Of a stretch of DNA of 64,000 nt, positions 1 through 64,000 are shown in pieces (the first letter of the stretch is position 1; every line of letters starts with the position of its first letter). The notes beneath the pieces were generated by a model. That model saw nothing but the letters and a program-made list of their open reading frames with translations. It made no database searches and was not told the DNA's origin. The translations under genes were made by a program, and so were the position numbers. Source of the stretch: an uncultured Nitrospirales bacterium (GTDB lineage: Bacteria; Nitrospirota; Nitrospiria; Nitrospirales; UBA8639); the NCBI GenBank assembly GCA_951812745.1, contig OX638327.1, positions 1,601,914-1,665,913 of the forward strand, written 5' to 3'.

Positions 1-711
1 TTCAGTTCGGCCCAGTTTTGGGACGGGCGGGCGGCCACGCTCGAGGAGCAGTCCGTTGGACCGTTCGCCAACCCCATAGAGCACGGATTCAAGGATCACG
101 ACGAACTGGTGGCTAAGGTGAAGAGCATTGCCGGGTACTCCCCGTTATTTGAACGGGCCTTCGGCTCGCCGGCCATTACGACCGACTTGATCGGCAAAGC
201 CATTGCCAGTTTTCAACGCACCCTGCTCTCCGGGAACAGCAACTACGACCGCTTCACCATGGGGAACGAGGAGCAGGCGCTATCGGCCACTGCCCAAAAC
301 GGGCTTCGGGTGTTCCTGGGGAAAGGGCAATGTCTCCGCTGTCATTTCGGATTCAATTTTGCCGACGAACGGTATCACAATCTCGGCGCGGGGTGGGACC
401 AGCAGTCGAACTCCTTTGCCGACGCCGGCCGTCATGAAGTGACGAACAAGCCCGAGGACATGGGCGCGTTCAAAACGCCGACCCTTCGTGAAGTCGCCAA
501 GACGGCACCCTACATGCACGACGGCAGCCTGGCGACTTTACTCGAGGTGGTGGATTTCTACGATCAGGGCGGAATCCCGAATCCCCAGCTTGATCCCGTG
601 ATCAAGCCCCTGAAGTTAACGAAACAGGAAAAGAACGACCTGGTCGAGTTTATGGAATCACTGAACGGGGAAGGCTGGAACGTCACGCCGCCAACCCAAT
701 TCCCCCGGTAA
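1..711 (+). CDS. Di-haem cytochrome c peroxidase / MauG family protein, 5'-truncated by window
   Basis: The reading frame is open from base 1, so the N-terminus and the first haem-binding CxxCH lie outside the window. The first visible residues include FWDGRAATLEEQ and NPIEHG, a conserved block of the bacterial di-haem peroxidase/MauG family. A second haem motif, CLRCH, falls near base 334, and the C-terminal half has the usual KTPTLREVAKTAPYMHDG segment. Proteins of this family act in the periplasm, reducing hydrogen peroxide with electrons from small cytochromes or oxidizing protein side chains. The GTG at 109 is an internal valine codon, not a start. Which subfamily it belongs to cannot be told from this fragment. 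Confidence 0.9.
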   Translation, partial: FSSAQFWDGRAATLEEQSVGPFANPIEHGFKDHDELVAKVKSIAGYSPLFERAFGSPAITTDLIGKAIASFQRTLLSGNSNYDRFTMGNEEQALSATAQNGLRVFLGKGQCLRCHFGFNFADERYHNLGAGWDQQSNSFADAGRHEVTNKPEDMGAFKTPTLREVAKTAPYMHDGSLATLLEVVDFYDQGGIPNPQLDPVIKPLKLTKQEKNDLVEFMESLNGEGWNVTPPTQFPR

Positions 712-732
712 GCGACCAGTCTTGACGACGGC

Positions 733-1602
733 TTACCGTACGCCGGGCAACAAGGCTTTGCTGAACCGTCCCTGATACACTTCGGTGACGGGACCTTTCA
801 GGGTCAGGCTGTACTGGGCATCCACCGTGATGTCCAGTCTGCCGCCGGGAGCCAGCACCCTGACCGGACTTTTCACCAACCCCAAACGAACCGCTGCACT
901 GGCCACCGCGCAGGCTGAGGAACCGGACGCCTGCGTTTCTCCGGCACCACGCTCCCAGATTAAAATGGACACGGTGTGAGGGCCCGTGGGAACAGCCAGT
1001 TGAACGTTCGTGCGCTTGGGAAAGGTGGGATGGGTTTCCAATTCCGGCCCCATGCGAAGTAAATCCTCACGAGTCCACGGCCCACCCCGGTCCCTGAACA
1101 CCACACAATGCGGGTTGCCGACACTGACCCCCGTAAAGCGCAGGGACTGCCCGACGGCTTTGATCGGCTGCATGATCAACTCCGGGGCCTTAATGGTGCA
1201 GGGCAAGTCCCTCGGCCTGAACGAGGCCCGCCCCATATCCACGGTCGCGCCGTTCACCTGCCCGTTCCGGTCCAACGTCAATTCCACGTGAACCAGCCCG
1301 CCCTTGGTTTCAACTGAAAAAGACCGGCGCTTCGTCTTTTTCGTGGCATAGAGGAAACAGCCGAAAATGCGCAAGCCGTTTCCGGATTTTTCCGCTTCAC
1401 TCCCGTCCGGGTTGAAAATCCGCAACCCGAAGTCGGCTTTTTTCGAGGGCACGAGCGCCAGGATCCCGTCACTCCCCACGCCCCAATGTCGATCACAAAC
1501 CGCGCGAATGGTCTTGGCGGTCAGTTTAAACGTCAACTGCTTGGGGTCAAGGGCAATATAATCATTGCCCAACCCATGGCCTTTGAAAAAGGAATTGGTC
1601 AT
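733..1602 (-). CDS. DapF-family protein with both catalytic Cys replaced by Ser
   Basis: The 289-residue product is diaminopimelate-epimerase-like over its whole length, with GLGNDYIALD at the N-terminus, NPDGSEAE, GNPHCVVF and WERGAGET. In DapF the two active-site bases are cysteines in CGNG and in ACGSGACA. Here the first motif reads KSGNGLRIF (Ser73) and the second reads ASGSSACA (Ser226), so both cysteines are serine. The fold is surely DapF-like; the classical two-cysteine reaction from LL- to meso-diaminopimelate is therefore in doubt. The ATG at 1602 was chosen because the family alignment starts there; an upstream TTG at 1629 adds nine residues without support. It converges with the peroxidase gene. 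No lysine-pathway gene is adjacent. Confidence 0.85.
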   Translation of the reverse strand: MTNSFFKGHGLGNDYIALDPKQLTFKLTAKTIRAVCDRHWGVGSDGILALVPSKKADFGLRIFNPDGSEAEKSGNGLRIFGCFLYATKKTKRRSFSVETKGGLVHVELTLDRNGQVNGATVDMGRASFRPRDLPCTIKAPELIMQPIKAVGQSLRFTGVSVGNPHCVVFRDRGGPWTREDLLRMGPELETHPTFPKRTNVQLAVPTGPHTVSILIWERGAGETQASGSSACAVASAAVRLGLVKSPVRVLAPGGRLDITVDAQYSLTLKGPVTEVYQGRFSKALLPGVR

Positions 1603-1969
1603 CGTGCTTGACGGGAAGGTTATCGACAAAAATGTACACGGATTTCCGTCTCGCGGTCAAAGGAACCCGACCGCACTACTCAATGCATTGAAATGAGTGT
1701 AGGGTTGATCCCTCGTTGGTTGCACCGGGAATTGCGAATGAGTTCTTCCTGTCCCCTTCCCGGCTGGTCGAGTCAATCACTCTCCAACTCATTCAAGCTC
1801 ATTACGAAGCGGTCTTATGTGAAAGCGCTACAGAGGCTGGAGAGTGGTGGAGTGAGCTACACGACGAATACACTCGAAGAAGTCAGCGGACCGAAGACTC
1901 AGGAAAGGCATAACTTATTGGGATCCATCTTAAAAGTAGAAATTGCCTTAACCTTGTCTCTCGCAATCA
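1603..1969. other. Intergenic stretch without a supported gene
   Basis: The stretch separates the DapF-like gene from a reverse-strand membrane protein gene. A 65-codon plus-strand frame at 1716-1913 has a protein-like composition (segment LVESITLQLIQAHYEAVL) but no recognisable family and no clear ribosome binding site, so it is not called as a gene. It could be a decayed remnant. Confidence 0.3.
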
Positions 1970-2686
1970 CTATGCATGTCGTTGTTTTCGCCACATTAAC
2001 ACTCCCATGATAAGAATCCACACGGTCAGGAGACTTGAGAAACTTGCAAATAAAACATTGGTCACCAAGACTGAAAGGCCCGTATAGGCTTGCACAATGC
2101 CATCTACGAAAGAAGCGATACCCAAAACCACCGCCACCCATCCTAACCACTGAGGAAAGCTGTCACTCTTAGCTACCGCCAGTCCGAACAGACTAAAGGT
2201 CAGTCCGAAAAAGACGATGATGTACACGCTGAAAAGACCGACATCGATCTCCTCCATGGCTTCAGCCACACGTAAGGCGATTGCCTTTTCTGCTTCAGGT
2301 GCGCTGGCCCACGCGGCATGAACGACCTTGGAAGTTATCCCGTCCAAGGCCATGAGAACAATCCAGAGACCCGTGCTCACCACGGCGAGGACATAGCCCA
2401 GGTATGCCCACGTTGCGCCAGGTCCAGTGGAAATGGAACGCTGAATGGCGATCAGGGCAGGCAGAAGAAGCACGCCTCCAAGGAGTAAGAGCAAGTGGTC
2501 CGTGACCCAAATGTTACTGTGGGCCACCAACTCAATCTGGTTCACCGTTATCTGGATATTGGGCGAGCGCGGATGAACGATATTGGCAACCATGAACAGA
2601 ATGGCGCCAATGATTCCGCACATGGCCCCAATCCGTATCAGAGCCCCGTTAACACTGGTGTCCTGTCCACTTATTGAATCTGGCAT
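1970..2686 (-). CDS. Multi-pass membrane protein of unknown function
   Basis: A 238-residue hydrophobic protein with about six or seven predicted membrane spans, for example GAMCGIIGAILFMVANIV near the N-terminus and VLFASFSSLLTVWILIMGVLM at the C-terminus. The start at 2686 is set by a strong AAGGAGG six to seven bases upstream; a longer frame up to 2722 lacks such a site. It lies about 70 bases downstream of another small membrane protein gene on the same strand and the two are probably co-transcribed. The layout resembles DUF4386-like bacterial membrane proteins, but that is an impression only and no function is proposed. Confidence 0.75.
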   Translation of the reverse strand: MPDSISGQDTSVNGALIRIGAMCGIIGAILFMVANIVHPRSPNIQITVNQIELVAHSNIWVTDHLLLLLGGVLLLPALIAIQRSISTGPGATWAYLGYVLAVVSTGLWIVLMALDGITSKVVHAAWASAPEAEKAIALRVAEAMEEIDVGLFSVYIIVFFGLTFSLFGLAVAKSDSFPQWLGWVAVVLGIASFVDGIVQAYTGLSVLVTNVLFASFSSLLTVWILIMGVLMWRKQRHA

Positions 2687-2755
2687 CACGCCCTCCTTTT
2701 CGGCAAAAAACCGTGAGCCCAACCTGACTACATGTCATCAAAATATTGAGCGACT

Positions 2756-3148
2756 TCAAGCTGACCCACTCGCTGCCAGACGAAACCCAACCGTGCTGAA
2801 TGTTAGAGCCAGGATCCACACGACCGGGCCGGCGATCCCAGGGAATAATGGGATAAGACCCGGCCCAACGATAAAAAGCAAAAACCCTATATCAGTCACG
2901 CTTACCACGGCCAGGTTCAGCCAGTAGCCTACAGCGTTGTTTTTCCAATTGAGAGTGAACGCAATCACGATGGCAAAGAGTCCCAGGAAAGCCAAGTTCC
3001 AGGCGTCTTGGAATACCCTTCCTTGGGCCAGAGCGAATTCAGTCGGAACCATGCCAGCTAAAATAGATACATCGTAGGACGCTTTCAGGTGCAGGAGGCC
3101 CCAAATCACATAGAGGCCTGCCCCAATCTTATGGGCTTCCTTTATCAC
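2756..3148 (-). CDS. Small four-span membrane protein, unknown function
   Basis: 130 residues, starting at a GTG preceded by GGAAG-type purine bases. Four hydrophobic segments are visible, including LYVIWGLLHLKASYDV, LAFLGLFAIVIAFTLNW, LAVVSVTDIGFLLFIVGPG and GPVVWILALTFSTVGF. It precedes the larger membrane protein at 1970-2686 on the same strand. Nothing in the sequence indicates a substrate or partner. Confidence 0.65.
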   Translation of the reverse strand: MIKEAHKIGAGLYVIWGLLHLKASYDVSILAGMVPTEFALAQGRVFQDAWNLAFLGLFAIVIAFTLNWKNNAVGYWLNLAVVSVTDIGFLLFIVGPGLIPLFPGIAGPVVWILALTFSTVGFRLAASGSA

Positions 3149-3693
3149 GTCATTCTTCCTTCCTGCCTCCTAAAGCTCTTTGTTTCTTGGCTGGGCCATG
3201 CCATCAAAGGAAAAGGTAAAAAACCAGGTTGCGGCTTTTCAATTTTCCCTTAAATCGTCTTATACGACCACGGGCCAGCTTCCTTTCGAAAGCCGGCCCG
3301 TGTGAGTCATGCGCGTCATGCGCTCTATTTTTTCTGCTGTTATTGACCCGCTAGGGGCGAGGTCTGTCTTCTTGCGGGTGCTCTGTTGCCCGAGGGAGAA
3401 TTCTCTTCTGGAATTCTGCTTGTTCCGGCTGTTCGTTGGTCGTTCCGACCGTGTGCTTCTAAGCACGGTCCGGAAGCTTGGCCTCTCGGCAATCAAATGA
3501 GCCCGTCTGCCGAAGAAGGTGAAACCTTCGCTCGCTACGGGCCTTACTCTTTCGGTGGGCTGAGGTCATTCATGGTTGACCCCTCTTGTTGAGATCAATA
3601 ATTTCAGGAGAAAATCTTATGCCTCTTTCGCTGGGGAGTCAATAGAAATTTGAAGAGCGAAACCTCTTCAGTGGTATATTTTGAGCGGTTTTT
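3149..3693. other. 545-base intergenic region with inverted repeats
   Basis: No convincing gene was found. An inverted repeat pairs ACGGGCC (3270-3276) with GGCCCGT (3295-3301). A second pairs GACCGTG with CACGGTC around 3448-3472. Short frames here look like chance openings. A structured RNA or a long regulatory region for the alcohol dehydrogenase is possible but not demonstrated. Confidence 0.35.
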
Positions 3694-4695
3694 ATGAAAG
3701 CGATGATCCTCGATCATGCCGCCGACATCGGCACGGCTCCCTTGCAACTCCGGGACGTGCCGGTGCCGGAACCCGGGCCCGGCTACGTGCGGGTGAAAGT
3801 GCACGTGTGCGGTGTGTGCCGGACGGATTTGCACGTGGTGGAAGCCGAGTTGCCGCCGTCCACGAGACCGATCATCCCCGGCCATCAAACGGTCGGGGTC
3901 GTCGAGCAACTTGGGGCAGGCGTGACCACCCTCAACCACGGCGACCGCGTGGGCATCGGCTGGCTCCAGGATACGTGCCGGACCTGTGAGTTCTGTGCCA
4001 CGGGTCGTGAAAACCTGTGCGAAAGCGCAACGTTCTCCGGCTATCACGTGCACGGCGGGTTTGCGGAATATGCCCTGGTGCCCGCACGCTTTGCATACCC
4101 CATCCCTTCGATCTTTTCCGACGCGGAAGCCGCGCCGCTCCTGTGCGCGGGGATCATCGGGTACCGGGCGCTACGCCGGAGTCGACTCAAGCCCGGGCAA
4201 CGATTGGGCCTGTATGGGTTCGGCGCATCCGCTCACATCACGATCCAGATCGCGCGGCACTGGGGCTGCCCGGTGTACGTCTTTTCACGCCGGGATGCCC
4301 ATCAACGTCTCGCCGAACAACTGGGCGCAACGTGGGTGGGGCATTCGACCGAAGCACCACCGAAAAAGCTCCATGCCTCGATCGTGTTTGCACCGGTCGG
4401 GCACCTCGTGCCTCATGCGCTTCAAGCCCTGGAACGGGGCGGCACGGTCGCCATGGCAGGCATTTATTCGTCTGACGTTCCGTCGCTCGTGTATGACCGA
4501 GATCTGTTTCAAGAGCGGTCTCTCCAAAGCGTCACGGCCAATACAAGGCAGGACGGCTTGGACCTGTTCCGCGTCGCGGCGGAGATTCCCGTTCGCACGC
4601 ACACCCAGGCCTTCAGGCTGGAGGAAGCGAACCAGGCCCTTCAAGCCCTCAAAGCCGGAACGATCAATGGCGCGGGGATTTTGACGGTAGGGTGA
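3694..4695 (+). CDS. Zinc-dependent alcohol dehydrogenase (MDR superfamily)
   Basis: 333 residues, a typical length for class III-like zinc alcohol dehydrogenases. The catalytic zinc region reads CGVCRTD followed by PGHQ, where Gln replaces the more common Glu, as in the adhA/adhP-like subgroup. The structural zinc cysteines are in TCRTCEFCATGRENLC. A Rossmann motif GFGASA near residue 171 binds NAD(P). The enzyme should interconvert alcohols and aldehydes in the cytosol; the physiological substrate is not evident. Its last 50 bases overlap, on the opposite strand, the end of a decayed PIN-toxin frame. The ribosome binding site is weak, so the start rests on family length. Confidence 0.9.
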   Translation: MKAMILDHAADIGTAPLQLRDVPVPEPGPGYVRVKVHVCGVCRTDLHVVEAELPPSTRPIIPGHQTVGVVEQLGAGVTTLNHGDRVGIGWLQDTCRTCEFCATGRENLCESATFSGYHVHGGFAEYALVPARFAYPIPSIFSDAEAAPLLCAGIIGYRALRRSRLKPGQRLGLYGFGASAHITIQIARHWGCPVYVFSRRDAHQRLAEQLGATWVGHSTEAPPKKLHASIVFAPVGHLVPHALQALERGGTVAMAGIYSSDVPSLVYDRDLFQERSLQSVTANTRQDGLDLFRVAAEIPVRTHTQAFRLEEANQALQALKAGTINGAGILTVG

Positions 4696-4781
4696 CGGTG
4701 CGAGGAGCCAGCAACGTGATGCTGATCAAGGCGATTGGTGAGAGCAATCCAATAAGCCGTGTCGGCGAAGATCTCCTTCAA
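4641..4781 (-). pseudogene. Truncated PIN-domain toxin (VapC-like) remnant
   Basis: On the reverse strand a frame opens at TTG 4781, overlapping the TGA stop of the upstream small gene (TTGA overlap, typical of toxin-antitoxin pairs). It reads KEIFADTAYWIALTNRLDQHH, which matches the N-terminal PIN-domain strand and its first conserved aspartate. Similarity ends after about 22 residues and the frame then runs into the alcohol dehydrogenase 3' end and stops at 4641. A full PIN domain needs about 130 residues, so the toxin is inactive. The breakpoint is near 4715. Confidence 0.6.
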
Positions 4782-4984
4782 AGGAGGTGCTCTCCTCGTA
4801 AGTAATGATCATGATTGGCAGCGAGGTCCGTCGGCAGCTTATGCAGGTCGGGTTCGGGTATAGACTCGGCGATCTTCAAAATTTCTGCCCAGACTGGTGT
4901 TTTCAATTTTCGCCTGGACGGACGTCGGGTGATGACCTTTTGAGGACTCTTTGAGCCACGATGCGGGGAGCGAGCAGATGACAT
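4778..4984 (-). CDS. Small protein, probable antitoxin partner of a lost PIN toxin
   Basis: 68 codons. The C-terminal half (KTPVWAEILKIAESIPEPD, then LPTDLAANHDHYL) resembles small proteins commonly encoded just upstream of PIN-domain toxins and ending in a DHYLYG-like motif. The basic N-terminus is less typical and the real start may lie further in. It lies 18 bases after a Phd-type antitoxin gene, and its stop overlaps the truncated toxin. The antitoxin role is inferred from position and the terminal motif. Confidence 0.5.
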   Translation of the reverse strand: MSSARSPHRGSKSPQKVITRRPSRRKLKTPVWAEILKIAESIPEPDLHKLPTDLAANHDHYLRGEHLL

Positions 4985-5002
4985 ATCAGGACAATGTTAG
5001 TT

Positions 5003-5248
5003 TTATTTCTCGCTATCTTCAAGCGTTATACCACCTCCGGCTCGTAGACTTCGTCTGGCCTTCTCAATGCGTTGGAGAAAGCGAGGATCGTGCTCCAGGC
5101 GATAATCGAACCATTCATCTTCTGATTCAAACCCGATCAACACGCCGGCCGGTTTCCCGTGCCTTGTGATCACGATTTTCTCTTTTTCAGCAAGTCGCAA
5201 GTATTTCGACAGGTCATCTTTGACTGCTGATAGCGCTATTTCCTTCAT
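5003..5248 (-). CDS. Phd/YefM-family antitoxin, no intact toxin partner
   Basis: 81 residues starting MKEIALSAVKDDLSKYLRLA, followed by KEKIVITRHGKPAGVLIGF, the standard Phd/YefM fold that dimerizes on operator DNA; the acidic C-terminal tail would wrap a toxin. The gene is followed by a second antitoxin-like gene and a truncated PIN toxin, so no full toxin remains in this cluster. It may persist as an orphan that neutralizes toxins elsewhere or simply as a relic. Confidence 0.8.
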   Translation of the reverse strand: MKEIALSAVKDDLSKYLRLAEKEKIVITRHGKPAGVLIGFESEDEWFDYRLEHDPRFLQRIEKARRSLRAGGGITLEDSEK

Positions 5249-5423
5249 GGGGCAAACCCCGTCATAACCGAAGAGATCCGTAGCACGGCCTCATAGCCCC
5301 TCCTTTGGCCTGTTCTGAGCGAAGCGAAGGACCTATAAGCAAAGGAGAGGAACCGGAAAGCCGCGAAGAGTGGTTAGTGGACAGGAATGCAAGGACCGCC
5401 CCAGTGCCGTCTCGCGTGAACCC

Positions 5424-5687
5424 TCACGAGAACACCTTTACCAACGCCACCGTGAGACTGACAATGCCGATGGCCATGATCCAAAGGTGACGGTACAAGC
5501 GAGCTTCCAATGCGGCGATATCGGATTGCAGATCGGATCGGAGGGCGGCAAGATCGGCTTTCGTGGCCACGTTCTCGCCCCTGGCGTCGCCGACAGTCGC
5601 CACCACGGCTTCGGCCAAACGCTCATTGGCTCCGGCTTCCTGGAGAGTTTTGAACGCTTTGTGGGTGTCGAATACCAGTGTACTCAT
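5424..5687 (-). CDS. DUF1640-like coiled-coil protein with C-terminal membrane anchor
   Basis: 87 residues. The N-terminal FDTHKAFKTLQEAGA and VVATVGDA blocks followed by NVATKADLAAL are characteristic of the DUF1640/CCDC90-like family often found in bacteria. A heptad-rich segment (DLAALRSDLQSDIAALEARL) precedes a single C-terminal transmembrane helix, WIMAIGIVSLTVALVKVF. Such proteins probably form coiled-coil oligomers at the inner membrane; their role is not known. Confidence 0.75.
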   Translation of the reverse strand: MSTLVFDTHKAFKTLQEAGANERLAEAVVATVGDARGENVATKADLAALRSDLQSDIAALEARLYRHLWIMAIGIVSLTVALVKVFS

Positions 5688-5767
5688 GCGACTAGGCTAC
5701 TACGAGCGGCCGTTATCGTCAAGACGGTGGCTGCGCTGTCCATGCCGAATGCCAGCACTTGGCACCC

Positions 5768-6340
5768 TCACCTGAAGCTGCTCCCACTCCCATTCGCAGG
5801 CTTTGGCACCTGAGGGTTCCCAAGGCTGGCGAGGCCGGCTGCGGCGCAGGCTTCATCCAGGTGCCCTCCCGGGGCACCACCGACTCCGATCCCACCGACG
5901 ACTTCGCCTTCGAGTTCAATCGGCAAGCCTCCGCCAAGGATCAGAATTTTGTCGTTCATATCCCGCAAGGCTTGGATACCGGGTACTTTGGCGATGAGTT
6001 CGGCCAGGTGCAGCGTGGACCGTCGCAAACTCGCCGCGGTATAGGCTTTCCGAAAGCTGCTGTCCGTGGTGTGCGGTCCCGCGCCATCACCGCGCAACAA
6101 AACCTTCAGGTTCCCCCCACGGTCGGCGATGGCGACACTGACTTTGTACCCGCCTGCTTCACATTTGGCCAAGCCTGCTGCCGCGGCTTTTTGGGCCAAC
6201 ACCAAGGGCAGCACCGCTTCTTTGGGTAACGGTTCGGCTTGAGCAAGCCCCGCTATTGTCAGACACAACACCGTGGCTCCTATCAGATGCAACTGGAGGC
6301 CAGGCTTTTGGCACGAGACGTGGACATTCTTCTTATGCAT
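5768..6340 (-). CDS. GlcG/HbpS-type haem-binding-like secreted protein
   Basis: About 190 residues with a signal peptide (LIGATVLCLTIAGLAQA) followed by a GlcG/HbpS domain. Diagnostic segments are YKVSVAIADRGGNLKVLLRGDGAG, SSFRKAYTAASLR and GGLPIELEGEVVGGIGVGGAPGG near the C-terminus. Members bind haem or small ligands, and some are periplasmic redox sensors. Two ATGs compete: 6346 sits one base after the AAGGAAG box, while 6340 has seven-base spacing and is preferred. A dispersed palindromic repeat lies just upstream. Confidence 0.85.
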   Translation of the reverse strand: MHKKNVHVSCQKPGLQLHLIGATVLCLTIAGLAQAEPLPKEAVLPLVLAQKAAAAGLAKCEAGGYKVSVAIADRGGNLKVLLRGDGAGPHTTDSSFRKAYTAASLRRSTLHLAELIAKVPGIQALRDMNDKILILGGGLPIELEGEVVGGIGVGGAPGGHLDEACAAAGLASLGNPQVPKPANGSGSSFR

Positions 6341-6360
6341 TGGCATTCTTCCTTTTCTTC

Positions 6361-6396
6361 CCCCTCACCCTACCCTCTCCCGCGAGGGGAGAGGGT
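6361..6396. repeat. Dispersed palindromic repeat, family A, copy 1
   Basis: A CCCTCACCC tract is followed by the inverted pair CCCTCTCCC / GGGGAGAGGG. Related copies occur at about 17655, 21470, 25068, 39881 and 47072, always between genes. This copy lies between the GlcG-like gene and pcm and could act as a hairpin in the shared transcript. Confidence 0.75.
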
Positions 6397-6413
6397 TTTA
6401 TCTACATTGCACC

Positions 6414-7196
6414 CTACTGACTTGGCAAGCCTGTTTGCGCCTCTCCCGTCATCGGGACGAACGCGACCGGCAACAACTCTTTGCGCTGGACCCCCGCCGG
6501 CGTATTGGTGAGAATGATCAGTTTTTGCAGCGTCTTCCCCAGGGGCAAAATCATTCGCCCGCCGGGTGCGAGTTGATCCAGCAGCGGTTGGGGAATTTGC
6601 TCAGGGGCCGCCGTGAGAATAATCGCGTCAAAGGGAGCTTCCTCCGGCCAACCTTGATACCCGTCACCCGCCCGGCTGATGATGTGGGGAATGCCCAACC
6701 GGTCGAACGTCTGACGCGCGCGTTCTGCTAACTCCTCGACGATCTCAATCGTAAACACCCGTACCCCCACCTTTGCCAAGACGGCGGCTTGATACCCCGA
6801 CCCCGTCCCGATTTCCAATACACGTTCCCGTCCGTTCAGGCGCAACGCTTCGGTCATATAGGCTACGATGTAGGGTTGTGAAATGGTTTGCCCGTACCCG
6901 ATGGGCAGTGGATGGTCATCATAGGCTTCGGCTGCATCATCGGCCGGCACGAATTCGTGACGAGGCACTTCCCGCATGGCCCTGAGGACGGCTTGGTCGC
7001 TGATCCCACGCGCGAGGAGCTGTTCCCTCACCATGTGATCCCGCTCACTTTGGCGAGGATAGGGATGCACGAGGGGCTCAAATTTCATACTCATTCCGGT
7101 CATCGGCAGCACGAACGGCAGACCAAGCAGCGTGATGAGAAACAACGCCAAGATTGCCACAAGAACCCCTCCATGTTCACCTACGACGTCGAGCAT
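6414..7196 (-). CDS. pcm: Protein-L-isoaspartate O-methyltransferase with N-terminal membrane anchor
   Basis: 260 residues. A hydrophobic N-terminal helix (LVAILALFLITLLGLPFVL) precedes the Pcm domain, so the enzyme probably faces the periplasm. Pcm hallmarks are MREVPRHEFVP, YDDHPLPIGYGQTISQPYIVA, and the SAM-binding VLEIGTGSGYQAAVLA, followed by DAIILTAA and LAPGGRMILPLG. It methylates L-isoaspartyl residues of damaged proteins with S-adenosylmethionine to start their repair. The domain alone would be about 215 residues, so the extra 40 are the anchor. Confidence 0.93.
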   Translation of the reverse strand: MLDVVGEHGGVLVAILALFLITLLGLPFVLPMTGMSMKFEPLVHPYPRQSERDHMVREQLLARGISDQAVLRAMREVPRHEFVPADDAAEAYDDHPLPIGYGQTISQPYIVAYMTEALRLNGRERVLEIGTGSGYQAAVLAKVGVRVFTIEIVEELAERARQTFDRLGIPHIISRAGDGYQGWPEEAPFDAIILTAAPEQIPQPLLDQLAPGGRMILPLGKTLQKLIILTNTPAGVQRKELLPVAFVPMTGEAQTGLPSQ

Positions 7197-7270
7197 GAGT
7201 TGTTGCGTTTACAGATTCGGCTCTTGATCTTTATTGAAAACCCGGAACGCTCGTGAGGCTCAACGGGATC

Positions 7271-7948
7271 TTATTTCAACGATTTTTTAGGAAACAGGGA
7301 TCGACCGGTCAAGCCCTGGTAGGCTTGTTCCAGCGTCCCCACGTATGAGACGTGCATGAGGAAAGGAGTTCGCCAGTCACCATCGCTGGGATCCCGTTCT
7401 TCAGGAATCAGGACCCGGTCCAGGCGTTCTGAATAGGCTGCATAAATTTTAAACGGAATACCGGCGACTTTCCCGATGTGGCCATCCTCCGTAATCCTTC
7501 CGGTGAGCGTGCGGCCATACACGATCGCCTCGTTCTTGGCAAGAGCCAGGACACTTAACGCCACCATTGCCGACAGGCTGTCGCCATACAAAGTCAACCC
7601 CGAATAGGGAAACGTCAAGACCACGGTCCACGAATCATCCTGAAGATTCGCTGATTTTGCCACGCGGTCGATGGCAGTCGCCACGGCTTTTCGCGCGATG
7701 GGACCGAACCGGCCGGGAATTTTTCGAAAGTGGACTTTGAGCCCCTCATGGTCCGAGCGTTGGTGAAAGTGAATCATCACGTACGTCACGATTCCTACGG
7801 GTTGCCGGGTCTTGTCCAAGGTCATCCCCAGCACGGGAATCGATTGGTGCAGAAACTGGCTCGGAGGCGCCGTTTCCGAAGCCACGACGCGTGCCCCTAT
7901 CGACAGGACTGCCAGCGCAACCAGTATCAAAATGGTGAAACGGCTCAT
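7271..7948 (-). CDS. Exported Lon-type (S16-like) peptidase domain protein
   Basis: 225 residues from ATG 7948. A signal peptide (ILILVALAVLSIGARVVA) leads into a single domain resembling the C-terminal proteolytic domain of Lon. GDSLSAMVALSVL aligns with Lon GPSAG, placing the nucleophile at Ser124. TEDGHIGKVAGIPFKI aligns with the GGIKEK region, placing the catalytic lysine at Lys167. There is no AAA+ module. The inference is a periplasmic or membrane-anchored Ser-Lys peptidase or pseudopeptidase. A longer frame to 8047 has no signal-peptide logic and was rejected as the start. Confidence 0.7.
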   Translation of the reverse strand: MSRFTILILVALAVLSIGARVVASETAPPSQFLHQSIPVLGMTLDKTRQPVGIVTYVMIHFHQRSDHEGLKVHFRKIPGRFGPIARKAVATAIDRVAKSANLQDDSWTVVLTFPYSGLTLYGDSLSAMVALSVLALAKNEAIVYGRTLTGRITEDGHIGKVAGIPFKIYAAYSERLDRVLIPEERDPSDGDWRTPFLMHVSYVGTLEQAYQGLTGRSLFPKKSLK

Positions 7949-8083
7949 AAGAGATTTTACACTCTGTTCTTGGCTGATGTCTTCCGCGGTGAAGTATACT
8001 GCATCTGCGCTCAAATTTCCTGGCCCGTTCCGGAAAGAATACGGCATCCTGGCCCCCGTGGGTTTGGGGAGGCTGTTGCTCGT

Positions 8084-8703
8084 TCACGCAACGTCTTTTT
8101 TCTCATCAAGCACAGAGAGCGCAAGTAGGTATCGAAGGGAATTTTTTGCCAGTTTGTCAAACGTGAAAGACGGTTCAAACGTGCTCACGAGTTCTTCTTT
8201 TGACAACAGGGAGGTGATGGTGCCGGTGGCCGGATTCATGAACTCGTTTGTCTTGCCAAAACGCTCGTCATCGTCACTGAACACGTAAACCATTAATTTC
8301 CCGCCGGCGTTGAGAAGCGATGCCAATTGAAGAGCGTAATCATCCCGTTGGTGAGGTTTCAGACGATGGAGTGACGAGATGTCATAGATGAAATCAAACG
8401 TTTCACCAAGGGCGTCCAGGTTTTCCGTGCTCGACCATAAAAGCGTATTGACGGATGGCTGTTTTCTTCTTTTGCGAGAGCGACCGCCGTCTCGGAATGA
8501 TCCAGACACAAAATGTCGCGCCCTCGTTCCGCAAGGTGGCAAGCATAATTGCCGACCTCACACCCTACGTCCAACGCCTTGCAGGGGTTCATCCAACCGG
8601 AATCCACGACTTCCGTAAACCAGGGCGGCATTTGCTCGACGCACCAGGGCAAATCATGTCCCTGGGTTCGATCCAATCTGTTCCAGTTATCAACGTTAGG
8701 CAT
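8084..8703 (-). pseudogene. SAM-dependent methyltransferase, interrupted by a frameshift
   Basis: Two overlapping reverse-strand frames together encode one class I methyltransferase of about 206 residues. The first (from ATG 8703) has CKALDVGCEVGNYACHLAERG and LCLDHSETAVALAKEE. The second continues with LGETFDFIYDISSLHRL, LLNAGGKLMVYVFS and a C-terminal region to 8084. The frame must change between about 8440 and 8475, within or next to an A-rich run. It is either a real inactivating indel or a sequencing error; both frames are otherwise intact. Confidence 0.7.
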
Positions 8704-9132
8704 GAAGCTTCTCCTTTGAAACGGTCGACTTCACAATGCAAGGCACTGCGTTAGGCCAATTCTGTTGCGAAGTGCTCGATGCGTGGTCGACATACGACAC
8801 CAGCGGACACCCCTTGAAGCTCGGGCATGCATTCCTCCGCGAAAACGAGACGAGGTTCACCGGCCGGCCTTTTGAAAATCACTTCCGGATTGAGGATGGC
8901 GGTGACGTGTTGCAGGAGGCGACCATCCTGGCTCCCTTTTTGCCGAAATTTCTGCAATGGACCCTGAACCAGCTTTTCCAGCCCGACTGTTCACCGATCG
9001 ACTGGACACGACTTGAACGAATCATCGCAATCAGGAATTCGCTGCGAAGCCATCATCAGAACAACCCAGGGGCGGAAGCCAAAACGGAACCGGGGACCAG
9101 ACTAGACACGTGGTGTTTCCGACGGCGATCCG
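8704..9132. other. Intergenic stretch without a supported gene
   Basis: Open frames exist on both strands (plus 8736-9413 and minus 8751-8957), but neither matches a family I recognise and neither has a good ribosome binding site. The plus frame runs antisense through the 3' half of the neighbouring membrane protein gene. A decayed gene is possible. Confidence 0.3.
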
Positions 9133-9504
9133 TTATCGTGACGGCTTTTTCTTCGCCACCTGAGATTTTTTGTCGACGGCCCCCTCTCCCTTTGCCTGAA
9201 TGGCAGGGGCATCCGTCTGCTTCTTTCGAGGCCACCCCAAACGTTTCATCATCACGGCGAGACCGCCTCCCACGCTCAGACCTATCACTGTCCAATCCAA
9301 CCAGGACCAGTCCTGGTCGGACAAGGCAGGATCAGGGGCGGTCAGCGCCGCCACCACCAACGTGCCCACTGAAATGCCTCCATAAAATGCGACACCCTTC
9401 CATCGACTTTTGAAACGCGACAGGTTAGGGTACAGCACCACGACACACGTCAACGAAAAACTGATAACAGAGACGATGGTGGCCAGTGTGGAGATTCCCT
9501 GCAT
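9133..9504 (-). CDS. Small membrane protein, unknown function
   Basis: About 123 residues from ATG 9504, chosen because the hydrophobic part begins there. It has three predicted membrane segments (TIVSVISFSLTCVVVLYP, GVAFYGGISVGTLVVAALTA and WTVIGLSVGGGLAVMMK) and a lysine-rich cytoplasmic tail ending KKSQVAKKKPSR. No family is recognised. An upstream ATG at 9603 would add a poorly conserved basic stretch. Confidence 0.5.
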   Translation of the reverse strand: MQGISTLATIVSVISFSLTCVVVLYPNLSRFKSRWKGVAFYGGISVGTLVVAALTAPDPALSDQDWSWLDWTVIGLSVGGGLAVMMKRLGWPRKKQTDAPAIQAKGEGAVDKKSQVAKKKPSR

Positions 9505-9603
9505 GCTTGCGACGTGAGTCCTCGAAAAACAGCCCGGTTGCCCGAAAGAGGCTGTGTGGTGCCGACTTAAACTGCTGCGGCTGACTCGCTCATTTGTCAA
9601 CAC

Positions 9604-9968
9604 CCTTTGTGGATAAGCATCATACTCGCGGTCAGACTGAGCGTGTCATGGGAAAAATCTTCCACCGCTTAAAAGAAATTTTCATAACGTCTTGAAATAT
9701 AACTCCAAATACACGTAGAAATTTCAACACCACTATATCTGGTACTAAATTATTCTTTACCACAATGCACAAAAAATGTGCAATCTGCTCGCCATACGAT
9801 CATTTGGACATGGGATAAGTAATCTAAAAAAGTTTTCACCACGTTATCCCCAGATTCTGGGGAAAGATTTATTGGCTTCATTTTTGCTACGGGCATCATT
9901 CTTCAGGCACATCCGATGTGGGTAACTGCTCAGACCATCGTTGCGCCCCCGCTATCTCTTTTTGACCC
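9604..9968. other. AT-rich intergenic island with DnaA-box-like sites
   Basis: This 365-base stretch is distinctly AT-richer than its surroundings. TGTGGATAA at 9608-9616 is an exact reverse DnaA-box consensus and TTATCCCCA at 9844-9852 matches eight of nine positions. The second lies in a small hairpin (TCCCCA/TGGGGA). Another short inverted repeat, GCAC(N7)GTGC, lies near 9765-9783. No gene was found. Two boxes are too few to call an origin. Confidence 0.4.
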
Positions 9969-11546
9969 ATGAGACCCGACGAGTCGCTCACACTGCTTCG
10001 AGCCCTGCAGCATCCCCGGGTTTACCCTCATCCGGTCACCCGTTTCGACCTTCGTGAAACGCATATTTCCTGGGTCCTGCTGACCGGACCCTTTGCCTAC
10101 AAGATCAAAAAACCCGTCAATTTCGGGTTCGTGGACTTTTCGTCTCTCGCTCAACGCCGGTTTTTTTGTCATGAAGAGATTCGTTTGAACCGACGGTCGG
10201 CTCCGGACATCTACGTGGACGTGCTTCCGATTTCCGGAACGCCTGATCACCCGCGACTGGATGGACAAGGCGAACCCTTTGAATTCGCCGTGAAAATGCG
10301 CCAGTTCACGGCCGATGCCACCTTGGATCACGTGCTGTCTCAGGTTCGACCGGAACAGGTCGATCAATTGGCCCGGGACATTGCAGCCTTTCACCACAAC
10401 GTTCCCCAGGCAGACCTAGACACGTCCTTTGGAACTCCCGAGTTGATTGCCCGGATCATCGCAGAAGTCTTTGAACAGATCCCTTCTCATGGCCCCTTTT
10501 CCGAACATCAACCATCCCTGGAGCGGCTTCGGCACTGGCTCACTCACTTTCATACGACCCATGCCCGTGATTTTGAGAAACGAAAAGCGAAGGGGTTCGT
10601 TCGAGAGGGCCATGGTGATCTTCACCTGGCCAATCTCGTGCTCCTTCACGATCGGCTTATCGCATTCGACGGCATTGAGTTCAGTGAACGCCTGCGATGG
10701 ATCGACGTGATCAACGACGTGGCGTTTACGGTGATGGATTTCCAGGCCAGAGGGCAGCCGGCGTTGGCAAGGCGATTCCTGAATCACTATCTCGAATGCA
10801 CGGGAGACTATGACGGACTGGCGCTTCTGCCGTTTTACGAAGTCTACCGGGCCCTCGTCCGGGTGAAAGTCGCGGGTCTTGCCTTCGCCCAAGTCCGCCG
10901 CCAAGACCTGGGGTGTTCATCCCACGTGGACGACTTCCTTCGGTATCTCTTAGCTGCCCGGTCTTTGACCGAATCCAACGCGCCCTGGCTCGTCATCATG
11001 CACGGGGTTTCCGGCACCGGAAAATCGACCGTCTCGGAAACGTTGCTGGAACAGACAGGTGCCATCCGTCTCCGGTCGGACGTGGAACGCAAACGCTTGT
11101 TCGGATTATCACCCTTGGATCAGAGTTCCGGGGTCGTAAGACCCGCCCTGTATGGAATGGAGACGACGCGCAAGACGTATGACCGCCTGCAAGTCCTGGC
11201 CCGGCAACTCCTGCGGTTCGACTATCCGGTCATCGTGGATGCAACCCTTTTGAAACGGCGGCATCGGGATGCGTTCAGGAAGCTGGCTGCCTCACTGAAC
11301 GTCCCCTTCCTGATCCTGGATATGCAGGCAACGCCGGCCACTCTTCGCCAACGAGTCACGGCACGAGCCAGCAAGTCGGATAACGTCTCAGAAGCCGATC
11401 TGTCCGTCCTCGAACAACAAGAGCAAGTCCAAGAACCCCTCGAGCCGGACGAACGGACCGTCACCGTGACGCTTCACGCAGGCGCTCCCTTTGACCCTGC
11501 TGAAACAGTAGCAATACTCGAATCAAAGCGCGAAGCGGTACAGTAA
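9969..11546 (+). CDS. Two-domain kinase-like protein: APH-like domain plus P-loop AAA_33 ATPase
   Basis: 525 residues. The N-terminal two thirds resemble aminoglycoside-phosphotransferase-fold proteins, with EGHGDLHLANLVLL (Brenner-type HGDxHxxN) and LIAFDGIEFSERLRWID. The C-terminal third carries a Walker A, GVSGTGKST, near residue 345, followed by RSDVERKRLFG and VIVDATLLKRRHRDAF, typical of small-molecule or RNA kinases of the AAA_33 group. This two-domain architecture is common in environmental bacteria and is usually annotated only as a bifunctional phosphotransferase/ATP-binding protein. The substrate is unknown. A cytosolic location is expected. Confidence 0.85.
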   Translation: MRPDESLTLLRALQHPRVYPHPVTRFDLRETHISWVLLTGPFAYKIKKPVNFGFVDFSSLAQRRFFCHEEIRLNRRSAPDIYVDVLPISGTPDHPRLDGQGEPFEFAVKMRQFTADATLDHVLSQVRPEQVDQLARDIAAFHHNVPQADLDTSFGTPELIARIIAEVFEQIPSHGPFSEHQPSLERLRHWLTHFHTTHARDFEKRKAKGFVREGHGDLHLANLVLLHDRLIAFDGIEFSERLRWIDVINDVAFTVMDFQARGQPALARRFLNHYLECTGDYDGLALLPFYEVYRALVRVKVAGLAFAQVRRQDLGCSSHVDDFLRYLLAARSLTESNAPWLVIMHGVSGTGKSTVSETLLEQTGAIRLRSDVERKRLFGLSPLDQSSGVVRPALYGMETTRKTYDRLQVLARQLLRFDYPVIVDATLLKRRHRDAFRKLAASLNVPFLILDMQATPATLRQRVTARASKSDNVSEADLSVLEQQEQVQEPLEPDERTVTVTLHAGAPFDPAETVAILESKREAVQ

Positions 11547-11567
11547 CCTCTGGGGCCGGGGCCGACG

Positions 11568-12338
11568 TTACGCCACCCCGGAATAATAGCGCAGAACGTC
11601 CGACACGGATATCAGGCCAATGATTTTCCCGCTTTCGGTCACACACACGTGGCGGGTGGCTTTTTCTTTCATCAATTGCACGGCTGCGACGATCGGCTGG
11701 CTGTTTTCTATCGTCAATATAGGTTCCCGCATGCAGGTTTTGACCGTCGTTGTCGCGGGATCGACCCCGTTGGCCACCACCTCCCGACTCAATTCGGTTT
11801 CCGTGATGCTGCCGATGAATTCATCGGCACCTTCGACCAGGAGCGAGCCGACTTTCCACGTCTGCATGAGTTCTCCGGCTTCCCGAAGCGTGGCGTCATG
11901 CGGCACGGATCGAATCGCCCTGGACATATAGTCACTCACGGTCGGACCGCTCGTTGTCTTCGAGCGTTGGCTGGAACCGGACTGAGCCCGACGAGCCTCC
12001 AAGTCCGCGACACAGCTTTCCAACACCCGTTGCCGTTGTCGCAGGGCTTCCCGTTCATTATCCAGGCCCGCCCCTTCCGGAGCTTCATCCGAGAGATTGA
12101 CGAGTCCTCCCGCTTCCCCCAACTGCGCATATTCATAAGCTTCCAGCATACTCGAGGAAATGCCCAACACCTCGGCGATGAGTTCCTCCGTGGCCATGTC
12201 AAATTCTTCTATGGATGACTGCGTGGACGAGCCTCCGATAATAAACGTCTTCAGGCTCGCGATTTGTTGACGAAACCGATCAATGTTCTGATCGAGCGCG
12301 CCGCTTTTCTCTTTAACGGACCCTTTTGTTTTATCCAT
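11568..12338 (-). CDS. CBS-domain protein with N-terminal coiled coil
   Basis: 256 residues, start confirmed by TAAGGAGGA just upstream. Residues 1-125 are helical and charged with coiled-coil character. Residues from about 130 form a pair of CBS motifs, seen in VSDYMSRAIRSVPHDATLREAGELM and VKTCMREPILTIENSQPIVAAVQLM, with ATRHVCVTESGKIIGLISVSD in between. CBS pairs bind adenine nucleotides and act as energy or ionic sensors. No catalytic domain is fused, so the protein probably regulates a partner through the N-terminal part. It is convergent with the kinase-like gene. Confidence 0.85.
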   Translation of the reverse strand: MDKTKGSVKEKSGALDQNIDRFRQQIASLKTFIIGGSSTQSSIEEFDMATEELIAEVLGISSSMLEAYEYAQLGEAGGLVNLSDEAPEGAGLDNEREALRQRQRVLESCVADLEARRAQSGSSQRSKTTSGPTVSDYMSRAIRSVPHDATLREAGELMQTWKVGSLLVEGADEFIGSITETELSREVVANGVDPATTTVKTCMREPILTIENSQPIVAAVQLMKEKATRHVCVTESGKIIGLISVSDVLRYYSGVA

Positions 12339-12560
12339 GACTCCTCCTTAAACAATAAAACCCGATGGTACCTCAGGCGGCTCGGGTCACACAAGATTGA
12401 AATTGAAGGATTTTTCACGTGAGATCCCGTTTGGGGCGATTTTTGTCCTGCCCACGTACAATCTCTCATGACAACGGGGGGGCATTCATGAGATAATTTT
12501 GTCAGGTAACGTCGTTAACACCTCAGGGTCGCCAATCAACTCAAGCGGAGGAGGAAGACG

Positions 12561-12893
12561 ATGGATCTAAAAATTGACAGCCGGAACGTCGGCATGACGC
12601 CGAGATGGAAACAGGAGATCCAAGACCGTGTTACCACGCTCCAAACAGAGTACGACAACATCACCCATGCCCGCATTACCCTGACCAAAAACCCCCATCA
12701 TAAGAAGGGCGACGATAACGCCCAAGCGCTGATCGTGCTGAACCTTCCGCCACGCCATACCGTGACCGCACGGAAAGAAGCCAAAAGTTTCGAGGAAGCG
12801 ATTCGCTCCGCGTTCAAGGCCGCGATGACTGAAATCAAAAAGTTTCGCGAACGGCCCAATTCGCACAAAGCCGTCAAACTTCAAGAACTTTGA
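12561..12893 (+). CDS. hpf: Ribosome hibernation promoting factor / RaiA-type protein
   Basis: 110 residues, preceded by a strong GGAGGAGGAAG. The sequence MDLKIDSRNVGMTPRWKQEI followed by HARITLTKNPHH and KEAKSFEEAIRSAFKAAMTEIKKF fits the short HPF/YfiA fold that binds in the 30S decoding channel and stores ribosomes when growth stops. The long-form C-terminal dimerization domain is absent. It stands alone, divergent from the CBS gene, without rpoN or PTS genes. Confidence 0.85.
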   Translation: MDLKIDSRNVGMTPRWKQEIQDRVTTLQTEYDNITHARITLTKNPHHKKGDDNAQALIVLNLPPRHTVTARKEAKSFEEAIRSAFKAAMTEIKKFRERPNSHKAVKLQEL

Positions 12894-13111
12894 GTCGCCC
12901 CAGGTCGAACCGTACACCGAATCTTTGGGAAGGAACCACGAGCCTTCAGGGGTTCGGCACAACGGTGCGCTTCTCCTATCATCGACACCCTGACGGTTGC
13001 CGCCTCGTACGTCTCCATCGTCCCTGTTCTTCTGTATCAGTTCAGCAAACTTTGGCACTCCGCACCAGGAGGATGCACATCCACGATCTTGGCTCCGCAT
13101 TCGGGGGCCGC

Positions 13112-13145
13112 TATTCGGTTAGAAGCTCAGTGGACAGAGCGCCCT
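13112..13145 (+). pseudogene. Fragment of a tRNA (D-arm, tRNA-Arg-like)
   Basis: The segment AGCTCAGTGGACAGAGCG (about 13124-13141) is a canonical D-arm: stem GCTC (13125-13128), loop AGTGGACA, stem GAGC (13137-13140). It matches the D-arm typical of bacterial tRNA-Arg. No anticodon arm or T-arm follows, so it is only a tRNA remnant, about 80 bases upstream of the intact tRNA-Ala. Confidence 0.5.
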
Positions 13146-13224
13146 GTCCACTGCCTTGACCGATCCCCCCCTGCATGTTAGATTCCCTCGTTGTTGCCTG
13201 TTGTCTCCGAACATACTTCTGAGT

Positions 13225-13300
13225 GGGGCTGTGGCGCAGTTGGGAGCGCGCGTGAATGGCATTCACGAGGTCGCCGGTTCAATCCCGGCCAGCTCCACCA
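13225..13300 (+). tRNA. tRNA-Ala (anticodon GGC)
   Basis: A 76-base cloverleaf. The acceptor stem GGGGCTG pairs with CAGCTCC (one G-U), the D-arm GCGC...GCGC is closed, and the anticodon stem CGTGA/TCACG has the loop ATGGCAT with GGC. The T-arm GCCGG TTCAATC CCGGC is standard, and the 3' ACCA is encoded. It lies alone between hpf and the ABC-F gene. Confidence 0.95.
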
Positions 13301-13409
13301 ACTACTCGTAGCGGTTGGTCGGATCCCCCCTCGATTTCTCTCATTTGTCCTTCATCCGTGGTCTTGAGAGCCCAGCGCCGAGCAGACTTGTGTCTTTCCG
13401 GATTGAACG

Positions 13410-15245
13410 ATGATCCATATTGAATCCTTGACTAAACAGTACCCGACGAAAACGCTCTTTTCCGAGGCGTCGGCCCACCTCCGTCCGGAAACCCGGGTGG
13501 GCCTCGTGGGTCGAAACGGAACGGGAAAAACCACCCTGCTCCGGATGATGATGGGTGAGGATTCGCCTGACGACGGGTCAATCCGAAAACGACCCTGGCT
13601 CCGCATCGGATATCTCCCTCAAGAACTCAACTCACCCACGGACCTGACCGTGCTTGAGGCGGCCCACCGCGAGCAATACCCCGAACATGAAGCCAAACGG
13701 ATCTTATCGGGACTGGGGTTTGGAGAGGCAGACTGGAATCGATCCCTGCAAACCTATTCCGGCGGCTATCGCATGCGTGTGGCTCTGGGACACCTCTTAC
13801 TTTCGAACCCCGACGTCTTGCTGCTCGACGAGCCGACGAACCACTTGGACAAACCCACGCAGGCCTGGTTCGAGTCTTTTCTGCTCACCTCGAAAATGAC
13901 CATGCTCATCATCAGCCACGATACGAAATGTCTTGATCGATTGACCACGCACATTTGGGAAATCCGCAATCATCAGATCCAGGAATATCGCGGGAATTAC
14001 CAGACCTTTCAAGCCTTGCGCGCACGGATCGACGCCCAACAGGCCATGGCTGCACAGCGTCAGGCCAAGGAGGTCGCGCGCGTGCAAAAATTTGTGGATC
14101 GATTCCGGTATAAGGCGACCAAAGCCAAACAGGTTCAGTCGCGCATCAAACAGTTGGAAAAAATTAAACTTCTCGAAACCAAGCGGGACCCCAAACGACT
14201 CCGGTTCCGGTTTCCGCAACCCGCCAAGAGCGGCATCCGGGTGTTGGAACTGCACGACGTCCGCAAACAATACGACGACAACGTCGTCTACGAGGGACTG
14301 CACTTTTCCGTCGATTGCGGGCAACGCGTCGCGTTGGTCGGAGAAAACGGCGCGGGGAAAAGCACCTTGTTGAAAATGCTGGCCGGGGTGTTGCCCTTCG
14401 AGGCCGGCACGCGCCATACGGGCCACGGCGTGACGCTGCATTATTTTGCCCAGCACCAGGCCGAGATCCTGAACCCCGAGCATTCGATTCTGGATTCCTT
14501 GACTGAAGCCGCGCCCCAGGCCGAGACTAATTATTTGCGCAGTACCGCCGGGGTCTTTCTTTTTTCCGGACAGGACCAGAAAAAGCCCATCAAGGCCCTG
14601 AGCGGCGGAGAACGCAACCGGGTGGCCCTGGCCCGCATGCTCGTGGAACCGGCGAATACGCTCCTGTTGGACGAGCCCACCAACCACCTGGATCCTGCCT
14701 CCGTGGACGTGCTCACCGATGCGCTCATCGACTTTCAAGGGACGATCGTGTTCATCTCCCACGATCCGGTTTTTTTAAGCCGGGTCTCGACCCGGGTCGT
14801 GGAAATCGAAGAAGGCCGTGTCAAAGACTACTTGGCAGATTATGAATATTATCTCTGGAAACGCGCACAGGAACTCGACGCGTTGAAAGCGCAGGACGAG
14901 ACGCTTGCGGCACCCAAGAAACGAAAAAGCCGGTCCGGTCCGGCCCCTGCGGAGGCGCCCCCGCCGTCGAAGACACCCACTCGCCGTGATATGACCAAGA
15001 GCATCAATCGGTTGGAGAAACAGGTGGCCCGGGCGGAAGAGGACATTACGGCCCTGGAGGACCGGATCAAAGCCCGGGCGGAAGAACTCTCGGCGCCTGC
15101 ACTGTACCGCGATTTTCCACGCTGGAACGAACTGCATCAGGAACATGAACGCTGGAAAGAAGAACTGGACGTGCTGACCAACCGGTGGTCGGCCCTTTCC
15201 ACCGAACTCGCGGACCTCAAAGACCAACTCGCACGGGTCGGCTAG
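13410..15245 (+). CDS. ABC-F family ATPase (Uup/EttA-like)
   Basis: 611 residues with two ATPase domains and no membrane segments. Walker A motifs are GRNGTGKTTLL (about residue 34) and GENGAGKSTLL (about 312). Signature motifs are YSGGYRMRVALG and LSGGERNRVALAR, and both Walker B sequences read LLLDEPTNHLD. The linker between the domains is basic and helical, and the C-terminal region from about 530 is a coiled coil, as in Uup. ABC-F proteins act on translating ribosomes. The ribosome binding site is weak. Confidence 0.92.
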   Translation: MIHIESLTKQYPTKTLFSEASAHLRPETRVGLVGRNGTGKTTLLRMMMGEDSPDDGSIRKRPWLRIGYLPQELNSPTDLTVLEAAHREQYPEHEAKRILSGLGFGEADWNRSLQTYSGGYRMRVALGHLLLSNPDVLLLDEPTNHLDKPTQAWFESFLLTSKMTMLIISHDTKCLDRLTTHIWEIRNHQIQEYRGNYQTFQALRARIDAQQAMAAQRQAKEVARVQKFVDRFRYKATKAKQVQSRIKQLEKIKLLETKRDPKRLRFRFPQPAKSGIRVLELHDVRKQYDDNVVYEGLHFSVDCGQRVALVGENGAGKSTLLKMLAGVLPFEAGTRHTGHGVTLHYFAQHQAEILNPEHSILDSLTEAAPQAETNYLRSTAGVFLFSGQDQKKPIKALSGGERNRVALARMLVEPANTLLLDEPTNHLDPASVDVLTDALIDFQGTIVFISHDPVFLSRVSTRVVEIEEGRVKDYLADYEYYLWKRAQELDALKAQDETLAAPKKRKSRSGPAPAEAPPPSKTPTRRDMTKSINRLEKQVARAEEDITALEDRIKARAEELSAPALYRDFPRWNELHQEHERWKEELDVLTNRWSALSTELADLKDQLARVG

Positions 15246-15437
15246 CCTGCCGTCGGATTACGCTGCGCTAATCCGACCTACGGGGACTTTGTCAGACAAC
15301 CCCCTCAATCCCCCTTATCAGGGGGACGGCAGAGTTCTTCGCCCCCCTGATAAGGGGGGCACGGGGGGTTCAGCATTGTAGGTCAGGTTAGCCCTGAGCT
15401 TGTCGAAGGGCGTAACCCGACATCCCCGCATCCGCGG
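15246..15437. repeat. Repeat-rich convergent intergenic region
   Basis: Between convergent genes. Two inverted copies of a palindrome, CCCCCTTATCAGGGGG (15310-15325) and CCCCCTGATAAGGGGG (15343-15358), can form a 16-base-pair stem and may terminate transcription from both sides. They are flanked by a second repeat type, GTCGGATTACG...TAATCCGAC (15252-15275) and GGGCGTAACCCGACAT near 15408-15423, which is related to the element at 38294 and 38443. Confidence 0.65.
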
Positions 15438-16730
15438 TCAGGGCCGGTAGTACTTTTTCTTGTCCAGTTCTTTCGGCAAATGAGTCTGTTCGGTTTCGGC
15501 CTTACGATCATGGTGTACGTAGCGATACCCCTTCCCGTATCCCAGGTCCTTCATCAGTGACGTGACGGCGTTCCGCAAATGCAGGGGGACGGGCAGGTTC
15601 CCGAATGCCTTGGCATCCTTCCGTGCTTCGATCAATCCGGCGTAGGACGCGTTGCTCTTGGGACAGGACGCCAGATACGTCGTGCCCTGCGCCAAGTTGA
15701 TTTGGGCTTCGGGCAGCCCGATCACTTCCACGGCGTGGAAAATCGACGTGGCCACGACTACCGCCATGGGCTCGGCGTTGCCCACGTCTTCCGAGGCGAA
15801 GATAACCATGCGTCGCGCGATGAATTTGGGATCCTCCCCGCCCTCCAGCATCCGGGCCAACCAATACAACGCGCCGTCGGCGTCGGAGTCCCGCATGCTC
15901 TTGATGTAGGCGGAAATCACATTGTAGTGCTCTTCTCCATCCTTGTCGTATCTCACCCGTTGCTGAAGGATCTCCTCCAGTCGCGAATGATCAAGGGTGA
16001 CCGGCTTGTCGGAGACAGAGGTTGCCTGCCGGAAGACGTATTCCAGGGCCGTGAGCAGTGACCGGGCGTCTCCGTTCCCGTACCGGATCAGGTATTGCCG
16101 CGCCTCGTGGGTCAGGGCCGCCTCGGATTTCCCGAGCCCGCGCTCGACGTCATTCAGCGCCCTATCCAGGATCATGCCCATCGCGTCGTCATTCAACTCA
16201 TTGAGGGTCACGACCATGGAACGGGACAAGAGCGGGGCAATGACTTCGAAGGACGGGTTCTGCGTGGTCGCGCCGATGAGGATGATATCTCCCTTTTCAA
16301 CGTGGGGCAGAAAGGCGTCCTGCTGCGCTTTGTTGAACCGGTGAATTTCATCCACGAACAGAATCGTGGCCTGGTCGTGCATTCGACGTCGCTGCACGGC
16401 CTCCTTGATGATCGCCCGGAGCTCGGGCACTCCGCTGACCACCGCGGAAAACGCCACGAATGCCGCTTTGGTTTTTTTGGCGATGATGTGGGCCAGCGTG
16501 GTTTTCCCTGACCCGGGCGGACCCCATAAAATCAGCGACGGGACCCGGTCATTCTCAATGGCCTGCCGGAGCGATTGATGCCCGGCGAGCACGTGGTCCT
16601 GACCGACAAACTCGTCAAACGTTTGGGGACGGAGCCGCTCGGCTAAGGGAGACGAGGGAGGTGACCGGTGCGTTGGCCCGGAAGACGTGACGAATAAATC
16701 AGGTTGAGGGAGACTATCATCGGCTGACAT
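15438..16730 (-). CDS. rarA: Replication-associated recombination protein RarA (MgsA)
   Basis: 430 residues, a normal RarA length. An N-terminal AAA+ ATPase is marked by LRPQTFDEFVGQDHVL, Walker A GPPGSGKTT and Walker B ILFVDEIHRFNKAQQDAFLP, with sensor 1 ATTQNPSFEV. The C-terminal tetramerization part includes ALYWLARMLEGGEDP and FASEDVGNA. The protein acts at stalled replication forks and interacts with SSB and clamp-loader functions. The start has a GAGGG box upstream. Confidence 0.95.
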   Translation of the reverse strand: MSADDSLPQPDLFVTSSGPTHRSPPSSPLAERLRPQTFDEFVGQDHVLAGHQSLRQAIENDRVPSLILWGPPGSGKTTLAHIIAKKTKAAFVAFSAVVSGVPELRAIIKEAVQRRRMHDQATILFVDEIHRFNKAQQDAFLPHVEKGDIILIGATTQNPSFEVIAPLLSRSMVVTLNELNDDAMGMILDRALNDVERGLGKSEAALTHEARQYLIRYGNGDARSLLTALEYVFRQATSVSDKPVTLDHSRLEEILQQRVRYDKDGEEHYNVISAYIKSMRDSDADGALYWLARMLEGGEDPKFIARRMVIFASEDVGNAEPMAVVVATSIFHAVEVIGLPEAQINLAQGTTYLASCPKSNASYAGLIEARKDAKAFGNLPVPLHLRNAVTSLMKDLGYGKGYRYVHHDRKAETEQTHLPKELDKKKYYRP

Positions 16731-16873
16731 GAGCCCTCACGTTCGCGGCAGGATTCACGAATTCGTCCATGCTATAATGCCGTTGAAAGCCGGTGCAAAT
16801 GAAACGATGGGCCTTATGTCCGATCGCGGCTTTGCAGGATTGTGAGTGCCTCATGCCGATAGAGTGAACGCCG

Positions 16874-17557
16874 ATGAAAGTGAAAGAATCCATTGCCGCC
16901 GAATTTGACCAGTTCTCGGGCAACTATACGGAGGACATGACCAAATGTGTTCCACACTACCCCAAATTATTGTCATGCTTTTCCGACTGTCTTCCCGATG
17001 ATTTCGCACCGGACGCGATCCTGGACCTGGGATGCGGCAACGGAAACGTGACGGCACTCCTGCTGAACAAATTTCCCCTTGCACACTATACGCTGCTCGA
17101 TGCTTCACCGGAAATGCTGGCCCTGTGCAAGCAAAGATTTTCAGGGAACAACGTGACCTGTATCGAACGGTATTTCCACGACTATGACTTTCCCCGATGC
17201 CGTTTCGATCTCATTTCCGCCAGCTTCAGCCTTCACCATCTGGACAGCGGGGAAAAACAGTGGATCTTCCCGGTCCTGTTCGATGCCCTGAAGCCGGGCG
17301 GCCTCTTCACCTGCTCGGATCTCATGATCAGCAAGCACCATGACCAGTATGAAACCCTCTGTGAAGAGTGGAGACTCTTTGTCGATTCCCATTATCCCGA
17401 TGGAGAAAAGTGGAAATGGCTGACGGAGCACCATCGCATATATGATCACCCAGAAGATTATGAAACACAAAAACGCTGGCTGCTTCGCGCCGGATTTCGT
17501 GAAGTCAGCATCGGCTGGAATGACGGATACTGGATGTATTTCACCGCAACAAAATAA
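16874..17557 (+). CDS. Class I SAM-dependent methyltransferase
   Basis: 227 residues. Motif I reads ILDLGCGNGNVTALLL and motif II YTLLDASPEMLALC. Motif III/IV reads FDLISASFSLHHL, followed by ALKPGGLFTCSDLM. This is the general small-molecule methyltransferase fold (UbiE/trans-aconitate type). The C-terminal segment ending GWNDGYWMYFTATK is characteristic of the group, but the substrate cannot be inferred. It is divergent from rarA. Confidence 0.85.
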   Translation: MKVKESIAAEFDQFSGNYTEDMTKCVPHYPKLLSCFSDCLPDDFAPDAILDLGCGNGNVTALLLNKFPLAHYTLLDASPEMLALCKQRFSGNNVTCIERYFHDYDFPRCRFDLISASFSLHHLDSGEKQWIFPVLFDALKPGGLFTCSDLMISKHHDQYETLCEEWRLFVDSHYPDGEKWKWLTEHHRIYDHPEDYETQKRWLLRAGFREVSIGWNDGYWMYFTATK

Positions 17558-17654
17558 GACCTTCCCATCCGAGGAAAAAGACAAAGACTCTGGAGCCCTA
17601 TAGATCGTCTGGATCCCCGATCGGGTCAAGGACAAGCGTCGGGAATGAAGAAAC

Positions 17655-17696
17655 CTCCCTCTCCCCACCTGCGGGAGAGGGTTGGGGTGAGGGGGT
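17655..17696. repeat. Dispersed palindromic repeat, family A, copy 2
   Basis: The inverted pair CCTCTCCCC / GGGAGAGG and the flank TTGGGGTGAGGGGG correspond to the copy at 6361 in opposite orientation. It separates the methyltransferase from the hydrolase gene. Confidence 0.75.
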
Positions 17697-17741
17697 GGAA
17701 CTTGTCAATGAATTACCGAACACATGCGGGGCTGACAGAAG

Positions 17742-18557
17742 ATGAAAACACACATCAACGACATCGGTTTGGCCTATTCGGATGAGGGGCAAGGGCCTCC
17801 GGTCATTTTTCTCCACGCGTTTCCGCTCAATCGGACGATGTGGGCGCCGCAGGTGGCCGGATTATCGGACCGCTATCGCGTCGTCACGATCGACTTGCGC
17901 GGGCACGGAGAATCCGATGCGCCGATGTGGCGCTATACCCTGGACCAGTTTGCGGATGACGTCCACGGCTTGCTGGAGCACCTGGGCATCGCCAAGGCGA
18001 CGTTCGTGGGACTATCCATGGGCGGGTATATTCTTTTTGCGCTTTATCGCAAGTCTCCAGCGCTGTTTCAATCTCTCGTGTTGGCCGATACCCGGGCGAC
18101 GGCCGACACGCCTGAAGCCAAGACCGCTCGATTCTCCATGGCCCAAATCGCGTATCGCCGCGGGGCGCCGGCCATCGCCGACCTCATGATGCCCAAACTG
18201 TTGAGTCCCGCTTCTTGTGAACACCGCGCGGATTTACGGGATCACGTGCGTACGATCATCACCGGCAACCAGATGACCGGGATTGCGGGTGATCTCATGG
18301 CCATGGAAGAACGACCGGACTCCACGCCGCTGTTGAGCACCATTTCCGTTCCGACGTTGGTGATCGTCGGCGACGAGGACCTCGCCTCACCACCCGAGGA
18401 AGTGGAGGGTATGGCCAACCAGATCCCCGGGGCCACCTTCGTACGTATCCCCCAAGCCGGGCATCTCTCGAACATGGAAAATCCTGCCGCCTTCAACGCG
18501 GCGATCCTGAGTTTTTTGACGTCGGTGGGAAAACGGGAAGAGATGCCGGATGGATGA
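17742..18557 (+). CDS. Alpha/beta hydrolase
   Basis: 271 residues with the alpha/beta hydrolase fold. VIFLHAFPLNRTMW carries the oxyanion HG-like region, VVTIDLRGHGESD is the conserved strand, and the nucleophile elbow is GLSMGG near residue 95. The acid is in VIVGDEDLASPPEE and the catalytic histidine in QAGHLSNMENP. It resembles 3-oxoadipate-enol-lactonase/PcaD-like hydrolases, but no aromatic pathway gene is adjacent. The substrate is not assigned. Confidence 0.85.
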   Translation: MKTHINDIGLAYSDEGQGPPVIFLHAFPLNRTMWAPQVAGLSDRYRVVTIDLRGHGESDAPMWRYTLDQFADDVHGLLEHLGIAKATFVGLSMGGYILFALYRKSPALFQSLVLADTRATADTPEAKTARFSMAQIAYRRGAPAIADLMMPKLLSPASCEHRADLRDHVRTIITGNQMTGIAGDLMAMEERPDSTPLLSTISVPTLVIVGDEDLASPPEEVEGMANQIPGATFVRIPQAGHLSNMENPAAFNAAILSFLTSVGKREEMPDG

Positions 18558-18595
18558 TTGCGGCCTCTCTACGAGCCGAGGTACGACATTCTCGC

Positions 18596-19237
18596 TCAGA
18601 CGGATCGACCGATGAGCTTCAAGAATTCTTCGCGGGTCTGTTGTTGCCTGCGAAACCCTCCCAGCATGTGACTCGTGACGGCTATGGCGTTTTGCTTTTC
18701 GACGCCGCGCATCATCATGCACAGGTGTTGCGCTTCGATGACGACCCCCACCCCCAAGGGTTTCAGCGCCGTCTTGAGGGTTTCGGCGATTTCCACCGTC
18801 AGGCGTTCCTGCACCTGAATCCGCCGGCTCAGGACTTCGACGATCCTGGGCAGTTTGCTGAGGCCGACGACCTGCTTACCCGGGATGTACCCGATGTGAC
18901 ACTTTCCAAAAAACGGCAGCAGGTGATGTTCGCACAAGCTGTAAAAGTCGATGTCGCGGACAATGACCATCTCGTCATATTCAAGAGGGAACAGGGCCCC
19001 ATTGATGATCTTCCGGATGTCCTGATTGTAGCCCTTCGTCAAAAACGCGAGCGCCTGGGCCACGCGCTCGGGAGTTTTCTCCAACCCGACGCGCTTCGGA
19101 TCTTCTCCAAGTGCTTTCAGGAGTTGCATAATCAGCGGCTGTATCGCTTTGCTGACACCGGGGTCGAAGTCCGGGGCGGCCTTTGTCGCCCGCGCGCGCT
19201 GCCTCGTTGAGGATTTGGGAGATTGACGCTTGTTCAT
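18596..19237 (-). CDS. folE: GTP cyclohydrolase I
   Basis: 213 residues from ATG 19237. The catalytic core is complete: zinc ligands in [21 protein letters not shown] (Cys, His) and [11 protein letters not shown] (second Cys), with [15 protein letters not shown] and QERLTVEI. The enzyme converts GTP to dihydroneopterin triphosphate in the cytosol, the entry to folate, queuosine and pterin pathways. It follows a pyruvoyltetrahydropterin-synthase gene with a 19-base gap, so the pair is probably an operon for a common pterin product. An earlier ATG at 19312 overlaps the upstream gene and was rejected. Confidence 0.95.
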
Positions 19238-19256
19238 CGGGTATGAAGCACCTTTC

Positions 19257-19694
19257 TCAGGCTGATTGGTGTTCAGGCGACACGGACTGCCGGTATTCGA
19301 AATAATTGTCACGCGTTTCGATCAGCCCGATTTTTTCCAACCGTCCCCCCGGGATGTAGTCCACCAACTCATCCCAAATAAACTTGACGAGATTCTCGCC
19401 GGTGGTCACGAGCTGCTGAAACGCCGGGTCGTGGTTCAGGTGACGGTGATCGAAGCGTTCCACGATTTTTCGGTTCACCAGCCGGTCCAGGGCTTGGAGG
19501 TCCGTCACTTCGCCGGTTTGCGGGTCCACCTCACCGGTGACCGTGACGAACACGGTATAGTCATGGCCATGTCCATTCGGGTTGTTGCACTTGTCGTAGA
19601 CTTTTCGATTGACGTCATCGGACAAGGCGTCCGTATGCAACCGATGCGCCGCGCAGAACCGGTATTGACGGGTCACGCAGATTTTTTCCTTCAT
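19257..19694 (-). CDS. 6-pyruvoyl-tetrahydropterin synthase / QueD family, eukaryote-like motif
   Basis: 145 residues from ATG 19694. [17 protein letters not shown] and [21 protein letters not shown] carry the zinc histidines and the catalytic cysteine. The [10 protein letters not shown] spacing and the long insert with the DP.TG pattern match the eukaryotic PTPS type better than the short bacterial QueD type. [10 protein letters not shown] and [14 protein letters not shown] complete the site. It converts dihydroneopterin triphosphate either to 6-pyruvoyltetrahydropterin or to carboxytetrahydropterin. It sits directly before folE. Confidence 0.88.
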
Positions 19695-19726
19695 CGGGAT
19701 CGACCTGTTCCGAGTTGTCTCACGCG

Positions 19727-20074
19727 TCAGCTTTTGGCGGCATTCGAGGAGTCCGGCTGGTCGGAAGCCGTGGACGCCCATTTTTCTTCGGGCACCTGGA
19801 CGACGACGTCTCCCAGGACTCTGGCCTGGCAACTAAGACGATGATAGGGTTCGGTCAACGCTTCGCGATCGAGCAGGTCCTGCTCTTCAAAATCTATTTC
19901 GGATAAATGCTCTCCCCCCACGATCACTTCGACGCGGCAGGTCGAGCACGAGGCACTCCCTCCGCAATCATGATTGAGCGGAAAGCCCAACTGTTCGGCG
20001 GCATCGAGCAGTGAGACGTTTTCCGGCACCTCACCGCTTGTGCCTTCGGGATGGATAAAGGTGACACGCGGCAT
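19727..20074 (-). CDS. 2Fe-2S ferredoxin
   Basis: 115 residues with a plant/adrenodoxin-type ferredoxin fold. Three cluster cysteines lie in DCGGSASCSTCRVEV and the fourth in HRLSCQARV. The gene begins six bases after the NuoF-like gene and is translated on the same strand, so ferredoxin and flavoprotein are likely electron-transfer partners. A short acidic/serine C-terminal tail has no known role. Its reductant and acceptor are not defined. Confidence 0.9.
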   Translation of the reverse strand: MPRVTFIHPEGTSGEVPENVSLLDAAEQLGFPLNHDCGGSASCSTCRVEVIVGGEHLSEIDFEEQDLLDREALTEPYHRLSCQARVLGDVVVQVPEEKWASTASDQPDSSNAAKS

Positions 20075-20080
20075 CCGAGA

Positions 20081-21388
20081 TCACCCGACTGCAACCGCCG
20101 GTTCCGTGGCGGTCGGATTGAACGGACACGCCCGTTTGGCGACGTGTTCCTCAAATTCGTGCCGGAACAGGCGAAGACTGTTTTGGACCAGGACGGCCGC
20201 GCCCGTCACCAGGGTGCAGTAGCCCGTGCCTTTGACAAACCCGCAAATCTGCAGGAGTTTGTCCAGATCTTCCTGCGTCCCGGTCCCTTCCTCGATTTTC
20301 GCCATCAGTTCTTCCAGATGCTCGGTCCCGATGCGGCAGGGTGGACATTGCCCGCAACTTTCTTCCCGAAAGAACGTCGAAAGCTTGAGCGTCTGCCCCA
20401 CCATGCAGGTGGCATCATCGACGACGATCACCCCCGCCGATCCCAGTCCGGTCCCGGCTTTTTTCAAGGCATCGAAATCCATGGGCAGATCGAGCGCGTC
20501 GGGCCCTACCATCGCAAAGGACGGCCCTCCCGGAAACATCGCTTTGATCGCCCGGCCATGAGGCACGCCTCCTCCGCATTCTTCGATCAAATGACGTATC
20601 GGCGTGCCCAGGGGTAACTCATAGACGCCGGGCCGATTCACGGCCCCGCTCAACGAAAACAGCATCGTCCCCGGACTCTTTTCCGCACCCACTTCCGTAA
20701 ACCATTCAGCCCCGTTGCGCAGCAGATGCGGCACGTGGGACAGGGTTTCGACGTTATTCACCAGGGTCGGCTTGCCGTGCAACCCGAACTCGGTGGGGTA
20801 AAACGGCGGCTTTTCCTTTGGCTGCGCCGGGCGGCCCTGCATGGACTCCAACATCGCGGTCTCCTCGCCGGCGACATAGCTCCCATGCCCTTCGAAAATT
20901 TCCAATTCGAGATCAACCCCGGACCCCATCACGTTGCGACCCAGAAACCCGCGCGTCCGGGCTTGTTCCAAGGCCTTCTCCAAACTCGCCCGCGCGTCCA
21001 GAAACTCGGCATTCAAATAGATGTACGCTTCCCGGGCGCTTGCGGTGAAGGCCGCGATCAAACATCCTTCAATCAACTGATGCGGGTGGTGTTGGACCAG
21101 GTAGCGATCCTTGAACGTTCCCGGCTCGTGCTCGCCGGCGTTGCAGACAAAATATCGCTCTTGCTCCCGGTGGTGCACCACCTTTTCCCATTTCAATCCC
21201 GTGGGGAATCCGGCTCCGCCCCGGCCACGCAGACACGCCCGCTTCAACTCATCGATCACCCGGTCGGGATCGGCGTTCCGGACCACCTGTTGCCACGCCT
21301 CATACCCGCCGCTCTTGACGTAGCCGTCAATATCCCACGGCTCACCATCGAGTGGAGTCAGTAACCGAAGGGGAAATTCTGCCGTCAT
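20081..21388 (-). CDS. NuoF-like NADH:acceptor flavoprotein (51-kDa subunit type)
   Basis: 435 residues. FMN and NADH binding are shown by GRGGAGFPTGLKWEKV, NAGEHEPGTFKDRYL and GSYVAGEETAMLESMQGRPAQP. A soluble-ligand-binding beta-grasp segment follows, then the 4Fe-4S motif ESCGQCPPCRIGTEH with its fourth cysteine in LLQICGFVKG. No other complex I subunits (nuoE, nuoG) are adjacent; the gene is followed by a lone ferredoxin, PTPS and folE. The product is therefore more likely a free-standing NADH-ferredoxin or related oxidoreductase than part of a full complex I. It starts after a GAGGT box. Confidence 0.9.
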   Translation of the reverse strand: MTAEFPLRLLTPLDGEPWDIDGYVKSGGYEAWQQVVRNADPDRVIDELKRACLRGRGGAGFPTGLKWEKVVHHREQERYFVCNAGEHEPGTFKDRYLVQHHPHQLIEGCLIAAFTASAREAYIYLNAEFLDARASLEKALEQARTRGFLGRNVMGSGVDLELEIFEGHGSYVAGEETAMLESMQGRPAQPKEKPPFYPTEFGLHGKPTLVNNVETLSHVPHLLRNGAEWFTEVGAEKSPGTMLFSLSGAVNRPGVYELPLGTPIRHLIEECGGGVPHGRAIKAMFPGGPSFAMVGPDALDLPMDFDALKKAGTGLGSAGVIVVDDATCMVGQTLKLSTFFREESCGQCPPCRIGTEHLEELMAKIEEGTGTQEDLDKLLQICGFVKGTGYCTLVTGAAVLVQNSLRLFRHEFEEHVAKRACPFNPTATEPAVAVG

Positions 21389-21469
21389 AAAAAATACCTC
21401 AATCCGGGCAACGTGTTCAGGCTGTCATTGTATGCGTTCATGCATTCGTCGGCCATTCCCCTCCTACAC

Positions 21470-21510
21470 CCCCTCTCCCCTTGAGGGAGAGGGCTGGGGT
21501 GAGGGGAGAA
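21470..21510. repeat. Dispersed palindromic repeat, family A, copy 3
   Basis: CCCTCTCCCC / GGGAGAGGG with the flank CTGGGGTGAGGGGAG. It lies between divergent nuoF-like and purE genes, well upstream of both. Confidence 0.75.
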
Positions 21511-21799
21511 GTAGGGAACATTTACAGGCTCTCATCCATTTCGTCAAGCCATTCTCCTGCACACGGACACTAAAATCCTTTGAACATCAATGAGTTATAC
21601 TCTGCCAAGCCATTCGGGTAAACAGGAAGGCAGTCTTGGGAAATCCCATGCGTTCCACTTGGAAGAACCCTCGTCCGCTCTTCACCCGACTCGTGAGATT
21701 GTAAATGAAATGATGAGTGAGTACACTCTTGCCCTGTCAGTAAGGAGTTCCCGAAACACTCCAACTTCACGCTCCCATTTCGGTTAAGGAGGAACGCTT

Positions 21800-22297
21800 G
21801 TGGCTTCAGCAAATGATACGCCGTTAGTCGGCATTGTGATGGGCAGTAAAAGCGATTGGGACGTCATGCGGCTGGCCAGTGAGATGCTGACGCAGCTTGG
21901 CATTGCCAATGAATGTCGCGTGATTTCCGCTCACCGGGCCCCTGACGCCTTATTCGACTACGTGAGCCAAGCCGAGTCACGCGGGCTCCGCGTCATCATC
22001 GCGGGAGCCGGCGGCGCGGCGCACCTGCCGGGCGTGATTGCGGCAAAGACAACCCTGCCGGTTCTGGGCGTCCCCATGCAATCCAAAGCGCTCCAAGGCC
22101 TCGATTCCCTGCTCTCCATCGTGCAAATGCCCAAGGGCATTCCGGTCGCCACCCTGGCCATCGGGGAAGCCGGCTCGTCCAATGCCGCCCTATTCGCCGC
22201 CGCGATCCTGGCCCTGTCGGATTCGGGGATCAAGAAAAACCTTGAAGAGTTCCGCAGGAAACAAACGGAGAAAGTGCTATCTGAGAAACTCCAGTAA
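21800..22297 (+). CDS. purE: N5-carboxyaminoimidazole ribonucleotide mutase
   Basis: 165 residues, starting at GTG 21800 after AAGGAGG. The PurE core is complete: [52 protein letters not shown] and [29 protein letters not shown]. It moves the carboxyl group on CAIR in purine synthesis. No purK follows. The last 48 bases recur in diverged form at 23575-23622, showing that a segment was inserted at this gene's 3' end. Confidence 0.95.
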
Positions 22298-22639
22298 TGA
22301 CAGGTCGTTTCGCGGGAAGGTTGGGAGAGGAGAACGCGAAAATTTGAGCAAGGTGTGATACGGCTTCAGGAACGCGCTCTCCGTCTAAGCAAAGCACCCG
22401 TCCCTGACACACAAGGCCTTGGGCTTCACCGTCCAGGGCCTTTTTCTTTGCCCCTGTCTTTCCTTCCACTGATGTCCTCCTGTAAACGAACCACGCCTCC
22501 CCCCGTCCCTGAGACCAAGAGGACAGAAAAAGGACGAGCAGGTGTTTGATGGGGACCTCCCTCGAAAGGGGAATTACATGCATGACGCCGTAGGCGCTCA
22601 GAAAAAGGGGAAGAACAATGATGCGAACTTACGATTCAT
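22298..22639. other. Intergenic stretch after purE, start of the inserted segment
   Basis: Apart from the terminator at 22413-22447 no feature is supported. It is the left part of the segment bounded by the two copies of the purE 3' end. Confidence 0.4.
22413..22447 (+). terminator. Rho-independent terminator downstream of purE
   Basis: A ten-base-pair stem, AAGGCCTTGG (22413-22422) with CCAGGGCCTT (22433-22442), containing one G-U pair, is followed by a T-rich run (22441-22447). Confidence 0.7.
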
Positions 22640-23281
22640 TCAATTGGCAGTTTCATCTTTCCCGCGGGCCTCTACAACGTACTGCGGCAACGTGAAGGTG
22701 TACATCAAAAACAGGCAGGTGAAATCTTTCATCTGTTTTGCGCTTGCCTCGGTAAATTCTTGGTCTTCATGATTCGCAGCATTGCCGTCATCGCGGATAA
22801 AGTGAGCCAATTCATGCAATTCTGGAGTGATTTTATGCTCCTTGGCCAGCCATTCAATGCGTTCATAAAGTTTCTTATCTTTATGATCAGGAGCTAAGCG
22901 TTGCGTTGCGCGGTCAAGAACTCTCCGAAACATCATCCCGGCACTCTCAAAATTTTTGCGCGCAAAGTTGCTTTCGGCCTCTTTGTAATTGTCTGCGATG
23001 CCTTCTGGCACAGCATATGGGGCCTCAAGTTTTTGGGGAGAAGGAAAAATGTTGCTTACTGCAAATCCATGATCTTTTGGATCGCCATTACAACTCCCTG
23101 GATCTGATAAGGGGTCAGGACCTTGAGAAAATATCACCACAATCCCCTTGTCGCACTTTCGACAGACACACAATGTATTCCAATAGCGAAATCCAGCACG
23201 CATCACTGAACTTTGCCCACAAAAATTAAATGCCACTTTTTCTGTATGGCAATGAGGACAGCTTGAAACAAATTCAGCCAT
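22640..23281 (-). CDS. DUF4145 domain protein with N-terminal zinc ribbon
   Basis: 213 residues starting after GGAGA. Two CxxC pairs at the N-terminus (CPHCHTEK and CVCRKCD) form a zinc-ribbon-like element. The C-terminal half matches DUF4145: AESNFARKNFESAGMMFRRVLD, ITPELHELAHFIRDDGNAANHED. DUF4145 occurs in mobile and defence-associated proteins, often fused to nucleases or helicases. The gene has visibly lower GC than its neighbours and lies inside the segment flanked by duplicated purE 3' ends, which points to horizontal transfer. No catalytic motif is seen. Confidence 0.85.
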   Translation of the reverse strand: MAEFVSSCPHCHTEKVAFNFCGQSSVMRAGFRYWNTLCVCRKCDKGIVVIFSQGPDPLSDPGSCNGDPKDHGFAVSNIFPSPQKLEAPYAVPEGIADNYKEAESNFARKNFESAGMMFRRVLDRATQRLAPDHKDKKLYERIEWLAKEHKITPELHELAHFIRDDGNAANHEDQEFTEASAKQMKDFTCLFLMYTFTLPQYVVEARGKDETAN

Positions 23282-23574
23282 GACTAGTCTCCAAAATCGT
23301 AGTTAGGTTTTTCTAAACAGCGAGGCTGCTGCAATTCTTCTTCGGTGGGTCCGCAATCTTCCGGGGTCGCACTCTCTGCTGCCGGACGGCCTCAAAGCTG
23401 TCTGACGGCGTCCTCAAACCCAATGATAAACGCCCAGCAGTGACAGTTTCAAGACCGCCCTCCCCACCAATTCCCTTCTGCGGTCCAAGGTACTTTAGGG
23501 GGGAGAGGGAAAAAGCGGGTGAGGCGTGCCACCGACAAAACAGGTAGGGCACTTCTGAATTTCGGGTTACCGTT

Positions 23575-23622
23575 TACCGCAGGAAACAAACGGAAAAGGT
23601 GCTGGCTGAAAAATTGCAGTAG
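23575..23622 (+). pseudogene. Second copy of the purE 3' end
   Basis: This fragment encodes [15 protein letters not shown] and a stop. It corresponds to [15 protein letters not shown] at the end of intact purE (22250-22297), including 17 consecutive identical bases (CGCAGGAAACAAACGGA). It lies four bases before the convergent mdh stop, the position expected for the original purE end. The 345-base stretch 23282-23626 holds no other supported feature. Confidence 0.75.
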
Positions 23623-23626
23623 CGGA

Positions 23627-24568
23627 TTACAAGCCGAGGATTTTATCGACCTCTTCGCATAAATCCCTGACGCCCTGGGCCGATTCTTCGAACGCGGCTT
23701 TTTCGTCGGGGGTCAGGTCATATTCAAGAATTTCTTCGACACCGGTTTTCCCCAATCGGATCGGCACTCCCATATACGTTCCTTTGAGGCCGTACTCGCC
23801 TTCACACAACGCCGCGCAGGGCAGCACTTTGTGTTCATCCCGGATGATGGCCTCGACCATTTCGACCACCGATGCCGCGGGCGCGTAATAGGCACTCCCC
23901 GTCTTGAGGAGACTGACGATTTCTCCGCCGCCGCCGCGCGTTCGCTTCACCAGGGCGTCAAGCCGCTCTTTCGACATCCATTGATCCACCGGCCGACCGG
24001 CCACCGTGGTATGTCGGATGAGGGGCACCATCGCATCCCCATGCCCGCCCAGCACCATGGCGTGGACGTTGTGGACCGAGACGTTCAACTCCTGGGCGAT
24101 AAACGTGCAGAAGCGGGCGGAGTCCAGAATCCCGGCCATGCCCACGACTCGCTCTTTGGGAAACCCGCTCACCCGGTAGGCAACATGTGTCATGGCGTCC
24201 AACGGATTGGCCACGATGACCAGCACGGCCGCGGGAGAACGGGTCGCCACTTCCTGCACAACGGATCGAACGATTTTGGTGTTGGTTTCCAGTAATTCGG
24301 AGCGGCTCATACCGGGCTTCCGGGCAATCCCGGACGTCACCACCACCACGTCGGAATCCGCCGTGTCATCATACCGCTCGCTTCCGCGAATCGGTGAGTC
24401 ATAGCCGCACACCGCACCCGCCTGCGCCAGGTCCAAAGCCTTGCCCTGCGGCAGGCCTTCCACAATATCCACCAGGACGATGTCGTACCCGCTCTTCTCG
24501 GCCAGTCTCTGCGCAACGGATCCCCCGACGTTACCTGCCCCGACGATGGTGATTTTCTGTCGACTCAT
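23627..24568 (-). CDS. mdh: Malate dehydrogenase
   Basis: 313 residues, LDH-like type. The NAD-binding loop is [37 protein letters not shown] carries the substrate-specificity arginine region. [13 protein letters not shown] and the catalytic histidine in [13 protein letters not shown] are intact. It interconverts malate and oxaloacetate in the TCA cycle, which in nitrite oxidizers may run in the reductive direction. It is convergent with the original purE end. Confidence 0.95.
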
Positions 24569-24607
24569 GACGCACCTGACGTTAGATTGTTGTTCCGGCC
24601 GGTCTCC

Positions 24608-25018
24608 CTAGTCGTCGTCGTGACTGGCCCACCCTCCGACTTTGAAATTGATGGTGCAGACGAAATTGTCTCCGTCATAAAAATTGACCTTGATTTTCTT
24701 TCTTCCATATTCCCGGGCCAGGAACTCTTCCGGCGTGTCCACCAATTCCTGGTAGCCTCCGGCTGGATAGGCCCCCAGTTCCGTGAAGCTCACGATCATG
24801 CCCTGTTTCACTTCCTGCAAGATTTTGGCTGACGACCGAGGATACACTTCCCAGAATTTGGCTTCAATCTCCTCGCGCGATGGCTCGGAACTCATCTCGC
24901 CGCGCTTGCGATCTTTTTTTTCGAATTTGGCCAGGCGACGGACGTACGGATACTGGTGCCCGGTAAACAGCTTGTACAGCCAGGGCGGAACCGTTTGTTC
25001 TCGGGTTTCATCGCTCAT
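24608..25018 (-). CDS. Conserved-looking soluble protein of unknown function
   Basis: 136 residues, charged and soluble with no signal peptide or membrane segment. It has segments such as PPWLYKLFTGHQYPYVRRLAKFEKKD and KIKVNFYDGDNFVCTINFKVGGW. It lies upstream of mdh on the same strand with a 40-base gap and could be co-transcribed. No domain is recognised and no function is suggested. Confidence 0.6.
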   Translation of the reverse strand: MSDETREQTVPPWLYKLFTGHQYPYVRRLAKFEKKDRKRGEMSSEPSREEIEAKFWEVYPRSSAKILQEVKQGMIVSFTELGAYPAGGYQELVDTPEEFLAREYGRKKIKVNFYDGDNFVCTINFKVGGWASHDDD

Positions 25019-25067
25019 TGCGTTGCATCCGTGACTCGTGCAAATGTTCGGTCAATCGGTGACAATG

Positions 25068-25105
25068 CCCCCTCACCCCAACCTCTCTCCCACGTGAAGA
25101 GGAAG
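25068..25105. repeat. Dispersed palindromic repeat, family A, copy 4 (degenerate)
   Basis: CCCCCTCACCCCAACCTCTCTCCC followed by a poorly matching right arm. It lies upstream of the 24608-25018 gene. Confidence 0.55.
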
Positions 25106-25115
25106 ACTTCTTATT

Positions 25116-25216
25116 CCCCTCCTTTGTAAGGAGGGGTGAAGGGGAGGTAGAGAGTTCTGAGAGCCCCATGAGTATGCGACTCTACCCCACCTGGCCTCCC
25201 CTTACAAAGGGGAGGA
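25116..25216. repeat. Paired inverted palindromes between divergent repeats
   Basis: CCCCTCCTT TGT AAGGAGGGG (25116-25136) is a perfect nine-base-pair hairpin. An inverted copy, CCTCCCCTTACAAAGGGGAGG, lies at about 25195-25215. The two can also pair with each other. The element lies just downstream of the NorD-like gene and could stop its transcription. Confidence 0.6.
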
Positions 25217-25248
25217 AAAAGGGCGGCATGACAGATTGGAGAGATACG

Positions 25249-28200
25249 TCACGACCTTCCTGTCAACCGTTGATACACGCGTGGCAACCGTTCAGGCAAG
25301 GTCAGGATATCATCCAGGACCAGGTATTGAACGTCTCCGTACATGCGTTTGAGATAGCCGCTCGCCTGTTGGTCGATGGTCAAACAAAAGGGACTGATCC
25401 CCTGCTGCCGCGCTTCCCGGAGCGCCATGCGGGTATCTTCCAGGGCATATTCCTCTCCATAATCCCCGTCAAGGGGGCGCCCGTCACTCAACAGCACGAG
25501 CAACCGGTGCCGGGCCGGGCAACGCAGCAGTTTCTGGACGGCATGCCGGATCGCGGCCCCGTCACGATTTTGCTGTAACGGCGTCATGGCCGCAATGCGC
25601 TGGCCGATTTGATAACGCCGGGTGTCGCTGAAATCCTTCAGCACCATGAAATCCACCTGATGCCGACCCTGTCCGGAAAACCCGTATAACGCATATTGAT
25701 CCCCGATGGCCTCCAGGGCCTCGGTGAGCACGATCAACCCTTCCTTCTCCACGTCGATCACCCGACGCTGTCCCGATTCCAATTGCCGGCCCGTCGAGCC
25801 GCTCATATCGACCAAAAACGCCACGGCGACCTGGCGTTCACGTTTGTCCCGCCGATCATAGATCCTATCGGATGGATCGATTCCCGCTCGCCGTTCCGCC
25901 ACGTGACGAATCGCGGCATCCAAATCCAAATGCTCGCCATGGTCATAGCCATGGACCCGCTGCAACCCCGTGGGCCGCATGGTTTCAAAGTAGCGCCGCA
26001 GGACCCGAATAGCCGGGGCATGTTTTTCCAGGACCCGTTGGGCGAAATCCTGATTGCCCTCTTCGCCGGGACGCTCGACCACCCGGCACCATTTGAGTCG
26101 ATAATCCCGGATCCCGCCATCCCATTCCGGGTACACGTACGTCTGCTCCTGACCGGATGATACAGGCAACAACCCGTCGCCTGCGCCTTTCACGTGCAGA
26201 TATTCGTCAAGCACGGACCGCTGCGCCCCAGGCTCGCCGGCATCGTCCTGATGAGCTTCCCCTGTTTCCATCTCTTCGGTTCGACCCACCGGAGCGGGAG
26301 AAGGCGCACCGGCAGCTTCCAAACCCGGTTCCGGCTGTTCCGGGACATCCGGGTCCTCGTCCGACTCCGCGGATTCACCACGGACGAAATCCGGATTCAT
26401 TTCTCCCCGATAGGCCCAATTCGTAATGCTTCGATACCCGCCCGCGGTTTCTTCCGCCGCACGAGGCCCCGCGCCCAACTCCTCGTCCTCCGGCGTCGAA
26501 TCCGTTTCATCCGGAACCACGGGTTCCAGGCTGCCGATCATCTCATCCAGCACCTGATAGATCCTGTCTGCCAGGTCGATGGATTGCTCATTCGTGGCGT
26601 GAGGGTCCTGAATCGTCCGCGCCACGTCCCAACACCGATCCACGACCCGCTGAAGATTGTCCGAAATCTGCGGGCCTTCCGCTCCTTGCGTAAACAGGAG
26701 CAACAACCGGTCCAGCACCATCTCCCTGGCCGTCATGCCATGGAGCAAGGACCGGGTCTTGACCGACGCCCGGGACACGGCAGCCAAATCATCCCGCAAT
26801 CCCGGATATTCCCGTTGCAACAAAAACTCCACGCGCGCGTCTTCGAGGATGGTCCACAGATCCCGGATCACCCCTGTTTGAGGATAGAGGGAAAAGAAGT
26901 CCGTCAAGCAGTCGACGTTCGGAACGCTCGCATCGAGTCGATAGCGCTCCGCCACCCGTCGAGCCAGCGTTCGAAGCATCGGCAGATCGATTCGATACGT
27001 GCCGAACTCCACGTGCCCCATTTCATGCGCCAACGTGACCGTATAGCTTCGGATGTTCCGGTCCTTCCCCGAAAACCGGTTCATGAGCGACGGCAGATAG
27101 ACGAGGGGGCCGCCGGCTTTCATCTCCAGACGCGGGCGTTGGGTCGAGTCGGCCAGGGATTCAATTTGCACGGGTTGCCCGCAGATCATGTGGCCAAGCA
27201 GTTTCAACGAGCGCGCCACCTGTCGAAGCGGCACGTTGTGGGTCGCCTGTTCGATCGCGCTCAACGCTTTCGAGGTTTCAAGGGAAAAATAGGCGCGCGC
27301 GCCCTCCGGGCTGTAGTCCAACACTTCCATGCCGCCGCGGAACCACGTTTCAAAGGCCTCGTCCCGGCCGTCCGCGCCGTCACACAGACGGATCACCTCC
27401 GGCGCCCGGCGAAAATATTCCATGGTCACGCCGGCATCCCGTTCGGCCAGCAGCCCGCCGTATTGGAGGACTTTCATGCGCCGTTCCGCCGAGGGCAGGA
27501 GAGCCATCAGCCCCGGCGCTTCAGCCAACAAGATCAAGGCCGTTGCAGGCGACTGATCCGCCAGGGTCGAGCCCACGCTGACGATGTTCGGGTGCAGGGC
27601 CGCATCCGGGATTTCTCCGAGCAGGCCGGGGCTCGTGCGAAAGAATTCCAGAATCCCCACGTAATCGGGTTTTCCCAAACTATTTTGTGTAATTAATTTC
27701 ATGCCGAAGGCCACCCAGGGCCGCACGTCTTCCAATGCCAGCACTTCCGCTACCCTCGGACATTCCCGGATAAACTCGATACCCAGCACGTGATTCCAAT
27801 CCGTCAGTTCCCGGCCGATCTCCGCCCATTGGGCCAGGTCGGTTTGCGAATCCACGAGCAGCAATTCCGGGGCCTTTCGAAAGAATTCAAACGCGCAATT
27901 GGCTGCAAACTCCGAGTCGCTGTCGGCGAGTTCCAGCGTCGTCTCGAGCACCGCTTGACGAAACGCGGCGGAATCCAAGACGCCCAACAGACGCGGGCTC
28001 TCTTTCAGATATTTCAAGGTGATCGCCCCCGACAGCCCGGCCAGGGTCACAACCACGTCCAGCCATGAACCGACCGGCTCGGGACCGCACCGTTCCACCA
28101 TCTCGGGGAGCGACTCCATGGCCTGTCCCGCGAGTTTCGCGGAACGCTGATCGAGTTCCTGCAATAATTCGGAGACGTGGCCGGCCCCACCCGTTTCAAA

Positions 28201-28290
28201 AAGAACAGCGGCGATGTTTTGTGCGCTGTCGGGACTGAGCCGAACAGCCAGTTGAGCCCGGAGCGCTTGTGGAGAGGAAGATGGGTCCAT
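25249..28290 (-). CDS. NorD/CbbO-type von Willebrand factor A protein
   Basis: 1013 residues. The C-terminal VWA domain has the MIDAS motif FLVDMSGSTGRQL (about residue 826) and LLVLLSDGRPLDGDYGEEYALEDTRMALREARQQG, hallmarks of the NorD/CbbO group. The middle part has a metalloprotease-like HEMGH (about residue 421), and the long N-terminal half is alpha-helical and repeat-like. NorD and CbbO work with MoxR-type AAA+ ATPases (NorQ, CbbQ) to activate metalloenzymes such as NO reductase and Rubisco. No such ATPase gene is adjacent here. The acidic linker (about 600-700) is low complexity. Confidence 0.88.
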   Translation of the reverse strand: MDPSSSPQALRAQLAVRLSPDSAQNIAAVLFETGGAGHVSELLQELDQRSAKLAGQAMESLPEMVERCGPEPVGSWLDVVVTLAGLSGAITLKYLKESPRLLGVLDSAAFRQAVLETTLELADSDSEFAANCAFEFFRKAPELLLVDSQTDLAQWAEIGRELTDWNHVLGIEFIRECPRVAEVLALEDVRPWVAFGMKLITQNSLGKPDYVGILEFFRTSPGLLGEIPDAALHPNIVSVGSTLADQSPATALILLAEAPGLMALLPSAERRMKVLQYGGLLAERDAGVTMEYFRRAPEVIRLCDGADGRDEAFETWFRGGMEVLDYSPEGARAYFSLETSKALSAIEQATHNVPLRQVARSLKLLGHMICGQPVQIESLADSTQRPRLEMKAGGPLVYLPSLMNRFSGKDRNIRSYTVTLAHEMGHVEFGTYRIDLPMLRTLARRVAERYRLDASVPNVDCLTDFFSLYPQTGVIRDLWTILEDARVEFLLQREYPGLRDDLAAVSRASVKTRSLLHGMTAREMVLDRLLLLFTQGAEGPQISDNLQRVVDRCWDVARTIQDPHATNEQSIDLADRIYQVLDEMIGSLEPVVPDETDSTPEDEELGAGPRAAEETAGGYRSITNWAYRGEMNPDFVRGESAESDEDPDVPEQPEPGLEAAGAPSPAPVGRTEEMETGEAHQDDAGEPGAQRSVLDEYLHVKGAGDGLLPVSSGQEQTYVYPEWDGGIRDYRLKWCRVVERPGEEGNQDFAQRVLEKHAPAIRVLRRYFETMRPTGLQRVHGYDHGEHLDLDAAIRHVAERRAGIDPSDRIYDRRDKRERQVAVAFLVDMSGSTGRQLESGQRRVIDVEKEGLIVLTEALEAIGDQYALYGFSGQGRHQVDFMVLKDFSDTRRYQIGQRIAAMTPLQQNRDGAAIRHAVQKLLRCPARHRLLVLLSDGRPLDGDYGEEYALEDTRMALREARQQGISPFCLTIDQQASGYLKRMYGDVQYLVLDDILTLPERLPRVYQRLTGRS

Positions 28291-28301
28291 TGGTTCCAGG
28301 A

Positions 28302-28604
28302 TTATCCTGCCGTATGTCCTTCGGGTTGCCAGCGATGGATTTTGCGAATTGTTATCCCAAGTGATGCTTTGGCCTTGTCCAGATCATAAGACTTTTGCAG
28401 GTTGAGCCATAACTCCGGTCCGGTTCCAAAAAACTGACCAAGGCGCAAGGCCGTATCGGCTGTAATATCACGCTTGCATCGAACGATCTGCGAAATACGA
28501 TTGGGCGGCACGTCAATCTGACGAGATAACTCAGTCGCCGTCATTTCAATTTCTTGCAACTCATCCGCGAGAAACTCGCCCGGATGGATTGGTTCTCTAG
28601 CCAT
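28302..28604 (-). CDS. higA: HigA-family antitoxin
   Basis: 100 residues from ATG 28604, eight bases after GGAGGT. The IHPGEFLADELQE opening and the HTH segment ELSRQIDVPPNRISQIVRCKRDITADTALRLGQFFG define the HigA/XRE type. It represses its own operon and neutralizes the HigB ribosome-dependent mRNA interferase. The higB gene normally precedes it, but only a fragment is left (28637-28660). It is followed at once by the NorD-like gene. Confidence 0.85.
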   Translation of the reverse strand: MAREPIHPGEFLADELQEIEMTATELSRQIDVPPNRISQIVRCKRDITADTALRLGQFFGTGPELWLNLQKSYDLDKAKASLGITIRKIHRWQPEGHTAG

Positions 28605-28636
28605 GATCAATCACCTCCGTCTTTCACTTCACGTAC

Positions 28637-28660
28637 CTAGTGGTAATCTGTGATTTCCAC
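28637..28660 (-). pseudogene. C-terminal remnant of a HigB toxin gene
   Basis: Upstream of higA on the same strand the frame reads VEITDYH and stop, which matches the usual HigB C-terminus (EI.DYH). An in-frame stop precedes it and no more of the toxin is recognisable. The match is only seven residues, so it is suggestive. Confidence 0.4.
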
Positions 28661-28784
28661 CTATATCATGCCTGCCTTACCGACGAAAACAAGCCGTCGA
28701 CAAAAAAGCTTGACAACCTGCCGGCGACTCGATTAGAATGCGTGAAGATGATAACGGAAATCAATATCGCATTGAGTAAACATC

Positions 28785-28988
28785 ATGTACATCTGTGTTT
28801 GTAAAGGCATTAAAGAATCGGACGTCGAAGACCTGGGTCGCTCCGGGATCACCTGCCCGAAGCAACTGGCCGCCACGCTGGGAATCGACGACGACGATGC
28901 TTGCGGGCGGTGTCTCGACAAGATCCATGACCTGGTCACCATCGCCTCAAGCGAACATAAGCGGCACTGTACTTCCGTTCAAGTTTAG
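28785..28988 (+). CDS. Bfd-like (2Fe-2S)-binding protein
   Basis: 67 residues. MYICVCKGIKESDVEDLG followed by ACGRCLDKIHDLV gives the C-x-C...C-x-x-C layout of bacterioferritin-associated ferredoxin (BFD-like) domains. Such proteins carry a 2Fe-2S cluster and can release iron from bacterioferritin or act as small electron carriers. It has no adjacent bacterioferritin gene. No strong ribosome binding site is visible. Confidence 0.8.
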   Translation: MYICVCKGIKESDVEDLGRSGITCPKQLAATLGIDDDDACGRCLDKIHDLVTIASSEHKRHCTSVQV

Positions 28989-29079
28989 CCCTTCGCGGCG
29001 AACCTTCCCCCTTCCATTCCATTTAGTTGCCGGTTATTCTGTCTGAATCCATGCGTTCGTAAACAGTCAGGGGTTGAGT

Positions 29080-31026
29080 ATGTCGAATCCGCTTATCGCT
29101 CCTTACGGGTCATGGACCTCCCCCCTGACCTCGGACCGGATTGTTTCAGAATCCATCAGACTGGGACAAATCGCCCTCGATGAGGAGCGGGTGTTCTGGG
29201 TCGAAAGCCGTCCCCAAGAGGGCGGGAGGTATACGATTGTCCAACGGGACGCCGGCGGCACCCGGCACGACCTGACCCCAGTCCCGTTCAATGTTCGCAC
29301 TCGAGTCCATGAATACGGAGGCGGGGCGTATTGTGTCGCGGACGGAGTCGTGTATTTTTCCAATTTTTCCGATCAGCGGCTGTATCGACAGCGCCAGGGC
29401 GGAGCGCCCGAGCCCGTCACCGCGGACGCGCCCATGTACTATGCCGATGCGATTCCGGACCTTCGGCGCCGCCGCCTTCTTTGCATTCGTGAAGATCATA
29501 CCCATGCTGATCGGGAGCCCCAAAACTCCATCGTGAGCATTGCTCTCGACAACGACTCAGTTCCCACGTGCGGCGATATTCTGGTTTCGGGCAATGATTT
29601 TTATGCCTCTCCACGCCTGAGCCCGGATGGAAGGCAATTAGCTTGGCTGGCCTGGAATCATCCCAACATGCCGTGGGACGGCACGGAACTCTGGGTCGCC
29701 GATCTCGGTGAGGACGGCTCGATCCGGAGCCCACGGTGCGTGGCCGGGGGAACCGACGTCTCAATTTTTCAACCAGAATGGTCGCCGGACGGCCGGTTGC
29801 ATTTCGTGTCAGATCAATCCGGCTGGTGGAACCTGTGCCGTTTGGACAACGAGCAAATCGACGCCCTCTATCCCATGGAGGCCGAATTCGGCGAACCACA
29901 ATGGGTGTTCGGCCAGAGGCTCTACGGGTTCGAGTCGCCTGACCGCGTGATCTGCGCCTATACGCAGGACGGCTTCTGGTATCTGGGCCGTTTGGACACG
30001 GTACAACACACGCTCGAACGATTCGATCTTCCGTACACGACCTTCGACGACGTCCACGTGCAGCCATCCCGCATTGTGTGTGCGGCCAGTTCCCCTTCCG
30101 AGCCCACGGCGCTGATTCAGATCGATGCGGGTACGCAAGCCGTGACCGTCCTTCGCCGTTCGGTGGAGTTTTCCCCTGACCCCCGTTATCTGTCCACGCC
30201 TTCCGCCATCACCTATCCCACCCGGGACGGATCGATTGGGCACGCGTTTTATTACCCTCCGCACAATACGGATTATCAAGCCCCGTCTTCAGAGCGCCCT
30301 CCACTCCTTGTCAAGAGCCACGGAGGCCCCACCGGAGCCTCTTCTCCGGCGTTCAACCTGATGATTCAATTTTGGACCAGCCGGGGATTCGCCGTGCTCG
30401 ACGTGAACTACGGCGGGAGTACGGGATACGGACGGGCTTATCGGGAACGCCTGAACGGTCAGTGGGGCATTGTCGACGTAGATGATTGCGTCAACGCGGT
30501 CACGGCGCTCATTGACCGGGATGCCGTGGACCCGGCTCGCGTGACCATCACGGGGGGCAGCGCCGGGGGCTTTACCACGTTGTGCGCCCTGACGTTTCGC
30601 GATTGCTTTACGGCCGGCTCCAGTTACTACGGCGTCTCGGACCTCGAAGCGCTCGTTCGGGATACTCATAAGTTCGAATCACGCTACTTGGACCGGCTCA
30701 TCGGCCCGCTGCCCGAACGGAAAGACCTCTATGACCAGCGATCTCCCATTCACTTCACCGACCGGCTGTCCGCTCCCCTCATTCTCTTTCAGGGGTTAGA
30801 AGACAAAGTGGTCCCGCCGAACCAGGCGGAGAACATGTTCAACGCGGTGAAAGCGAAAGGGCTTCCCGTCGCCTATATCGCCTTTGAAGGGGAGCAGCAC
30901 GGGTTTCGACGTGCCGAGCACATCAAGCAGGTCCTGGACAACGAACTGTATTTCTATTCGAAGATCTTCGGCTTCGTCCCCGCGGATCCGGTGGACGCCT
31001 TCCCGATTGCCAATCTGAAAGAGTGA
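29080..31026 (+). CDS. S9 family prolyl oligopeptidase-type peptidase
   Basis: 648 residues from ATG 29080 after CAGGGG. An N-terminal beta-propeller (repeats such as ASPRLSPDGRQLAWLAW and FQPEWSPDGRLHFVSD) covers about 380 residues. The C-terminal alpha/beta hydrolase domain has the nucleophile in TGGSAGGFTT (about residue 491), the acid in GLEDKVVPPNQ and the histidine in GEQHGFR. NYGGSTGYGRAY is typical of the dipeptidyl aminopeptidase/acylaminoacyl peptidase group. No signal peptide is present, so it is probably cytosolic. Confidence 0.93.
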   Translation: MSNPLIAPYGSWTSPLTSDRIVSESIRLGQIALDEERVFWVESRPQEGGRYTIVQRDAGGTRHDLTPVPFNVRTRVHEYGGGAYCVADGVVYFSNFSDQRLYRQRQGGAPEPVTADAPMYYADAIPDLRRRRLLCIREDHTHADREPQNSIVSIALDNDSVPTCGDILVSGNDFYASPRLSPDGRQLAWLAWNHPNMPWDGTELWVADLGEDGSIRSPRCVAGGTDVSIFQPEWSPDGRLHFVSDQSGWWNLCRLDNEQIDALYPMEAEFGEPQWVFGQRLYGFESPDRVICAYTQDGFWYLGRLDTVQHTLERFDLPYTTFDDVHVQPSRIVCAASSPSEPTALIQIDAGTQAVTVLRRSVEFSPDPRYLSTPSAITYPTRDGSIGHAFYYPPHNTDYQAPSSERPPLLVKSHGGPTGASSPAFNLMIQFWTSRGFAVLDVNYGGSTGYGRAYRERLNGQWGIVDVDDCVNAVTALIDRDAVDPARVTITGGSAGGFTTLCALTFRDCFTAGSSYYGVSDLEALVRDTHKFESRYLDRLIGPLPERKDLYDQRSPIHFTDRLSAPLILFQGLEDKVVPPNQAENMFNAVKAKGLPVAYIAFEGEQHGFRRAEHIKQVLDNELYFYSKIFGFVPADPVDAFPIANLKE

Positions 31027-31064
31027 GAAAAAGAAACCAGCGGAACCAACATTCCGTCGCTACA

Positions 31065-31994
31065 TCATTCCGTGTAAACTCCCGGCACGTCATCCGGCCC
31101 GGCTCGCTCGATTTTCAATGCCTTGTTGTTTTTGAGGACCTTCGCTTTAATCCGATCCCCGTACCCAAACTCTTCCGTGATCTCCGTCTTGCCCGTGGCT
31201 TCAATCTGAATCTCGCCCCGCTCCCCCCGCACGATGTAAAAATCGCGGTCAACGTCCAGCAGGTCGGCCACAATGGTTTTGAATTCCGGTTGCTTCGGCT
31301 GCGCCAGCGCAGTGGGGGCTTGCCCCTTGCCGCCCTGTTGGGCTTCAGGAGCTTGCGCGGCGACCGGCAGATTTTCCGTCACCCCCGACACGTCATCCGG
31401 TCCGGCGCGTTCGATCTTCAACGCCTTGTTGTTCATGAGCACGAGGGCCTTGATCCGATCGCCGTATCCGAATTCTTCCGTGATCTCGGTCTTGCCCGTG
31501 GCTTCGATTTGAATCTCGCCCCGCTCGCCCCGCACGATGTAGAAGTCCCGATCAACGTCCAGCAGATCGGCCACGATGGTTTTGGATACCGGTTGCAGAG
31601 GCTGCGCCTGCGGCGCGGGAGCTTCCCCCTTGGCGCCCTCTGGACCTGCAGGGGCTTGCGCGGTGACCGGCAGATTTTCCGTCACCCCCGACACGTCATC
31701 CGGTCCGGCGCGTTCGATCTTCAACGCCTTGTTGTTCATGAGCACGAGGGCCTTGATCCGATCGCCGTATCCGAATTCTTCCGTGATCTCGGTCTTGTAC
31801 GTGGCTTCGATTTGAATCTCGCCCCGTTCGCCCCGCACGATATAGAAGTCCCGATCAACGTCCAACAGGTCGCCCACGATCGTTTTGGTGGGTTGGGTTG
31901 ATGCTCCCTCCTGCGCGAGGAGAGACTGACCCTGGACCAACAGGAGGACACAAACGGCACCCAGAAGTTTCACAACCGCGACAGACCCTTTCAT
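31065..31994 (-). CDS. Exported protein with three near-identical ~72-residue repeats
   Basis: 309 residues from ATG 31994. After a signal peptide (KLLGAVCVLLLVQGQSLLAQ) three domains follow at about 37-109, 138-210 and 239-306. Each runs KTIV.DLLDVDRDFYIV, then GEIQIEA, FGYGDRIKA and ALKIERAGPDDV. They are joined by Ala/Pro/Gln-rich linkers. The small barrel-like repeat suggests a periplasmic ligand- or protein-binding module; no family name can be given with confidence. Repeats 1 and 2 are almost identical at DNA level, showing recent duplication. Confidence 0.8.
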   Translation of the reverse strand: MKGSVAVVKLLGAVCVLLLVQGQSLLAQEGASTQPTKTIVGDLLDVDRDFYIVRGERGEIQIEATYKTEITEEFGYGDRIKALVLMNNKALKIERAGPDDVSGVTENLPVTAQAPAGPEGAKGEAPAPQAQPLQPVSKTIVADLLDVDRDFYIVRGERGEIQIEATGKTEITEEFGYGDRIKALVLMNNKALKIERAGPDDVSGVTENLPVAAQAPEAQQGGKGQAPTALAQPKQPEFKTIVADLLDVDRDFYIVRGERGEIQIEATGKTEITEEFGYGDRIKAKVLKNNKALKIERAGPDDVPGVYTE

Positions 31995-32063
31995 TCCGCC
32001 ACCACCTTTCCTGCTAAGGCTGTAAGTTGGACGTGCGAGTCCGCAGCACGTCACCGGTTCCGT

Positions 32064-32840
32064 TCAAATAGTACCATACGCGTTGAGTCTCATCCATAGA
32101 CCTCCCACCACCAGGACGGCAATGACCGCGAGGGCCGTGAAATCGGCCCCGTGCATTTTCGAAACAAACAGGGGGCGCCGAACCTGCCCTGCCCCGAAGC
32201 CCTTGGATTCCAGGGCCATGGCAAGCAGATTCGTCTGGCGAAGGGTATGCCCGATCAAGGGCACGATCAACGGCGGGTACCGGCGAATTCTCCCGAGCAC
32301 GCCCTTTGATTGCACGTCCAATCCTCGCGAACGCTGGGCCTGAATCACGGCCCCGATCGAGCCGAGCAACGTGGGAACCCATCGAAAGGCGAGCGACAAC
32401 GAAAATCCCAGGGGACGGGGTACGCCTAATCGATTCGAGGCCTCGCCAAGCTCTTCAATGGACGTGGTCGACAAAAGCACGATGCCGCTGATGAGCATGG
32501 CATTGAGCCGCAAGCCCATGCCCATCCCATGCAGCACGCCTTCCCGCATGACGGTCAGGCCGCCGATCGTGAACAACGGGGTGGTCCCATCCACGAAAAA
32601 GGGCCAGAGCACCACGCTGTACACAAACAACAGCGCCAGCAGGATCCAGATCTTTTTCAGATTGTGGAGACTTTGCGCCCAGAGGACCAGGGCCAGGACG
32701 CCCGCGCAGAGCCCCAACAAGTACACCGGGTCCGAGAACAGCAGGCTCAAGGAAAAGAGCCCGAGCAGGCAGAGGATTTTTGTCCGGCCGTCCAGACGGT
32801 GCACCCACGTCCGGGCATCCACGTATAATGAAAGATTCAT
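32064..32840 (-). CDS. ecfT: ECF transporter transmembrane (T) component
   Basis: 258 residues from ATG 32840, overlapping the ATPase gene stop by four bases (ATGA). Several transmembrane helices are visible (ILCLLGLFSLSLLFSDPVYLLG, IWILLALLFVYSVVLWPFFV). The two Ala-Arg-Gly-like coupling motifs appear as AQRSRGLDV and ALESKGFGAG, where the T component meets the ATPases. It forms an energy-coupling-factor importer with the upstream S-A-A' fusion. A longer frame to 33017 extends into the ATPase gene and is not used. Confidence 0.9.
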   Translation of the reverse strand: MNLSLYVDARTWVHRLDGRTKILCLLGLFSLSLLFSDPVYLLGLCAGVLALVLWAQSLHNLKKIWILLALLFVYSVVLWPFFVDGTTPLFTIGGLTVMREGVLHGMGMGLRLNAMLISGIVLLSTTSIEELGEASNRLGVPRPLGFSLSLAFRWVPTLLGSIGAVIQAQRSRGLDVQSKGVLGRIRRYPPLIVPLIGHTLRQTNLLAMALESKGFGAGQVRRPLFVSKMHGADFTALAVIAVLVVGGLWMRLNAYGTI

Positions 32841-35224
32841 GGCGCGTGCCAAGCCTCTCGCACTTCCTCGACCGTCAGTAACGTCACACCCCACCGCTGG
32901 GCGAACCGGGTCAGGGCCGGCAACGCCAATGCCGCGGACCGGACGAGTTCGGGGTCCGAGAAAATCTCCCGGGTCGGACCATCCGCCACTATCGTGCCGC
33001 ATCGCATCAGCACGCATCGCGTCGCATAATTCGCGACGATCCCCATGTCATGGGTAATCACGATAATGGTGTGGCCCTGTCGATGCAGCGCGCGCATCAT
33101 ATTCATCATGCGAGCCGATTCCTCCGCGTCGAGCCCGGTGGTGGGCTCATCCACAATCAGGATTCGAGGCTTAGCGGCCAGGATGGACGCGACCGCCACG
33201 CGCTGCCGTTCACCTTTCGTCAGAGAAAACGGGTCCAGATCTTCGGCCCCGGTCAGACCGACCGCCTGCAATGCTTCCGTGACCCGGATTTCGCACTCAT
33301 CGGGTGAACATCCCGCATTCTCCGCGCCGAAGGCGATTTCCTTGCGTACGGTTTCCGCAAAAATCTGATGGTCGGGATTTTGAAAGACGTATCCGACGAG
33401 GGACGACAAGGCTCCGGTTCGTTGCGTATCGTTTCCAAGCACCAGCACGAGGCCTTCCGACGGCGACAGGAGCCCGTTGCATAATTTCGCCAGCGTGCTC
33501 TTGCCCGAACCATTCTGCCCGAGGATCGCCACGAATTCTCCGGCCCGAAACGACACGGAAACCCGGGAGAGTGCCGGAACGCCCGGCTGGTAATGCGCCG
33601 ACACATTGCTGAGCTCCAGGACGGTTGCAGAAGGTTTAGAGGGAACAACGCCTGAATCCTGCTCGTGCGACTGCGGCGCAACGATGCTCAGACCGAGGGT
33701 ATCCGCTGATTGCCACGCTTCTTCAACCGTCGCCGGCAAGGTGTGAGCGCCCCGTCCCTGAAAACATGCTGCCAATGGGTATGGATTCACGCCGTATCGT
33801 TCGGCCAGATCGGGACGACCGAGCAGTTCACGAGGGGTGCCCTGCCACACCAGTTCTCCCGCATCCAGCACACACACCCGGTCTGCTTCCATGAGGTCTT
33901 CGACGCCATGGCCGGCGATGACGATGGTGATCCCTTTGGCTTTCAGGTCTGCCAGGAGCCGAAGAAACTGCTGCCTGCCCACTGGGTCGAGATCGGTCAG
34001 CGGTTGGTCCATGACGATCACCTGCGGTTCCCGGACCAGGACCGAGGCCACCACCAGGCGCTGCCGTTGTCCACCCGACAGGGAAAAGGGGTCACGCCGT
34101 TCCAGGCCCGGCAACCCCACCAGGTCAAGGAGGCGTCGCACGTGCTCACGGAAGGACTCTTCGTCGGGGAAATCGTGCGTACCTCCCTGCGCTTCCAGGG
34201 CGCATCGAAGCTCCGCCTCCACGTTGGTCGAGACCAGTTGCGTTTCGAAATCCTGAAACACCATGCCGACGCGGTTCGCCTGTTGCCACACCGGGGCTTG
34301 CGTTGTGGGTTGTCCGTGTACCGTCACCGTGCCGGACCATTCGCCTTGAATGAACTGCGGCACCAGCCCATTCAAGGCATAACACAATGAGGACTTCCCT
34401 GAGCCGCTCCGTCCCATCAGCACGACCAATTCTCCGCGCGGGACGACCAGGGACACGTGTTTGAGCACGGGCTGCTCCGCATGCATCGGGCGAAACGTCA
34501 CGTCCTGAATGGAGACGGCAACGGACTCGGCGACCGCCGATTGTGACGACGACGCCGAGGGGGGCAGATCGCCTGAAGTGTCTTGCCTGTCCCTCTCCGC
34601 ACGGCCGGAAGCCAAATCACCGTAATACAGGTTCCATTGCTTGACCCGCGGATAGAGAAACAACAGCAGCGGCGGGCCGAGCAGCGTCGCCATCACCAGG
34701 TTGTTCAAAAAAATGGCGGGAAACAAGAGCCAAAACGGGAGGAGGCCCAACAGTTCCACGCCCCATCCGATCGTGGCGGCACACACCATGGACGCGCAGA
34801 CACAGACGATCACGTATTCCATGCCCTGCCTCCATGAACGCACCACGGGTTCCCGGCCCGACGACAACCAGCCCAGATTTCCCCACAACAGATACGGCAC
34901 GTACCCGTAGAGAAAATTTCCCAGAAACCCGAAGAGACTGGCCGGACCCAGCGTCCCGAAACAATCCCCGATCACGTTGCCGATCCCGGCCCCCCATGCC
35001 GCGGCCGGGCCGAAGAGCAGCGAACTGACGATGGGAATGACGTTGGCCGGTCTGAGTTCCACGAAGCCGGGGATGATCGGAATCCCCACCTTGAACGGAA
35101 TGAGGACGGCCGCATAAATGGCCGCAATTTGCGCGGATAAAACCAGCAGCCGGGTATCGCGCCAGACGTGCCGAAGTTCCCCGTACCACCGCCGCGGGTT
35201 CCAGCATGGGAGGGTGTTGTTCAT
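32837..35224 (-). CDS. ECF transporter S component fused to two ATPase domains (S-A-A')
   Basis: 795 residues. Residues 1 to about 200 are a membrane S component (IPGFVELRPANVIPIVSSLLFGP, GNVIGDCFGTLGPASLFGF). Then come two ATPase domains: A1 with Walker A GRSGSGKSS (271-279), LSGGQ (382-386) and Walker B VIVMDQP (Gln407 in place of the catalytic Glu); A2 with GQNGSGKST (569-577), a degenerate signature LTKGE (668-672) and intact Walker B LIVDEP (Glu693). One composite site is therefore degenerate and one canonical. The T component follows with overlap. The imported vitamin or other substrate is not evident; no riboswitch was recognised upstream. Confidence 0.9.
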   Translation of the reverse strand: MNNTLPCWNPRRWYGELRHVWRDTRLLVLSAQIAAIYAAVLIPFKVGIPIIPGFVELRPANVIPIVSSLLFGPAAAWGAGIGNVIGDCFGTLGPASLFGFLGNFLYGYVPYLLWGNLGWLSSGREPVVRSWRQGMEYVIVCVCASMVCAATIGWGVELLGLLPFWLLFPAIFLNNLVMATLLGPPLLLFLYPRVKQWNLYYGDLASGRAERDRQDTSGDLPPSASSSQSAVAESVAVSIQDVTFRPMHAEQPVLKHVSLVVPRGELVVLMGRSGSGKSSLCYALNGLVPQFIQGEWSGTVTVHGQPTTQAPVWQQANRVGMVFQDFETQLVSTNVEAELRCALEAQGGTHDFPDEESFREHVRRLLDLVGLPGLERRDPFSLSGGQRQRLVVASVLVREPQVIVMDQPLTDLDPVGRQQFLRLLADLKAKGITIVIAGHGVEDLMEADRVCVLDAGELVWQGTPRELLGRPDLAERYGVNPYPLAACFQGRGAHTLPATVEEAWQSADTLGLSIVAPQSHEQDSGVVPSKPSATVLELSNVSAHYQPGVPALSRVSVSFRAGEFVAILGQNGSGKSTLAKLCNGLLSPSEGLVLVLGNDTQRTGALSSLVGYVFQNPDHQIFAETVRKEIAFGAENAGCSPDECEIRVTEALQAVGLTGAEDLDPFSLTKGERQRVAVASILAAKPRILIVDEPTTGLDAEESARMMNMMRALHRQGHTIIVITHDMGIVANYATRCVLMRCGTIVADGPTREIFSDPELVRSAALALPALTRFAQRWGVTLLTVEEVREAWHAP

Positions 35225-35484
35225 TGGGGGTTAACTTCTAGAAGTCATGAACCGCGACCCCGGTTCGAGCGTGATTCCGTGTTTGCGCTCGGCGCGTCCA
35301 GTATCCACGTGAGCTTTCCTGTAGAGAGCGTGTTCAATGAAAGCCGTTTTATCGAGCTTTCTTCTTGTGTAAAATTGGCGGCAGATTTGGCATTATACGT
35401 CAGATCTAATCCCTGTTCCATGAATCGGCGAAAGAGGCAATGGCTGATCGTATCGGCCGTCACATAACGGGAAACCAAGGAATC

Positions 35485-35754
35485 ATGAGCACTCGTTCGA
35501 ACGCTTATTGGAAGGCTAATCTGCGGCTGATTGCCGTGTGCCTCACACTTTGGGGTGCGGTGTCCTATGGTTGCGGCATCCTCTTTGTCGAACAACTCAA
35601 TCACTTTTCTCTCGGCGGGTACAAGCTGGGCTTCTGGTTCGCGCAACAGGGTGCCATGTATGTGTTTGTCGCCCTGATTTTCTTCTACAACTGGCGCGTC
35701 TCCAAGCTGGATCAACGCTACCGGGCCGGGCGTCACGCACGGGACGGCGCATGA
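35485..35754 (+). CDS. Small subunit of a sodium:solute symporter (DUF4212)
   Basis: 89 residues from ATG 35485. Two membrane helices and the pattern YWKANLRLIAVCLTLW, LGFWFAQQGAMYVFVALIF are diagnostic of DUF4212 proteins, which always precede a large symporter subunit. Its stop overlaps the start of the symporter gene (ATGA), so the two are translationally coupled. An in-frame upstream ATG at 35440 is less likely. Confidence 0.9.
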   Translation: MSTRSNAYWKANLRLIAVCLTLWGAVSYGCGILFVEQLNHFSLGGYKLGFWFAQQGAMYVFVALIFFYNWRVSKLDQRYRAGRHARDGA

Positions 35755-37553
35755 GTCTACAGGATCTGACCGCGCTCGTCGTGGGATTCACGTTTGTGCT
35801 GTATATCGGGATTGCTTTCTGGACCCGCGCCAACAGCACCAGTGAGTTTTATATCGCCGGGAAACACGTCCCGCCCGTGGCCAACGGCATGGCCACCGCG
35901 GCCGACTGGATGTCCGCCGCGTCCTTTATCAGCATGGCGGGGCTGATCGCCTTTCTCGGGTATGAAGGCAGCATGTACCTCATGGGCTGGACCGGCGGGT
36001 ACGTGTTGCTGGCCATGCTGCTCGCGCCGTATTTGCGCAAGTTCGGCAAGTTTACCGTGCCGGAATTTATCGGCGAACGGTATGACTCGGATCTGGCCCG
36101 CTTCGTGGCCGCGCTGTGTCTCATCTTCATCTCCTTTACCTACGTGGCGGGACAAATGCGCGGGGTCGGCATCGTGTTTTCCCGTTTCCTCGAAGTGGAG
36201 ATCGACGTGGGTCTGGCCGTCGGGATGGGTATCGTGTTTATCTACGCCGTGCTCGGCGGCATGAAGGGCATTACCTACACGCAGGTGGCGCAATACTGCG
36301 TGTTGATCTTCGCCTATACCGTGCCCGCCGTGTTTATCTCCATGCAATTGACCGGCAACCCCGTCCCGCAGTTGGCCCTGGGGTCCACCATGGCGGACGG
36401 GTCCGGGTATCTCCTGCTGAAACTGGATCAGGTGCTCATGGATCTGGGGTTCAACGCCTATACGCACCCCTTCAACGACAGTTCCATGATCAACGTGCTG
36501 GCCATTACGTTTGCCCTGATGGCGGGGACCGCGGGCCTGCCCCACGTGATCGTGCGGTTTTTTACCGTGCCCCGCGTGGCCGATGCACGACGCTCCGCGG
36601 CATGGGCCCTGGTCTTTATCGCGCTGCTCTATACCGTCGCCCCCGCCGTCGGCGGGCTGGCGCGCTTGAATCTCATTACGACCGTCAACGGCCCCGATGG
36701 GACCGGCACCCCCTATGACACCATGCCGGACTGGTTTCGCACGTGGGAACACTCGGGTCTGATCGCCTGGTACGACCACAACCACGACGGCAAGGTCCAA
36801 CATGCCGCGGGCCGTGCCTTTGCCGGAGGCAAACCCGTCTTTGATCGTGAAGCCCGTGGCGAATCAGGCCAGCGCCTGGTCACGAATCCCGGTCCTGGCG
36901 ACGTGGCCGAGGGCGCGCCCTTTGCCAATGAAATCTACGTGGACCGGGACATCATGGTCCTTGCCAACCCGGAAATTGCCGGCCTGCCCGATTGGGTGAT
37001 TGCCCTGATTGCCGCCGGTGGCATTGCCGCGGCCCTGTCCACCGCCGCGGGCCTGTTACTGGTGATTTCCGTGGCCGTTTCCCACGACATCCTGAAAAGC
37101 ACCTTCGCGAAAAACCTGTCGGACAAACAGGAATTGACCGCCGGCCGCGTCGCCGCGGCCGTGTCCATTGGCATCGCGGGGTATCTCGGGTCCAATCCCC
37201 CGGCGTTCGTGGCCCAGGTGGTGGCGTTCGCCTTCGGGCTGGCCGCCTCGTCCCTGTTCCCGGTCATCCTGCTGGGCATCTTCAGTACGCGCATGAACAA
37301 ATGGGGTGCCATTGCCGGGATGCTGACGGGGCTCATCTTTACCATGGGATATATCATTTATTTCAAAGGCGTGTTTATCGCGCCCATGGCGGAGAACGTC
37401 CCGGCCAACTGGTTGCTCGGCATTTCGCCGGAAGGCATCGGCACGGTCGGCATGGTCCTGAACCTGTGCGTCGCCCTGACGGTCTCGCAATTCACCGCAC
37501 CACCGCCTGAAAAGATCAGGGCCTTGGTCGAACGCATCCGTCTGCCGGAATAA
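35751..37553 (+). CDS. Sodium:solute symporter, large subunit (VC_2705-type)
   Basis: 600 residues from ATG 35751, a multi-pass SSS-family transporter. SEFYIAGKHVPPVANGMATAADWMSAASF is the conserved first core region, followed by GYVLLAMLLAPYLRKFGKFTVPEFIGERY. The later GAIAGMLTGLIFT region and the loop rich in Asp/His near 340-400 fit the subfamily that pairs with DUF4212. Related symporters move acetate, lactate or other monocarboxylates with sodium. The substrate is not settled by sequence. Confidence 0.92.
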   Translation: MSLQDLTALVVGFTFVLYIGIAFWTRANSTSEFYIAGKHVPPVANGMATAADWMSAASFISMAGLIAFLGYEGSMYLMGWTGGYVLLAMLLAPYLRKFGKFTVPEFIGERYDSDLARFVAALCLIFISFTYVAGQMRGVGIVFSRFLEVEIDVGLAVGMGIVFIYAVLGGMKGITYTQVAQYCVLIFAYTVPAVFISMQLTGNPVPQLALGSTMADGSGYLLLKLDQVLMDLGFNAYTHPFNDSSMINVLAITFALMAGTAGLPHVIVRFFTVPRVADARRSAAWALVFIALLYTVAPAVGGLARLNLITTVNGPDGTGTPYDTMPDWFRTWEHSGLIAWYDHNHDGKVQHAAGRAFAGGKPVFDREARGESGQRLVTNPGPGDVAEGAPFANEIYVDRDIMVLANPEIAGLPDWVIALIAAGGIAAALSTAAGLLLVISVAVSHDILKSTFAKNLSDKQELTAGRVAAAVSIGIAGYLGSNPPAFVAQVVAFAFGLAASSLFPVILLGIFSTRMNKWGAIAGMLTGLIFTMGYIIYFKGVFIAPMAENVPANWLLGISPEGIGTVGMVLNLCVALTVSQFTAPPPEKIRALVERIRLPE

Positions 37554-37576
37554 AGGTGGTCGCCCCGTATATCCGC

Positions 37577-37616
37577 TTGACAATCCCTCATGTTAGTCAT
37601 AATGTTAGCTAACATT
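37577..37616 (+). promoter_or_regulatory. Promoter and palindromic operator of the Phd/VapC operon
   Basis: TTGACA (37577-37582), a 17-base spacer and TAATGT (37600-37605) form a good sigma-70 promoter. A perfect 16-base palindrome, AATGTTAGCTAACATT (37601-37616), overlaps the -10 box and start site, with a half site ATGTTAG at 37590-37596. This is the expected arrangement for autorepression by the antitoxin. Confidence 0.75.
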
Positions 37617-37633
37617 CCATCAAGGAGTCGGCG

Positions 37634-37867
37634 ATGGTCACAGTGAACGTTCATGAAGCGAAAACCAACCTGTCACGCCTGCTCGCGCAAGTCGAGGGCG
37701 GCGAAGAGGTGGTCATTGCGCGCAACGGGAAGCCGGTTGCCCAACTCGTGCTTGTCAAGAAACGAGGCAAGCGACAATTCGGCTCTATGAAAGGCCGGAT
37801 AAAAATCGACGACAGCTTCTTCGACCCCCTACCGGAAGAGGAATTGGCCGCTTGGGAAGGTCGTTGA
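37634..37867 (+). CDS. Phd/YefM-family antitoxin
   Basis: 77 residues. VNVHEAKTNLSRLLAQVEGGEEVVIARNGKPVAQLVLV is the standard antitoxin DNA-binding fold, with an acidic C-terminus (IDDSFFDPLPEEELAAWEG) that binds the toxin. It precedes a PIN toxin by three bases and has a strong ribosome binding site (CAAGGAG). A clean palindromic operator lies just upstream. Confidence 0.9.
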   Translation: MVTVNVHEAKTNLSRLLAQVEGGEEVVIARNGKPVAQLVLVKKRGKRQFGSMKGRIKIDDSFFDPLPEEELAAWEGR

Positions 37868-37870
37868 GCA

Positions 37871-38257
37871 TTGCAACTCCTCCTCGACACCCATACGTTC
37901 CTTTGGTGGTTTTCCGGGAGCAACCGCTTATCGTTTCCTGCCCGGGAGCAAATCGAGGACGACAGCAATGACGTTATGATCAGTGCGGCATCGGCCTGGG
38001 AGATCGCCACCAAACATCGGCTCGGCAAACTCCCTGAGGCGACGGCGCTCGCCCTCGACATTTCAGGAGCAATAGCCAGACAGGACTTCGAGGAACTGCC
38101 AATCACTGTCAAAGACGCAGCCCGCGCCGGCGCGTTGCAGGGTACCCTTCGCGACCCCTTCGACCGGATCCTGATAGCCCAGGCACTTGCGCGCGACCTC
38201 GTTCTCGTCTCGATTGAGACATTCTTCGATCAATACGGCGTTCGCCGGCTCTGGTGA
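37871..38257 (+). CDS. PIN-domain toxin (VapC family)
   Basis: 128 residues, starting at TTG 37871. The four PIN acidic residues are visible in LLLDTHTFLWW, SAASAWEIATKHRLG, LRDPFDRILIAQAL and the C-terminal ETFFDQYG. It is predicted to be a magnesium-dependent ribonuclease neutralized by the adjacent antitoxin. The pair is complete, unlike the one at 4641-5248. Confidence 0.9.
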   Translation: MQLLLDTHTFLWWFSGSNRLSFPAREQIEDDSNDVMISAASAWEIATKHRLGKLPEATALALDISGAIARQDFEELPITVKDAARAGALQGTLRDPFDRILIAQALARDLVLVSIETFFDQYGVRRLW

Positions 38258-38293
38258 TCCGGAGAATTCCCTTCAGAGCCTGAACAACTCTGA

Positions 38294-38427
38294 TTGTCGG
38301 GTTACGCCTGCGGCTAACCCGACCTACGGTTTCTCGTCAAACAGAAATTTTATTCGAGTTCCCTCTACGGTAATGGCCGGTCAGGTGTTTTTGACGCACC
38401 GGAAGCCGGCGTGGGCGTGGGGATAGT
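38294..38427. repeat. Duplicated egtB 3' end with repeat element, copy 1
   Basis: 134 bases matching 38443-38576 with a single visible difference (G/A). The segment contains the palindrome GTCGGGTTACGCC...GGCTAACCCGAC and the last 15 codons plus stop of the egtB-like gene. This copy is detached from the gene by a 15-base spacer. Confidence 0.9.
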
Positions 38428-38442
38428 AGCATTGACCGGAAG

Positions 38443-38576
38443 TTGTCGGGTTACGCCTACGGCTAACCCGACCTACGGTTTCTCGTCAAACAGAAATTTT
38501 ATTCGAGTTCCCTCTACGGTAATGGCCGGTCAGGTGTTTTTGACGCACCGGAAGCCGGCGTGGGCGTGGGGATAGT
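38443..38576. repeat. Duplicated egtB 3' end with repeat element, copy 2
   Basis: The gene-attached copy of the 134-base direct repeat. It covers the 3' end of the egtB-like gene and the adjacent palindrome. Confidence 0.9.
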
Positions 38577-39828
38577 CCTGGCGGAACCAATTCCGGAACG
38601 AACGACGCAACAGGCATGAGGCCGTGGTGGAGGCACCGCCTTTGACGATGAAATGGTCGTCGTCGAAGAAACGCGCGGAGTATCCGGGATAGGTGGGATA
38701 GGGTTCGAAGCCTTCGAATGGATGGAAGCGCGTCGCGGTCCATTCCCATCCGTTCCCGACTAATTGGGAAACCCCGAAGGCGCTGTCGCCTTGCGGATTG
38801 GCCGTGACCGGGATCGGATCCCAAAATCGAAAGTGAAAATTCCCGTGCACGCCGTTGGTGATCCGGTTTCCCCAAGGATAGGCACGCTCTTCGCCGTTTG
38901 GCGTCCCGTACGCCGCCCGATGAAATTGCGCTTCGGTCGGAAGCGAGAGGCCGGCCCATTGCGCATAGGCCTGCGCATGGCTCAGGGACACGTAGACGGG
39001 CCAATGCGGGGGAAGCGGCATTTCCTGGAACATCGTCAACAGGAACCAGCGCTCCCCGCGTTTGACCCAAAACGGGGGGACTGGACCGCCCTGTTCGACG
39101 AACGCTGTATATTGTTGATTGGTGATCTTGTATTTGCTGATTGCAAAGGCCGGCACGTCTTCCCGGTGTTCGCCGAATTCATTGTCCCAGCCGAACCCGT
39201 CACGACGGCCGAGCGTCGCCACGCCTTGGGGAACGTCGATCATGACGTGATCGGGGGGCGGACTTTCAGGCGGTGGTGACAAAGGCGGCGCATTTTTTAC
39301 GTCACGAGCCACGTGATGTAGCAGGTAGGCCGTGGTTTCGGCGTGCATCCACCGATGCTCGATCGCCATGCGCAGGACGGTTTCCGGAGCGTCTTCCAGT
39401 GCCGCATCAACCGATTCCCTCGCTCTGACGTTGTACTGCAGGATTTCTTTGAGCGAAGGCCAGTCCGAGGGCACGTCGGCCTGCTGCGAGCCCACCTCGG
39501 GATCGATGCCGGCCTCGAACAGTGAGTCAAACGTGTCGTGAAAGGAAGGCTGTCCCAATGCCCAGCGACAAATCTGGTTCCAATCAAACGCCTCCAAATG
39601 GCCGAGGTAAAACACGACGCGATGGCGTTCCGGGATGGGACGCTCATAGAGCGTCTCCGGTTGAAACCGGGAAAAGATGTGGTCGGTGCAGGCCCGCGCC
39701 GCGGATAATTCCTTTCGTATTTCGACTAAACGCGGCATAATTTCCGGCACGATCAGGTCCTTTTGCAATAAGGCGGGGTCCGCTTTCCCGTGTGACTCCC
39801 GTCGCAGGAGCGTAATGGCTTCTCTCAC
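38530..39828 (-). CDS. egtB: EgtB-type sulfoxide synthase (DinB_2 plus formylglycine-enzyme-like domain)
   Basis: 432 residues. The N-terminal DinB-like domain holds the predicted iron ligands: YLGHLEAFDWN and the HxxxHxE motif in HRWMHAET. The C-terminal formylglycine-generating-enzyme-like domain has LVGNGWEWTATRFHPF, YPGYSARFFD and LRRSFRNWFRQDYPHAHAGFRC. EgtB is a mononuclear non-haem iron enzyme that joins hercynine and a thiol in ergothioneine synthesis. It is divergent from an OpuC-type transporter, beyond which lie egtD and an egtE-like gene. A selenoneine-type role (SenA) is less likely because EgtD is present and selenium genes are not. Confidence 0.85.
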   Translation of the reverse strand: MREAITLLRRESHGKADPALLQKDLIVPEIMPRLVEIRKELSAARACTDHIFSRFQPETLYERPIPERHRVVFYLGHLEAFDWNQICRWALGQPSFHDTFDSLFEAGIDPEVGSQQADVPSDWPSLKEILQYNVRARESVDAALEDAPETVLRMAIEHRWMHAETTAYLLHHVARDVKNAPPLSPPPESPPPDHVMIDVPQGVATLGRRDGFGWDNEFGEHREDVPAFAISKYKITNQQYTAFVEQGGPVPPFWVKRGERWFLLTMFQEMPLPPHWPVYVSLSHAQAYAQWAGLSLPTEAQFHRAAYGTPNGEERAYPWGNRITNGVHGNFHFRFWDPIPVTANPQGDSAFGVSQLVGNGWEWTATRFHPFEGFEPYPTYPGYSARFFDDDHFIVKGGASTTASCLLRRSFRNWFRQDYPHAHAGFRCVKNT

Positions 39829-39880
39829 GCGGTCTTTTTTATTATATCCCTAGTCGGGCCTTGTCAAGAAGAAACGTTGA

Positions 39881-39927
39881 CCCCCTCACCCCAGCCCTCT
39901 CCCTCCAGGGGAGAGGGAGTTGGAGGG
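39881..39927. repeat. Dispersed palindromic repeat, family A, copy 5
   Basis: CCCCCTCACCCCAGCCCTCTCCC / GGGGAGAGGG. It lies between divergent egtB and the ABC transporter operon. Its right edge merges with the GGAGGG ribosome binding site of the ATPase gene. Confidence 0.75.
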
Positions 39928-39931
39928 AACG

Positions 39932-40684
39932 ATGAACCCATCCGCCCTGAGTATCCGCGACGTCAGCAAGGAGTTCAGCCCCGGCGTTCGTGTCCTCACG
40001 CACGTCGATCTCGAAGTGGTGCAAGGCGAAACCCTGATCCTGATCGGGGAAAGCGGGTCCGGGAAAACGACCTTGCTGCGGATGTTCAACGGGTTGACTC
40101 ATCCCAGTTCCGGAGAGGTTTGCATCCATGGCGAACCGATACAAGTCAAAGATCCCATCGATCTCCGTCGCCACGTCGGGTACGTGCAGCAGGACGCCGG
40201 GTTGCTGCCGCATTGGACCGTTGAGGAAAACGTTGGCCTCGTGGCGCTGTTGCTCGGATGGGAGCCCGAACGACGAACCAGCAGGGTGCATGAACTCCTG
40301 GACCTTGTGCAGCTTGACCCGCAACAATTTCGCGCGCGTTATCCCATTGAACTGTCCGGCGGGCAACGCCAACGCGTGGCCTTTGCCAGAGCCCTCGCGG
40401 CCGATCCCGCGATTGTCCTGCTGGATGAACCCTTTGGCGCGCTCGACGCGATTACCCGGCATGAACTCCAGCGTCAATTCCTGGGCCTGAAGCAACGTCT
40501 CAAGAAGACCATGGTCATGGTCACCCACGACGTCGATGAGGCGCTGCGGCTCGGCGACCGCATCGCGGTGTTGAAGGATGGACACCTCCTGCAGACCGGA
40601 ACCGCGACCGACCTTCTCAACGCTCCGGCCCACGACTACATTGTGCAATTGCTTCGCCATCGATCCCATGGAGACCACTCATGA
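39932..40684 (+). CDS. OpuC-type ABC transporter ATPase (quaternary amine / EgtV-like)
   Basis: 250 residues from ATG 39932. Walker A is GESGSGKTT, the signature LSGGQRQRVAFAR and Walker B VLLDEPFGALDA, followed by MVTHDVDEALRLGDR. The ATPase group is that of glycine-betaine/carnitine/choline importers; no CBS pair follows, so it is the short form. The stop overlaps the start of the permease gene by four bases. Location between egtB and egtD suggests a related betaine such as ergothioneine or hercynine as cargo. Confidence 0.92.
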   Translation: MNPSALSIRDVSKEFSPGVRVLTHVDLEVVQGETLILIGESGSGKTTLLRMFNGLTHPSSGEVCIHGEPIQVKDPIDLRRHVGYVQQDAGLLPHWTVEENVGLVALLLGWEPERRTSRVHELLDLVQLDPQQFRARYPIELSGGQRQRVAFARALAADPAIVLLDEPFGALDAITRHELQRQFLGLKQRLKKTMVMVTHDVDEALRLGDRIAVLKDGHLLQTGTATDLLNAPAHDYIVQLLRHRSHGDHS

Positions 40685-42237
40685 CCCGAGGTCTTCATTC
40701 GGTGTGTTTGGTGGCGCTGGTCTTTTTCGTGCTGCTACCCTCGCCGGCCTTTTCGCAGGAGGACCGCATCGTCGTCGGTTCGAAAAACTTTATGGAGAGC
40801 AAACTCCTGGCTGAAATTTTCGCGCAACTCATTGAAGCCCGCACGGATCTTGCCGTGGAACGGCGCTTGGGTCTGGCGGGCACACAGGTCTGTTTCGAAG
40901 CCCTTCGCACCGGAGCCATCGACCTCTATCCCGAATACACGGGTACCGGGCTGGTCAGCATTCTCCAGCAACCGCCGACCGGAGATGCACGGACGGCGCT
41001 TAACGTCGTTCGTGCGGAGTTTCTCAAGCGTTGGGATTTGTGGTGGCTGAGTCCTTTGGGGTTTGAGAACGCCTATGCGCTCGCGATTCCTCGCTCTCGA
41101 ACGGATGGCGCCCCCCTGCGCACCATTTCGGATCTCGTCAAAATTGCGCCTTCCCTAACGGGAGGGTTCGGGTATGAATTCATCAACCGGCCCGATGGCC
41201 TACCCGGTCTTGAAACCCGGTATGGCCTCACCTTTCAACGCGTGCAGGCCATGCAGCAGTCCCTGAAATACCAGGCGGCCGCTGCCGGTGAGATCGACGT
41301 GCTCGACGTGTATACCACCGACGGAAGGCTTGCCGTGTATGACTTCGTGGTGCTGGAAGACGATCGACAATTTTTCCCGCCCTATGAAGCATCCGGACTC
41401 ATTCGAGGCTCGACGCTTGCAGAGCACCCCGAGTTGGGATCCATCCTGGGATTGCTGGCCAACGCGTTCGACGCCGGGACCATGCGGCAATTGAATTATC
41501 GCTTGCAGGAAGGCGGCGAATCGCCGGAGGTCGTGGCGCGCGATACCCTGTCGGCCCTCCACCTGTTAACCGGCGATGAGGCCGTCACCCAACCGGTTCC
41601 TCATCGAGACGGACTCCTGGCTTATGCCTGGTCAAAGCGAACGACGCTGATGCGCCGGACAATCGAACATCTGAGCCTGGCCGGGCTGGCCTTGGGGTTG
41701 GGGATCCTCGTGGCCGTTCCATTGGGTTTGCTGCTCGAACGTCACCACACGGTTGCCGAACCCGTCATTCGAGGCATCGGACTCACACAAACGATCCCGT
41801 CCATCGCGTTGCTCGCCTTCATGATCCCGGTGTTCGGGATCGGCATGCTACCGGCCGTGATCGCCTTATGGATTTATTCCCTGTTTCCGATCGTGCGCAA
41901 TACCTATTCCGGCCTCCGCGATGCCGCGCCACAGGCCGTGGACGCGGCTCGCGCGCTCGGCATGACGGAATGGCAAATCCTGCACTGGGTCCGATTGCCT
42001 TTGGCTGCGCCTGTCATCATGGCGGGCGTCCGAACGGCCGGCGTCATCACCGTGGGCACCACGACGCTCGCCGCATTCATCGGCGCGGGAGGCTTGGGTG
42101 TGCCGATTGTTGCGGGACTACAGATGGCCAACACCACCGTGATCCTTTCCGGAGCGTTGCCCTCGGCGGCCCTGGCGTTGATGATCGACGGATTTCTCGG
42201 CAGGGTGGAAACGTGGGTCAGACCGCGTGGCGTCTGA
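40681..42237 (+). CDS. OpuC-type ABC transporter: substrate-binding domain fused to permease
   Basis: 518 residues in the order signal peptide, binding domain, permease. The binding domain (about 25-295) starts IVVGSKNFMESKLLAEIFAQLIE, with LYPEYTGTG and WLSPLGFENAYALAI, as in OpuCC/ProX-type proteins. The permease domain (about 320-515) has GLTQTIPSIALLAFM and AARALGMTEWQILHWVRLPLA, the coupling loop. In characterized EgtU the permease comes first and the binding domain last, so the order here is reversed. With the ATPase it makes a complete importer. Ligand identity is inferred from neighbours only. Confidence 0.9.
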   Translation: MTRGLHSVCLVALVFFVLLPSPAFSQEDRIVVGSKNFMESKLLAEIFAQLIEARTDLAVERRLGLAGTQVCFEALRTGAIDLYPEYTGTGLVSILQQPPTGDARTALNVVRAEFLKRWDLWWLSPLGFENAYALAIPRSRTDGAPLRTISDLVKIAPSLTGGFGYEFINRPDGLPGLETRYGLTFQRVQAMQQSLKYQAAAAGEIDVLDVYTTDGRLAVYDFVVLEDDRQFFPPYEASGLIRGSTLAEHPELGSILGLLANAFDAGTMRQLNYRLQEGGESPEVVARDTLSALHLLTGDEAVTQPVPHRDGLLAYAWSKRTTLMRRTIEHLSLAGLALGLGILVAVPLGLLLERHHTVAEPVIRGIGLTQTIPSIALLAFMIPVFGIGMLPAVIALWIYSLFPIVRNTYSGLRDAAPQAVDAARALGMTEWQILHWVRLPLAAPVIMAGVRTAGVITVGTTTLAAFIGAGGLGVPIVAGLQMANTTVILSGALPSAALALMIDGFLGRVETWVRPRGV

Positions 42238-42349
42238 CTTCGAGTATCTTGCACAAATGCGATTGACCCGTTACAGTAAGTATTCCACGAATTTACTCCT
42301 CTCTATTCCATAACCTATCCCATTATCATTGCGGCAAAGAGTCGATTTC

Positions 42350-43333
42350 ATGCTGAAGCAATCCAATATTATTATCGACGTGCACCTGAACAACCAGAAT
42401 CCCGATGCCGTCAAGGAAGAGATTCGCGCGGGCCTGCTTTCGACTCCACGGACACTTCCCACCAAGTACTTTTATGATGAACGAGGATCCGAGCTTTTTG
42501 AGCAAATCTGCGAATCGCCGGAATACTACCCGACGCGCACGGAACACGAATTGTTGAAAACCGTGGCCGATGACGTCGTGACCCGAAGCGGCGCCGATGA
42601 ACTGGTGGAGTTGGGCTCCGGAGCCGCGACCAAGACCCGGGTCGTGTTGGACGCCATGGCCCGGGCGAAACAACTCCGCTTCTACGTCCCGTTCGACGTC
42701 AGCGAAGGCATCGTACGACGGGTCGCGCACGAGCTTGTCGAGGAATACGAAGGATTACAGGTTCACGGCGTCGTGGGAGATTTCCTGGCTCATCTGGAAC
42801 ATATTCCGCAGGGCGGGAAACGCCTGGTCATGTTTCTAGGCGGGACCATCGGCAACCTGGGACCTGAAGCCGTTCCGGCATTTCTGTCGTCGGTCTTTGA
42901 TGAAATGGATCAAGGAGATTTCTTGCTTCTTGGGGTTCAACTCATCACCGACGCAGATCGCCTGGAAGCGGCGTATAATGATTCAGCCGGGCTCTCCGCC
43001 GCTTTCAACAAGAATATGTTGCACGCATTACAGCCCGTGCTTGGAGCCGCATTCGATCCTGAGGCCTTTGATCACGTGGCACGATTCAATCGATCCGAAC
43101 ATCGAATTGAAATGCATCTTCGATCGGTTCGAGAGCAAGTGATTCCCATTCCCGAATTGGAGTTAACCCTTCACCTCGAAGAAGGGGAAGAAATTCTCAC
43201 GGAAATCAGCACGAAATATACGGGTCCCCACGTGGAAGCCCTGCTGACCCAGGCGGGATTCAGCCCCATTGCCTGGTATACCGATCCGGCCCACCTGCAC
43301 GGTCTCGCCTTGGCTCAAAAGCCTTCCGGCTGA
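42350..43333 (+). CDS. egtD: L-histidine N(alpha)-methyltransferase
   Basis: 327 residues from ATG 42350. TLPTKYFYDERGSELFEQICESPEYYPTRTEHELL is the family signature. The SAM site is LVELGSGAATKTRVVLDAM, followed by FLGGTIGNLGPE and GDFLLLGVQL. EgtD trimethylates histidine to hercynine, the first step of ergothioneine synthesis. It ends three bases before the PLP-enzyme gene. The 113-base gap after the transporter may hold its own promoter. Confidence 0.93.
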   Translation: MLKQSNIIIDVHLNNQNPDAVKEEIRAGLLSTPRTLPTKYFYDERGSELFEQICESPEYYPTRTEHELLKTVADDVVTRSGADELVELGSGAATKTRVVLDAMARAKQLRFYVPFDVSEGIVRRVAHELVEEYEGLQVHGVVGDFLAHLEHIPQGGKRLVMFLGGTIGNLGPEAVPAFLSSVFDEMDQGDFLLLGVQLITDADRLEAAYNDSAGLSAAFNKNMLHALQPVLGAAFDPEAFDHVARFNRSEHRIEMHLRSVREQVIPIPELELTLHLEEGEEILTEISTKYTGPHVEALLTQAGFSPIAWYTDPAHLHGLALAQKPSG

Positions 43334-43336
43334 TTC

Positions 43337-44425
43337 ATGATTTATCTGAATTACGCAGCCCTGTGCCCGACTCTTGCAGCGGCTGAGGAGGAAGTTGAAC
43401 GGACGCTGGCCGAGTTCAAGCGCTATTTGTACTCGGAAGCCGGCATCAAGTGGTATCTCCGGAAAGTTCGTGATTGCCGGCAAAAAGCCGGTGCCCTGTT
43501 GCACGTCAGTGATCCCTCGACCATCGCGTTCACCACGAATGCGTCCACCGCGCACTATCTCACGCTCTCTTCTTTGAAATGGAAACCGGGCGATACCATT
43601 CTCACCACCACGCACGAAAACCCGTCCATCACGAGGCAGCTTCGCGCGCTCGAACACGAAGGCATCCGCGTTCACGCGGTCAGGCCGACGTCCCTTGAAA
43701 CATTCCTGCATACGCTGGAAGAACGAGTCAACGAGCCCGGCGTCAAAGCTATCGTGATGAGTCACGTGTCGCACGTTGACGGGCGGGTGTTTCCCGTCCA
43801 TGACGTGGCGTCATTGGCCAGGGCCCGGCAGTGTCTGGTCGTCATCGACGGCGCACAAGCCGTCGGGCATATCCCCGTAGATCTGAATGCACTCGATTTC
43901 GACAGCTATTTTTTTGCCGGACACAAGTGGTGTGAAGGCCCGCTCGGCACTGGGGCGATAGTGATGCGTGAGAGTTTTTTTGCCCATCCCCGCTACCGCG
44001 CGATCGAAGAAGAACACCATGCTGAGTCGCCGGCGGGCTCATTTGAAATCGGGACGCAGAACATCGGGCTCATTGCGGGACTCGCCGAGGCCTGCGAGCA
44101 ACGACATCAACGGGGCATCGACGCAGCACCACAGCGGATCTTTCGGGAAACAGCCAGGGAACTGCTGGGCGGGAACCCGAATTGTCGTTTCATGGAATGG
44201 CAGGGCCCCCACGCGCCCGGCATCCTCACGCTCAAAGGACCGGACGACCTGGATCATGGAGCATTCGCCAAACGGCTTGCATCCGAAGCGGAAATCGTCG
44301 TGAAACCCTTCGTGGATTACCCGGAAGCCGACGCACCTGCGATTCGGCTGTCATGGTCTTCGACCATGGATCAACGGGAATTTCAGAAGGGTGTTTCGAC
44401 GATTGCGCAACGGCTCGGATCGTGA
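43337..44425 (+). CDS. Class V aminotransferase-fold PLP enzyme, candidate EgtE C-S lyase
   Basis: 362 residues. The PLP lysine is in FFAGHKWCEGPLGTGA and the aspartate in VVIDGAQAVGHIPVD; FTTNASTAHYLTL binds the phosphate. The fold covers cysteine desulfurases and the EgtE lyase that cleaves hercynylcysteine sulfoxide to ergothioneine. It follows egtD by three bases, which favours the EgtE role. A cysteine-desulfurase-like activity is the alternative. Confidence 0.85.
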   Translation: MIYLNYAALCPTLAAAEEEVERTLAEFKRYLYSEAGIKWYLRKVRDCRQKAGALLHVSDPSTIAFTTNASTAHYLTLSSLKWKPGDTILTTTHENPSITRQLRALEHEGIRVHAVRPTSLETFLHTLEERVNEPGVKAIVMSHVSHVDGRVFPVHDVASLARARQCLVVIDGAQAVGHIPVDLNALDFDSYFFAGHKWCEGPLGTGAIVMRESFFAHPRYRAIEEEHHAESPAGSFEIGTQNIGLIAGLAEACEQRHQRGIDAAPQRIFRETARELLGGNPNCRFMEWQGPHAPGILTLKGPDDLDHGAFAKRLASEAEIVVKPFVDYPEADAPAIRLSWSSTMDQREFQKGVSTIAQRLGS

Positions 44426-44432
44426 CCCATCT

Positions 44433-44600
44433 GTATTTGTAGGGGCCGCATCTCATGCGGCCCAGAGAAGCGCCATGAGATGGCGCAGCTACAAAAGAGG
44501 GAGAAGACGGCACCATGAGCTATTTCCCTCCTACTGAGTAGCGGCGGCATCCCGGGTCAAAGCCCGGGGCATGCCTTATGCCGCCCCACGGCACCGCGTG
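44433..44600. repeat. Two hairpin elements between convergent genes
   Basis: GGGCCGCAT CTC ATGCGGCCC (about 44444-44464) is a perfect nine-base-pair hairpin. A second structure pairs GGCGGCAT (about 44542) with ATGCCGCC (about 44578) around an internal CCGGG/CCCGG stem. They separate the egtE-like gene from the channel gene and may terminate both. Confidence 0.6.
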
Positions 44601-44611
44601 CACAAACACCA

Positions 44612-45424
44612 TCAAGGTGCATGTCCAGGCTGACGTTCCAGGCGTTCCTCCAAGCGGCGCAAGGCCTGCTGGGTCGAGCGAAGGTCGCGCAGGATTTCTT
44701 CACGTGAGACGGGTTGTTCCAGTTCTCGAAGGCGTTCGGCCTTGGCTTCTTCGAGATTGTTGAGCACCACCGCAATAAAGAGATTGATCACCACGAACGT
44801 GCCGACCACCACAAAGCTGACAAAGTACAGCCACGCCAACGGGTGCAGTTCCATCGCGGTATACATGATGTCCGTCCAATCTTCCAACGTCACGACCCGG
44901 AACAACGACAACAGGGAGATGCCCAGGTTTCGCCAATGGACGGGATCATGCTCGTGAAACAGTTGGTAGCCCGTAATCGCATAAATATAAAAGATGATGC
45001 TCATCAGGAGCATGACGTGTCCCATACTCGGGATGGAACGCACGAGCGTCGTGACGATCAACCGCAATTCCTGAATCGTGGAAATCAACCGCAGGACCCG
45101 CAATAACCGGGCGAGCCGGGCGATCATGGCATACTCGCCGGTCGCGGGAAGCAGCGAGAACACAATCACCGAAAAATCGAAGACGTTCCACCCGTCCCGG
45201 AAATACCGGTCGACCTGCGGGGCCACGGCAACCATCTTCACCAGGGCTTCGAGAATGAACACGGCCAATACGAATTGGTTCCCCAGGTGCATCCATTCTC
45301 CATAATGGCGAACCAGGGCAGGAGACGTCTCCATGCCCAACAACGCCCCATTCCCGAGAATGAGCGCGATTATCACGTATTCAAACGCGGGAGCATTGAC
45401 CAGTCGTTGCGCGAACCGTTTCAT
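44612..45424 (-). CDS. Voltage-gated-like ion channel (NavBac type)
   Basis: 270 residues with six membrane spans. The S4 voltage sensor has spaced arginines in ARLARLLRVLRLIS (103, 106, 109, 112). The pore loop reads FRVVTLEDWTDIMY, so the selectivity filter is TLEDW (179-183), close to the TLESW of NaChBac. The C-terminal tail from about 225 is a coiled coil, as in the tetrameric bacterial sodium channels. Sodium selectivity is likely but the Asp in place of Ser could admit other cations. Confidence 0.9.
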   Translation of the reverse strand: MKRFAQRLVNAPAFEYVIIALILGNGALLGMETSPALVRHYGEWMHLGNQFVLAVFILEALVKMVAVAPQVDRYFRDGWNVFDFSVIVFSLLPATGEYAMIARLARLLRVLRLISTIQELRLIVTTLVRSIPSMGHVMLLMSIIFYIYAITGYQLFHEHDPVHWRNLGISLLSLFRVVTLEDWTDIMYTAMELHPLAWLYFVSFVVVGTFVVINLFIAVVLNNLEEAKAERLRELEQPVSREEILRDLRSTQQALRRLEERLERQPGHAP

Positions 45425-45505
45425 CGTCTGTGACCTTTACCTGTTTTTGTGCAATAAAAGAATGAAGATCGGGAAGGCCATGAGAACCGGGCCTCCTGCC
45501 GTACC

Positions 45506-46417
45506 CTACCCCAACCCGCATTGTCCGAGTCGATGCTCCAGGGTTTGCGTTTGCGTCAAGGCATCAAGTTGAAGATCATGGCCCCCGGTCTGCGCAAGGG
45601 CCTCCTGAGGGATCAGTCCCACCAACTCGCTTTTCACCACGGCCACGCCTTTGAGCGCCGCCGCCCGCTTCACGGCTTCGAATGCCACGTGAACGGGCGT
45701 GTGGCGATAGTCGGTGAGATTCATCGACACCTGGACGCAGCCCCGGCTTTTCAGTTCCACCCCGATGGCCTTGACCCCCGGCAGCCCGCCGTTCGACGCA
45801 CGGATGCTCCCGGCGATATCCCGTGCCAGGGCGACATCGTGACTCTGCAAGACCACGTTGAAGGCAATGAGCGGATCACGAGCCCCGACCGCGATCACGC
45901 CGGCCGTGGGGTGCGGCTCGGACGGACCGAAATCCGGAGCCCACGCCCGGTCGGTTGTCATTCGCTTCATCAGAGCCTCCGGGCCCCCTTTGCGGATCTG
46001 TTCCAATCTCTTGCGGAAGGGTCGTTCGCAGGCTTCCTCATACAGAAAGACCGGTATCCGCAGTTCCCGCCCGATTCGCGCCCCGACCCGATGCGCGAGC
46101 CGAACGCATTGCTCCATGGTCGAGCCTGCCAACGGAACGAACGGCAACACGTCACACGCCCCGAGACGAGGATGCTGGCCCGCGTGATTCTGAAGATCGA
46201 TCAATTCCGAAGCCTTGGCAACCACCGCAAACGCGGCCTCCTCCATCGACTCGACGAACCCGGCCATGGTCAGGACGCATCGGTGGTGGTCCGCATCCAG
46301 ATGCCGGTCGAGCAAGGCCACTCCTTGAATCGCGGTCAGGGCGTTTTCGAGTTGTTCGATCACCCCCGGATCGCGGCCCTCACTGAAATTGGGAATACTC
46401 TCGACAATGCCGGCCAT
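45506..46417 (-). CDS. ftcD: Glutamate formimidoyltransferase
   Basis: 303 residues covering the N-terminal transferase domain of FtcD. The family blocks are IVESIPNFSEGRDPGVI, LDRHLDADHHRCVLTMAG, DLQNHAGQHPRLGACDVLPFVPL and ACERPFRKRLEQIRKGG. The cyclodeaminase domain is absent, as in many bacterial enzymes. It moves a formimino group to tetrahydrofolate, linking histidine breakdown or purine chemistry to one-carbon metabolism. No hut genes are nearby. Confidence 0.93.
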   Translation of the reverse strand: MAGIVESIPNFSEGRDPGVIEQLENALTAIQGVALLDRHLDADHHRCVLTMAGFVESMEEAAFAVVAKASELIDLQNHAGQHPRLGACDVLPFVPLAGSTMEQCVRLAHRVGARIGRELRIPVFLYEEACERPFRKRLEQIRKGGPEALMKRMTTDRAWAPDFGPSEPHPTAGVIAVGARDPLIAFNVVLQSHDVALARDIAGSIRASNGGLPGVKAIGVELKSRGCVQVSMNLTDYRHTPVHVAFEAVKRAAALKGVAVVKSELVGLIPQEALAQTGGHDLQLDALTQTQTLEHRLGQCGLG

Positions 46418-46534
46418 GTCCCTGTTTACTGAAATCGCGCTTTGTTGACAACCTCAAAAAGGTGATATACAACTTCTGATAGGTTTTCATGCTTGCGAGC
46501 ATCGACCCTCTAGCCGATCAAAACAGGTGATCCC

Positions 46535-47065
46535 ATGACGATGACCCAAGTCGAACCAACCGCGACCCTTGCCGAACTACAGGAATCCAAACCGGATCGG
46601 GTGACCATTGTGCTCCTGAGCGGAGACATGGATAAAGCCATGGCCGCCTTTATCATTGCCACCGGCGCCGCAGCCATGGGCATGCAGGTGACCATGTTCT
46701 TCACCTTCTGGGGCCTGAACGTCATTCGCAAACCCGGGGCGACCAGTGCCGCCAAAGACCTGTTGCGTAAAGTCTTCGGCCAGCTCAATAAGGGAGGAGC
46801 CGCGAGCCTGCCCCTTTCAAAATTCAACTATGGCGGGCTGGGCACCACGATGATGAAAAAGGTCATGCGGGACAATCATATGCCCGACGTCCCGGAACTG
46901 ATCGAAACCGCGCAGGACCTCGGCGTCAAAATGATCGCCTGTACCACCACGTTGGGGTTGTTGGGTATTTCAAAGGAGACCCTGATCGACGGCGTGGACC
47001 AACTCGCCGGAGTCTCGACCTACCTCGCGGAAGCCAAAGACGGCTCCGTGAATTTGTTTATTTGA
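46535..47065 (+). CDS. DsrE2-like (DsrE/F/H superfamily) protein
   Basis: 176 residues. RVTIVLLSGDMDKAMAAFIIATGAAAMGMQVTMFFTFWGL and the later MIACTTTLGLLGI match the DsrE2/peroxiredoxin-like group found beside TusA. A single conserved cysteine (in MIACTT) could carry a persulfide. It starts a plus-strand cluster with TusA and a CbiX-like gene. In sulfur oxidizers such DsrE2/TusA pairs relay sulfane sulfur; here the acceptor is unknown. Confidence 0.85.
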   Translation: MTMTQVEPTATLAELQESKPDRVTIVLLSGDMDKAMAAFIIATGAAAMGMQVTMFFTFWGLNVIRKPGATSAAKDLLRKVFGQLNKGGAASLPLSKFNYGGLGTTMMKKVMRDNHMPDVPELIETAQDLGVKMIACTTTLGLLGISKETLIDGVDQLAGVSTYLAEAKDGSVNLFI

Positions 47066-47071
47066 AAAGTT

Positions 47072-47147
47072 ACCCTCTCCCCTCGACAAGTCTTCCCCTC
47101 TCCTCTTGCGGGAGAGGAAAGGGTGAGGGGAAGGGTGAGGGGAAATT
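47072..47147. repeat. Dispersed palindromic repeat, family A, copy 6 (expanded)
   Basis: CCCTCTCCCC and CCCCTCTCC arms with GGGAGAGG, followed by a duplicated AAGGGTGAGGGG. Its right edge supplies the purine-rich stretch upstream of tusA. Confidence 0.75.
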
Positions 47148-47153
47148 CATCAC

Positions 47154-47399
47154 ATGATCCAATCCGACATCACACTCGATACGCTGGGGTACTTCTGCCC
47201 CATGCCCATTATTCTCACGTCCAAGAAAATCAAGGAACTCACCACCGGCCAGGTCCTGGAAGTCCTCTCCGACGACGAAGGGATCAAAAAAGATATGCCC
47301 GCCTGGTGCCAAACCACCGGCCACGAATGGGTCGGTCTCGAAGAAGAAGCGACGAACCCCAAAACGGTGTACAAGGCCTACGTAAAAAAGGCCAAATAG
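47154..47399 (+). CDS. tusA: TusA-family sulfur carrier
   Basis: 81 residues with the CPxP motif (LGYFCPMPIILTSKKIKEL) whose cysteine accepts a persulfide, and VLEVLSDDEGIKKDMPAWCQTTGHEW. TusA proteins relay sulfur to tRNA thiolation, molybdenum cofactor enzymes or sulfur oxidation. It is placed between the DsrE2-like and CbiX-like genes. Confidence 0.92.
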   Translation: MIQSDITLDTLGYFCPMPIILTSKKIKELTTGQVLEVLSDDEGIKKDMPAWCQTTGHEWVGLEEEATNPKTVYKAYVKKAK

Positions 47400-47488
47400 A
47401 ATTTTCCCGGCACAAAAAGAAGGGGAGGAAGCGACAATAACGCAGGGACGCCCCACGTGGTTGTGCAGCAACGTAAGGAGAGGTCACC

Positions 47489-48022
47489 ATGAGTGAGTCA
47501 AGAAAAGGTGTGGTGCTCGTCGGGCATGGAGGCATTCCCAAAGATTACCCGGGCGAACTGGTCACGAAACTCAAACGGCTGGAAGCTCAACGACGCGCCG
47601 CAGGTGTTCCGATGTCCCACGAAGAATATGAACTCGACCAGAAAATCCGGCGGTGGCCTCGAACCCCGGAAACCGACCCCTATCAGGCCGGGCTGGAAGT
47701 ATTGGCCACCCGCCTCGAGCCCCTGCTGCACGGCGCGCGGTTTTCCACGGCCTATAACGAGTTTTGCACGCCCACGCTCGGCGAAGCCATTGAACAACAG
47801 ATCGCCGACGGAGCCAACGACATTACCGTGATCTCCACCATGTTCACCCCGGGCGGCTCGCACTCGGAATATGAAATTCCCGAGGAAATGGCCGAACTTC
47901 GTCAGAAATTTCCCGACGTGACCCTGACCTACGCCTGGCCCTTCGATCTGGGAAAGGTGGCGGAAATGCTCTGCGAACACCTCGACCGATTCCAGGACAA
48001 CCCAGCCGGAAAAAGTTGCTGA
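47489..48022 (+). CDS. CbiX/SirB-type chelatase-like protein
   Basis: 177 residues after AAGGAGAGG. The VVLVGHGGIPKDYPGEL opening and TVISTMFTPGGSHSEYEIPEEM with the second histidine match the CbiX/SirB class II chelatase fold that inserts cobalt or iron into sirohydrochlorin. Length is close to a single-domain enzyme plus an internal insert. Sirohaem or related cofactor work is inferred. It overlaps or abuts the next small membrane gene. Confidence 0.8.
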   Translation: MSESRKGVVLVGHGGIPKDYPGELVTKLKRLEAQRRAAGVPMSHEEYELDQKIRRWPRTPETDPYQAGLEVLATRLEPLLHGARFSTAYNEFCTPTLGEAIEQQIADGANDITVISTMFTPGGSHSEYEIPEEMAELRQKFPDVTLTYAWPFDLGKVAEMLCEHLDRFQDNPAGKSC

Positions 48023-48030
48023 CGAGCCTG

Positions 48031-48471
48031 ATGCCCGTTCCCGATGCCGTCATGGCGCATGAGACAGGGCACATGCACGTTCGGTCAAACTCCGGCTCGG
48101 GGACGGACATCAGGGTCTTGGGAATCCTGTTCGTGGTCGCGGGAGTCGCCGATCTCATCTGGATTCTTTCCTACCCGCATTATGCCCTGAAAGTATTCGG
48201 AACGACGTTCGGAGGCTGGGCCGGCGTCTTCGTCAAATATCAACATCCGGTCATCCATTGGGCGATCGGCTACGGGTTTTGGCACAGGCGACGATGGGCC
48301 TTGTGGGGATACCTGACCTACCTGCTCATCGCGTGTCTGAGCGAAACCGTCAATCAAGTCGTGTCCGGTTTTCACACCACGCGTACAACGATGATCATGG
48401 TCAGCCTGCTTTTCGGCACGTACATCGTTGCGCGGCGAAAAGTCTTTACTCCCAAAGGTCACGCCAAATAG
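48031..48471 (+). CDS. Small membrane protein before the NxrC-like gene
   Basis: About 146 residues with four predicted membrane spans, for example VLGILFVVAGVADLIWIL and ALWGYLTYLLIACLSETV. The start is uncertain between TTG 48016, ATG 48031 and ATG 48052 because no good ribosome binding site is present. It is on the same strand as its neighbours. No family recognised. Confidence 0.6.
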   Translation: MPVPDAVMAHETGHMHVRSNSGSGTDIRVLGILFVVAGVADLIWILSYPHYALKVFGTTFGGWAGVFVKYQHPVIHWAIGYGFWHRRRWALWGYLTYLLIACLSETVNQVVSGFHTTRTTMIMVSLLFGTYIVARRKVFTPKGHAK

Positions 48472-48610
48472 CGGGACTGCGTCATGCAAAGGACGTCCGG
48501 CCTCACCGTCATCGCTGTCTAAGGTTTTGTCGATTTCCCGTTGAGTCATGGTATCTCTCCCGGCCATAATGTGTGTGTTCAACCACCTACAAGCTATAAG
48601 GAGGAGCGTT

Positions 48611-49564
48611 ATGCGAGTGGGTCATCTTCAAAACACGTCTTTCGTCGTTGCCGCACTCACGGCCGTCGTGTTTGCCGGCGTGCTGTTGACGATGGGGCAG
48701 GTGCCGTTGGCGGTCAGCCAACCGGTGACGATTCCAGTGGGCAGCATTAGCGGGCCGATCCCCATGGACGCGGCCAACCCGGTGTGGGAAACGGTCCCGG
48801 GGATTGTGGTGCCCTTGAGCGGCCAAACGATTACGACGCCCATGCATCCCAACATCTCGGTGAAGACCGTCATGGTCAAAATGGCCACCAACGGCAAGGA
48901 GATCGGGGTGTGGGCCAACTGGGGGGATCAAACCCTGAACAACACCGTCATCGGGCCGCAGGATTTCCGGGATCAGGTGGCGGTGCAATTTCCCGTCCAG
49001 ACGGCCGGCGCGCCGCCGTTCCAATGTATGGGGCAATCCGGGGGCACGGTGAACATCTGGCGCTGGAATGCGGAATGGCAACGGGACATGGGCGCGGGCG
49101 TCGCGGGGATGTGGGACGTGGATCAGCAATATCCCTCGATTGCCTGGGACTTTTACTATGAAGAGCCGGCGGGGGGCGTGACCTATCCGGACCGGATCGG
49201 CCGGAGTTTGGGGCCGTTCAATCCGGGGATTTGGTCGGGCAACATCATGTCGGATCCGGATTTACGGACCAGTTCGGTGGAAGATTTGAATGCGAACGGG
49301 TTCAGCACGTTAACGACGCAGGCGTCGCAGGACGTGATGGGGAACGGGCTGTGGGAACCGTACGGGGCGTTGAAAGGCGGTTGCTGCAGCGGGCCGACGT
49401 GGCGCGTGGTGATGAAGCGGTCGCTGGCGACGAATGACGCGAACGACGTGCAATTCGGGGCCGGAGCGAGCATCCCGGTGGCGTTCGCGGTGTGGGATGG
49501 CCAGAACGTGGAACGGAACGGCATGAAGGGCATCTCCACCTGGTTTACCGCCAAAATGCCGTAA
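48611..49564 (+). CDS. NxrC-like periplasmic haem-binding gamma subunit
   Basis: 317 residues after TAAGGAGGAG. A signal peptide (FVVAALTAVVFAGVLLTM) is followed by an ethylbenzene-dehydrogenase-gamma/NxrC-type haem b domain with ISGPIPMDAANPVWETVPGI, ANWGDQTLNN, DQVAVQFPV, NIWRWNAEWQRDMG and WRVVMKRSL. In Nitrospira, NxrC is thought to pass electrons from the periplasmic nitrite oxidoreductase (NxrAB) to cytochrome c. NxrA and NxrB are not in the window, so this is an isolated copy or a paralogue for another molybdoenzyme. A strong terminator follows. Confidence 0.85.
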   Translation: MRVGHLQNTSFVVAALTAVVFAGVLLTMGQVPLAVSQPVTIPVGSISGPIPMDAANPVWETVPGIVVPLSGQTITTPMHPNISVKTVMVKMATNGKEIGVWANWGDQTLNNTVIGPQDFRDQVAVQFPVQTAGAPPFQCMGQSGGTVNIWRWNAEWQRDMGAGVAGMWDVDQQYPSIAWDFYYEEPAGGVTYPDRIGRSLGPFNPGIWSGNIMSDPDLRTSSVEDLNANGFSTLTTQASQDVMGNGLWEPYGALKGGCCSGPTWRVVMKRSLATNDANDVQFGAGASIPVAFAVWDGQNVERNGMKGISTWFTAKMP

Positions 49565-49897
49565 GCTCGACTTCCGTCAGCTTGCCCTCGACATTTTTCA
49601 TCGGGGGACGATCACAGATGGAGCCTCCGGCCGTCCCTGGCCGGGGGCTCAATTTTTTTAAACCCCGCCAGAGTATCCCCCGGCCCTCCTTCATTGCGTT
49701 TTTCTGGAACGGCCATTTGTGCTTCCTACCCACTCCAACGAGCCCAGACGGGTGGAGCGTCTCGATGGGCGGCACGTTTGCGCGCCGCGGCCCGATCCAT
49801 CAGAATAGGGAGCCCGGAGGCGAAGGGAGCGTTGTTTCGGGAGCAAGAGCGCCATCAGATGCTGCAATCCGGAAAGCGGCAAGAGGAGCACCCCGAC
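49565..49897. other. Intergenic stretch between NxrC-like and protease genes
   Basis: Contains the terminator at 49621-49660 and the ribosome binding site AGAGGAG at about 49882. No gene is supported; the protease frame can be read from 49694 but the lipoprotein signal starts at 49898. Confidence 0.5.
49621..49660 (+). terminator. Rho-independent terminator after the NxrC-like gene
   Basis: GAGCCTCCGGCC and GGCCGGGGGCTC form a twelve-base-pair stem with one G-U-type mismatch, followed by AATTTTTTT. Confidence 0.9.
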
Positions 49898-52069
49898 ATG
49901 TGCACGAAGACTGTATGCAAGCTCGCTCCTCTTCTCGTCATGCTGGCGCTGGCCGGGTGCGGCGGTCAGGGAAGGCTTCCTCTTGCGAGCGACTGGGAGA
50001 CCCCGGAGTACCGGGCGCAGGGCGGGCTCAGCCTCATCAAGGCCTCCTCGATGTACGCGCGAGGCGGGACCGGCAAGGGCATCACGGTTGGCTTGCTCGA
50101 CAGCGGGGCGACGCCCGACCATCCGGAGTTGACCGGGAAGTACGTGCTCGTCGCTAGCTTCAACGAGGGGATCGATCCACAGGATACCAATCTTGACAAT
50201 CGCGGGCACGGCACTCACGTTGCGGGAATCATCGCCGCCCGCAAGGACGGCGCCGGGATGCATGGGGTCGCCTATGAGGCCACGCTCGCGTCGTATGCCT
50301 TGGAGTTCGACGAGAACGACGACGTGGTGGACTCCGACCTGGGGCGCGCCATCGAAAATCTGCAAGCGCGCGAGGTCTGGATCGTCAACAATAGCTGGGG
50401 GAAGGTGGACGTCAACAAAAACAATATCTCGATCACGGTCACGGACGACGATTACCCCGAGGTCCAAGACCCAGCTACCTACTTCGAGCACAGTCTTCCC
50501 ATCTATAAAGATTACGTCAAAACCGGCGGTGTCCAGGTGTGGGGAGCCGGGAATAGTGCGTTGCCTGAAGTGAGCTTTCACGCCGGGCTGCCTCACCTCG
50601 TACCGGAACTGAAGCAGGGCTGGCTGGCCGTGGTGTCGGTCGGCCGGGATGGGGACCTGGCCTATTACTCCCAAAAATGCGGGGTCGCCGCTGCGTGGTG
50701 CCTGGCAGCGCCCGGAGGCGATAAAAGGGAGAACTACGGAATCTATTCCACCTTGCCCGAGCCCGAGCCCGGGGGCTATGGCCACTATCAAGGCACCTCC
50801 ATGGCGGCTCCGCAGGTGAGCGGCGCCCTGGCGGCCCTGAAGAGCATGTTCCCGAACCTGAAATTCCAGGAGGTCCGGGATCGGATCCTCGTCACGGCAA
50901 ACAAGACCGGCATTTATGCCGACCGCTCCATTTATGGGCAGGGGCTGCTTGACCTGGATGCGGCCTCACGACCGATCGGCGGCACCCTGTTCTCGCTGGG
51001 CCGGTATGACGATGGTCCCGTCGTCACCACGCGAGGCGCCCGGCTCTCCTTGCCCGCCGGGGCGGCATCCAGGTACTTGGCCGGCCGGGAGATCCTCGTT
51101 CTCGACCGCTATCAGCGCGCCCCCTTCCTGGTCCCGATCAGCCACTATGCCGATGCCGGCGGGGGCGTGCTGTCGATGCGAGACCTTGAGCTCATCGTCC
51201 CAAGGCGCACCTCGGCGGACGAAGGCGAAGCGCCGGCGCTGGCGCTCGCCGGTCAGGACTTCCAAGTCAGCGGCACGTCGAACGGCCCTTGGCTCCTTGG
51301 CGTCGGCCGGGGAGCCGGGCTCGTGGAAGGCTTTGCCAGTCTGGCCGGCAGTTCGCTGCCCCACGGTCATTTCCGCATGGCCCGGGACGCATTCGGCATG
51401 GCCTTCGGATTCACCTCGGAGGCGGGAGCATTCCACGCGAGCGCGGTCACGAATCCCGAGGCGACGAGCGGCTCCGGCCTTGGCGTCATGGGTTGGAGTC
51501 CGCGCTCCGTCCTGACGGCCTCGTTCGTCGGCCCGCAGGCGAGCTACGCGGTCGGCGCCTCCTTCGCCTCCGGTCTGAAAAGGCCCTCCGGCCTGAAGGG
51601 TACCGGCGTCTTTGCGCTGTCCGGCGACAGCGTCGATCTCGGCGTTCGTCGCACGCTCTTCACCAACGATGCGGTAAGGCTCGGACTGGAGAATCGGGTC
51701 ACCTATCTGGCTCCGAACGAGGGGGCGCTGCTCGCCTTGAACCATGCCCTCCTGACGACCGCGAAACTCGACCTCTCGATCAGCTTGACTCGCAGCGTGA
51801 CGTTGAATGCCAGCTTGTCGCTGGAGCGTCCCCTCGACTCGGGCGAAGCGCGGATTCGCGCCGCGCAACGCGTCGACGAAGAAGGTCGAATCGACTATGA
51901 CAACATCGTGATCGACCAGGGCGCCCTCCTCGAATTCGACCGGGTAGGCGTAAGCATGCGCTATCGGGGCGGCCCGGACTCGGTTTATGGCGCAGGGGTG
52001 GTGGCCGTCCGTGACGGCTTTGGCAGGACGCAGGCCATCGCAGGCGCACGGGCGGAGATCCGCTTCTGA
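49898..52069 (+). CDS. Subtilisin-like (S8) protease lipoprotein with C-terminal barrel-like region
   Basis: 723 residues from ATG 49898. A lipoprotein signal with lipobox LAGC is followed by an S8 domain: Asp in VGLLDSGATPDHPE (about 67), His in GHGTHVAGIIAA (about 105), oxyanion Asn region WGAGNS, and Ser in GTSMAAPQVSGALAAL (about 301). From about 400 to the end the chain alternates polar and hydrophobic residues with many glycines and ends in Phe (ARAEIRF), as outer-membrane beta-barrel proteins do. It resembles autotransporter subtilases, though a lipobox is unusual there. An upstream GTG/ATG frame was rejected. Confidence 0.85.
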   Translation: MCTKTVCKLAPLLVMLALAGCGGQGRLPLASDWETPEYRAQGGLSLIKASSMYARGGTGKGITVGLLDSGATPDHPELTGKYVLVASFNEGIDPQDTNLDNRGHGTHVAGIIAARKDGAGMHGVAYEATLASYALEFDENDDVVDSDLGRAIENLQAREVWIVNNSWGKVDVNKNNISITVTDDDYPEVQDPATYFEHSLPIYKDYVKTGGVQVWGAGNSALPEVSFHAGLPHLVPELKQGWLAVVSVGRDGDLAYYSQKCGVAAAWCLAAPGGDKRENYGIYSTLPEPEPGGYGHYQGTSMAAPQVSGALAALKSMFPNLKFQEVRDRILVTANKTGIYADRSIYGQGLLDLDAASRPIGGTLFSLGRYDDGPVVTTRGARLSLPAGAASRYLAGREILVLDRYQRAPFLVPISHYADAGGGVLSMRDLELIVPRRTSADEGEAPALALAGQDFQVSGTSNGPWLLGVGRGAGLVEGFASLAGSSLPHGHFRMARDAFGMAFGFTSEAGAFHASAVTNPEATSGSGLGVMGWSPRSVLTASFVGPQASYAVGASFASGLKRPSGLKGTGVFALSGDSVDLGVRRTLFTNDAVRLGLENRVTYLAPNEGALLALNHALLTTAKLDLSISLTRSVTLNASLSLERPLDSGEARIRAAQRVDEEGRIDYDNIVIDQGALLEFDRVGVSMRYRGGPDSVYGAGVVAVRDGFGRTQAIAGARAEIRF

Positions 52070-52971
52070 ACCACCCCCCGGCGGCTTGGTTGACAACCTG
52101 CTCAATCTGAAGGTCCAAACTCACGGACCAACACCGAGGGGAGCCTGCTGCCCACCATCTGTTCTTTCTTCATCGCTGCGTTTCTCGTGCAAGTCTCAAG
52201 ACTTCCGCGACCACGGCCGGGGAAAGCCCCAGCACCTGACTGAGATCCCGAAGCGCGGATTCCCAGGCCCCCCGGTTTAGACGGCATCTCAAATACGCCG
52301 CCCCCCGACCGATCTCCGAAAGCGCCACAGCGGGCGGTCGGATCGTCCTTCAACATCAGTCTGGAGGGCACGCAAGAGGTCCTGCGCGCGGCCCCGACGG
52401 TGTATGGCGTGCGGCTGCAAACCGACCTGCTCTTCTGATCGAACACCGATAGAATGCCGAACGGCCCCACCATTCCCTTCACCGGCATACTCCGGGCCCA
52501 TGCCTCCTCATCACCCACCCCGCGTGCCGAAAGTGGGGGACCATACAGTGGCTTGGATTTCTTAAGTCGTTCATGTATAATAAGCTTATTCTCCAAGTCC
52601 TAACGATGCGTGGCTATTGAAGAGGGTTGCGCAAAGGGAGCCAACCTTAGAGCCGCTCATCCCAGCGGCATGTTTGTACAAGCGAGACCCCGAAGGGTGA
52701 TTCTCGTCGGGGTTTTCCGGAGGTAAACCTCGCCAGCGACGACAGCCGTCGCCGCATGCTCGACGCCCTGCTGCACGGTGCACGGGTACTGAGTCATATC
52801 GATCGTTTGAGAAATACCAGTTTTCGCCATTCCTGCACGGTTGTACCCGCCTGCTGATCTCAGACCAGGATACAGTCGTATAAGGTGAACCACCTTGATG
52901 TTGCCGGTAGGCGACGACCAATGTGGCTTGCAGGGATGCCCAGTAACCAATAACCAAGGAGTTTGTTCTCT
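52070..52971. other. Long non-coding stretch before the DEAD-box helicase gene
   Basis: Besides the 52346-52438 fragment no gene is supported. Reverse frames (52102-52596 and 52657-52950) have no recognised family. The last 370 bases may be the leader of the helicase transcript, which in cold-shock helicases is often long and structured. Confidence 0.35.
52346..52438 (+). pseudogene. C-terminal fragment of an outer-membrane-type protein
   Basis: A short plus-strand frame reads SFNISLEGTQEVLRAAP then TVYGVRLQTDLLF and stops. The alternating pattern and terminal Phe fit the last strand of an outer-membrane barrel. No start or upstream domain remains, so it looks like a remnant downstream of the barrel-ended protease. 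Confidence 0.4.
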
Positions 52972-54354
52972 ATGTCTTTCAAGTCTTTAGCAACCCGCCC
53001 ACGTCCATCGAATCGTTCGCGGCGCCATCAGGTCGTTTGCGCTGCTTGCGATACGTCTACGACCGTCCCCTTCCGGCCCAGCCCGGACAGGCCGGCGTAC
53101 TGCCCCCCGTGCTTCAAAGTTCATCGCACCGGCCTTTCCTCTGCGGTCGATGCACCGGTGAGCGAACCATTGGCTGTCAATCCTATCCAAACCGATAGCG
53201 CCCACTCCGATGATGCCGGGTTTCCCGGAATGGCGTTGAGTGGCGCGATCAGAGCGGCGCTGGCCAGGATGAATATCTCAGAACCCACGCCCATTCAAGA
53301 GCAGTCCATCCCCCATCTCCTGGCGGGGCGGGACCTGATCGGGCAGGCGCGCACGGGGTCCGGAAAGACGCTGGCGTTTGCCGTGCCCCTGGCTGAACAG
53401 TGTGACCCGTCGGTCCGGCAGGTTCAGGCGCTTGTGCTGGTGCCCACCCGGGAGCTGGCGATTCAGGTCTCCGGGGTCATGGAGGCCCTGGCCTCGGCAC
53501 GGCGGTTGCGGGCGACGTTACTGTACGGCGGCCGGTCGTTGAGGCCGGAGTACACGGCGTTGAAGAACGGCGCCCAGATCATCATCGGCACGCCGGGCCG
53601 TACGCTGGACCATCTGCGGCAGGGCACGCTGGACCTGCAATCCGTGCGATTCCTGGTACTGGATGAAGCGGATGAAATGCTTGATAGGGGGTTTGCCCAC
53701 GACGTTGAAGCCATCCTGAGCCGGACACCCTCCGGCCGGCAGACGGCGCTGCTCTCTGCCACGATGCCCGAGTGGGTGGCGAAGACCGCCAGGAAATATT
53801 TGTGCAACCCCGTCACGGTGAAAGTGGATGCAGACCTGCAGGCGCTGCCCACTGTGGAGCACCTGATCTATACCATCCAGAAGAGCGACAAGCTGGATGC
53901 CCTCAAAACGCTGTTGAACCAGCGGGACGGCGCGCCGATCATCGTCTTCGGCAAGACCAAGCACGGCGTGAATAAGCTGGCCAGACGGCTCGACACGTTG
54001 GGCTATCCGGTCGGAGCGCTTCAAGGCAATCTGAGCCAGAACGCCCGTGAGCGCGTGATGGTGAGCTTCCGTTCCGGCGTTACGTCGATTCTGGTCGCGA
54101 CAAACGTGGCTGCCCGGGGCTTGGACGTTGAAGGCATCGGCCAGGTCATCAACTATGACCTGCCGGACTCGGAACAACTGTTCACGCACCGGGTCGGACG
54201 GACCGGCCGCATGGGCCGCTCCGGAGAAGCCGTCACGTTCATCACGTCGGACGAAGAGCCGAAATGGCGTGAGATCGAGCGAAGCCTGGGTCGCCGGTTC
54301 GTCCGCACGTCATGGAGTGCCGCCCGCAAGACAGGGCCGCTTCGAGAGAGGTAA
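52972..54354 (+). CDS. DEAD-box RNA helicase with N-terminal zinc-binding motif
   Basis: 460 residues from ATG 52972 after AAGGAG. The N-terminus has CAACDTSTTV...YCPPCF, a CxxC pair typical of helicases with a zinc knuckle. The helicase core is complete: Q-motif region EPTPIQEQSIP, Walker A ARTGSGKT (about 125), LVLDEADEML (about 231), LLSATMPE, ARGLDVEG and HRVGRTGRMG. The linker between zinc motif and core is low complexity. With the cold-shock gene 120 bases downstream it probably acts in RNA unfolding at low temperature. Confidence 0.93.
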   Translation: MSFKSLATRPRPSNRSRRHQVVCAACDTSTTVPFRPSPDRPAYCPPCFKVHRTGLSSAVDAPVSEPLAVNPIQTDSAHSDDAGFPGMALSGAIRAALARMNISEPTPIQEQSIPHLLAGRDLIGQARTGSGKTLAFAVPLAEQCDPSVRQVQALVLVPTRELAIQVSGVMEALASARRLRATLLYGGRSLRPEYTALKNGAQIIIGTPGRTLDHLRQGTLDLQSVRFLVLDEADEMLDRGFAHDVEAILSRTPSGRQTALLSATMPEWVAKTARKYLCNPVTVKVDADLQALPTVEHLIYTIQKSDKLDALKTLLNQRDGAPIIVFGKTKHGVNKLARRLDTLGYPVGALQGNLSQNARERVMVSFRSGVTSILVATNVAARGLDVEGIGQVINYDLPDSEQLFTHRVGRTGRMGRSGEAVTFITSDEEPKWREIERSLGRRFVRTSWSAARKTGPLRER

Positions 54355-54475
54355 GACAGCCCCCATGGCGGGGTCGTTAGGAGGAGTGGCCGGTCTGTGG
54401 GCCAACAGGACGTTTTTATGAAGTTGCCGCGAGGCGGCGCTTCGCTTATTAACCATGTCGTGAAAGGAAATAATC

Positions 54476-54685
54476 ATGACCACCGGTACAGTAAAATGGT
54501 TCAATGTATCCAAGGGCTTCGGCTTTATCGAGCCTGAAGACGGCTCGAAAGACGCCTTTGTGCACATCAGCGCCGTAGAAAAGGCTGGGTTATCGACGCT
54601 CAATGAGGGTCAACGGGTTTCTTTTGATCTCGTTTCCGGCAGGGACGGAAAAATGTCGGCGGACAATCTTTCCATCGCAAACTGA
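54476..54685 (+). CDS. Cold-shock protein (CspA family)
   Basis: 69 residues with RNP1 [10 protein letters not shown] and RNP2 [20 protein letters not shown] is the conserved start, preceded by AAAGGAAATAATC. It binds single-stranded RNA and DNA. Its position after the DEAD-box helicase suggests joint induction by cold. A hairpin terminator follows directly. Confidence 0.95.
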
Positions 54686-54692
54686 ATTGGTC

Positions 54693-54717
54693 CCGGAGCG
54701 GTCTATGACCGCTCCGG
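54693..54717 (+). terminator. Hairpin after the cold-shock gene
   Basis: CCGGAGCGGTC TAT GACCGCTCCGG is a perfect eleven-base-pair stem with a three-base loop. The following T-tract is weak (TGCTTTA), so read-through into the next small gene is possible. Confidence 0.75.
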
Positions 54718-54736
54718 TGCTTTATGAGGCCAAACT

Positions 54737-54937
54737 TTGCCCCGCAAACCCAATTACAAATTCGCTCGCCAGGAACGTGAACGGGCGAAGGCAAAAAAGA
54801 AAACAGAGCGCTTACAGGCCAAGTTGAACAAAAAGGCCGAAAAAGACACTCCCGACTCTGCTGAAGAGGAAGCCAACGCGGGCTCCTCGACGGAAACCCC
54901 GTTAGATGCCTCCCACGGAGACGACGAAATCGTCTAG
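54737..54937 (+). CDS. Small basic conserved-type protein
   Basis: 66 residues from TTG 54737. The MPRKPNYKFARQERERAKAKK opening is a known conserved start of small hypothetical proteins, followed by a lysine-rich helix and an acidic Ser/Glu tail. It may bind nucleic acid, but nothing more can be said. ATGAGG upstream could serve as a ribosome binding site. Confidence 0.6.
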   Translation: MPRKPNYKFARQERERAKAKKKTERLQAKLNKKAEKDTPDSAEEEANAGSSTETPLDASHGDDEIV

Positions 54938-54951
54938 CCGGTGCCGGAGGG

Positions 54952-56790
<1,839 letters not shown>

Positions 56791-57222
56791 GATCCTGAAA
56801 GAAAGCCTTCCATCGGGCGCGATTCTCTTGCTCGAAGCGTTCGAGTCCCTCAACCAGGGCCGTCAACGGCACGACCTTGGCCGTCCTGTTGGGATGATTG
56901 ATCCGCGCAGTAGGGGTTGGTCTTTCCGGACTGACGTGGTCCGGTCACGGTGCCAGAGGGTATTGTTCCAACAGCTTGAACGGGCAGGGTATCATCTCAA
57001 GGTTGCTCCTGTCACATCACCTGATAAAAACCCCGATGACGCAAGCGAAATTTTTTGTTCCGTTCTTGGCCTCGGCGGGTTTTAGGGTGCCGGGACACTC
57101 TGCGACCCTGCGCCAGGAGTCTTCCGTCTCTCGCATCGAATTCAATCTCTATTGACTTTTTGTTTTAGCTAGACTAGTCTGATGTCTAGTCACTAAAAAC
57201 TTTTTAACATACTGGAGGTGGC
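56791..57222. other. Intergenic stretch at the left border of the accessory island
   Basis: No gene supported. The right third carries the promoter and operator at 57152-57191. GC content falls from here to the right, marking the transition to the lower-GC island. Confidence 0.4.
57152..57191 (+). promoter_or_regulatory. Promoter and inverted-repeat operator of the Phd/PIN pair
   Basis: TTGACT (57152-57157) may be a -35 box with a poor -10 TAGTCT 17 bases on. The palindrome AGACTAGTCT (57171-57180) and an inverted repeat GACTAG(N8)CTAGTC (57172-57191) overlap the start region, as expected for antitoxin autoregulation. Confidence 0.55.
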
Positions 57223-57483
57223 ATGACCAGGACATGGCAGGTGCAGGACGCCAAGGCGCGTTTCAGCGAGTTGCTCGAGACGAGCCTCGCTGAAGGACCG
57301 CAGGTTGTGACCAAACGGGGCGTGGAAGCAGCCGTGCTCGTCCCCATTGCTCAGTGGCGACGATTGGAGAAGATGGCCAGACCGGATCTCAAGGAATTGC
57401 TGCTTGCGCCGGAAGCACGCACGGATGCACTGACGCCGCCGCGTAAGAAGCATCGTCATCGGGTTTCGCCGACGTTCGAGTAA
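57223..57483 (+). CDS. Phd/YefM-family antitoxin
   Basis: 86 residues after TGGAGGTGGC. TWQVQDAKARFSELLETSLAEGPQVVTKRGVEAAVLVPIAQWRRLE is the antitoxin DNA-binding fold, with a basic C-terminal tail (RKKHRHR). It precedes the PIN toxin by four bases. Confidence 0.9.
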   Translation: MTRTWQVQDAKARFSELLETSLAEGPQVVTKRGVEAAVLVPIAQWRRLEKMARPDLKELLLAPEARTDALTPPRKKHRHRVSPTFE

Positions 57484-57487
57484 ATCC

Positions 57488-57904
57488 GTGTATCTTCTCG
57501 ACACAAACGTTGTTTCAGAATTGCGCCGGCGCAATCCACATAAGGGCGTCCTCAATTGGATTGCGGACGTACCCGCCGATCAACTTTTTCTATCCGCGGT
57601 GACGGTCGGAGAGATCCAGGCGGGTATCGAGATCGCCCGCGAGCAGGATGTCGCAAAAGCGGACGAGTTGGCGGCTTGGCTCGGCAGGGTGCTCGCCTCT
57701 TATAGCGTGTTGCCGATGGATGCGTCCGCGTTCAGGGAATGGGCGCGGCTCAAGCATCGACAGTCAGACACCCTGATGGAGGACGCCATGATCGCGGCAA
57801 CCGCCGTCGTGCACAGGCTCACGGTCGTGACCCGCAACGTGCGTGATTTCAGCCAACTCGGCGTGGCCTTGTTGAACCCATTCGAACATCTAAGAAAGGC
57901 GTAG
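57488..57904 (+). CDS. PIN-domain toxin (FitB/VapC type)
   Basis: 138 residues from GTG 57488. The acidic residues are in MYLLDTNVVSEL, FLSAVTVGEIQAGI, DTLMEDAMIAATA and TRNVRDFSQLGV. It is predicted to cleave RNA and to be held by the adjacent antitoxin. The pair is intact and lies at the edge of the restriction-like array. Confidence 0.92.
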   Translation: MYLLDTNVVSELRRRNPHKGVLNWIADVPADQLFLSAVTVGEIQAGIEIAREQDVAKADELAAWLGRVLASYSVLPMDASAFREWARLKHRQSDTLMEDAMIAATAVVHRLTVVTRNVRDFSQLGVALLNPFEHLRKA

Positions 57905-57930
57905 ACACTTTTGTAGACCAAGGAGATCAG

Positions 57931-58995
57931 GTGAAAAAGCTCACTGCCATTGACCTTTTCTCTGGATGTGGGGGTATGACGGTCGGTCTGAAAAGAGCTG
58001 GGTTCAAAGTGCTCGGCGCCGTGGAGGTTGATCCCCTATCCATTAGAACCTATCGGGCTAACCACAAGGATGTTGCGGTCTGGGAGACGGACATCAGAGA
58101 TTTAAAACCATCTGAAGTGAAGTCCACTTTGGGACTGCGGAAAGGGGATCTTGACCTCCTTACCGGTTGTCCCCCATGCCAGGGGTTTTCGACGATGCGG
58201 ACTTTAAACGGATCGTTTGTGGTCAACGACCCGCGCAACGATTTGTTGCTTGAATTTCTGCGGTTCGTGGAGGCACTGCGTCCTCGGACAGTAATGATGG
58301 AAAACGTCCCCGGACTCTCTGGAGATAAGAGATTCGCTTTTTTCTGTAGTCGAATGCAGGAGATCGGTTATTGGGATGGTCACCGCATCCTGAACGCTGC
58401 GGAATATAGAGTGCCACAACGCCGGCGGAGACTGATTTACCTGGCGGGTTTTCGGATGGAAATTCCGTTTGCAGAATGTGCACCGAAAGTAAAAATGGTT
58501 AAGGACGCCATCGGTTGCCTGCCTAAGGCTGGCGAAAGTAGCGATCCGGTTCATGACATGCCGGAAAAGCGCACATCACGGATCATGGGACTGATTCGGC
58601 GCATTCCTAAAGACGGTGGAAGTCGAACTGACCTTTCAGAGTCAGATCAACTCGACTGCCACAAACGCTGCAACGGTTTCAAAGACGTTTATGGCCGGAT
58701 GGCTTGGGGTGAGGTGGCCCCGACGCTCACTAGCGGATGCTTCAATCCTTCAAAAGGTCGATTCCTTCATCCCGAAGAGGATCGCGCGATCACTATGAGA
58801 GAGGCAGCGTTGTTACAGGGTTTGCCGCGCCGGTATAAGTTTCCGGATGTTGACAGTAAGATCGCCGTCGCTTGGATGATCGGGAATGCCCTGCCGCCAC
58901 CTTTTGCAACTGCCCACGCCAGAATGATCAAGAGGACCTTACTTCGTAACAACGGGACAGGACAGTCAAAGAAAAACCTTGCATATAGACCATGA
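57931..58995 (+). CDS. DNA (cytosine-5) methyltransferase
   Basis: 354 residues from GTG 57931 after AAGGAGAT. Motif I is DLFSGCGGMTVGL, motif IV GCPPCQGFS (catalytic Cys near 80), motif VI ENVPGL (near 123), motif VIII PQRRRRLIYLAG, motif IX PTLTSG and motif X MIGNALPP. The target recognition region (about 185-260) is short. It marks DNA with 5-methylcytosine and probably protects host DNA from the array's nucleases. Its stop overlaps the helicase start by four bases. Confidence 0.95.
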   Translation: MKKLTAIDLFSGCGGMTVGLKRAGFKVLGAVEVDPLSIRTYRANHKDVAVWETDIRDLKPSEVKSTLGLRKGDLDLLTGCPPCQGFSTMRTLNGSFVVNDPRNDLLLEFLRFVEALRPRTVMMENVPGLSGDKRFAFFCSRMQEIGYWDGHRILNAAEYRVPQRRRRLIYLAGFRMEIPFAECAPKVKMVKDAIGCLPKAGESSDPVHDMPEKRTSRIMGLIRRIPKDGGSRTDLSESDQLDCHKRCNGFKDVYGRMAWGEVAPTLTSGCFNPSKGRFLHPEEDRAITMREAALLQGLPRRYKFPDVDSKIAVAWMIGNALPPPFATAHARMIKRTLLRNNGTGQSKKNLAYRP

Positions 58996-61904
58996 ACATT
59001 GACCAGGTTTTACGGAACGAGTTGACAACTGATCAATACGCCGCCGCAGTTGACCCTGCGAGTGAAGTGCTTTGCCTGGCATGCGCTGGATCTGGCAAGT
59101 CACGGACATTGGCCTATCGGATCGCCAGACTCCTTGCGGAGGGTGTAGCGCCAGCAGGCATTGTAGCGTTCACGTTCACAGAAAAGGCGGCTGGTTCCAT
59201 TAAGCGTCGTGTTTCGCAGGCATTGTCGACCGCCAGGCTTGATCCCACTGTTATGGGGGCAATGTATATTGGGACCATCCACGCCTACTGTCAGCGCATC
59301 TTAGGAGACATGGACCCCATGTACCGCCAATTCGATGTACTTGATGAAAACCGGCTGAAGCTCTATTTGATTTCACGTTACCCCCAGTTGGGCATTCAGA
59401 AGTTTCGAAGCCGCGCAAAGGGCAACCGCTACTTCGAGACGATCAAGCAGACAGCAGACGCCTGGAAGACCGCCAATGATGAGTTATTGGATTTCGCTGC
59501 GGTTTCAGCAGAAGACTCGGAGCTCGGCGATTTGCTCGTGGGCATTCAGGAAAGTCTTCGGAATGACCAATATATAGATTTCTCTTTAATGATTCGGAAT
59601 GTGGTCGAAGCAATCCGAAAGAACGTGCCAGGGGTGAATAATGGCATCGGGCTGCTACGCCATCTTATGGTGGACGAGTACCAAGACGTGAATCCTTGTC
59701 AGGAAGAGTTGATCCGTCTGCTTAACGACCGATCGAAAACCCTTTTCGTGGTTGGGGATGACGATCAGTCGATCTATGCTTGGCGTGGAGCGGACGTGAG
59801 TAATATCCTTGAGTTCCAGCAACGATATCTGAACTGCAGTATACATACCCTGTCGAAGAACTTTCGGAGTACGGAACCGATTGTACAAGCCTCGGATGCT
59901 TTCGCTGCTGTAACCCTTGGCCCCAGTAGAATGCCCAAAGCTCCCACAGCTTCTATGAATCGGTCGCCTCAGGACTTCAGGGTGCTGTGGTTTCCCAACC
60001 GCAGGGCGGAGGCCGAGTGGGTCGCGGGCCGAATCCGCAACCTACTAGGAACGGCGTATGACGATAACGGAAGTGTCCGCGGATTGACACCCGCTGATTT
60101 TGCAGTGCTGATGCGGTCGACCCGAAAGAAAGAACAAGACGATACTCCAAGGCATACCGCTTTCACGGAGGCCATGGAGGCCATGGGAATTCCGTTCAGT
60201 CTAGAAGCTGGCGGCGGGCCTTTTGACCGACCGCAGACGGCGGTCCTGCGCAGCACCTTTGAGCTTCTTCGCAACACACCGATTGATCGGAATATTGTGC
60301 GTCAACACTTCGACACCGAAGTCTTGCCTGCGTACCCTGACGCAGATTTCAATAGATTGGTCCGGGTGCTCACCGACTGGAGCAATCGGATTCATCGCCC
60401 CCAAGGTTTGACGAGAATTCGGCTCTACCCGCAGCAACTCGTCTATCATCTCTTAGAAGCGTTCAATATCGCCCAGACGAACTTCGATGACGATACCATG
60501 CGGGACATCGGCTTGTTCAGCCGCATGATTTTGGATGTCGAAACCGTTTATATGAGCGTTGACTCCACACGACGCTTTACCGAGGTTCTTAACTTCCTGA
60601 ATAACGCAGCAGATACAGGATATGACGTGTCCACGGACGACGTCCTGCAGCGGCCGGACGTGGTCACGGTGGCCACCGTCCACAAAATGAAAGGGCTTGA
60701 GTTTCCCTGTGTGTTCGTCGTGGATGTGGAAGCGAACAGATTTCCCAGGAAAAGGAGCGGGTACTCGGGATTGTTGCCCGAGCGTGCCATGGCTCCGGCG
60801 ATCGATCGAGGTGCTTATCAAAGCACTCGCAATGAGGAAGCCAGGCTTTTTTATACGGCTTCGACACGTGCCGAAAGGTATCTCTACGTCAGCGGAACGG
60901 AAAAACTGCCAGGGGGCAAGAAGAAGGCCAGCCGATCGCCCTATGCCTTACAGTTCGCAACCCATCCAACTGTTGAGCAAGATCCTACGAACCTACCTGA
61001 CGGACTCACGCAAGCCTCTCCTCAGAGGAGAATCGAGGATGCGGATTATCCTACAAGCTTCTCTGAAATTCGATATTACCTTCAGTGCCCGAAAAGCTAT
61101 CAATTTCGGGAGAGGTATGGTCTCAATCCTGTTATTCCAGAAATGTTTGGATATGGGAAAACCGTCCACACATCCATCCAAAAACTTCATGAACTTTACC
61201 CTGACGCCTCGCCTAAACCCGAACAAGTCGAACCGGTGGTCTTGAACACATTCCATCTGAAGCATGTCCCCCCAAGCGGCGATCCTGTGAACCGGCCTGG
61301 TGCTTATGAAAACTCCAGAGAACGGGCCGTCGAGATCACTAAAAATTATGTCTCGGCATTCGGCGGTGATTTTGAGCGGGAGCGGCAGGTAGAGGCGGTC
61401 TTTGAGATTCCGGCCTCCAACTGTGTGATATCAGGTTCAATTGATCTCCTTCTTCATGAAGACAAAGCAGGAAACATTCTGAAGGCGGAGATCATCGACT
61501 TCAAAGCGATGGAGGGCGGAGAACACCCCGACACTAATGAAGATCTCGATTGGACCGAATTTGCCCTACAGGTGCAACTGTATGCCAGCGCGGCGGCTAA
61601 AATGTTGGGACAGAACGCAAGAACCGGTAGCGTACATCTCCTGAAGGACAATCAACGTGTTGAGGTCCCGGTTACCCAGGAAGCAATGGATGCTGCTCTT
61701 GCAAATGTCGAATGGGCGGTGGAAGGCATTCTTAAGTCGGATTTTCCGATGCGCCCGCATCGCGACAAATGCAAACAATGTGACTTCAGTTCAATATGTC
61801 CTCGTGTTCCTCAGAATTACGCGGTGTTGACCAACGTCCCACCTAAACTCCATCTGCCGGGTCACAAAGAAATGGTGCGTGCGTTCAGCCTGTATCAGGA
61901 ATAG
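58992..61904 (+). CDS. UvrD-like helicase fused to a PD-(D/E)XK nuclease domain with likely iron-sulfur cluster
   Basis: 970 residues. SF1 helicase motifs: Walker A CAGSGKSRTLAYRI, Ia FTFTEKAAGSIKRRV, II LMVDEYQDVNP, III VVGDDDQSIYAWRGAD, IV LSKNFRS, V VATVHKMKGLEFPCVFVVD and VI RLFYTASTRAERYLYV. The C-terminal RecB/AddB-type nuclease has YYLQCPKSYQF (about 697), SGSIDLLLHED, EIIDFKA (about 835) and QVQLYASA. The cysteine in YLQCP plus CKQCDFSSICP (about 926-936) gives four cysteines in the AddB/Cas4 iron-sulfur pattern. It is tightly coupled to the methyltransferase gene, so a role in restriction or processing of unmodified DNA is likely. Confidence 0.9.
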   Translation: MNIDQVLRNELTTDQYAAAVDPASEVLCLACAGSGKSRTLAYRIARLLAEGVAPAGIVAFTFTEKAAGSIKRRVSQALSTARLDPTVMGAMYIGTIHAYCQRILGDMDPMYRQFDVLDENRLKLYLISRYPQLGIQKFRSRAKGNRYFETIKQTADAWKTANDELLDFAAVSAEDSELGDLLVGIQESLRNDQYIDFSLMIRNVVEAIRKNVPGVNNGIGLLRHLMVDEYQDVNPCQEELIRLLNDRSKTLFVVGDDDQSIYAWRGADVSNILEFQQRYLNCSIHTLSKNFRSTEPIVQASDAFAAVTLGPSRMPKAPTASMNRSPQDFRVLWFPNRRAEAEWVAGRIRNLLGTAYDDNGSVRGLTPADFAVLMRSTRKKEQDDTPRHTAFTEAMEAMGIPFSLEAGGGPFDRPQTAVLRSTFELLRNTPIDRNIVRQHFDTEVLPAYPDADFNRLVRVLTDWSNRIHRPQGLTRIRLYPQQLVYHLLEAFNIAQTNFDDDTMRDIGLFSRMILDVETVYMSVDSTRRFTEVLNFLNNAADTGYDVSTDDVLQRPDVVTVATVHKMKGLEFPCVFVVDVEANRFPRKRSGYSGLLPERAMAPAIDRGAYQSTRNEEARLFYTASTRAERYLYVSGTEKLPGGKKKASRSPYALQFATHPTVEQDPTNLPDGLTQASPQRRIEDADYPTSFSEIRYYLQCPKSYQFRERYGLNPVIPEMFGYGKTVHTSIQKLHELYPDASPKPEQVEPVVLNTFHLKHVPPSGDPVNRPGAYENSRERAVEITKNYVSAFGGDFERERQVEAVFEIPASNCVISGSIDLLLHEDKAGNILKAEIIDFKAMEGGEHPDTNEDLDWTEFALQVQLYASAAAKMLGQNARTGSVHLLKDNQRVEVPVTQEAMDAALANVEWAVEGILKSDFPMRPHRDKCKQCDFSSICPRVPQNYAVLTNVPPKLHLPGHKEMVRAFSLYQE

Positions 61905-61911
61905 TGACGAT

Positions 61912-62328
61912 ATGCCGGATAACCTGACCCCCGAGCAGAGGAGCTACTGCATGTCCAGTATCAAAGGGAAGGATACAGGACCCGAGACCCGCGTGCGCTC
62001 GGAACTTCACAAGAGAGGCTTTAGGTTTCGCAAGCACCTCAAAGAGTTGCCTGGCCAGCCGGACGTCGTTTTTACTAAGGCCAAGGTGGCCGTTTTTATC
62101 GACGGCGACTTTTGGCACGGTTACAGGTTCCCAACATGGGAACACAAGGTTTCGGCTTTCTGGAAAACGAAAATTTCTAAAAACCGAGAAAGGGATGCAA
62201 GAAATCACCGTCGGCTCCGTGATATGGGATGGAAAGTGATTCGTCTGTGGCAGCACGACCTGGAACGAGACTTTAGGGAGAGTATCGAAAAAGTTGTCTC
62301 CTCACTGAAAATAGAGATTACTGAGTGA
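61912..62328 (+). CDS. vsr: Very short patch repair (Vsr) endonuclease
   Basis: 138 residues from ATG 61912. MSSIKGKDTGPETRVRSELHKRGFRFRKH is the Vsr opening and VAVFIDGDFWHGYRFP carries the catalytic Asp and His. WKTKISKNRERDARNHRRLRDMGWKVIRLW completes the fold. Vsr nicks T:G mismatches created by deamination of 5-methylcytosine at the partner methylase sites. It starts seven bases after the helicase gene, so one transcript is likely. Confidence 0.95.
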   Translation: MPDNLTPEQRSYCMSSIKGKDTGPETRVRSELHKRGFRFRKHLKELPGQPDVVFTKAKVAVFIDGDFWHGYRFPTWEHKVSAFWKTKISKNRERDARNHRRLRDMGWKVIRLWQHDLERDFRESIEKVVSSLKIEITE

Positions 62329-62423
62329 TTGCAAACAATTAGTTGAGTGCCAAGACACCTAAGCTCGGCGAACTGACAGACAATTGAGGACGCGACACTA
62401 TGGCAAGTACCGGCTGATAGCAA

Positions 62424-63281
62424 ATGGCGCGGAATTGGTCCTACAGCGAAATCAATGCCATCGTCGGAGATTACTTCGATATGCTCAGATATGAGCAGGC
62501 AGGAAGGGTTTTCAATAAGACCGAGCACCGGCGTGTCCTCATGAAAACAATTGGTCGTTCCGAGGGATCGATCGATCGCAAACATATGAATATCAGTGCG
62601 GTCATGGTTGCCCTAGGCCTGCCTTACATTGACGGGTACAAGCCATATACAAATTACCAGAAGGCGCTGTTTGAGGCGGTTGAAGCCCGCCTCGGCAAGG
62701 ATCATGATCTTCATGCACTTCTGACTGGGGAAGCCGTAGATGCAGTGCGCGCACCATTGGAAACCCTGGTCGGGCCTAAACTGGTCTTCGACGATGCACC
62801 GCCGCCACGTGAGCCGTCGGAACAGAATGTACCTGAAGATATTGACCGTATTGTCCGCAGGTTCGAACCACCAGCCGAGCGTGATGCCCGGAATCGGCAA
62901 CTCGGAAAAGCTGGCGAAGCGTTTGTCTTCGAGGTAGAAAGGCGACGTCTCAACGAGCTTGGCCGGAAAGACTTATCCGACCGTGTCCACTGGGTTGCCA
63001 GGGATGAAGGCGATGGCTATGGATATGACATCCTGTCGTTCGATGGAATCGGCGACGATGCCGAGCGAGAGCGCTGGCTGGAGATCAAGACGACGAATGG
63101 TCCTAGGACTACCCCTTTTTTCATCACCAAGAATGAGTTGTGCGTCTCCGAGGAACGCCCCGATGTCTTTAGGCTCGTCAGGCTATACGATTTCCAGCGG
63201 CAGGTGCGAGCCTACTGCCTGAAGCCACCTCTGGATGAACAAGTTTGGCTTTCGCCGACGATCTACAGGGCGTCTCTTTAG
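62424..63281 (+). CDS. DUF3883 protein, probable restriction endonuclease component
   Basis: 285 residues. The N-terminal part (WSYSEINAIVGDYFDMLRYE, SEGSIDRKHMNISAVMVALGLPYIDGYKP) is a domain found at the start of several restriction-endonuclease-like proteins. The C-terminal DUF3883 domain has LGKAGEAFVFEVERRRL, GYGYDILSFDG and WLEIKTTNG, a PD-(D/E)XK-like layout (E..., D, ExK). It is predicted to bind and cut DNA that lacks the cognate methylation. It follows vsr after 95 bases on the same strand. Confidence 0.8.
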   Translation: MARNWSYSEINAIVGDYFDMLRYEQAGRVFNKTEHRRVLMKTIGRSEGSIDRKHMNISAVMVALGLPYIDGYKPYTNYQKALFEAVEARLGKDHDLHALLTGEAVDAVRAPLETLVGPKLVFDDAPPPREPSEQNVPEDIDRIVRRFEPPAERDARNRQLGKAGEAFVFEVERRRLNELGRKDLSDRVHWVARDEGDGYGYDILSFDGIGDDAERERWLEIKTTNGPRTTPFFITKNELCVSEERPDVFRLVRLYDFQRQVRAYCLKPPLDEQVWLSPTIYRASL

Positions 63282-63330
63282 ATCCTACCCCCTAAATGAC
63301 AGGGGAGGGTTCCTTTAACCGGCCGGTGGC

Positions 63331-63744
63331 CTAGTGCCCTTCTTTTACCAGGTTCTTGTTCCATTCGGGGATTTCGACGACGAGGTTGGTTGAGCCGTCG
63401 GGGACGCATTGGCAGGCCAGGCGGGATTGCAGCGTGATGGCAGGGGCTTCGTCCAACTGGTCCAATTCGTCGTCCGTGGCTTCATTGCACGTATCCAACC
63501 CTTCCTTCACAACGACGTGACAGGTCGAACAGGCGCAGACGCCGCCGCAGGCATGCTCGACGTCGAGGCCCGCGCCCATCGCAATGTCCAACAGGCTGCC
63601 CGGTTGGCCGGTTGGGCCGTACGGGATTTTATTTGGGTCCACTTGGACCTCAAGGGTTTCGTCCGGCAAACGAAAGGTCACGCTGAACGATTCCGTGGCT
63701 GTTTTGACTTCGACTTGTTCGATATATGGATTACTGCCTCCCAT
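63331..63744 (-). CDS. 2Fe-2S ferredoxin (Isc/adrenodoxin type)
   Basis: 137 residues after AAGGAGATCAG. Cluster cysteines lie in EHACGGVCACSTCHVVV and RLACQCV. The long N-terminal beta-strand and DELDQLDEAPAITLQSRL fit the IscFdx/adrenodoxin group. It is divergent from an Rrf2/IscR-type regulator, so the divergent pair is likely part of iron-sulfur metabolism. Confidence 0.92.
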   Translation of the reverse strand: MGGSNPYIEQVEVKTATESFSVTFRLPDETLEVQVDPNKIPYGPTGQPGSLLDIAMGAGLDVEHACGGVCACSTCHVVVKEGLDTCNEATDDELDQLDEAPAITLQSRLACQCVPDGSTNLVVEIPEWNKNLVKEGH

Positions 63745-63837
63745 CTGATCTCCTTTTTCCCTCAGCTAGGGAAAGATAAATTGAAGAATTACGATGTATT
63801 TTCAATAAGATAGATGATACAATGACTTTCCGGTTCG

Positions 63838-63902
63838 ATCTCCGACTGTTTTTATCTCCGACTAGAATACTCTTGACTAGGACGGAATGTCAATGCTAGG
63901 AT
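63838..63902 (+). promoter_or_regulatory. IscR-like site and promoter of the regulator gene
   Basis: Direct repeats ATCTCCGACT at 63838-63847 and 63854-63863. CCGACTAGAATACTC (63858-63872) matches 13 of 15 positions of the type 1 IscR motif core. TTGACT (63873-63878), an 18-base spacer and TAGGAT (63897-63902) form the likely promoter. The site lies just upstream of the -35, consistent with autoregulation. Confidence 0.5.
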
Positions 63903-63959
63903 TTGCTCCGATGGTTTCGGTCGGAGATTCATTCGCTCCACGTTTTTTGTGAGGGGTTC

Positions 63960-64000
63960 GTGCTGAAATTTTCGAAAAGAGCCGATTATGCCTTGCTGTC
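63960..64000 (+). CDS. Rrf2/IscR-type transcription regulator, 3'-truncated by window
   Basis: The GTG at 63960 follows GAGGGG. The visible residues LKFSKRADYALL match the start of Rrf2-family regulators (KxSxRADYAL pattern). The rest lies outside the window. With the divergent ferredoxin and an IscR-like site upstream it probably senses iron-sulfur status. Confidence 0.75.
   Translation, partial: MLKFSKRADYALL

Follow-up and report, generated by a model that had tools for sequence, protein, structure and literature searches.

Ergothioneine genes beside a betaine-like ABC importer, in relatives of nitrite oxidisers and in other groups, suggest that cells may both make and recapture ergothioneine

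Bacterial import of ergothioneine is known from organisms unable to make the compound. Might cells that make ergothioneine import it as well? The question is raised by a five-gene locus in a 64,000-nucleotide stretch of DNA from an uncultured Nitrospirales bacterium, referred to here as the window. At positions 38530-44425, an egtB-like gene on the minus strand lies opposite plus-strand genes for an ABC ATPase, a fused binding-domain/permease protein, EgtD, and a PLP enzyme. This layout had been described by a sequence-only reading, correctly at every position, which also predicted that the transporter carries ergothioneine or hercynine. No paper on egtBD beside an OpuC-type importer was found in limited literature searches.

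The plus-strand genes are closely spaced. The ATPase gene (39932-40684) begins with an ATG preceded by GGAGG, and its stop overlaps the start of the fused importer gene (40681-42237) by 4 bases. The egtD gene follows (42329-43333; alternative start ATG 42350), and the PLP-enzyme gene (43337-44425) begins three bases past it. No terminator-like hairpin was found between the transporter and egtD, and 0 RNA families were found in 37000-46500. The importer is probably co-transcribed with the egt genes.

EgtD scores 337.4 bits against the model for L-histidine N-alpha-methyltransferase (TIGR03438; cut-off 290.9). The 432-residue EgtB-like protein (38530-39828, minus strand), a putative iron sulfoxide synthase, contains DinB (DinB_2) and FGE-sulfatase (148 bits) domains. 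It scores 184.9 bits against the EgtB model TIGR03440, below the cut-off of 360; the scores for OvoA-N (221) and SenA (191) exceed this value, and all are below cut-off. Its nearest solved protein is EgtB-IV (188.5 bits), followed by OvoA, OvsA, and EgtB. The segments GH(77)LEAF and EH(158)RWMH(162)AE align with EgtB-IV within the DinB and FGE fold. H77, H158, and H162 are presumably, by motif, the three-histidine iron site. Against the selenoneine synthase SenA model NF041186 it scores 191.1 bits (cut-off 420).

The PLP enzyme has a class-V fold with its PLP lysine, K197, in a GHKW motif, and contains no cysteine beyond residue 283. Its score against the EgtE model TIGR04343 is 75.6 bits, short of the cut-off of 400. 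The labels EgtB and EgtE-like given by the sequence-only reading thus hold for domains and folds, but are softer than claimed at the level of family models. A search of the window genome for EgtC, of the gamma-glutamyl-cysteine route, gave only a 28-bit match in a 619-residue frame, and the cysteine route is therefore assumed. No member of the histidine-lyase/ergothionase family PF00221 was found in the window genome, and catabolic uptake through such enzymes was rejected on this ground.

The association of the transporter with egt genes extends well beyond the window. The phylum sample comprises 395 genomes, 50 transporter-positive and 345 transporter-negative; the 50 are what is left of 63 genomes with a match once 13 with weak, permease-only, or partial matches were dropped. 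Co-occurrence across Nitrospirota, which the sequence-only reading had proposed to look for with egtBD, is borne out for egtD: it is present in 48 of the 50 transporter-positive genomes (47 if the weak 57.7-bit match of G334 is dropped) against 17 of the 345 negative ones, and the two genes lie at most 8 kb apart in 38 of the 50. In an acidobacterial class, egtD occurs in 72 of 84 transporter-positive genomes, and 29 of these 72 carry both within 8 kb. Of 80 fetched loci that carry an f3 binding protein, 29 have egtD alongside, or 17 of the 42 where the contig supplies full flanks; discarding EgtD-like matches below 100 bits reduced a total of 33 to 29. Gemmatimonadota and cyanobacterial examples of the linkage also exist.

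At least two transporter lineages are involved, the binding-domain clade of the window being separate from a second egt-linked clade. The egt-linked EgtD proteins fall into three lineages with other EgtDs between them, in a tree from which 11 near-identical rows were left out. Gene orders vary, for example EgtB>EgtD>ATPase>TMD>SBD and ATPase>TMD>SBD><EgtD<EgtB. The binding-domain tree contains 17 linkage changes, a number inflated by the scoring of any locus on a short contig as unlinked; two of the loci, L062 and L129, apparently represent the same contig. As a control, 12 annotated egtD loci on plasmids were examined, and none had a betaine-type transporter within 7 kb.

The linkage between transporter and egt genes is real and recurrent, beyond chance. 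With adjacency and co-occurrence in four phyla and in independent lineages, the functional link drawn by the sequence-only reading is much better supported than before. An adjacency without function, inherited vertically from an old arrangement or spread by transfer of a neutral block, is very improbable. The block is inherited within the family of the window, and the transporter is unlinked in 12 of the phylum's 50 genomes that carry it, as such an account would allow; against it stand the two transporter lineages, the three EgtD lineages, the several gene orders, the four phyla, and a strong presence/absence association in two of these phyla.

What the importer carries is a separate matter. 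The ATPase is of the betaine, ProV-like type; the proV-subfamily model TIGR01186 is its best match at 265.3 bits, below the cut-off of 326.6. The fused importer is composed of 518 residues and has a signal-like N terminus. An OpuAC/ProX-type binding domain (about residues 28-292; OpuAC, 196 bits at 29-289) comes first and is followed by a permease domain (about 320-515; BPD_transp_1, 81 bits at 345-514). The binding domain is of the F-III type, with an aromatic cage and an AfProX-type F/Y/F triad. The pocket residues are K35, N36, F37, Y86, F128, Y132, E166, R170, Y211, and Y235.

The known ergothioneine importers EgtU/EgtV (S. pneumoniae EgtU and L. monocytogenes BilEB; PMC9732360), like the window transporter, combine an F-III OpuAC-type domain fused to a permease with one ATPase. 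H. pylori EgtUV is a further known ergothioneine importer (PMC9732360 and PMC12689799). Across the aligned binding domain, SpEgtUC and the window protein share 38% identity, with the carboxylate, E375, and cage residues in common. The sequence-only reading was right to place the transporter in the same OpuC-related fold family as EgtU. Membership in EgtU itself is rejected by pocket residues, domain order, and tree position. The permease precedes the binding domain in EgtU, and the order is reversed in the window. In a quick tree supported by SH-aLRT only and built after leaving out 9 near-identical rows, five EgtU-type rows form a clade (100*) with the window outside.

Three EgtU hallmarks, G244, F293, and Y337, are replaced by F37, Y86, and F128, the AfProX/glycine-betaine state. 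PMC9732360 calls these positions ergothioneine-specific, with G244 invariant in EgtU, and gives the AfProX pocket as F in place of G244, Y63, and F107. Table 1 of PMC9732360 gives a loss of about 100-fold for G244F alone in SpEgtU, and of about 10-fold for F293Y. All aligned egt-linked relatives have F at the G244 position. According to their titles, the EgtU crystal entries 9egj, 9egi, and 9o5f, which carry AfProX-like changes at 243 and 274, still contain ergothioneine.

Ten further EgtU contacts, K242, T275, T296, N339, Y341, E375, R379, D381, Y419, and Y443, are all identical in the window importer. In EgtU these ten hold the carboxylate, trimethylammonium, and imidazole. They are also common to fused AfProX-type proteins without egt linkage. 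Fused transporters of the phylum that are unlinked to egt, all in egtD-positive genomes (G068, G155, G308, G333, G350, and G354), have the same pocket as the window importer, so no effect of the linkage is visible in the contacts. The binding domain, modelled with AlphaFold2 (mean pLDDT 95.3), matches ligand-free HpEgtU (Z 36.3), LmEgtU (36.1), and an AfProX entry (35.5) about equally, with OpuCC within the range of about 34-36, so that fold comparison of the model cannot discriminate EgtU from the AfProX type. An ergothioneine or hercynine ligand does not follow from family, because the pocket is of the AfProX/glycine-betaine type at all three of the ergothioneine-specific positions; that step of the earlier prediction is weaker than its functional link to the egt genes.

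These results raise the alternative that the importer takes up glycine betaine, or betaines broadly, within a stress regulon that also governs ergothioneine synthesis, either as an osmoprotectant or as a methyl donor refilling the three SAM spent per hercynine. This is a substantial possibility, although on balance doubtful. The AfProX-type residues at the discriminating positions, shared with egt-unlinked fused transporters, favour it, and the tied structural scores accommodate it. Against it, the genome of the window has a separate locus for making and importing glycine betaine, with GSMT/SDMT and betaine BCCT genes (G000:C1, about 2218072-2221555), and the window OpuAC protein is the sole one of its genome. 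A plain osmoprotectant role is disfavoured for these two reasons. Among 48 genomes of the family, GSMT occurs in 42 and BCCT in 34. In the genus, 8 of 14 genomes lack a BCCT match, so the OpuC-type importer there could be a betaine importer; 6 of these 8 have the betaine methyltransferase. The methyl-donor version requires a betaine-homocysteine methyltransferase. The control count of 0 of 12 indicates that a stress response in common is, by itself, not usually enough to bring egtD and betaine importers together.

A transporter elsewhere with osmoprotectant genes had been named in advance as evidence against an ergothioneine ligand. This point is answered in part: a separate locus exists, but its transporter is a BCCT. 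Like the egt locus, it pairs a synthesis gene divergently with an importer; it differs in using a secondary transporter and in serving glycine betaine rather than histidine betaine. A search for ectoine synthase gave 0 matches in the window genome, but the control was likewise silent, so this negative carries no weight.

Uptake of another quaternary or trimethylated compound, such as choline, carnitine, proline betaine, or a different amino-acid betaine, with the egt genes as mere neighbours, is unlikely. By sequence, the solved binding proteins nearest to the importer are derivatives of choline/nicotine sensors and relatives of OpuBC/OpuCC, and the second egt-linked clade has a different cage (F341 and N419), found also in members unlinked to egt; both observations are compatible with such a ligand. 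However, the equivalents of the carboxylate-binding K242, T296, and R379 are retained, so a betaine fits better than choline, and the transporter recurs beside egtBD in independent lineages.

We tentatively favour, at close to even chances, a make-and-recapture module. EgtD would trimethylate histidine to hercynine, the EgtB-like enzyme would use O2 to add the sulfur of cysteine, and cleavage of the sulfoxide-synthase product by the PLP enzyme would give ergothioneine. The AfProX-type importer would return hercynine and/or ergothioneine, leaked or released by neighbours, across the inner membrane. It may have been recruited from glycine-betaine-type transporters and not from the EgtU lineage. 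The recurring linkage, the provision for glycine betaine elsewhere, and the ten conserved contacts argue for the module; the AfProX/glycine-betaine state of the pocket, its presence in egt-unlinked relatives, and the EgtB and EgtE scores below cut-off argue against it. Compared with AfProX/OpuC-type glycine-betaine binding proteins, which have the same residues at the discriminating positions, the window importer is permease-fused and lies inside an egt operon, and its ligand is a prediction from sequence. It also sits with biosynthesis genes, whereas the EgtU study addresses uptake by cells that lack ergothioneine synthesis (PMC9732360).

More broadly, it is conceivable, although short of an even chance, that ergothioneine makers in four or more phyla (Nitrospirota, Acidobacteriota, Gemmatimonadota, and Cyanobacteriota) repeatedly recruited glycine-betaine-type ABC importers as dedicated systems for recapturing hercynine or ergothioneine. 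Because their pockets are unlike EgtU, with the AfProX-type cage in one clade and F341/N419 in the other, import would under this recapture reading have evolved more than once and would occur both in makers and in scavengers. Import by makers would mean that communities in soil, and those of cyanobacteria and nitrifiers, leak, share, or recycle ergothioneine (or hercynine), and that most importers escape sequence rules of the EgtU type. With glycine betaine as the ligand instead, the connection of betaine uptake to ergothioneine synthesis, seen across phyla, would still call for an explanation, which can be tested.

Other genomes of the phylum contain a different route. A suspected novel ergothioneine synthase proved to be the known metallopterin-dependent enzyme MES, described from Caldithrix abyssi (PMC9516567). 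MES belongs to EgtD-based ergothioneine synthesis, as in the window, but is O2-independent (PMC9516567). Among the fetched EgtD loci, 9 were flagged as MES-type, and none of these contained the transporter.

Between the divergent egtB gene and transporter operon, the intergenic region (39829-39931) contains an inverted-repeat element at 39895-39918. The listed open reading frame of the ATPase starts at TTG 39920, as opposed to the ATG at 39932. Further copies of the element lie at 6373 and 21470; shuffled sequences give an expectation of 0 matches.

The locus consists of five genes arranged as the sequence-only reading described, each at its claimed place and on its claimed strand. An egtB-like gene (38530-39828, minus strand) is divergent from an ABC ATPase gene (39920-40684, plus). 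The ATPase gene is the upstream partner of, and overlaps by 4 bases, a fusion gene (40681-42237, plus) that encodes an OpuAC binding domain and a BPD_transp_1 permease in one chain (Pfam, NCBIfam). egtD follows (42329-43333, plus), and an egtE-like class-V PLP enzyme gene (43337-44425, plus) begins after a spacing of 3 bases. A hairpin scan between the transporter and egtD found no terminator-like hairpin. Among the names first proposed, EgtD stands with a full score in the Pfam/NCBIfam search. EgtB and EgtE score under their curated cut-offs but are reasonable as names; the nearest solved EgtB relative of the EgtB-like protein is EgtB-IV.

The window genome is a single contig of 2.35 Mb. A near-palindromic GC-rich repeat (CCCTCTCCC...GGGGAGAGGG) occurs three times in the window (6373-6396, 21470-21493, and 39895-39918), against 0 expected in shuffled sequence, and the last copy stands directly before the transporter operon. 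Past the egt genes, 44612-46417 encodes an ion channel and glutamate formimidoyltransferase (FtcD), a pair that recurs in the family. FtcD acts in histidine degradation, yet a search of the window genome for the histidine lyase family gave no hit.

The linkage of the transporter to egt genes is established by computation, while the ligand is what we infer. The fusion protein and an EgtD model were searched against 395 phylum genomes, counting as transporter-positive only binding-domain matches with E < 1e-50. The transporter type is present in 50 genomes and EgtD in 65 (both, 48; transporter only, 2; EgtD only, 17; neither, 328). Co-occurrence across Nitrospirota, suggested as a check for egtBD, is thus observed for EgtD in 48 of the 50 transporter-positive genomes, and in 38 of the 50 the transporter and egtD lie within 8 kb. 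In the window's order, EgtD is matched in all 44 transporter-positive genomes, though only weakly in G334. Genome counts treat species as independent though they are not, so the Fisher value overstates the association and adjacency is the stronger point. Neutral linkage of the transporter and egt genes seems very improbable.

The family layout is EgtB on the minus strand, then ATPase, binding-permease fusion, EgtD, and EgtE-like enzyme. In two other families, f2 and f3, the permease and binding protein are separate genes, and EgtB, EgtD, ATPase, permease, and binding protein run in this order on one strand or form two convergent groups. Two quick trees were built with SH-aLRT support only, for binding domains (127 sequences) and EgtD (71 sequences). 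The window's binding-domain clade (17 rows, support 99) is separate from the clade of the ergothioneine importer EgtU (5 rows, 100) and from a larger egt-linked clade (94 rows, 100). Transporter-linked EgtDs form three separate sets, one in the window's family, one from two cyanobacteria, and one that unites Acidobacteriota with f2/f3. EgtDs associated with metallopterin-dependent ergothioneine synthase (MES) fall between them. An f2 locus (L062) and one of Nitrospira sp. isolate C_No_T20_B_bin.40 (L129) are at zero binding-domain tree distance and have identical EgtDs. The window's order thus includes genomes that match named Nitrospira MAGs, in keeping with the Nitrospirota of the sequence-only reading.

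At L102, L103, L105, L106, L108, L110, L111, L112, and L114, loci of other phylum genomes, egtD adjoins a protein of >1100 residues. In the three scanned (L102, L105, and L110), this protein joins a molybdopterin oxidoreductase to a class-V aminotransferase and is the known MES.

Beyond the phylum, a single contig scan queried with an f3 binding protein gave 80 named loci. Most are from Acidobacteriota, some from Nitrospirota and Cyanobacteria, and one from a Gemmatimonadetes MAG. EgtB or EgtD exceeds 100 bits at 29 of the 80, and is present at 17 of the 42 loci whose contig leaves >5 kb on the upstream side and >3 kb on the downstream side. Gene orders vary among the egt-linked loci. Sixteen genomes were examined, and EgtD lies elsewhere in 11 of the 12 whose transporter locus had no egt gene. 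Across 151 genomes of the class of a Bryobacteraceae MAG locus (L147), the binding protein is present in 84, EgtD in 99, and both in 72, with the two ≤8 kb apart in 29 of these 72. As controls, 12 of 51 EgtD-bearing plasmid records were picked for annotation and taxonomic spread; the PLSDB gene tables, which are incomplete, list a betaine-type ABC importer ≤7 kb from egtD in 0 of the 12. A Comamonas testosteroni plasmid (L223) carries egtB-egtD together with msrB and an OsmC-family gene, and sul1 and IS6100 on the same plasmid.

The binding pocket was read from an alignment with SpEgtUC of S. pneumoniae, using contacts and weights from PMC9732360. No EgtU contact to the ligand's carboxylate, trimethylammonium, or imidazole nitrogens is lost in the window protein; at G244, F293, and Y337, however, the protein carries F, Y, and F. 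This is the state of AfProX, a glycine-betaine binding protein, according to PMC9732360. F/Y/F occurs in all 26 family-type rows, and the window's pocket is common to fused phylum transporters without egt linkage. The second egt-linked clade, a big one of OpuC-type binding proteins (L062-L074 and L123-L202), has an altered aromatic cage, in which Y341 is replaced by F and Y419 mostly by N, otherwise by S or D; its members without egt linkage share this cage.

The window's pocket speaks against a specificity like that of EgtU. It is still compatible with ergothioneine binding, because G244F in SpEgtU lowers affinity about 100-fold to a Ka of 2e5 per molar, still micromolar (PMC9732360), and because crystals of EgtU variants carrying AfProX-like residues at 243 and 274 contain ergothioneine, going by the titles of the structure entries. 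The window importer is not an EgtU by the features tested, but may function like one. Residues 243 and 274 of the crystallised variants are presumably those that AfProX has there. Import of another quaternary amine is unlikely.

The AfProX-state residues favor instead uptake of glycine betaine, or of betaines broadly, under the same conditions as ergothioneine synthesis. In the window's genus, 8 of 14 genomes have no match to BCCT, a secondary betaine transporter, so that in these the OpuC-type importer could serve betaine. Against this role, the window genome encodes no second OpuAC protein and has a betaine locus about 575 kb from the egt locus (L219, 5073-8556 region; G000:C1 about 2218072-2221555). 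A betaine BCCT (NF047988, 675.9 bits, cut-off 650) is divergent from a fused glycine/sarcosine and sarcosine/dimethylglycine N-methyltransferase (NF051855, 480.7, cut-off 350), whose second half scores 367 bits, under its 550 cut-off. Of 48 family genomes, 42 have the methyltransferase and 34 the BCCT. Location of the transporter elsewhere with osmoprotectant genes, in relatives with egtBD, was named beforehand as evidence against the ergothioneine proposal; a separate osmoprotectant locus does exist in the window genome, but with a BCCT rather than an OpuC-type transporter. A glycine-betaine role is possible, though less likely than not.

In the window's organism, both synthesis and import of glycine betaine are thus provided for at this separate locus, which has the same synthesis-plus-uptake layout as the egt locus. 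A second such pair, for histidine betaine, would for that reason be the more economical reading. The importer would then recapture hercynine or ergothioneine, a tentative proposal to which we give slightly less than an even chance. No description of egtBD-importer coupling was found in the literature searched, where coverage of subscription papers is thin.

A glutathione-reductase-like flavoprotein (L118 4878-6209, L119 4895-6226, L120 5366-6691, and L224 7928-9271; 36% identity) lies downstream of EgtU/ATPase-type genes on Lactobacillales plasmids and of egtBD on an Exiguobacterium plasmid, and is a candidate ergothioneine disulfide reductase.

Follow-up and report, generated by a model that had tools for sequence, protein, structure and literature searches.

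Four genes that combine DNA methylation, DNA unwinding and DNA cutting lie together near the end of the window, the whole stretch of 64,000 nucleotides from an uncultured Nitrospirales bacterium analysed here, and the question that they raise is whether they form a defence system and, if so, of which kind. An earlier note on this DNA had described them as a candidate undescribed restriction or defence system. The ORFs of the region bore out its four same-strand genes in their coordinates and spacing (a 4-bp overlap, then a 7-bp gap, then a 95-bp gap), all of them open and intact at the window's end, and profile matches agreed with the families that it had named, a 5mC methylase, a UvrD helicase with a PD-(D/E)XK nuclease (UvrD-helicase 2.2e-54, PDDEXK_1 1.2e-21), a Vsr and a DUF3883 protein. 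The features of the locus are:

57223..57904, + strand: Phd/YefM antitoxin and PIN (VapC) toxin, resident and outside the insertion (family matches; congener comparison)
57905..63295, no strand: inserted block, beginning immediately past the resident PIN gene and ending ahead of the sequence that flanks fdx (congeners L122, L123, L124)
57931..58995, + strand: 5-methylcytosine DNA methyltransferase, 354 aa (PF00145 5.8e-57; PADLOC MTase_II 1.1e-80; PCQ, ENV and QRRRR motifs)
58992..61904, + strand: UvrD-like SF1A helicase with a C-terminal AddB/Cas4-like PD-(D/E)XK nuclease, 970 aa (families, motifs, AlphaFold model)
61912..62328, + strand: Vsr mismatch endonuclease (PF03852 1.2e-27; TIGR00632 above cut-off; alignment to 1cw0)
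62424..63281, + strand: DUF3883/NOV_C PD-(D/E)XK-like protein (PF13020 3.7e-17; PADLOC PDC-S36 2.7e-100)

The GC content of the four block genes (0.50-0.54) was lower than that of the flanking genes (0.58-0.62), as had been claimed, and the distance from bipA to the isc ferredoxin gene was 6.5 kb here compared with 0.1-1.8 kb in congeners carrying both genes on one contig. The block was absent from 13 congeners. Kin of the window's genome include genomes with helicases identical to those of Nitrospira sp. ACE_NIT7 (same order) and Nitrospirae bacterium J017 (same family), which points to a probable place in the Nitrospirales. In L122 and L123, bipA is followed by a Phd/PIN pair of about 90-92% DNA identity and then directly by the ferredoxin flank, and the edges of the block were therefore placed at about 57905 and 63295. 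The insertion is thus one piece of approximately 5.4 kb between bipA and the fdx/isc operon; it contains the four block genes and nothing else, and the Phd/PIN pair was there beforehand. The toxin-antitoxin pair, with which the earlier note had let the island begin, was consequently rejected as a part of it, being resident in these two block-free congeners and older than the insertion. No integrase or transposase was found at the insertion within the window, the search for direct or inverted repeats at its edges gave chance-level matches only, and promoter and terminator scans of the block yielded nothing exceeding shuffled sequences.

The bipA-fdx interval (56854-63330 of the window) varies within the genus, with small cargo that differs between congeners, and is perhaps a minor integration hot spot. 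A large subtilisin/autotransporter-like ORF (49694-52069) lies upstream of the block.

The largest of the four proteins was modelled with AlphaFold from 67 sequences, giving a confident structure (pLDDT 89.8, pTM 0.89), an earlier model from 12 sequences having been poor (pLDDT 66.8). Over residues 1-671 the model resembles UvrD/PcrA/Rep (Z 35-37, with an rmsd of about 2.7 for some 465 residues), and AddAB and AdnAB chains cover most of the modelled protein, with a large whole-length rmsd because the domains move. The model thus presents the helicase-nuclease as an AddA-like single-chain motor. Its helicase DEYQD motif and the nuclease residues D818...D836xK838 are invariant or nearly so: Walker A K36, the DE pair at 228-229, nuclease D818 and K838, and Cys699, 927, 930 and 936 are invariant in 30 aligned relatives, and D836 is D in 29 of them and E in one. 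The four invariant cysteines of the nuclease domain probably hold a 4Fe-4S cluster, and the protein is predicted to be active as both helicase and nuclease.

The conservation of the block was followed through the helicase. A four-sequence helicase alignment was used to scan 84,980 species genomes and the best 80 relatives were retained, 40 of them (the close set) having 43-81% identity along the whole helicase or a part of it and the other 40 (the distant set) about 30%. The close helicases span about 13 phyla, one archaeal MAG included. A clustered 5mC methylase was present at 36 of the 40 close loci and at 2 of the 40 distant ones (Fisher p 1.5e-15), as counted by eye from neighbourhood tables of loci that are not phylogenetically independent. 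In the close clusters the methylase was nearly always the adjacent gene, and 4-bp overlaps recur in four relatives (L015, L028, L030, L034). A helicase tree made with a quick method contained one strongly supported branch of 33 rows, with the methylase in 30 of them, and methylase and helicase distances were correlated (Spearman 0.82, Mantel p 0.0005, n=30); the correlation between Vsr and helicase distances was weaker (Spearman 0.38, n=19). Methylase and helicase truly form a conserved module, in which the two proteins co-diverge, and the earlier description of a linked, horizontally acquired, R-M-like cassette was borne out with these two genes as its conserved pair.

The reverse association fails. 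Methylases of the same phylum that are 48-66% identical to that of the window adjoin a GHKL ATPase gene, another ATPase gene or Vsr, and no helicase was seen beside them within the approximately 1.5 kb of flank visible. The proposed syntenic co-occurrence therefore holds from the side of the helicase, as close helicases rarely lack the methylase, but not from that of the methylase, whose close homologues often lack the helicase. When a close BREX-borne helicase was used as a DNA query against E. coli genomes, no match was obtained, and a plasmid search for the helicase returned one distant match only.

The protein of the fourth gene corresponds to the PADLOC candidate PDC-S36. It had been proposed as a member of the block, and as a general component it was rejected: no match to DUF3883 was found in loci L008-L091, it was in 0 of the 40 close relatives, and it was missing from the genomes of 27 of 28 relatives, the single match lying on another contig. 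A Mu-like phage contig (L168:166-3504) carries the same helicase-nuclease and, about 10 bp further on, a 38%-identical DUF3883 protein. A DUF3883 query of viral contigs by a short-peptide route found no relative, which is a weak negative since L168 holds one. DUF3883 relatives were present on 1196 plasmid records, and the cassette was in none of the four examples inspected. DUF3883 is therefore a rare add-on and possible accessory, with its linkage to the helicase observed twice, in the window and in L168.

Roughly half of the 40 close loci have a clustered Vsr. In L032 and L060 it is joined to the methylase as a C-terminal fusion and in the distant L050 as an N-terminal one, and only Vsr remnants were seen in L014 and L027. 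In L020, L021 and L022 its place is taken by a HhH-GPD/Fe-S protein of 224-249 aa, which in L021 matches the G-T repair enzyme Mig (1kea, 1e-24) and MutY (2e-28). The HhH motif carries a Tyr in all three, at the residue that is Lys in endonuclease III and Ser in MutY. About 15 of the 40 close relatives had neither a recognised Vsr nor a recognised glycosylase. A repair-type partner is common, whether as Vsr, as a Vsr-methylase fusion or as a MutY/Mig-type glycosylase instead.

The Vsr of the window retains the active site in the alignment to 1cw0 (E25, D51, D64, H69 and D95, the last being the equivalent of D97), and the H64-to-D change occurs in functional Neisseria Vsr proteins. Residues M14, F67 and W68, which we take to be the mismatch-wedge positions of Vsr, are also retained. 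In contrast, C66, H71, C73 and C117 of the E. coli protein, presumably its zinc-binding Cys/His residues in a family in which we assume the zinc site not to be universal, are replaced by D, Y, F and H; this loss lowers the likeness to E. coli Vsr, although the window protein still passes the family cut-off. All four zinc-ligand positions are gone, with the active site kept, in the Vsr proteins of the window, L012, L015-L017, L043 and L045.

Several of the relatives lie within or beside known defence operons. In L012-L015 and L017 (77-81% identity) the cassette is directly 3' of BrxL, with PglZ preceding, and it is also directly 3' of BrxL in L084, as judged from the portion on its contig. Extended sequence of L015 showed BrxA-BrxB-BrxC-PglX upstream, which makes it a type-1 BREX; BrxC in L013 and PglX in L014 and L017 were identified by profile, and L013 and L014 show like-sized genes in the same order. 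Altogether, seven of the nine closest relatives have a BREX setting: six close a type-1 BREX operon at its 3' end, and L045 lies inside a type-3 BREX operon, where the cassette sits between PglXI and the BrxH helicase. Immediately before the cassette in L045 (6285-6665), 126 aa of the PglXI C-terminus are present a second time, as if they were an insertion remnant. Elsewhere, DISARM genes were found near the cassette in L028, L030 and L039, type III Mod/Res beside L038 and L044, Mod-like methylases at L009 and L011, and HerA with a NurA-like protein near L026. In three IMG/VR contigs the cassette was beside a phage tail gene (L167), a Mu-like transposase (L168) and an integrase (L169). In L018, Vsr, methylase and helicase genes are followed by a GHKL ATPase gene, forming a junction with MORC-type R-M. 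No PglZ was found in the whole genome of the window (one contig, 2.35 Mb).

On balance, the locus is probably a mobile 5mC-based R-M-like cassette, with the ATP-dependent helicase-nuclease as its effector and Vsr as a repair enzyme. We favour this reading because the methylase clusters with close rather than distant helicases and their distances correlate, because relatives adjoin type-1 and type-3 BREX, DISARM, type III R-M, HerA and prophage genes, and because the catalytic residues of the helicase and the nuclease are invariant. The methylase would mark a short host motif, and the helicase-nuclease, a product of the same operon, would load onto foreign DNA and unwind it using ATP while the Fe-S PD-(D/E)XK domain cut the displaced strand or strands. 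Methylated sites would hold the helicase-nuclease off or fail to recruit it, and the recognition of unmethylated DNA may depend on the methylase, on Vsr, or on ends or nicks. DNA degradation of this kind would protect the host from phage. Vsr itself would repair the T:G mismatches that arise from 5mC deamination and would not be the restriction enzyme, and DUF3883 may be an extra nuclease taken up along with the block. Vsr was read as a repair enzyme because a glycosylase suits T:G repair and is an unlikely stand-in for a nicking restriction enzyme. Some observations speak against the R-M-like reading. No source of sequence specificity is visible for the helicase-nuclease, and UvrD/AddA-type motors normally require an end or a nick. 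Close methylase homologues operate elsewhere without this helicase, both repair partners are missing from about 15 of the 40 relatives, and BREX loci already hold another modification system, which makes an accessory or repair role possible.

It is unlikely that Vsr instead initiates restriction by nicking unmethylated or hemimethylated sites, at which the UvrD helicase-nuclease would load and degrade the strand. UvrD does follow MutH in mismatch repair, and motors of its type load at nicks. The helicase often has Vsr for a neighbour, in some loci Vsr forms a fusion with the methylase, the window protein belongs to the clade lacking the zinc-ligand positions, and loss of a cytosine methylase in Caulobacter makes a Vsr-like protein trigger an SOS response. 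Nevertheless, the active site and the mismatch wedge are retained, Vsr distances track the helicase only weakly (0.38 vs 0.82), and Vsr is exchanged for a glycosylase in three relatives, with about 15 relatives showing no recognised substitute for it. As Vsr and the glycosylase are repair enzymes, and the modelled architecture resembles AddAB/AdnAB, the entire locus might be a DNA-repair module in which the helicase-nuclease processed breaks or nicks from the repair of deaminated 5mC or at stalled forks, and the methylase were an orphan regulator; an ancillary, repair-like role for UvrD-Cas4 loci was also considered in passages of Hudaiberdiev et al. 2017 (PMC5704561). The patchy spread across phyla, carriage by prophages and absence from 13 congeners are features of defence rather than of housekeeping repair, and sites beside BREX, DISARM and type III R-M are typical of defence, making this explanation quite improbable. 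The BREX-associated positions of seven of the nine closest relatives, and the lack of PglZ in the genome of the window, would agree with a layer accessory to BREX/DISARM-like systems, left alone here and perhaps non-functional without its partners. Most other members of the clade have no BREX genes in view, and here all genes are intact with, by their sequences, conserved catalytic residues, so we regard such a stranded layer as very unlikely.

If the R-M-like reading is followed further, the cassette may tentatively represent a separate R-M type, although we lean slightly against this: a 5mC methylase plus a single-chain AddA-like restriction subunit, portable between phyla, serving as a second effector in BREX/DISARM and equipped with interchangeable T:G repair safeguards. 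Were the helicase-nuclease the restriction subunit, this would be an ATP-dependent DNA restriction unlike types I-IV, and some orphan-looking Dcm/Vsr pairs would have gained a partner for attack. The recurrence of the cassette within BREX operons hints at a second effector that comes ready-made for systems whose killing step remains debated, and comparative genomics alone, through the replacement of Vsr by a MutY/Mig-type glycosylase, tells the repair component apart from the attacking one.

Among known systems, type II R-M with Vsr (Dcm/Vsr and the Neisseria V. proteins) has a 5mC methylase and Vsr sharing an operon as they do here, whereas in the block an ATP-dependent helicase-nuclease replaces the simple type II endonuclease of known kind; no sequence-specific ATP-independent endonuclease was recognised among the block genes besides Vsr and DUF3883. 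MORC/GHKL-ATPase R-M has methylases 58-66% identical to that of the window, adjoining GHKL ATPase genes (L131-L133), but its effector ATPase is a different one and no UvrD-nuclease was seen at those loci. The earlier statement that the block is not Gabija, BREX, DISARM or Zorya agrees with its gene content. BREX types 1 and 3 and DISARM house or adjoin the cassette in close relatives, but BrxC, PglZ, PglX, DrmA and DrmB are all absent from the block (DrmA and DrmB as judged among the matches listed for its genes) and the effector is unrelated. Gabija GajB, AddAB and AdnAB share the SF1A UvrD-type motor, and AddA/AdnA also the C-terminal nuclease architecture that the model gives to the window protein. 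GajB, however, lacks such a nuclease domain and partners GajA (OLD ATPase-TOPRIM), of which none was found among the block genes, whereas the window helicase carries its own nuclease; AddAB and AdnAB, for their part, are repair enzymes of two subunits and have no methylase.

The claim that the association was undescribed did not survive comparison with Hudaiberdiev et al. 2017 (PMC5704561), whose passages on UvrD-Cas4 report UvrD fused to a four-Cys Cas4-like PD-(D/E)XK domain, as in the window, with an adjacent Dcm-type methylase and, in several loci, Vsr, also as here; defence was predicted for them, and a sister context of the fusion with type III Mod/Res was reported separately, matching what was found here beside L038 and L044 and, with Mod-like methylases, at L009 and L011. 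The likeness to these loci is one of description, the helicase clade of the window having been built from independently found loci. Those same passages contain no BREX embedding, glycosylase replacement, DUF3883, name or test, the main text of a 2026 BREX survey makes no mention of UvrD, Vsr or 5mC, and no named system with this gene content was found in the openly accessible literature. Therefore, the locus belongs to a described but unnamed kind whose basic pairing, as those passages record, was noticed in 2017; what looks new is its placement within BREX and the exchange of Vsr for a glycosylase, and the precise insertion is also counted among the new parts.
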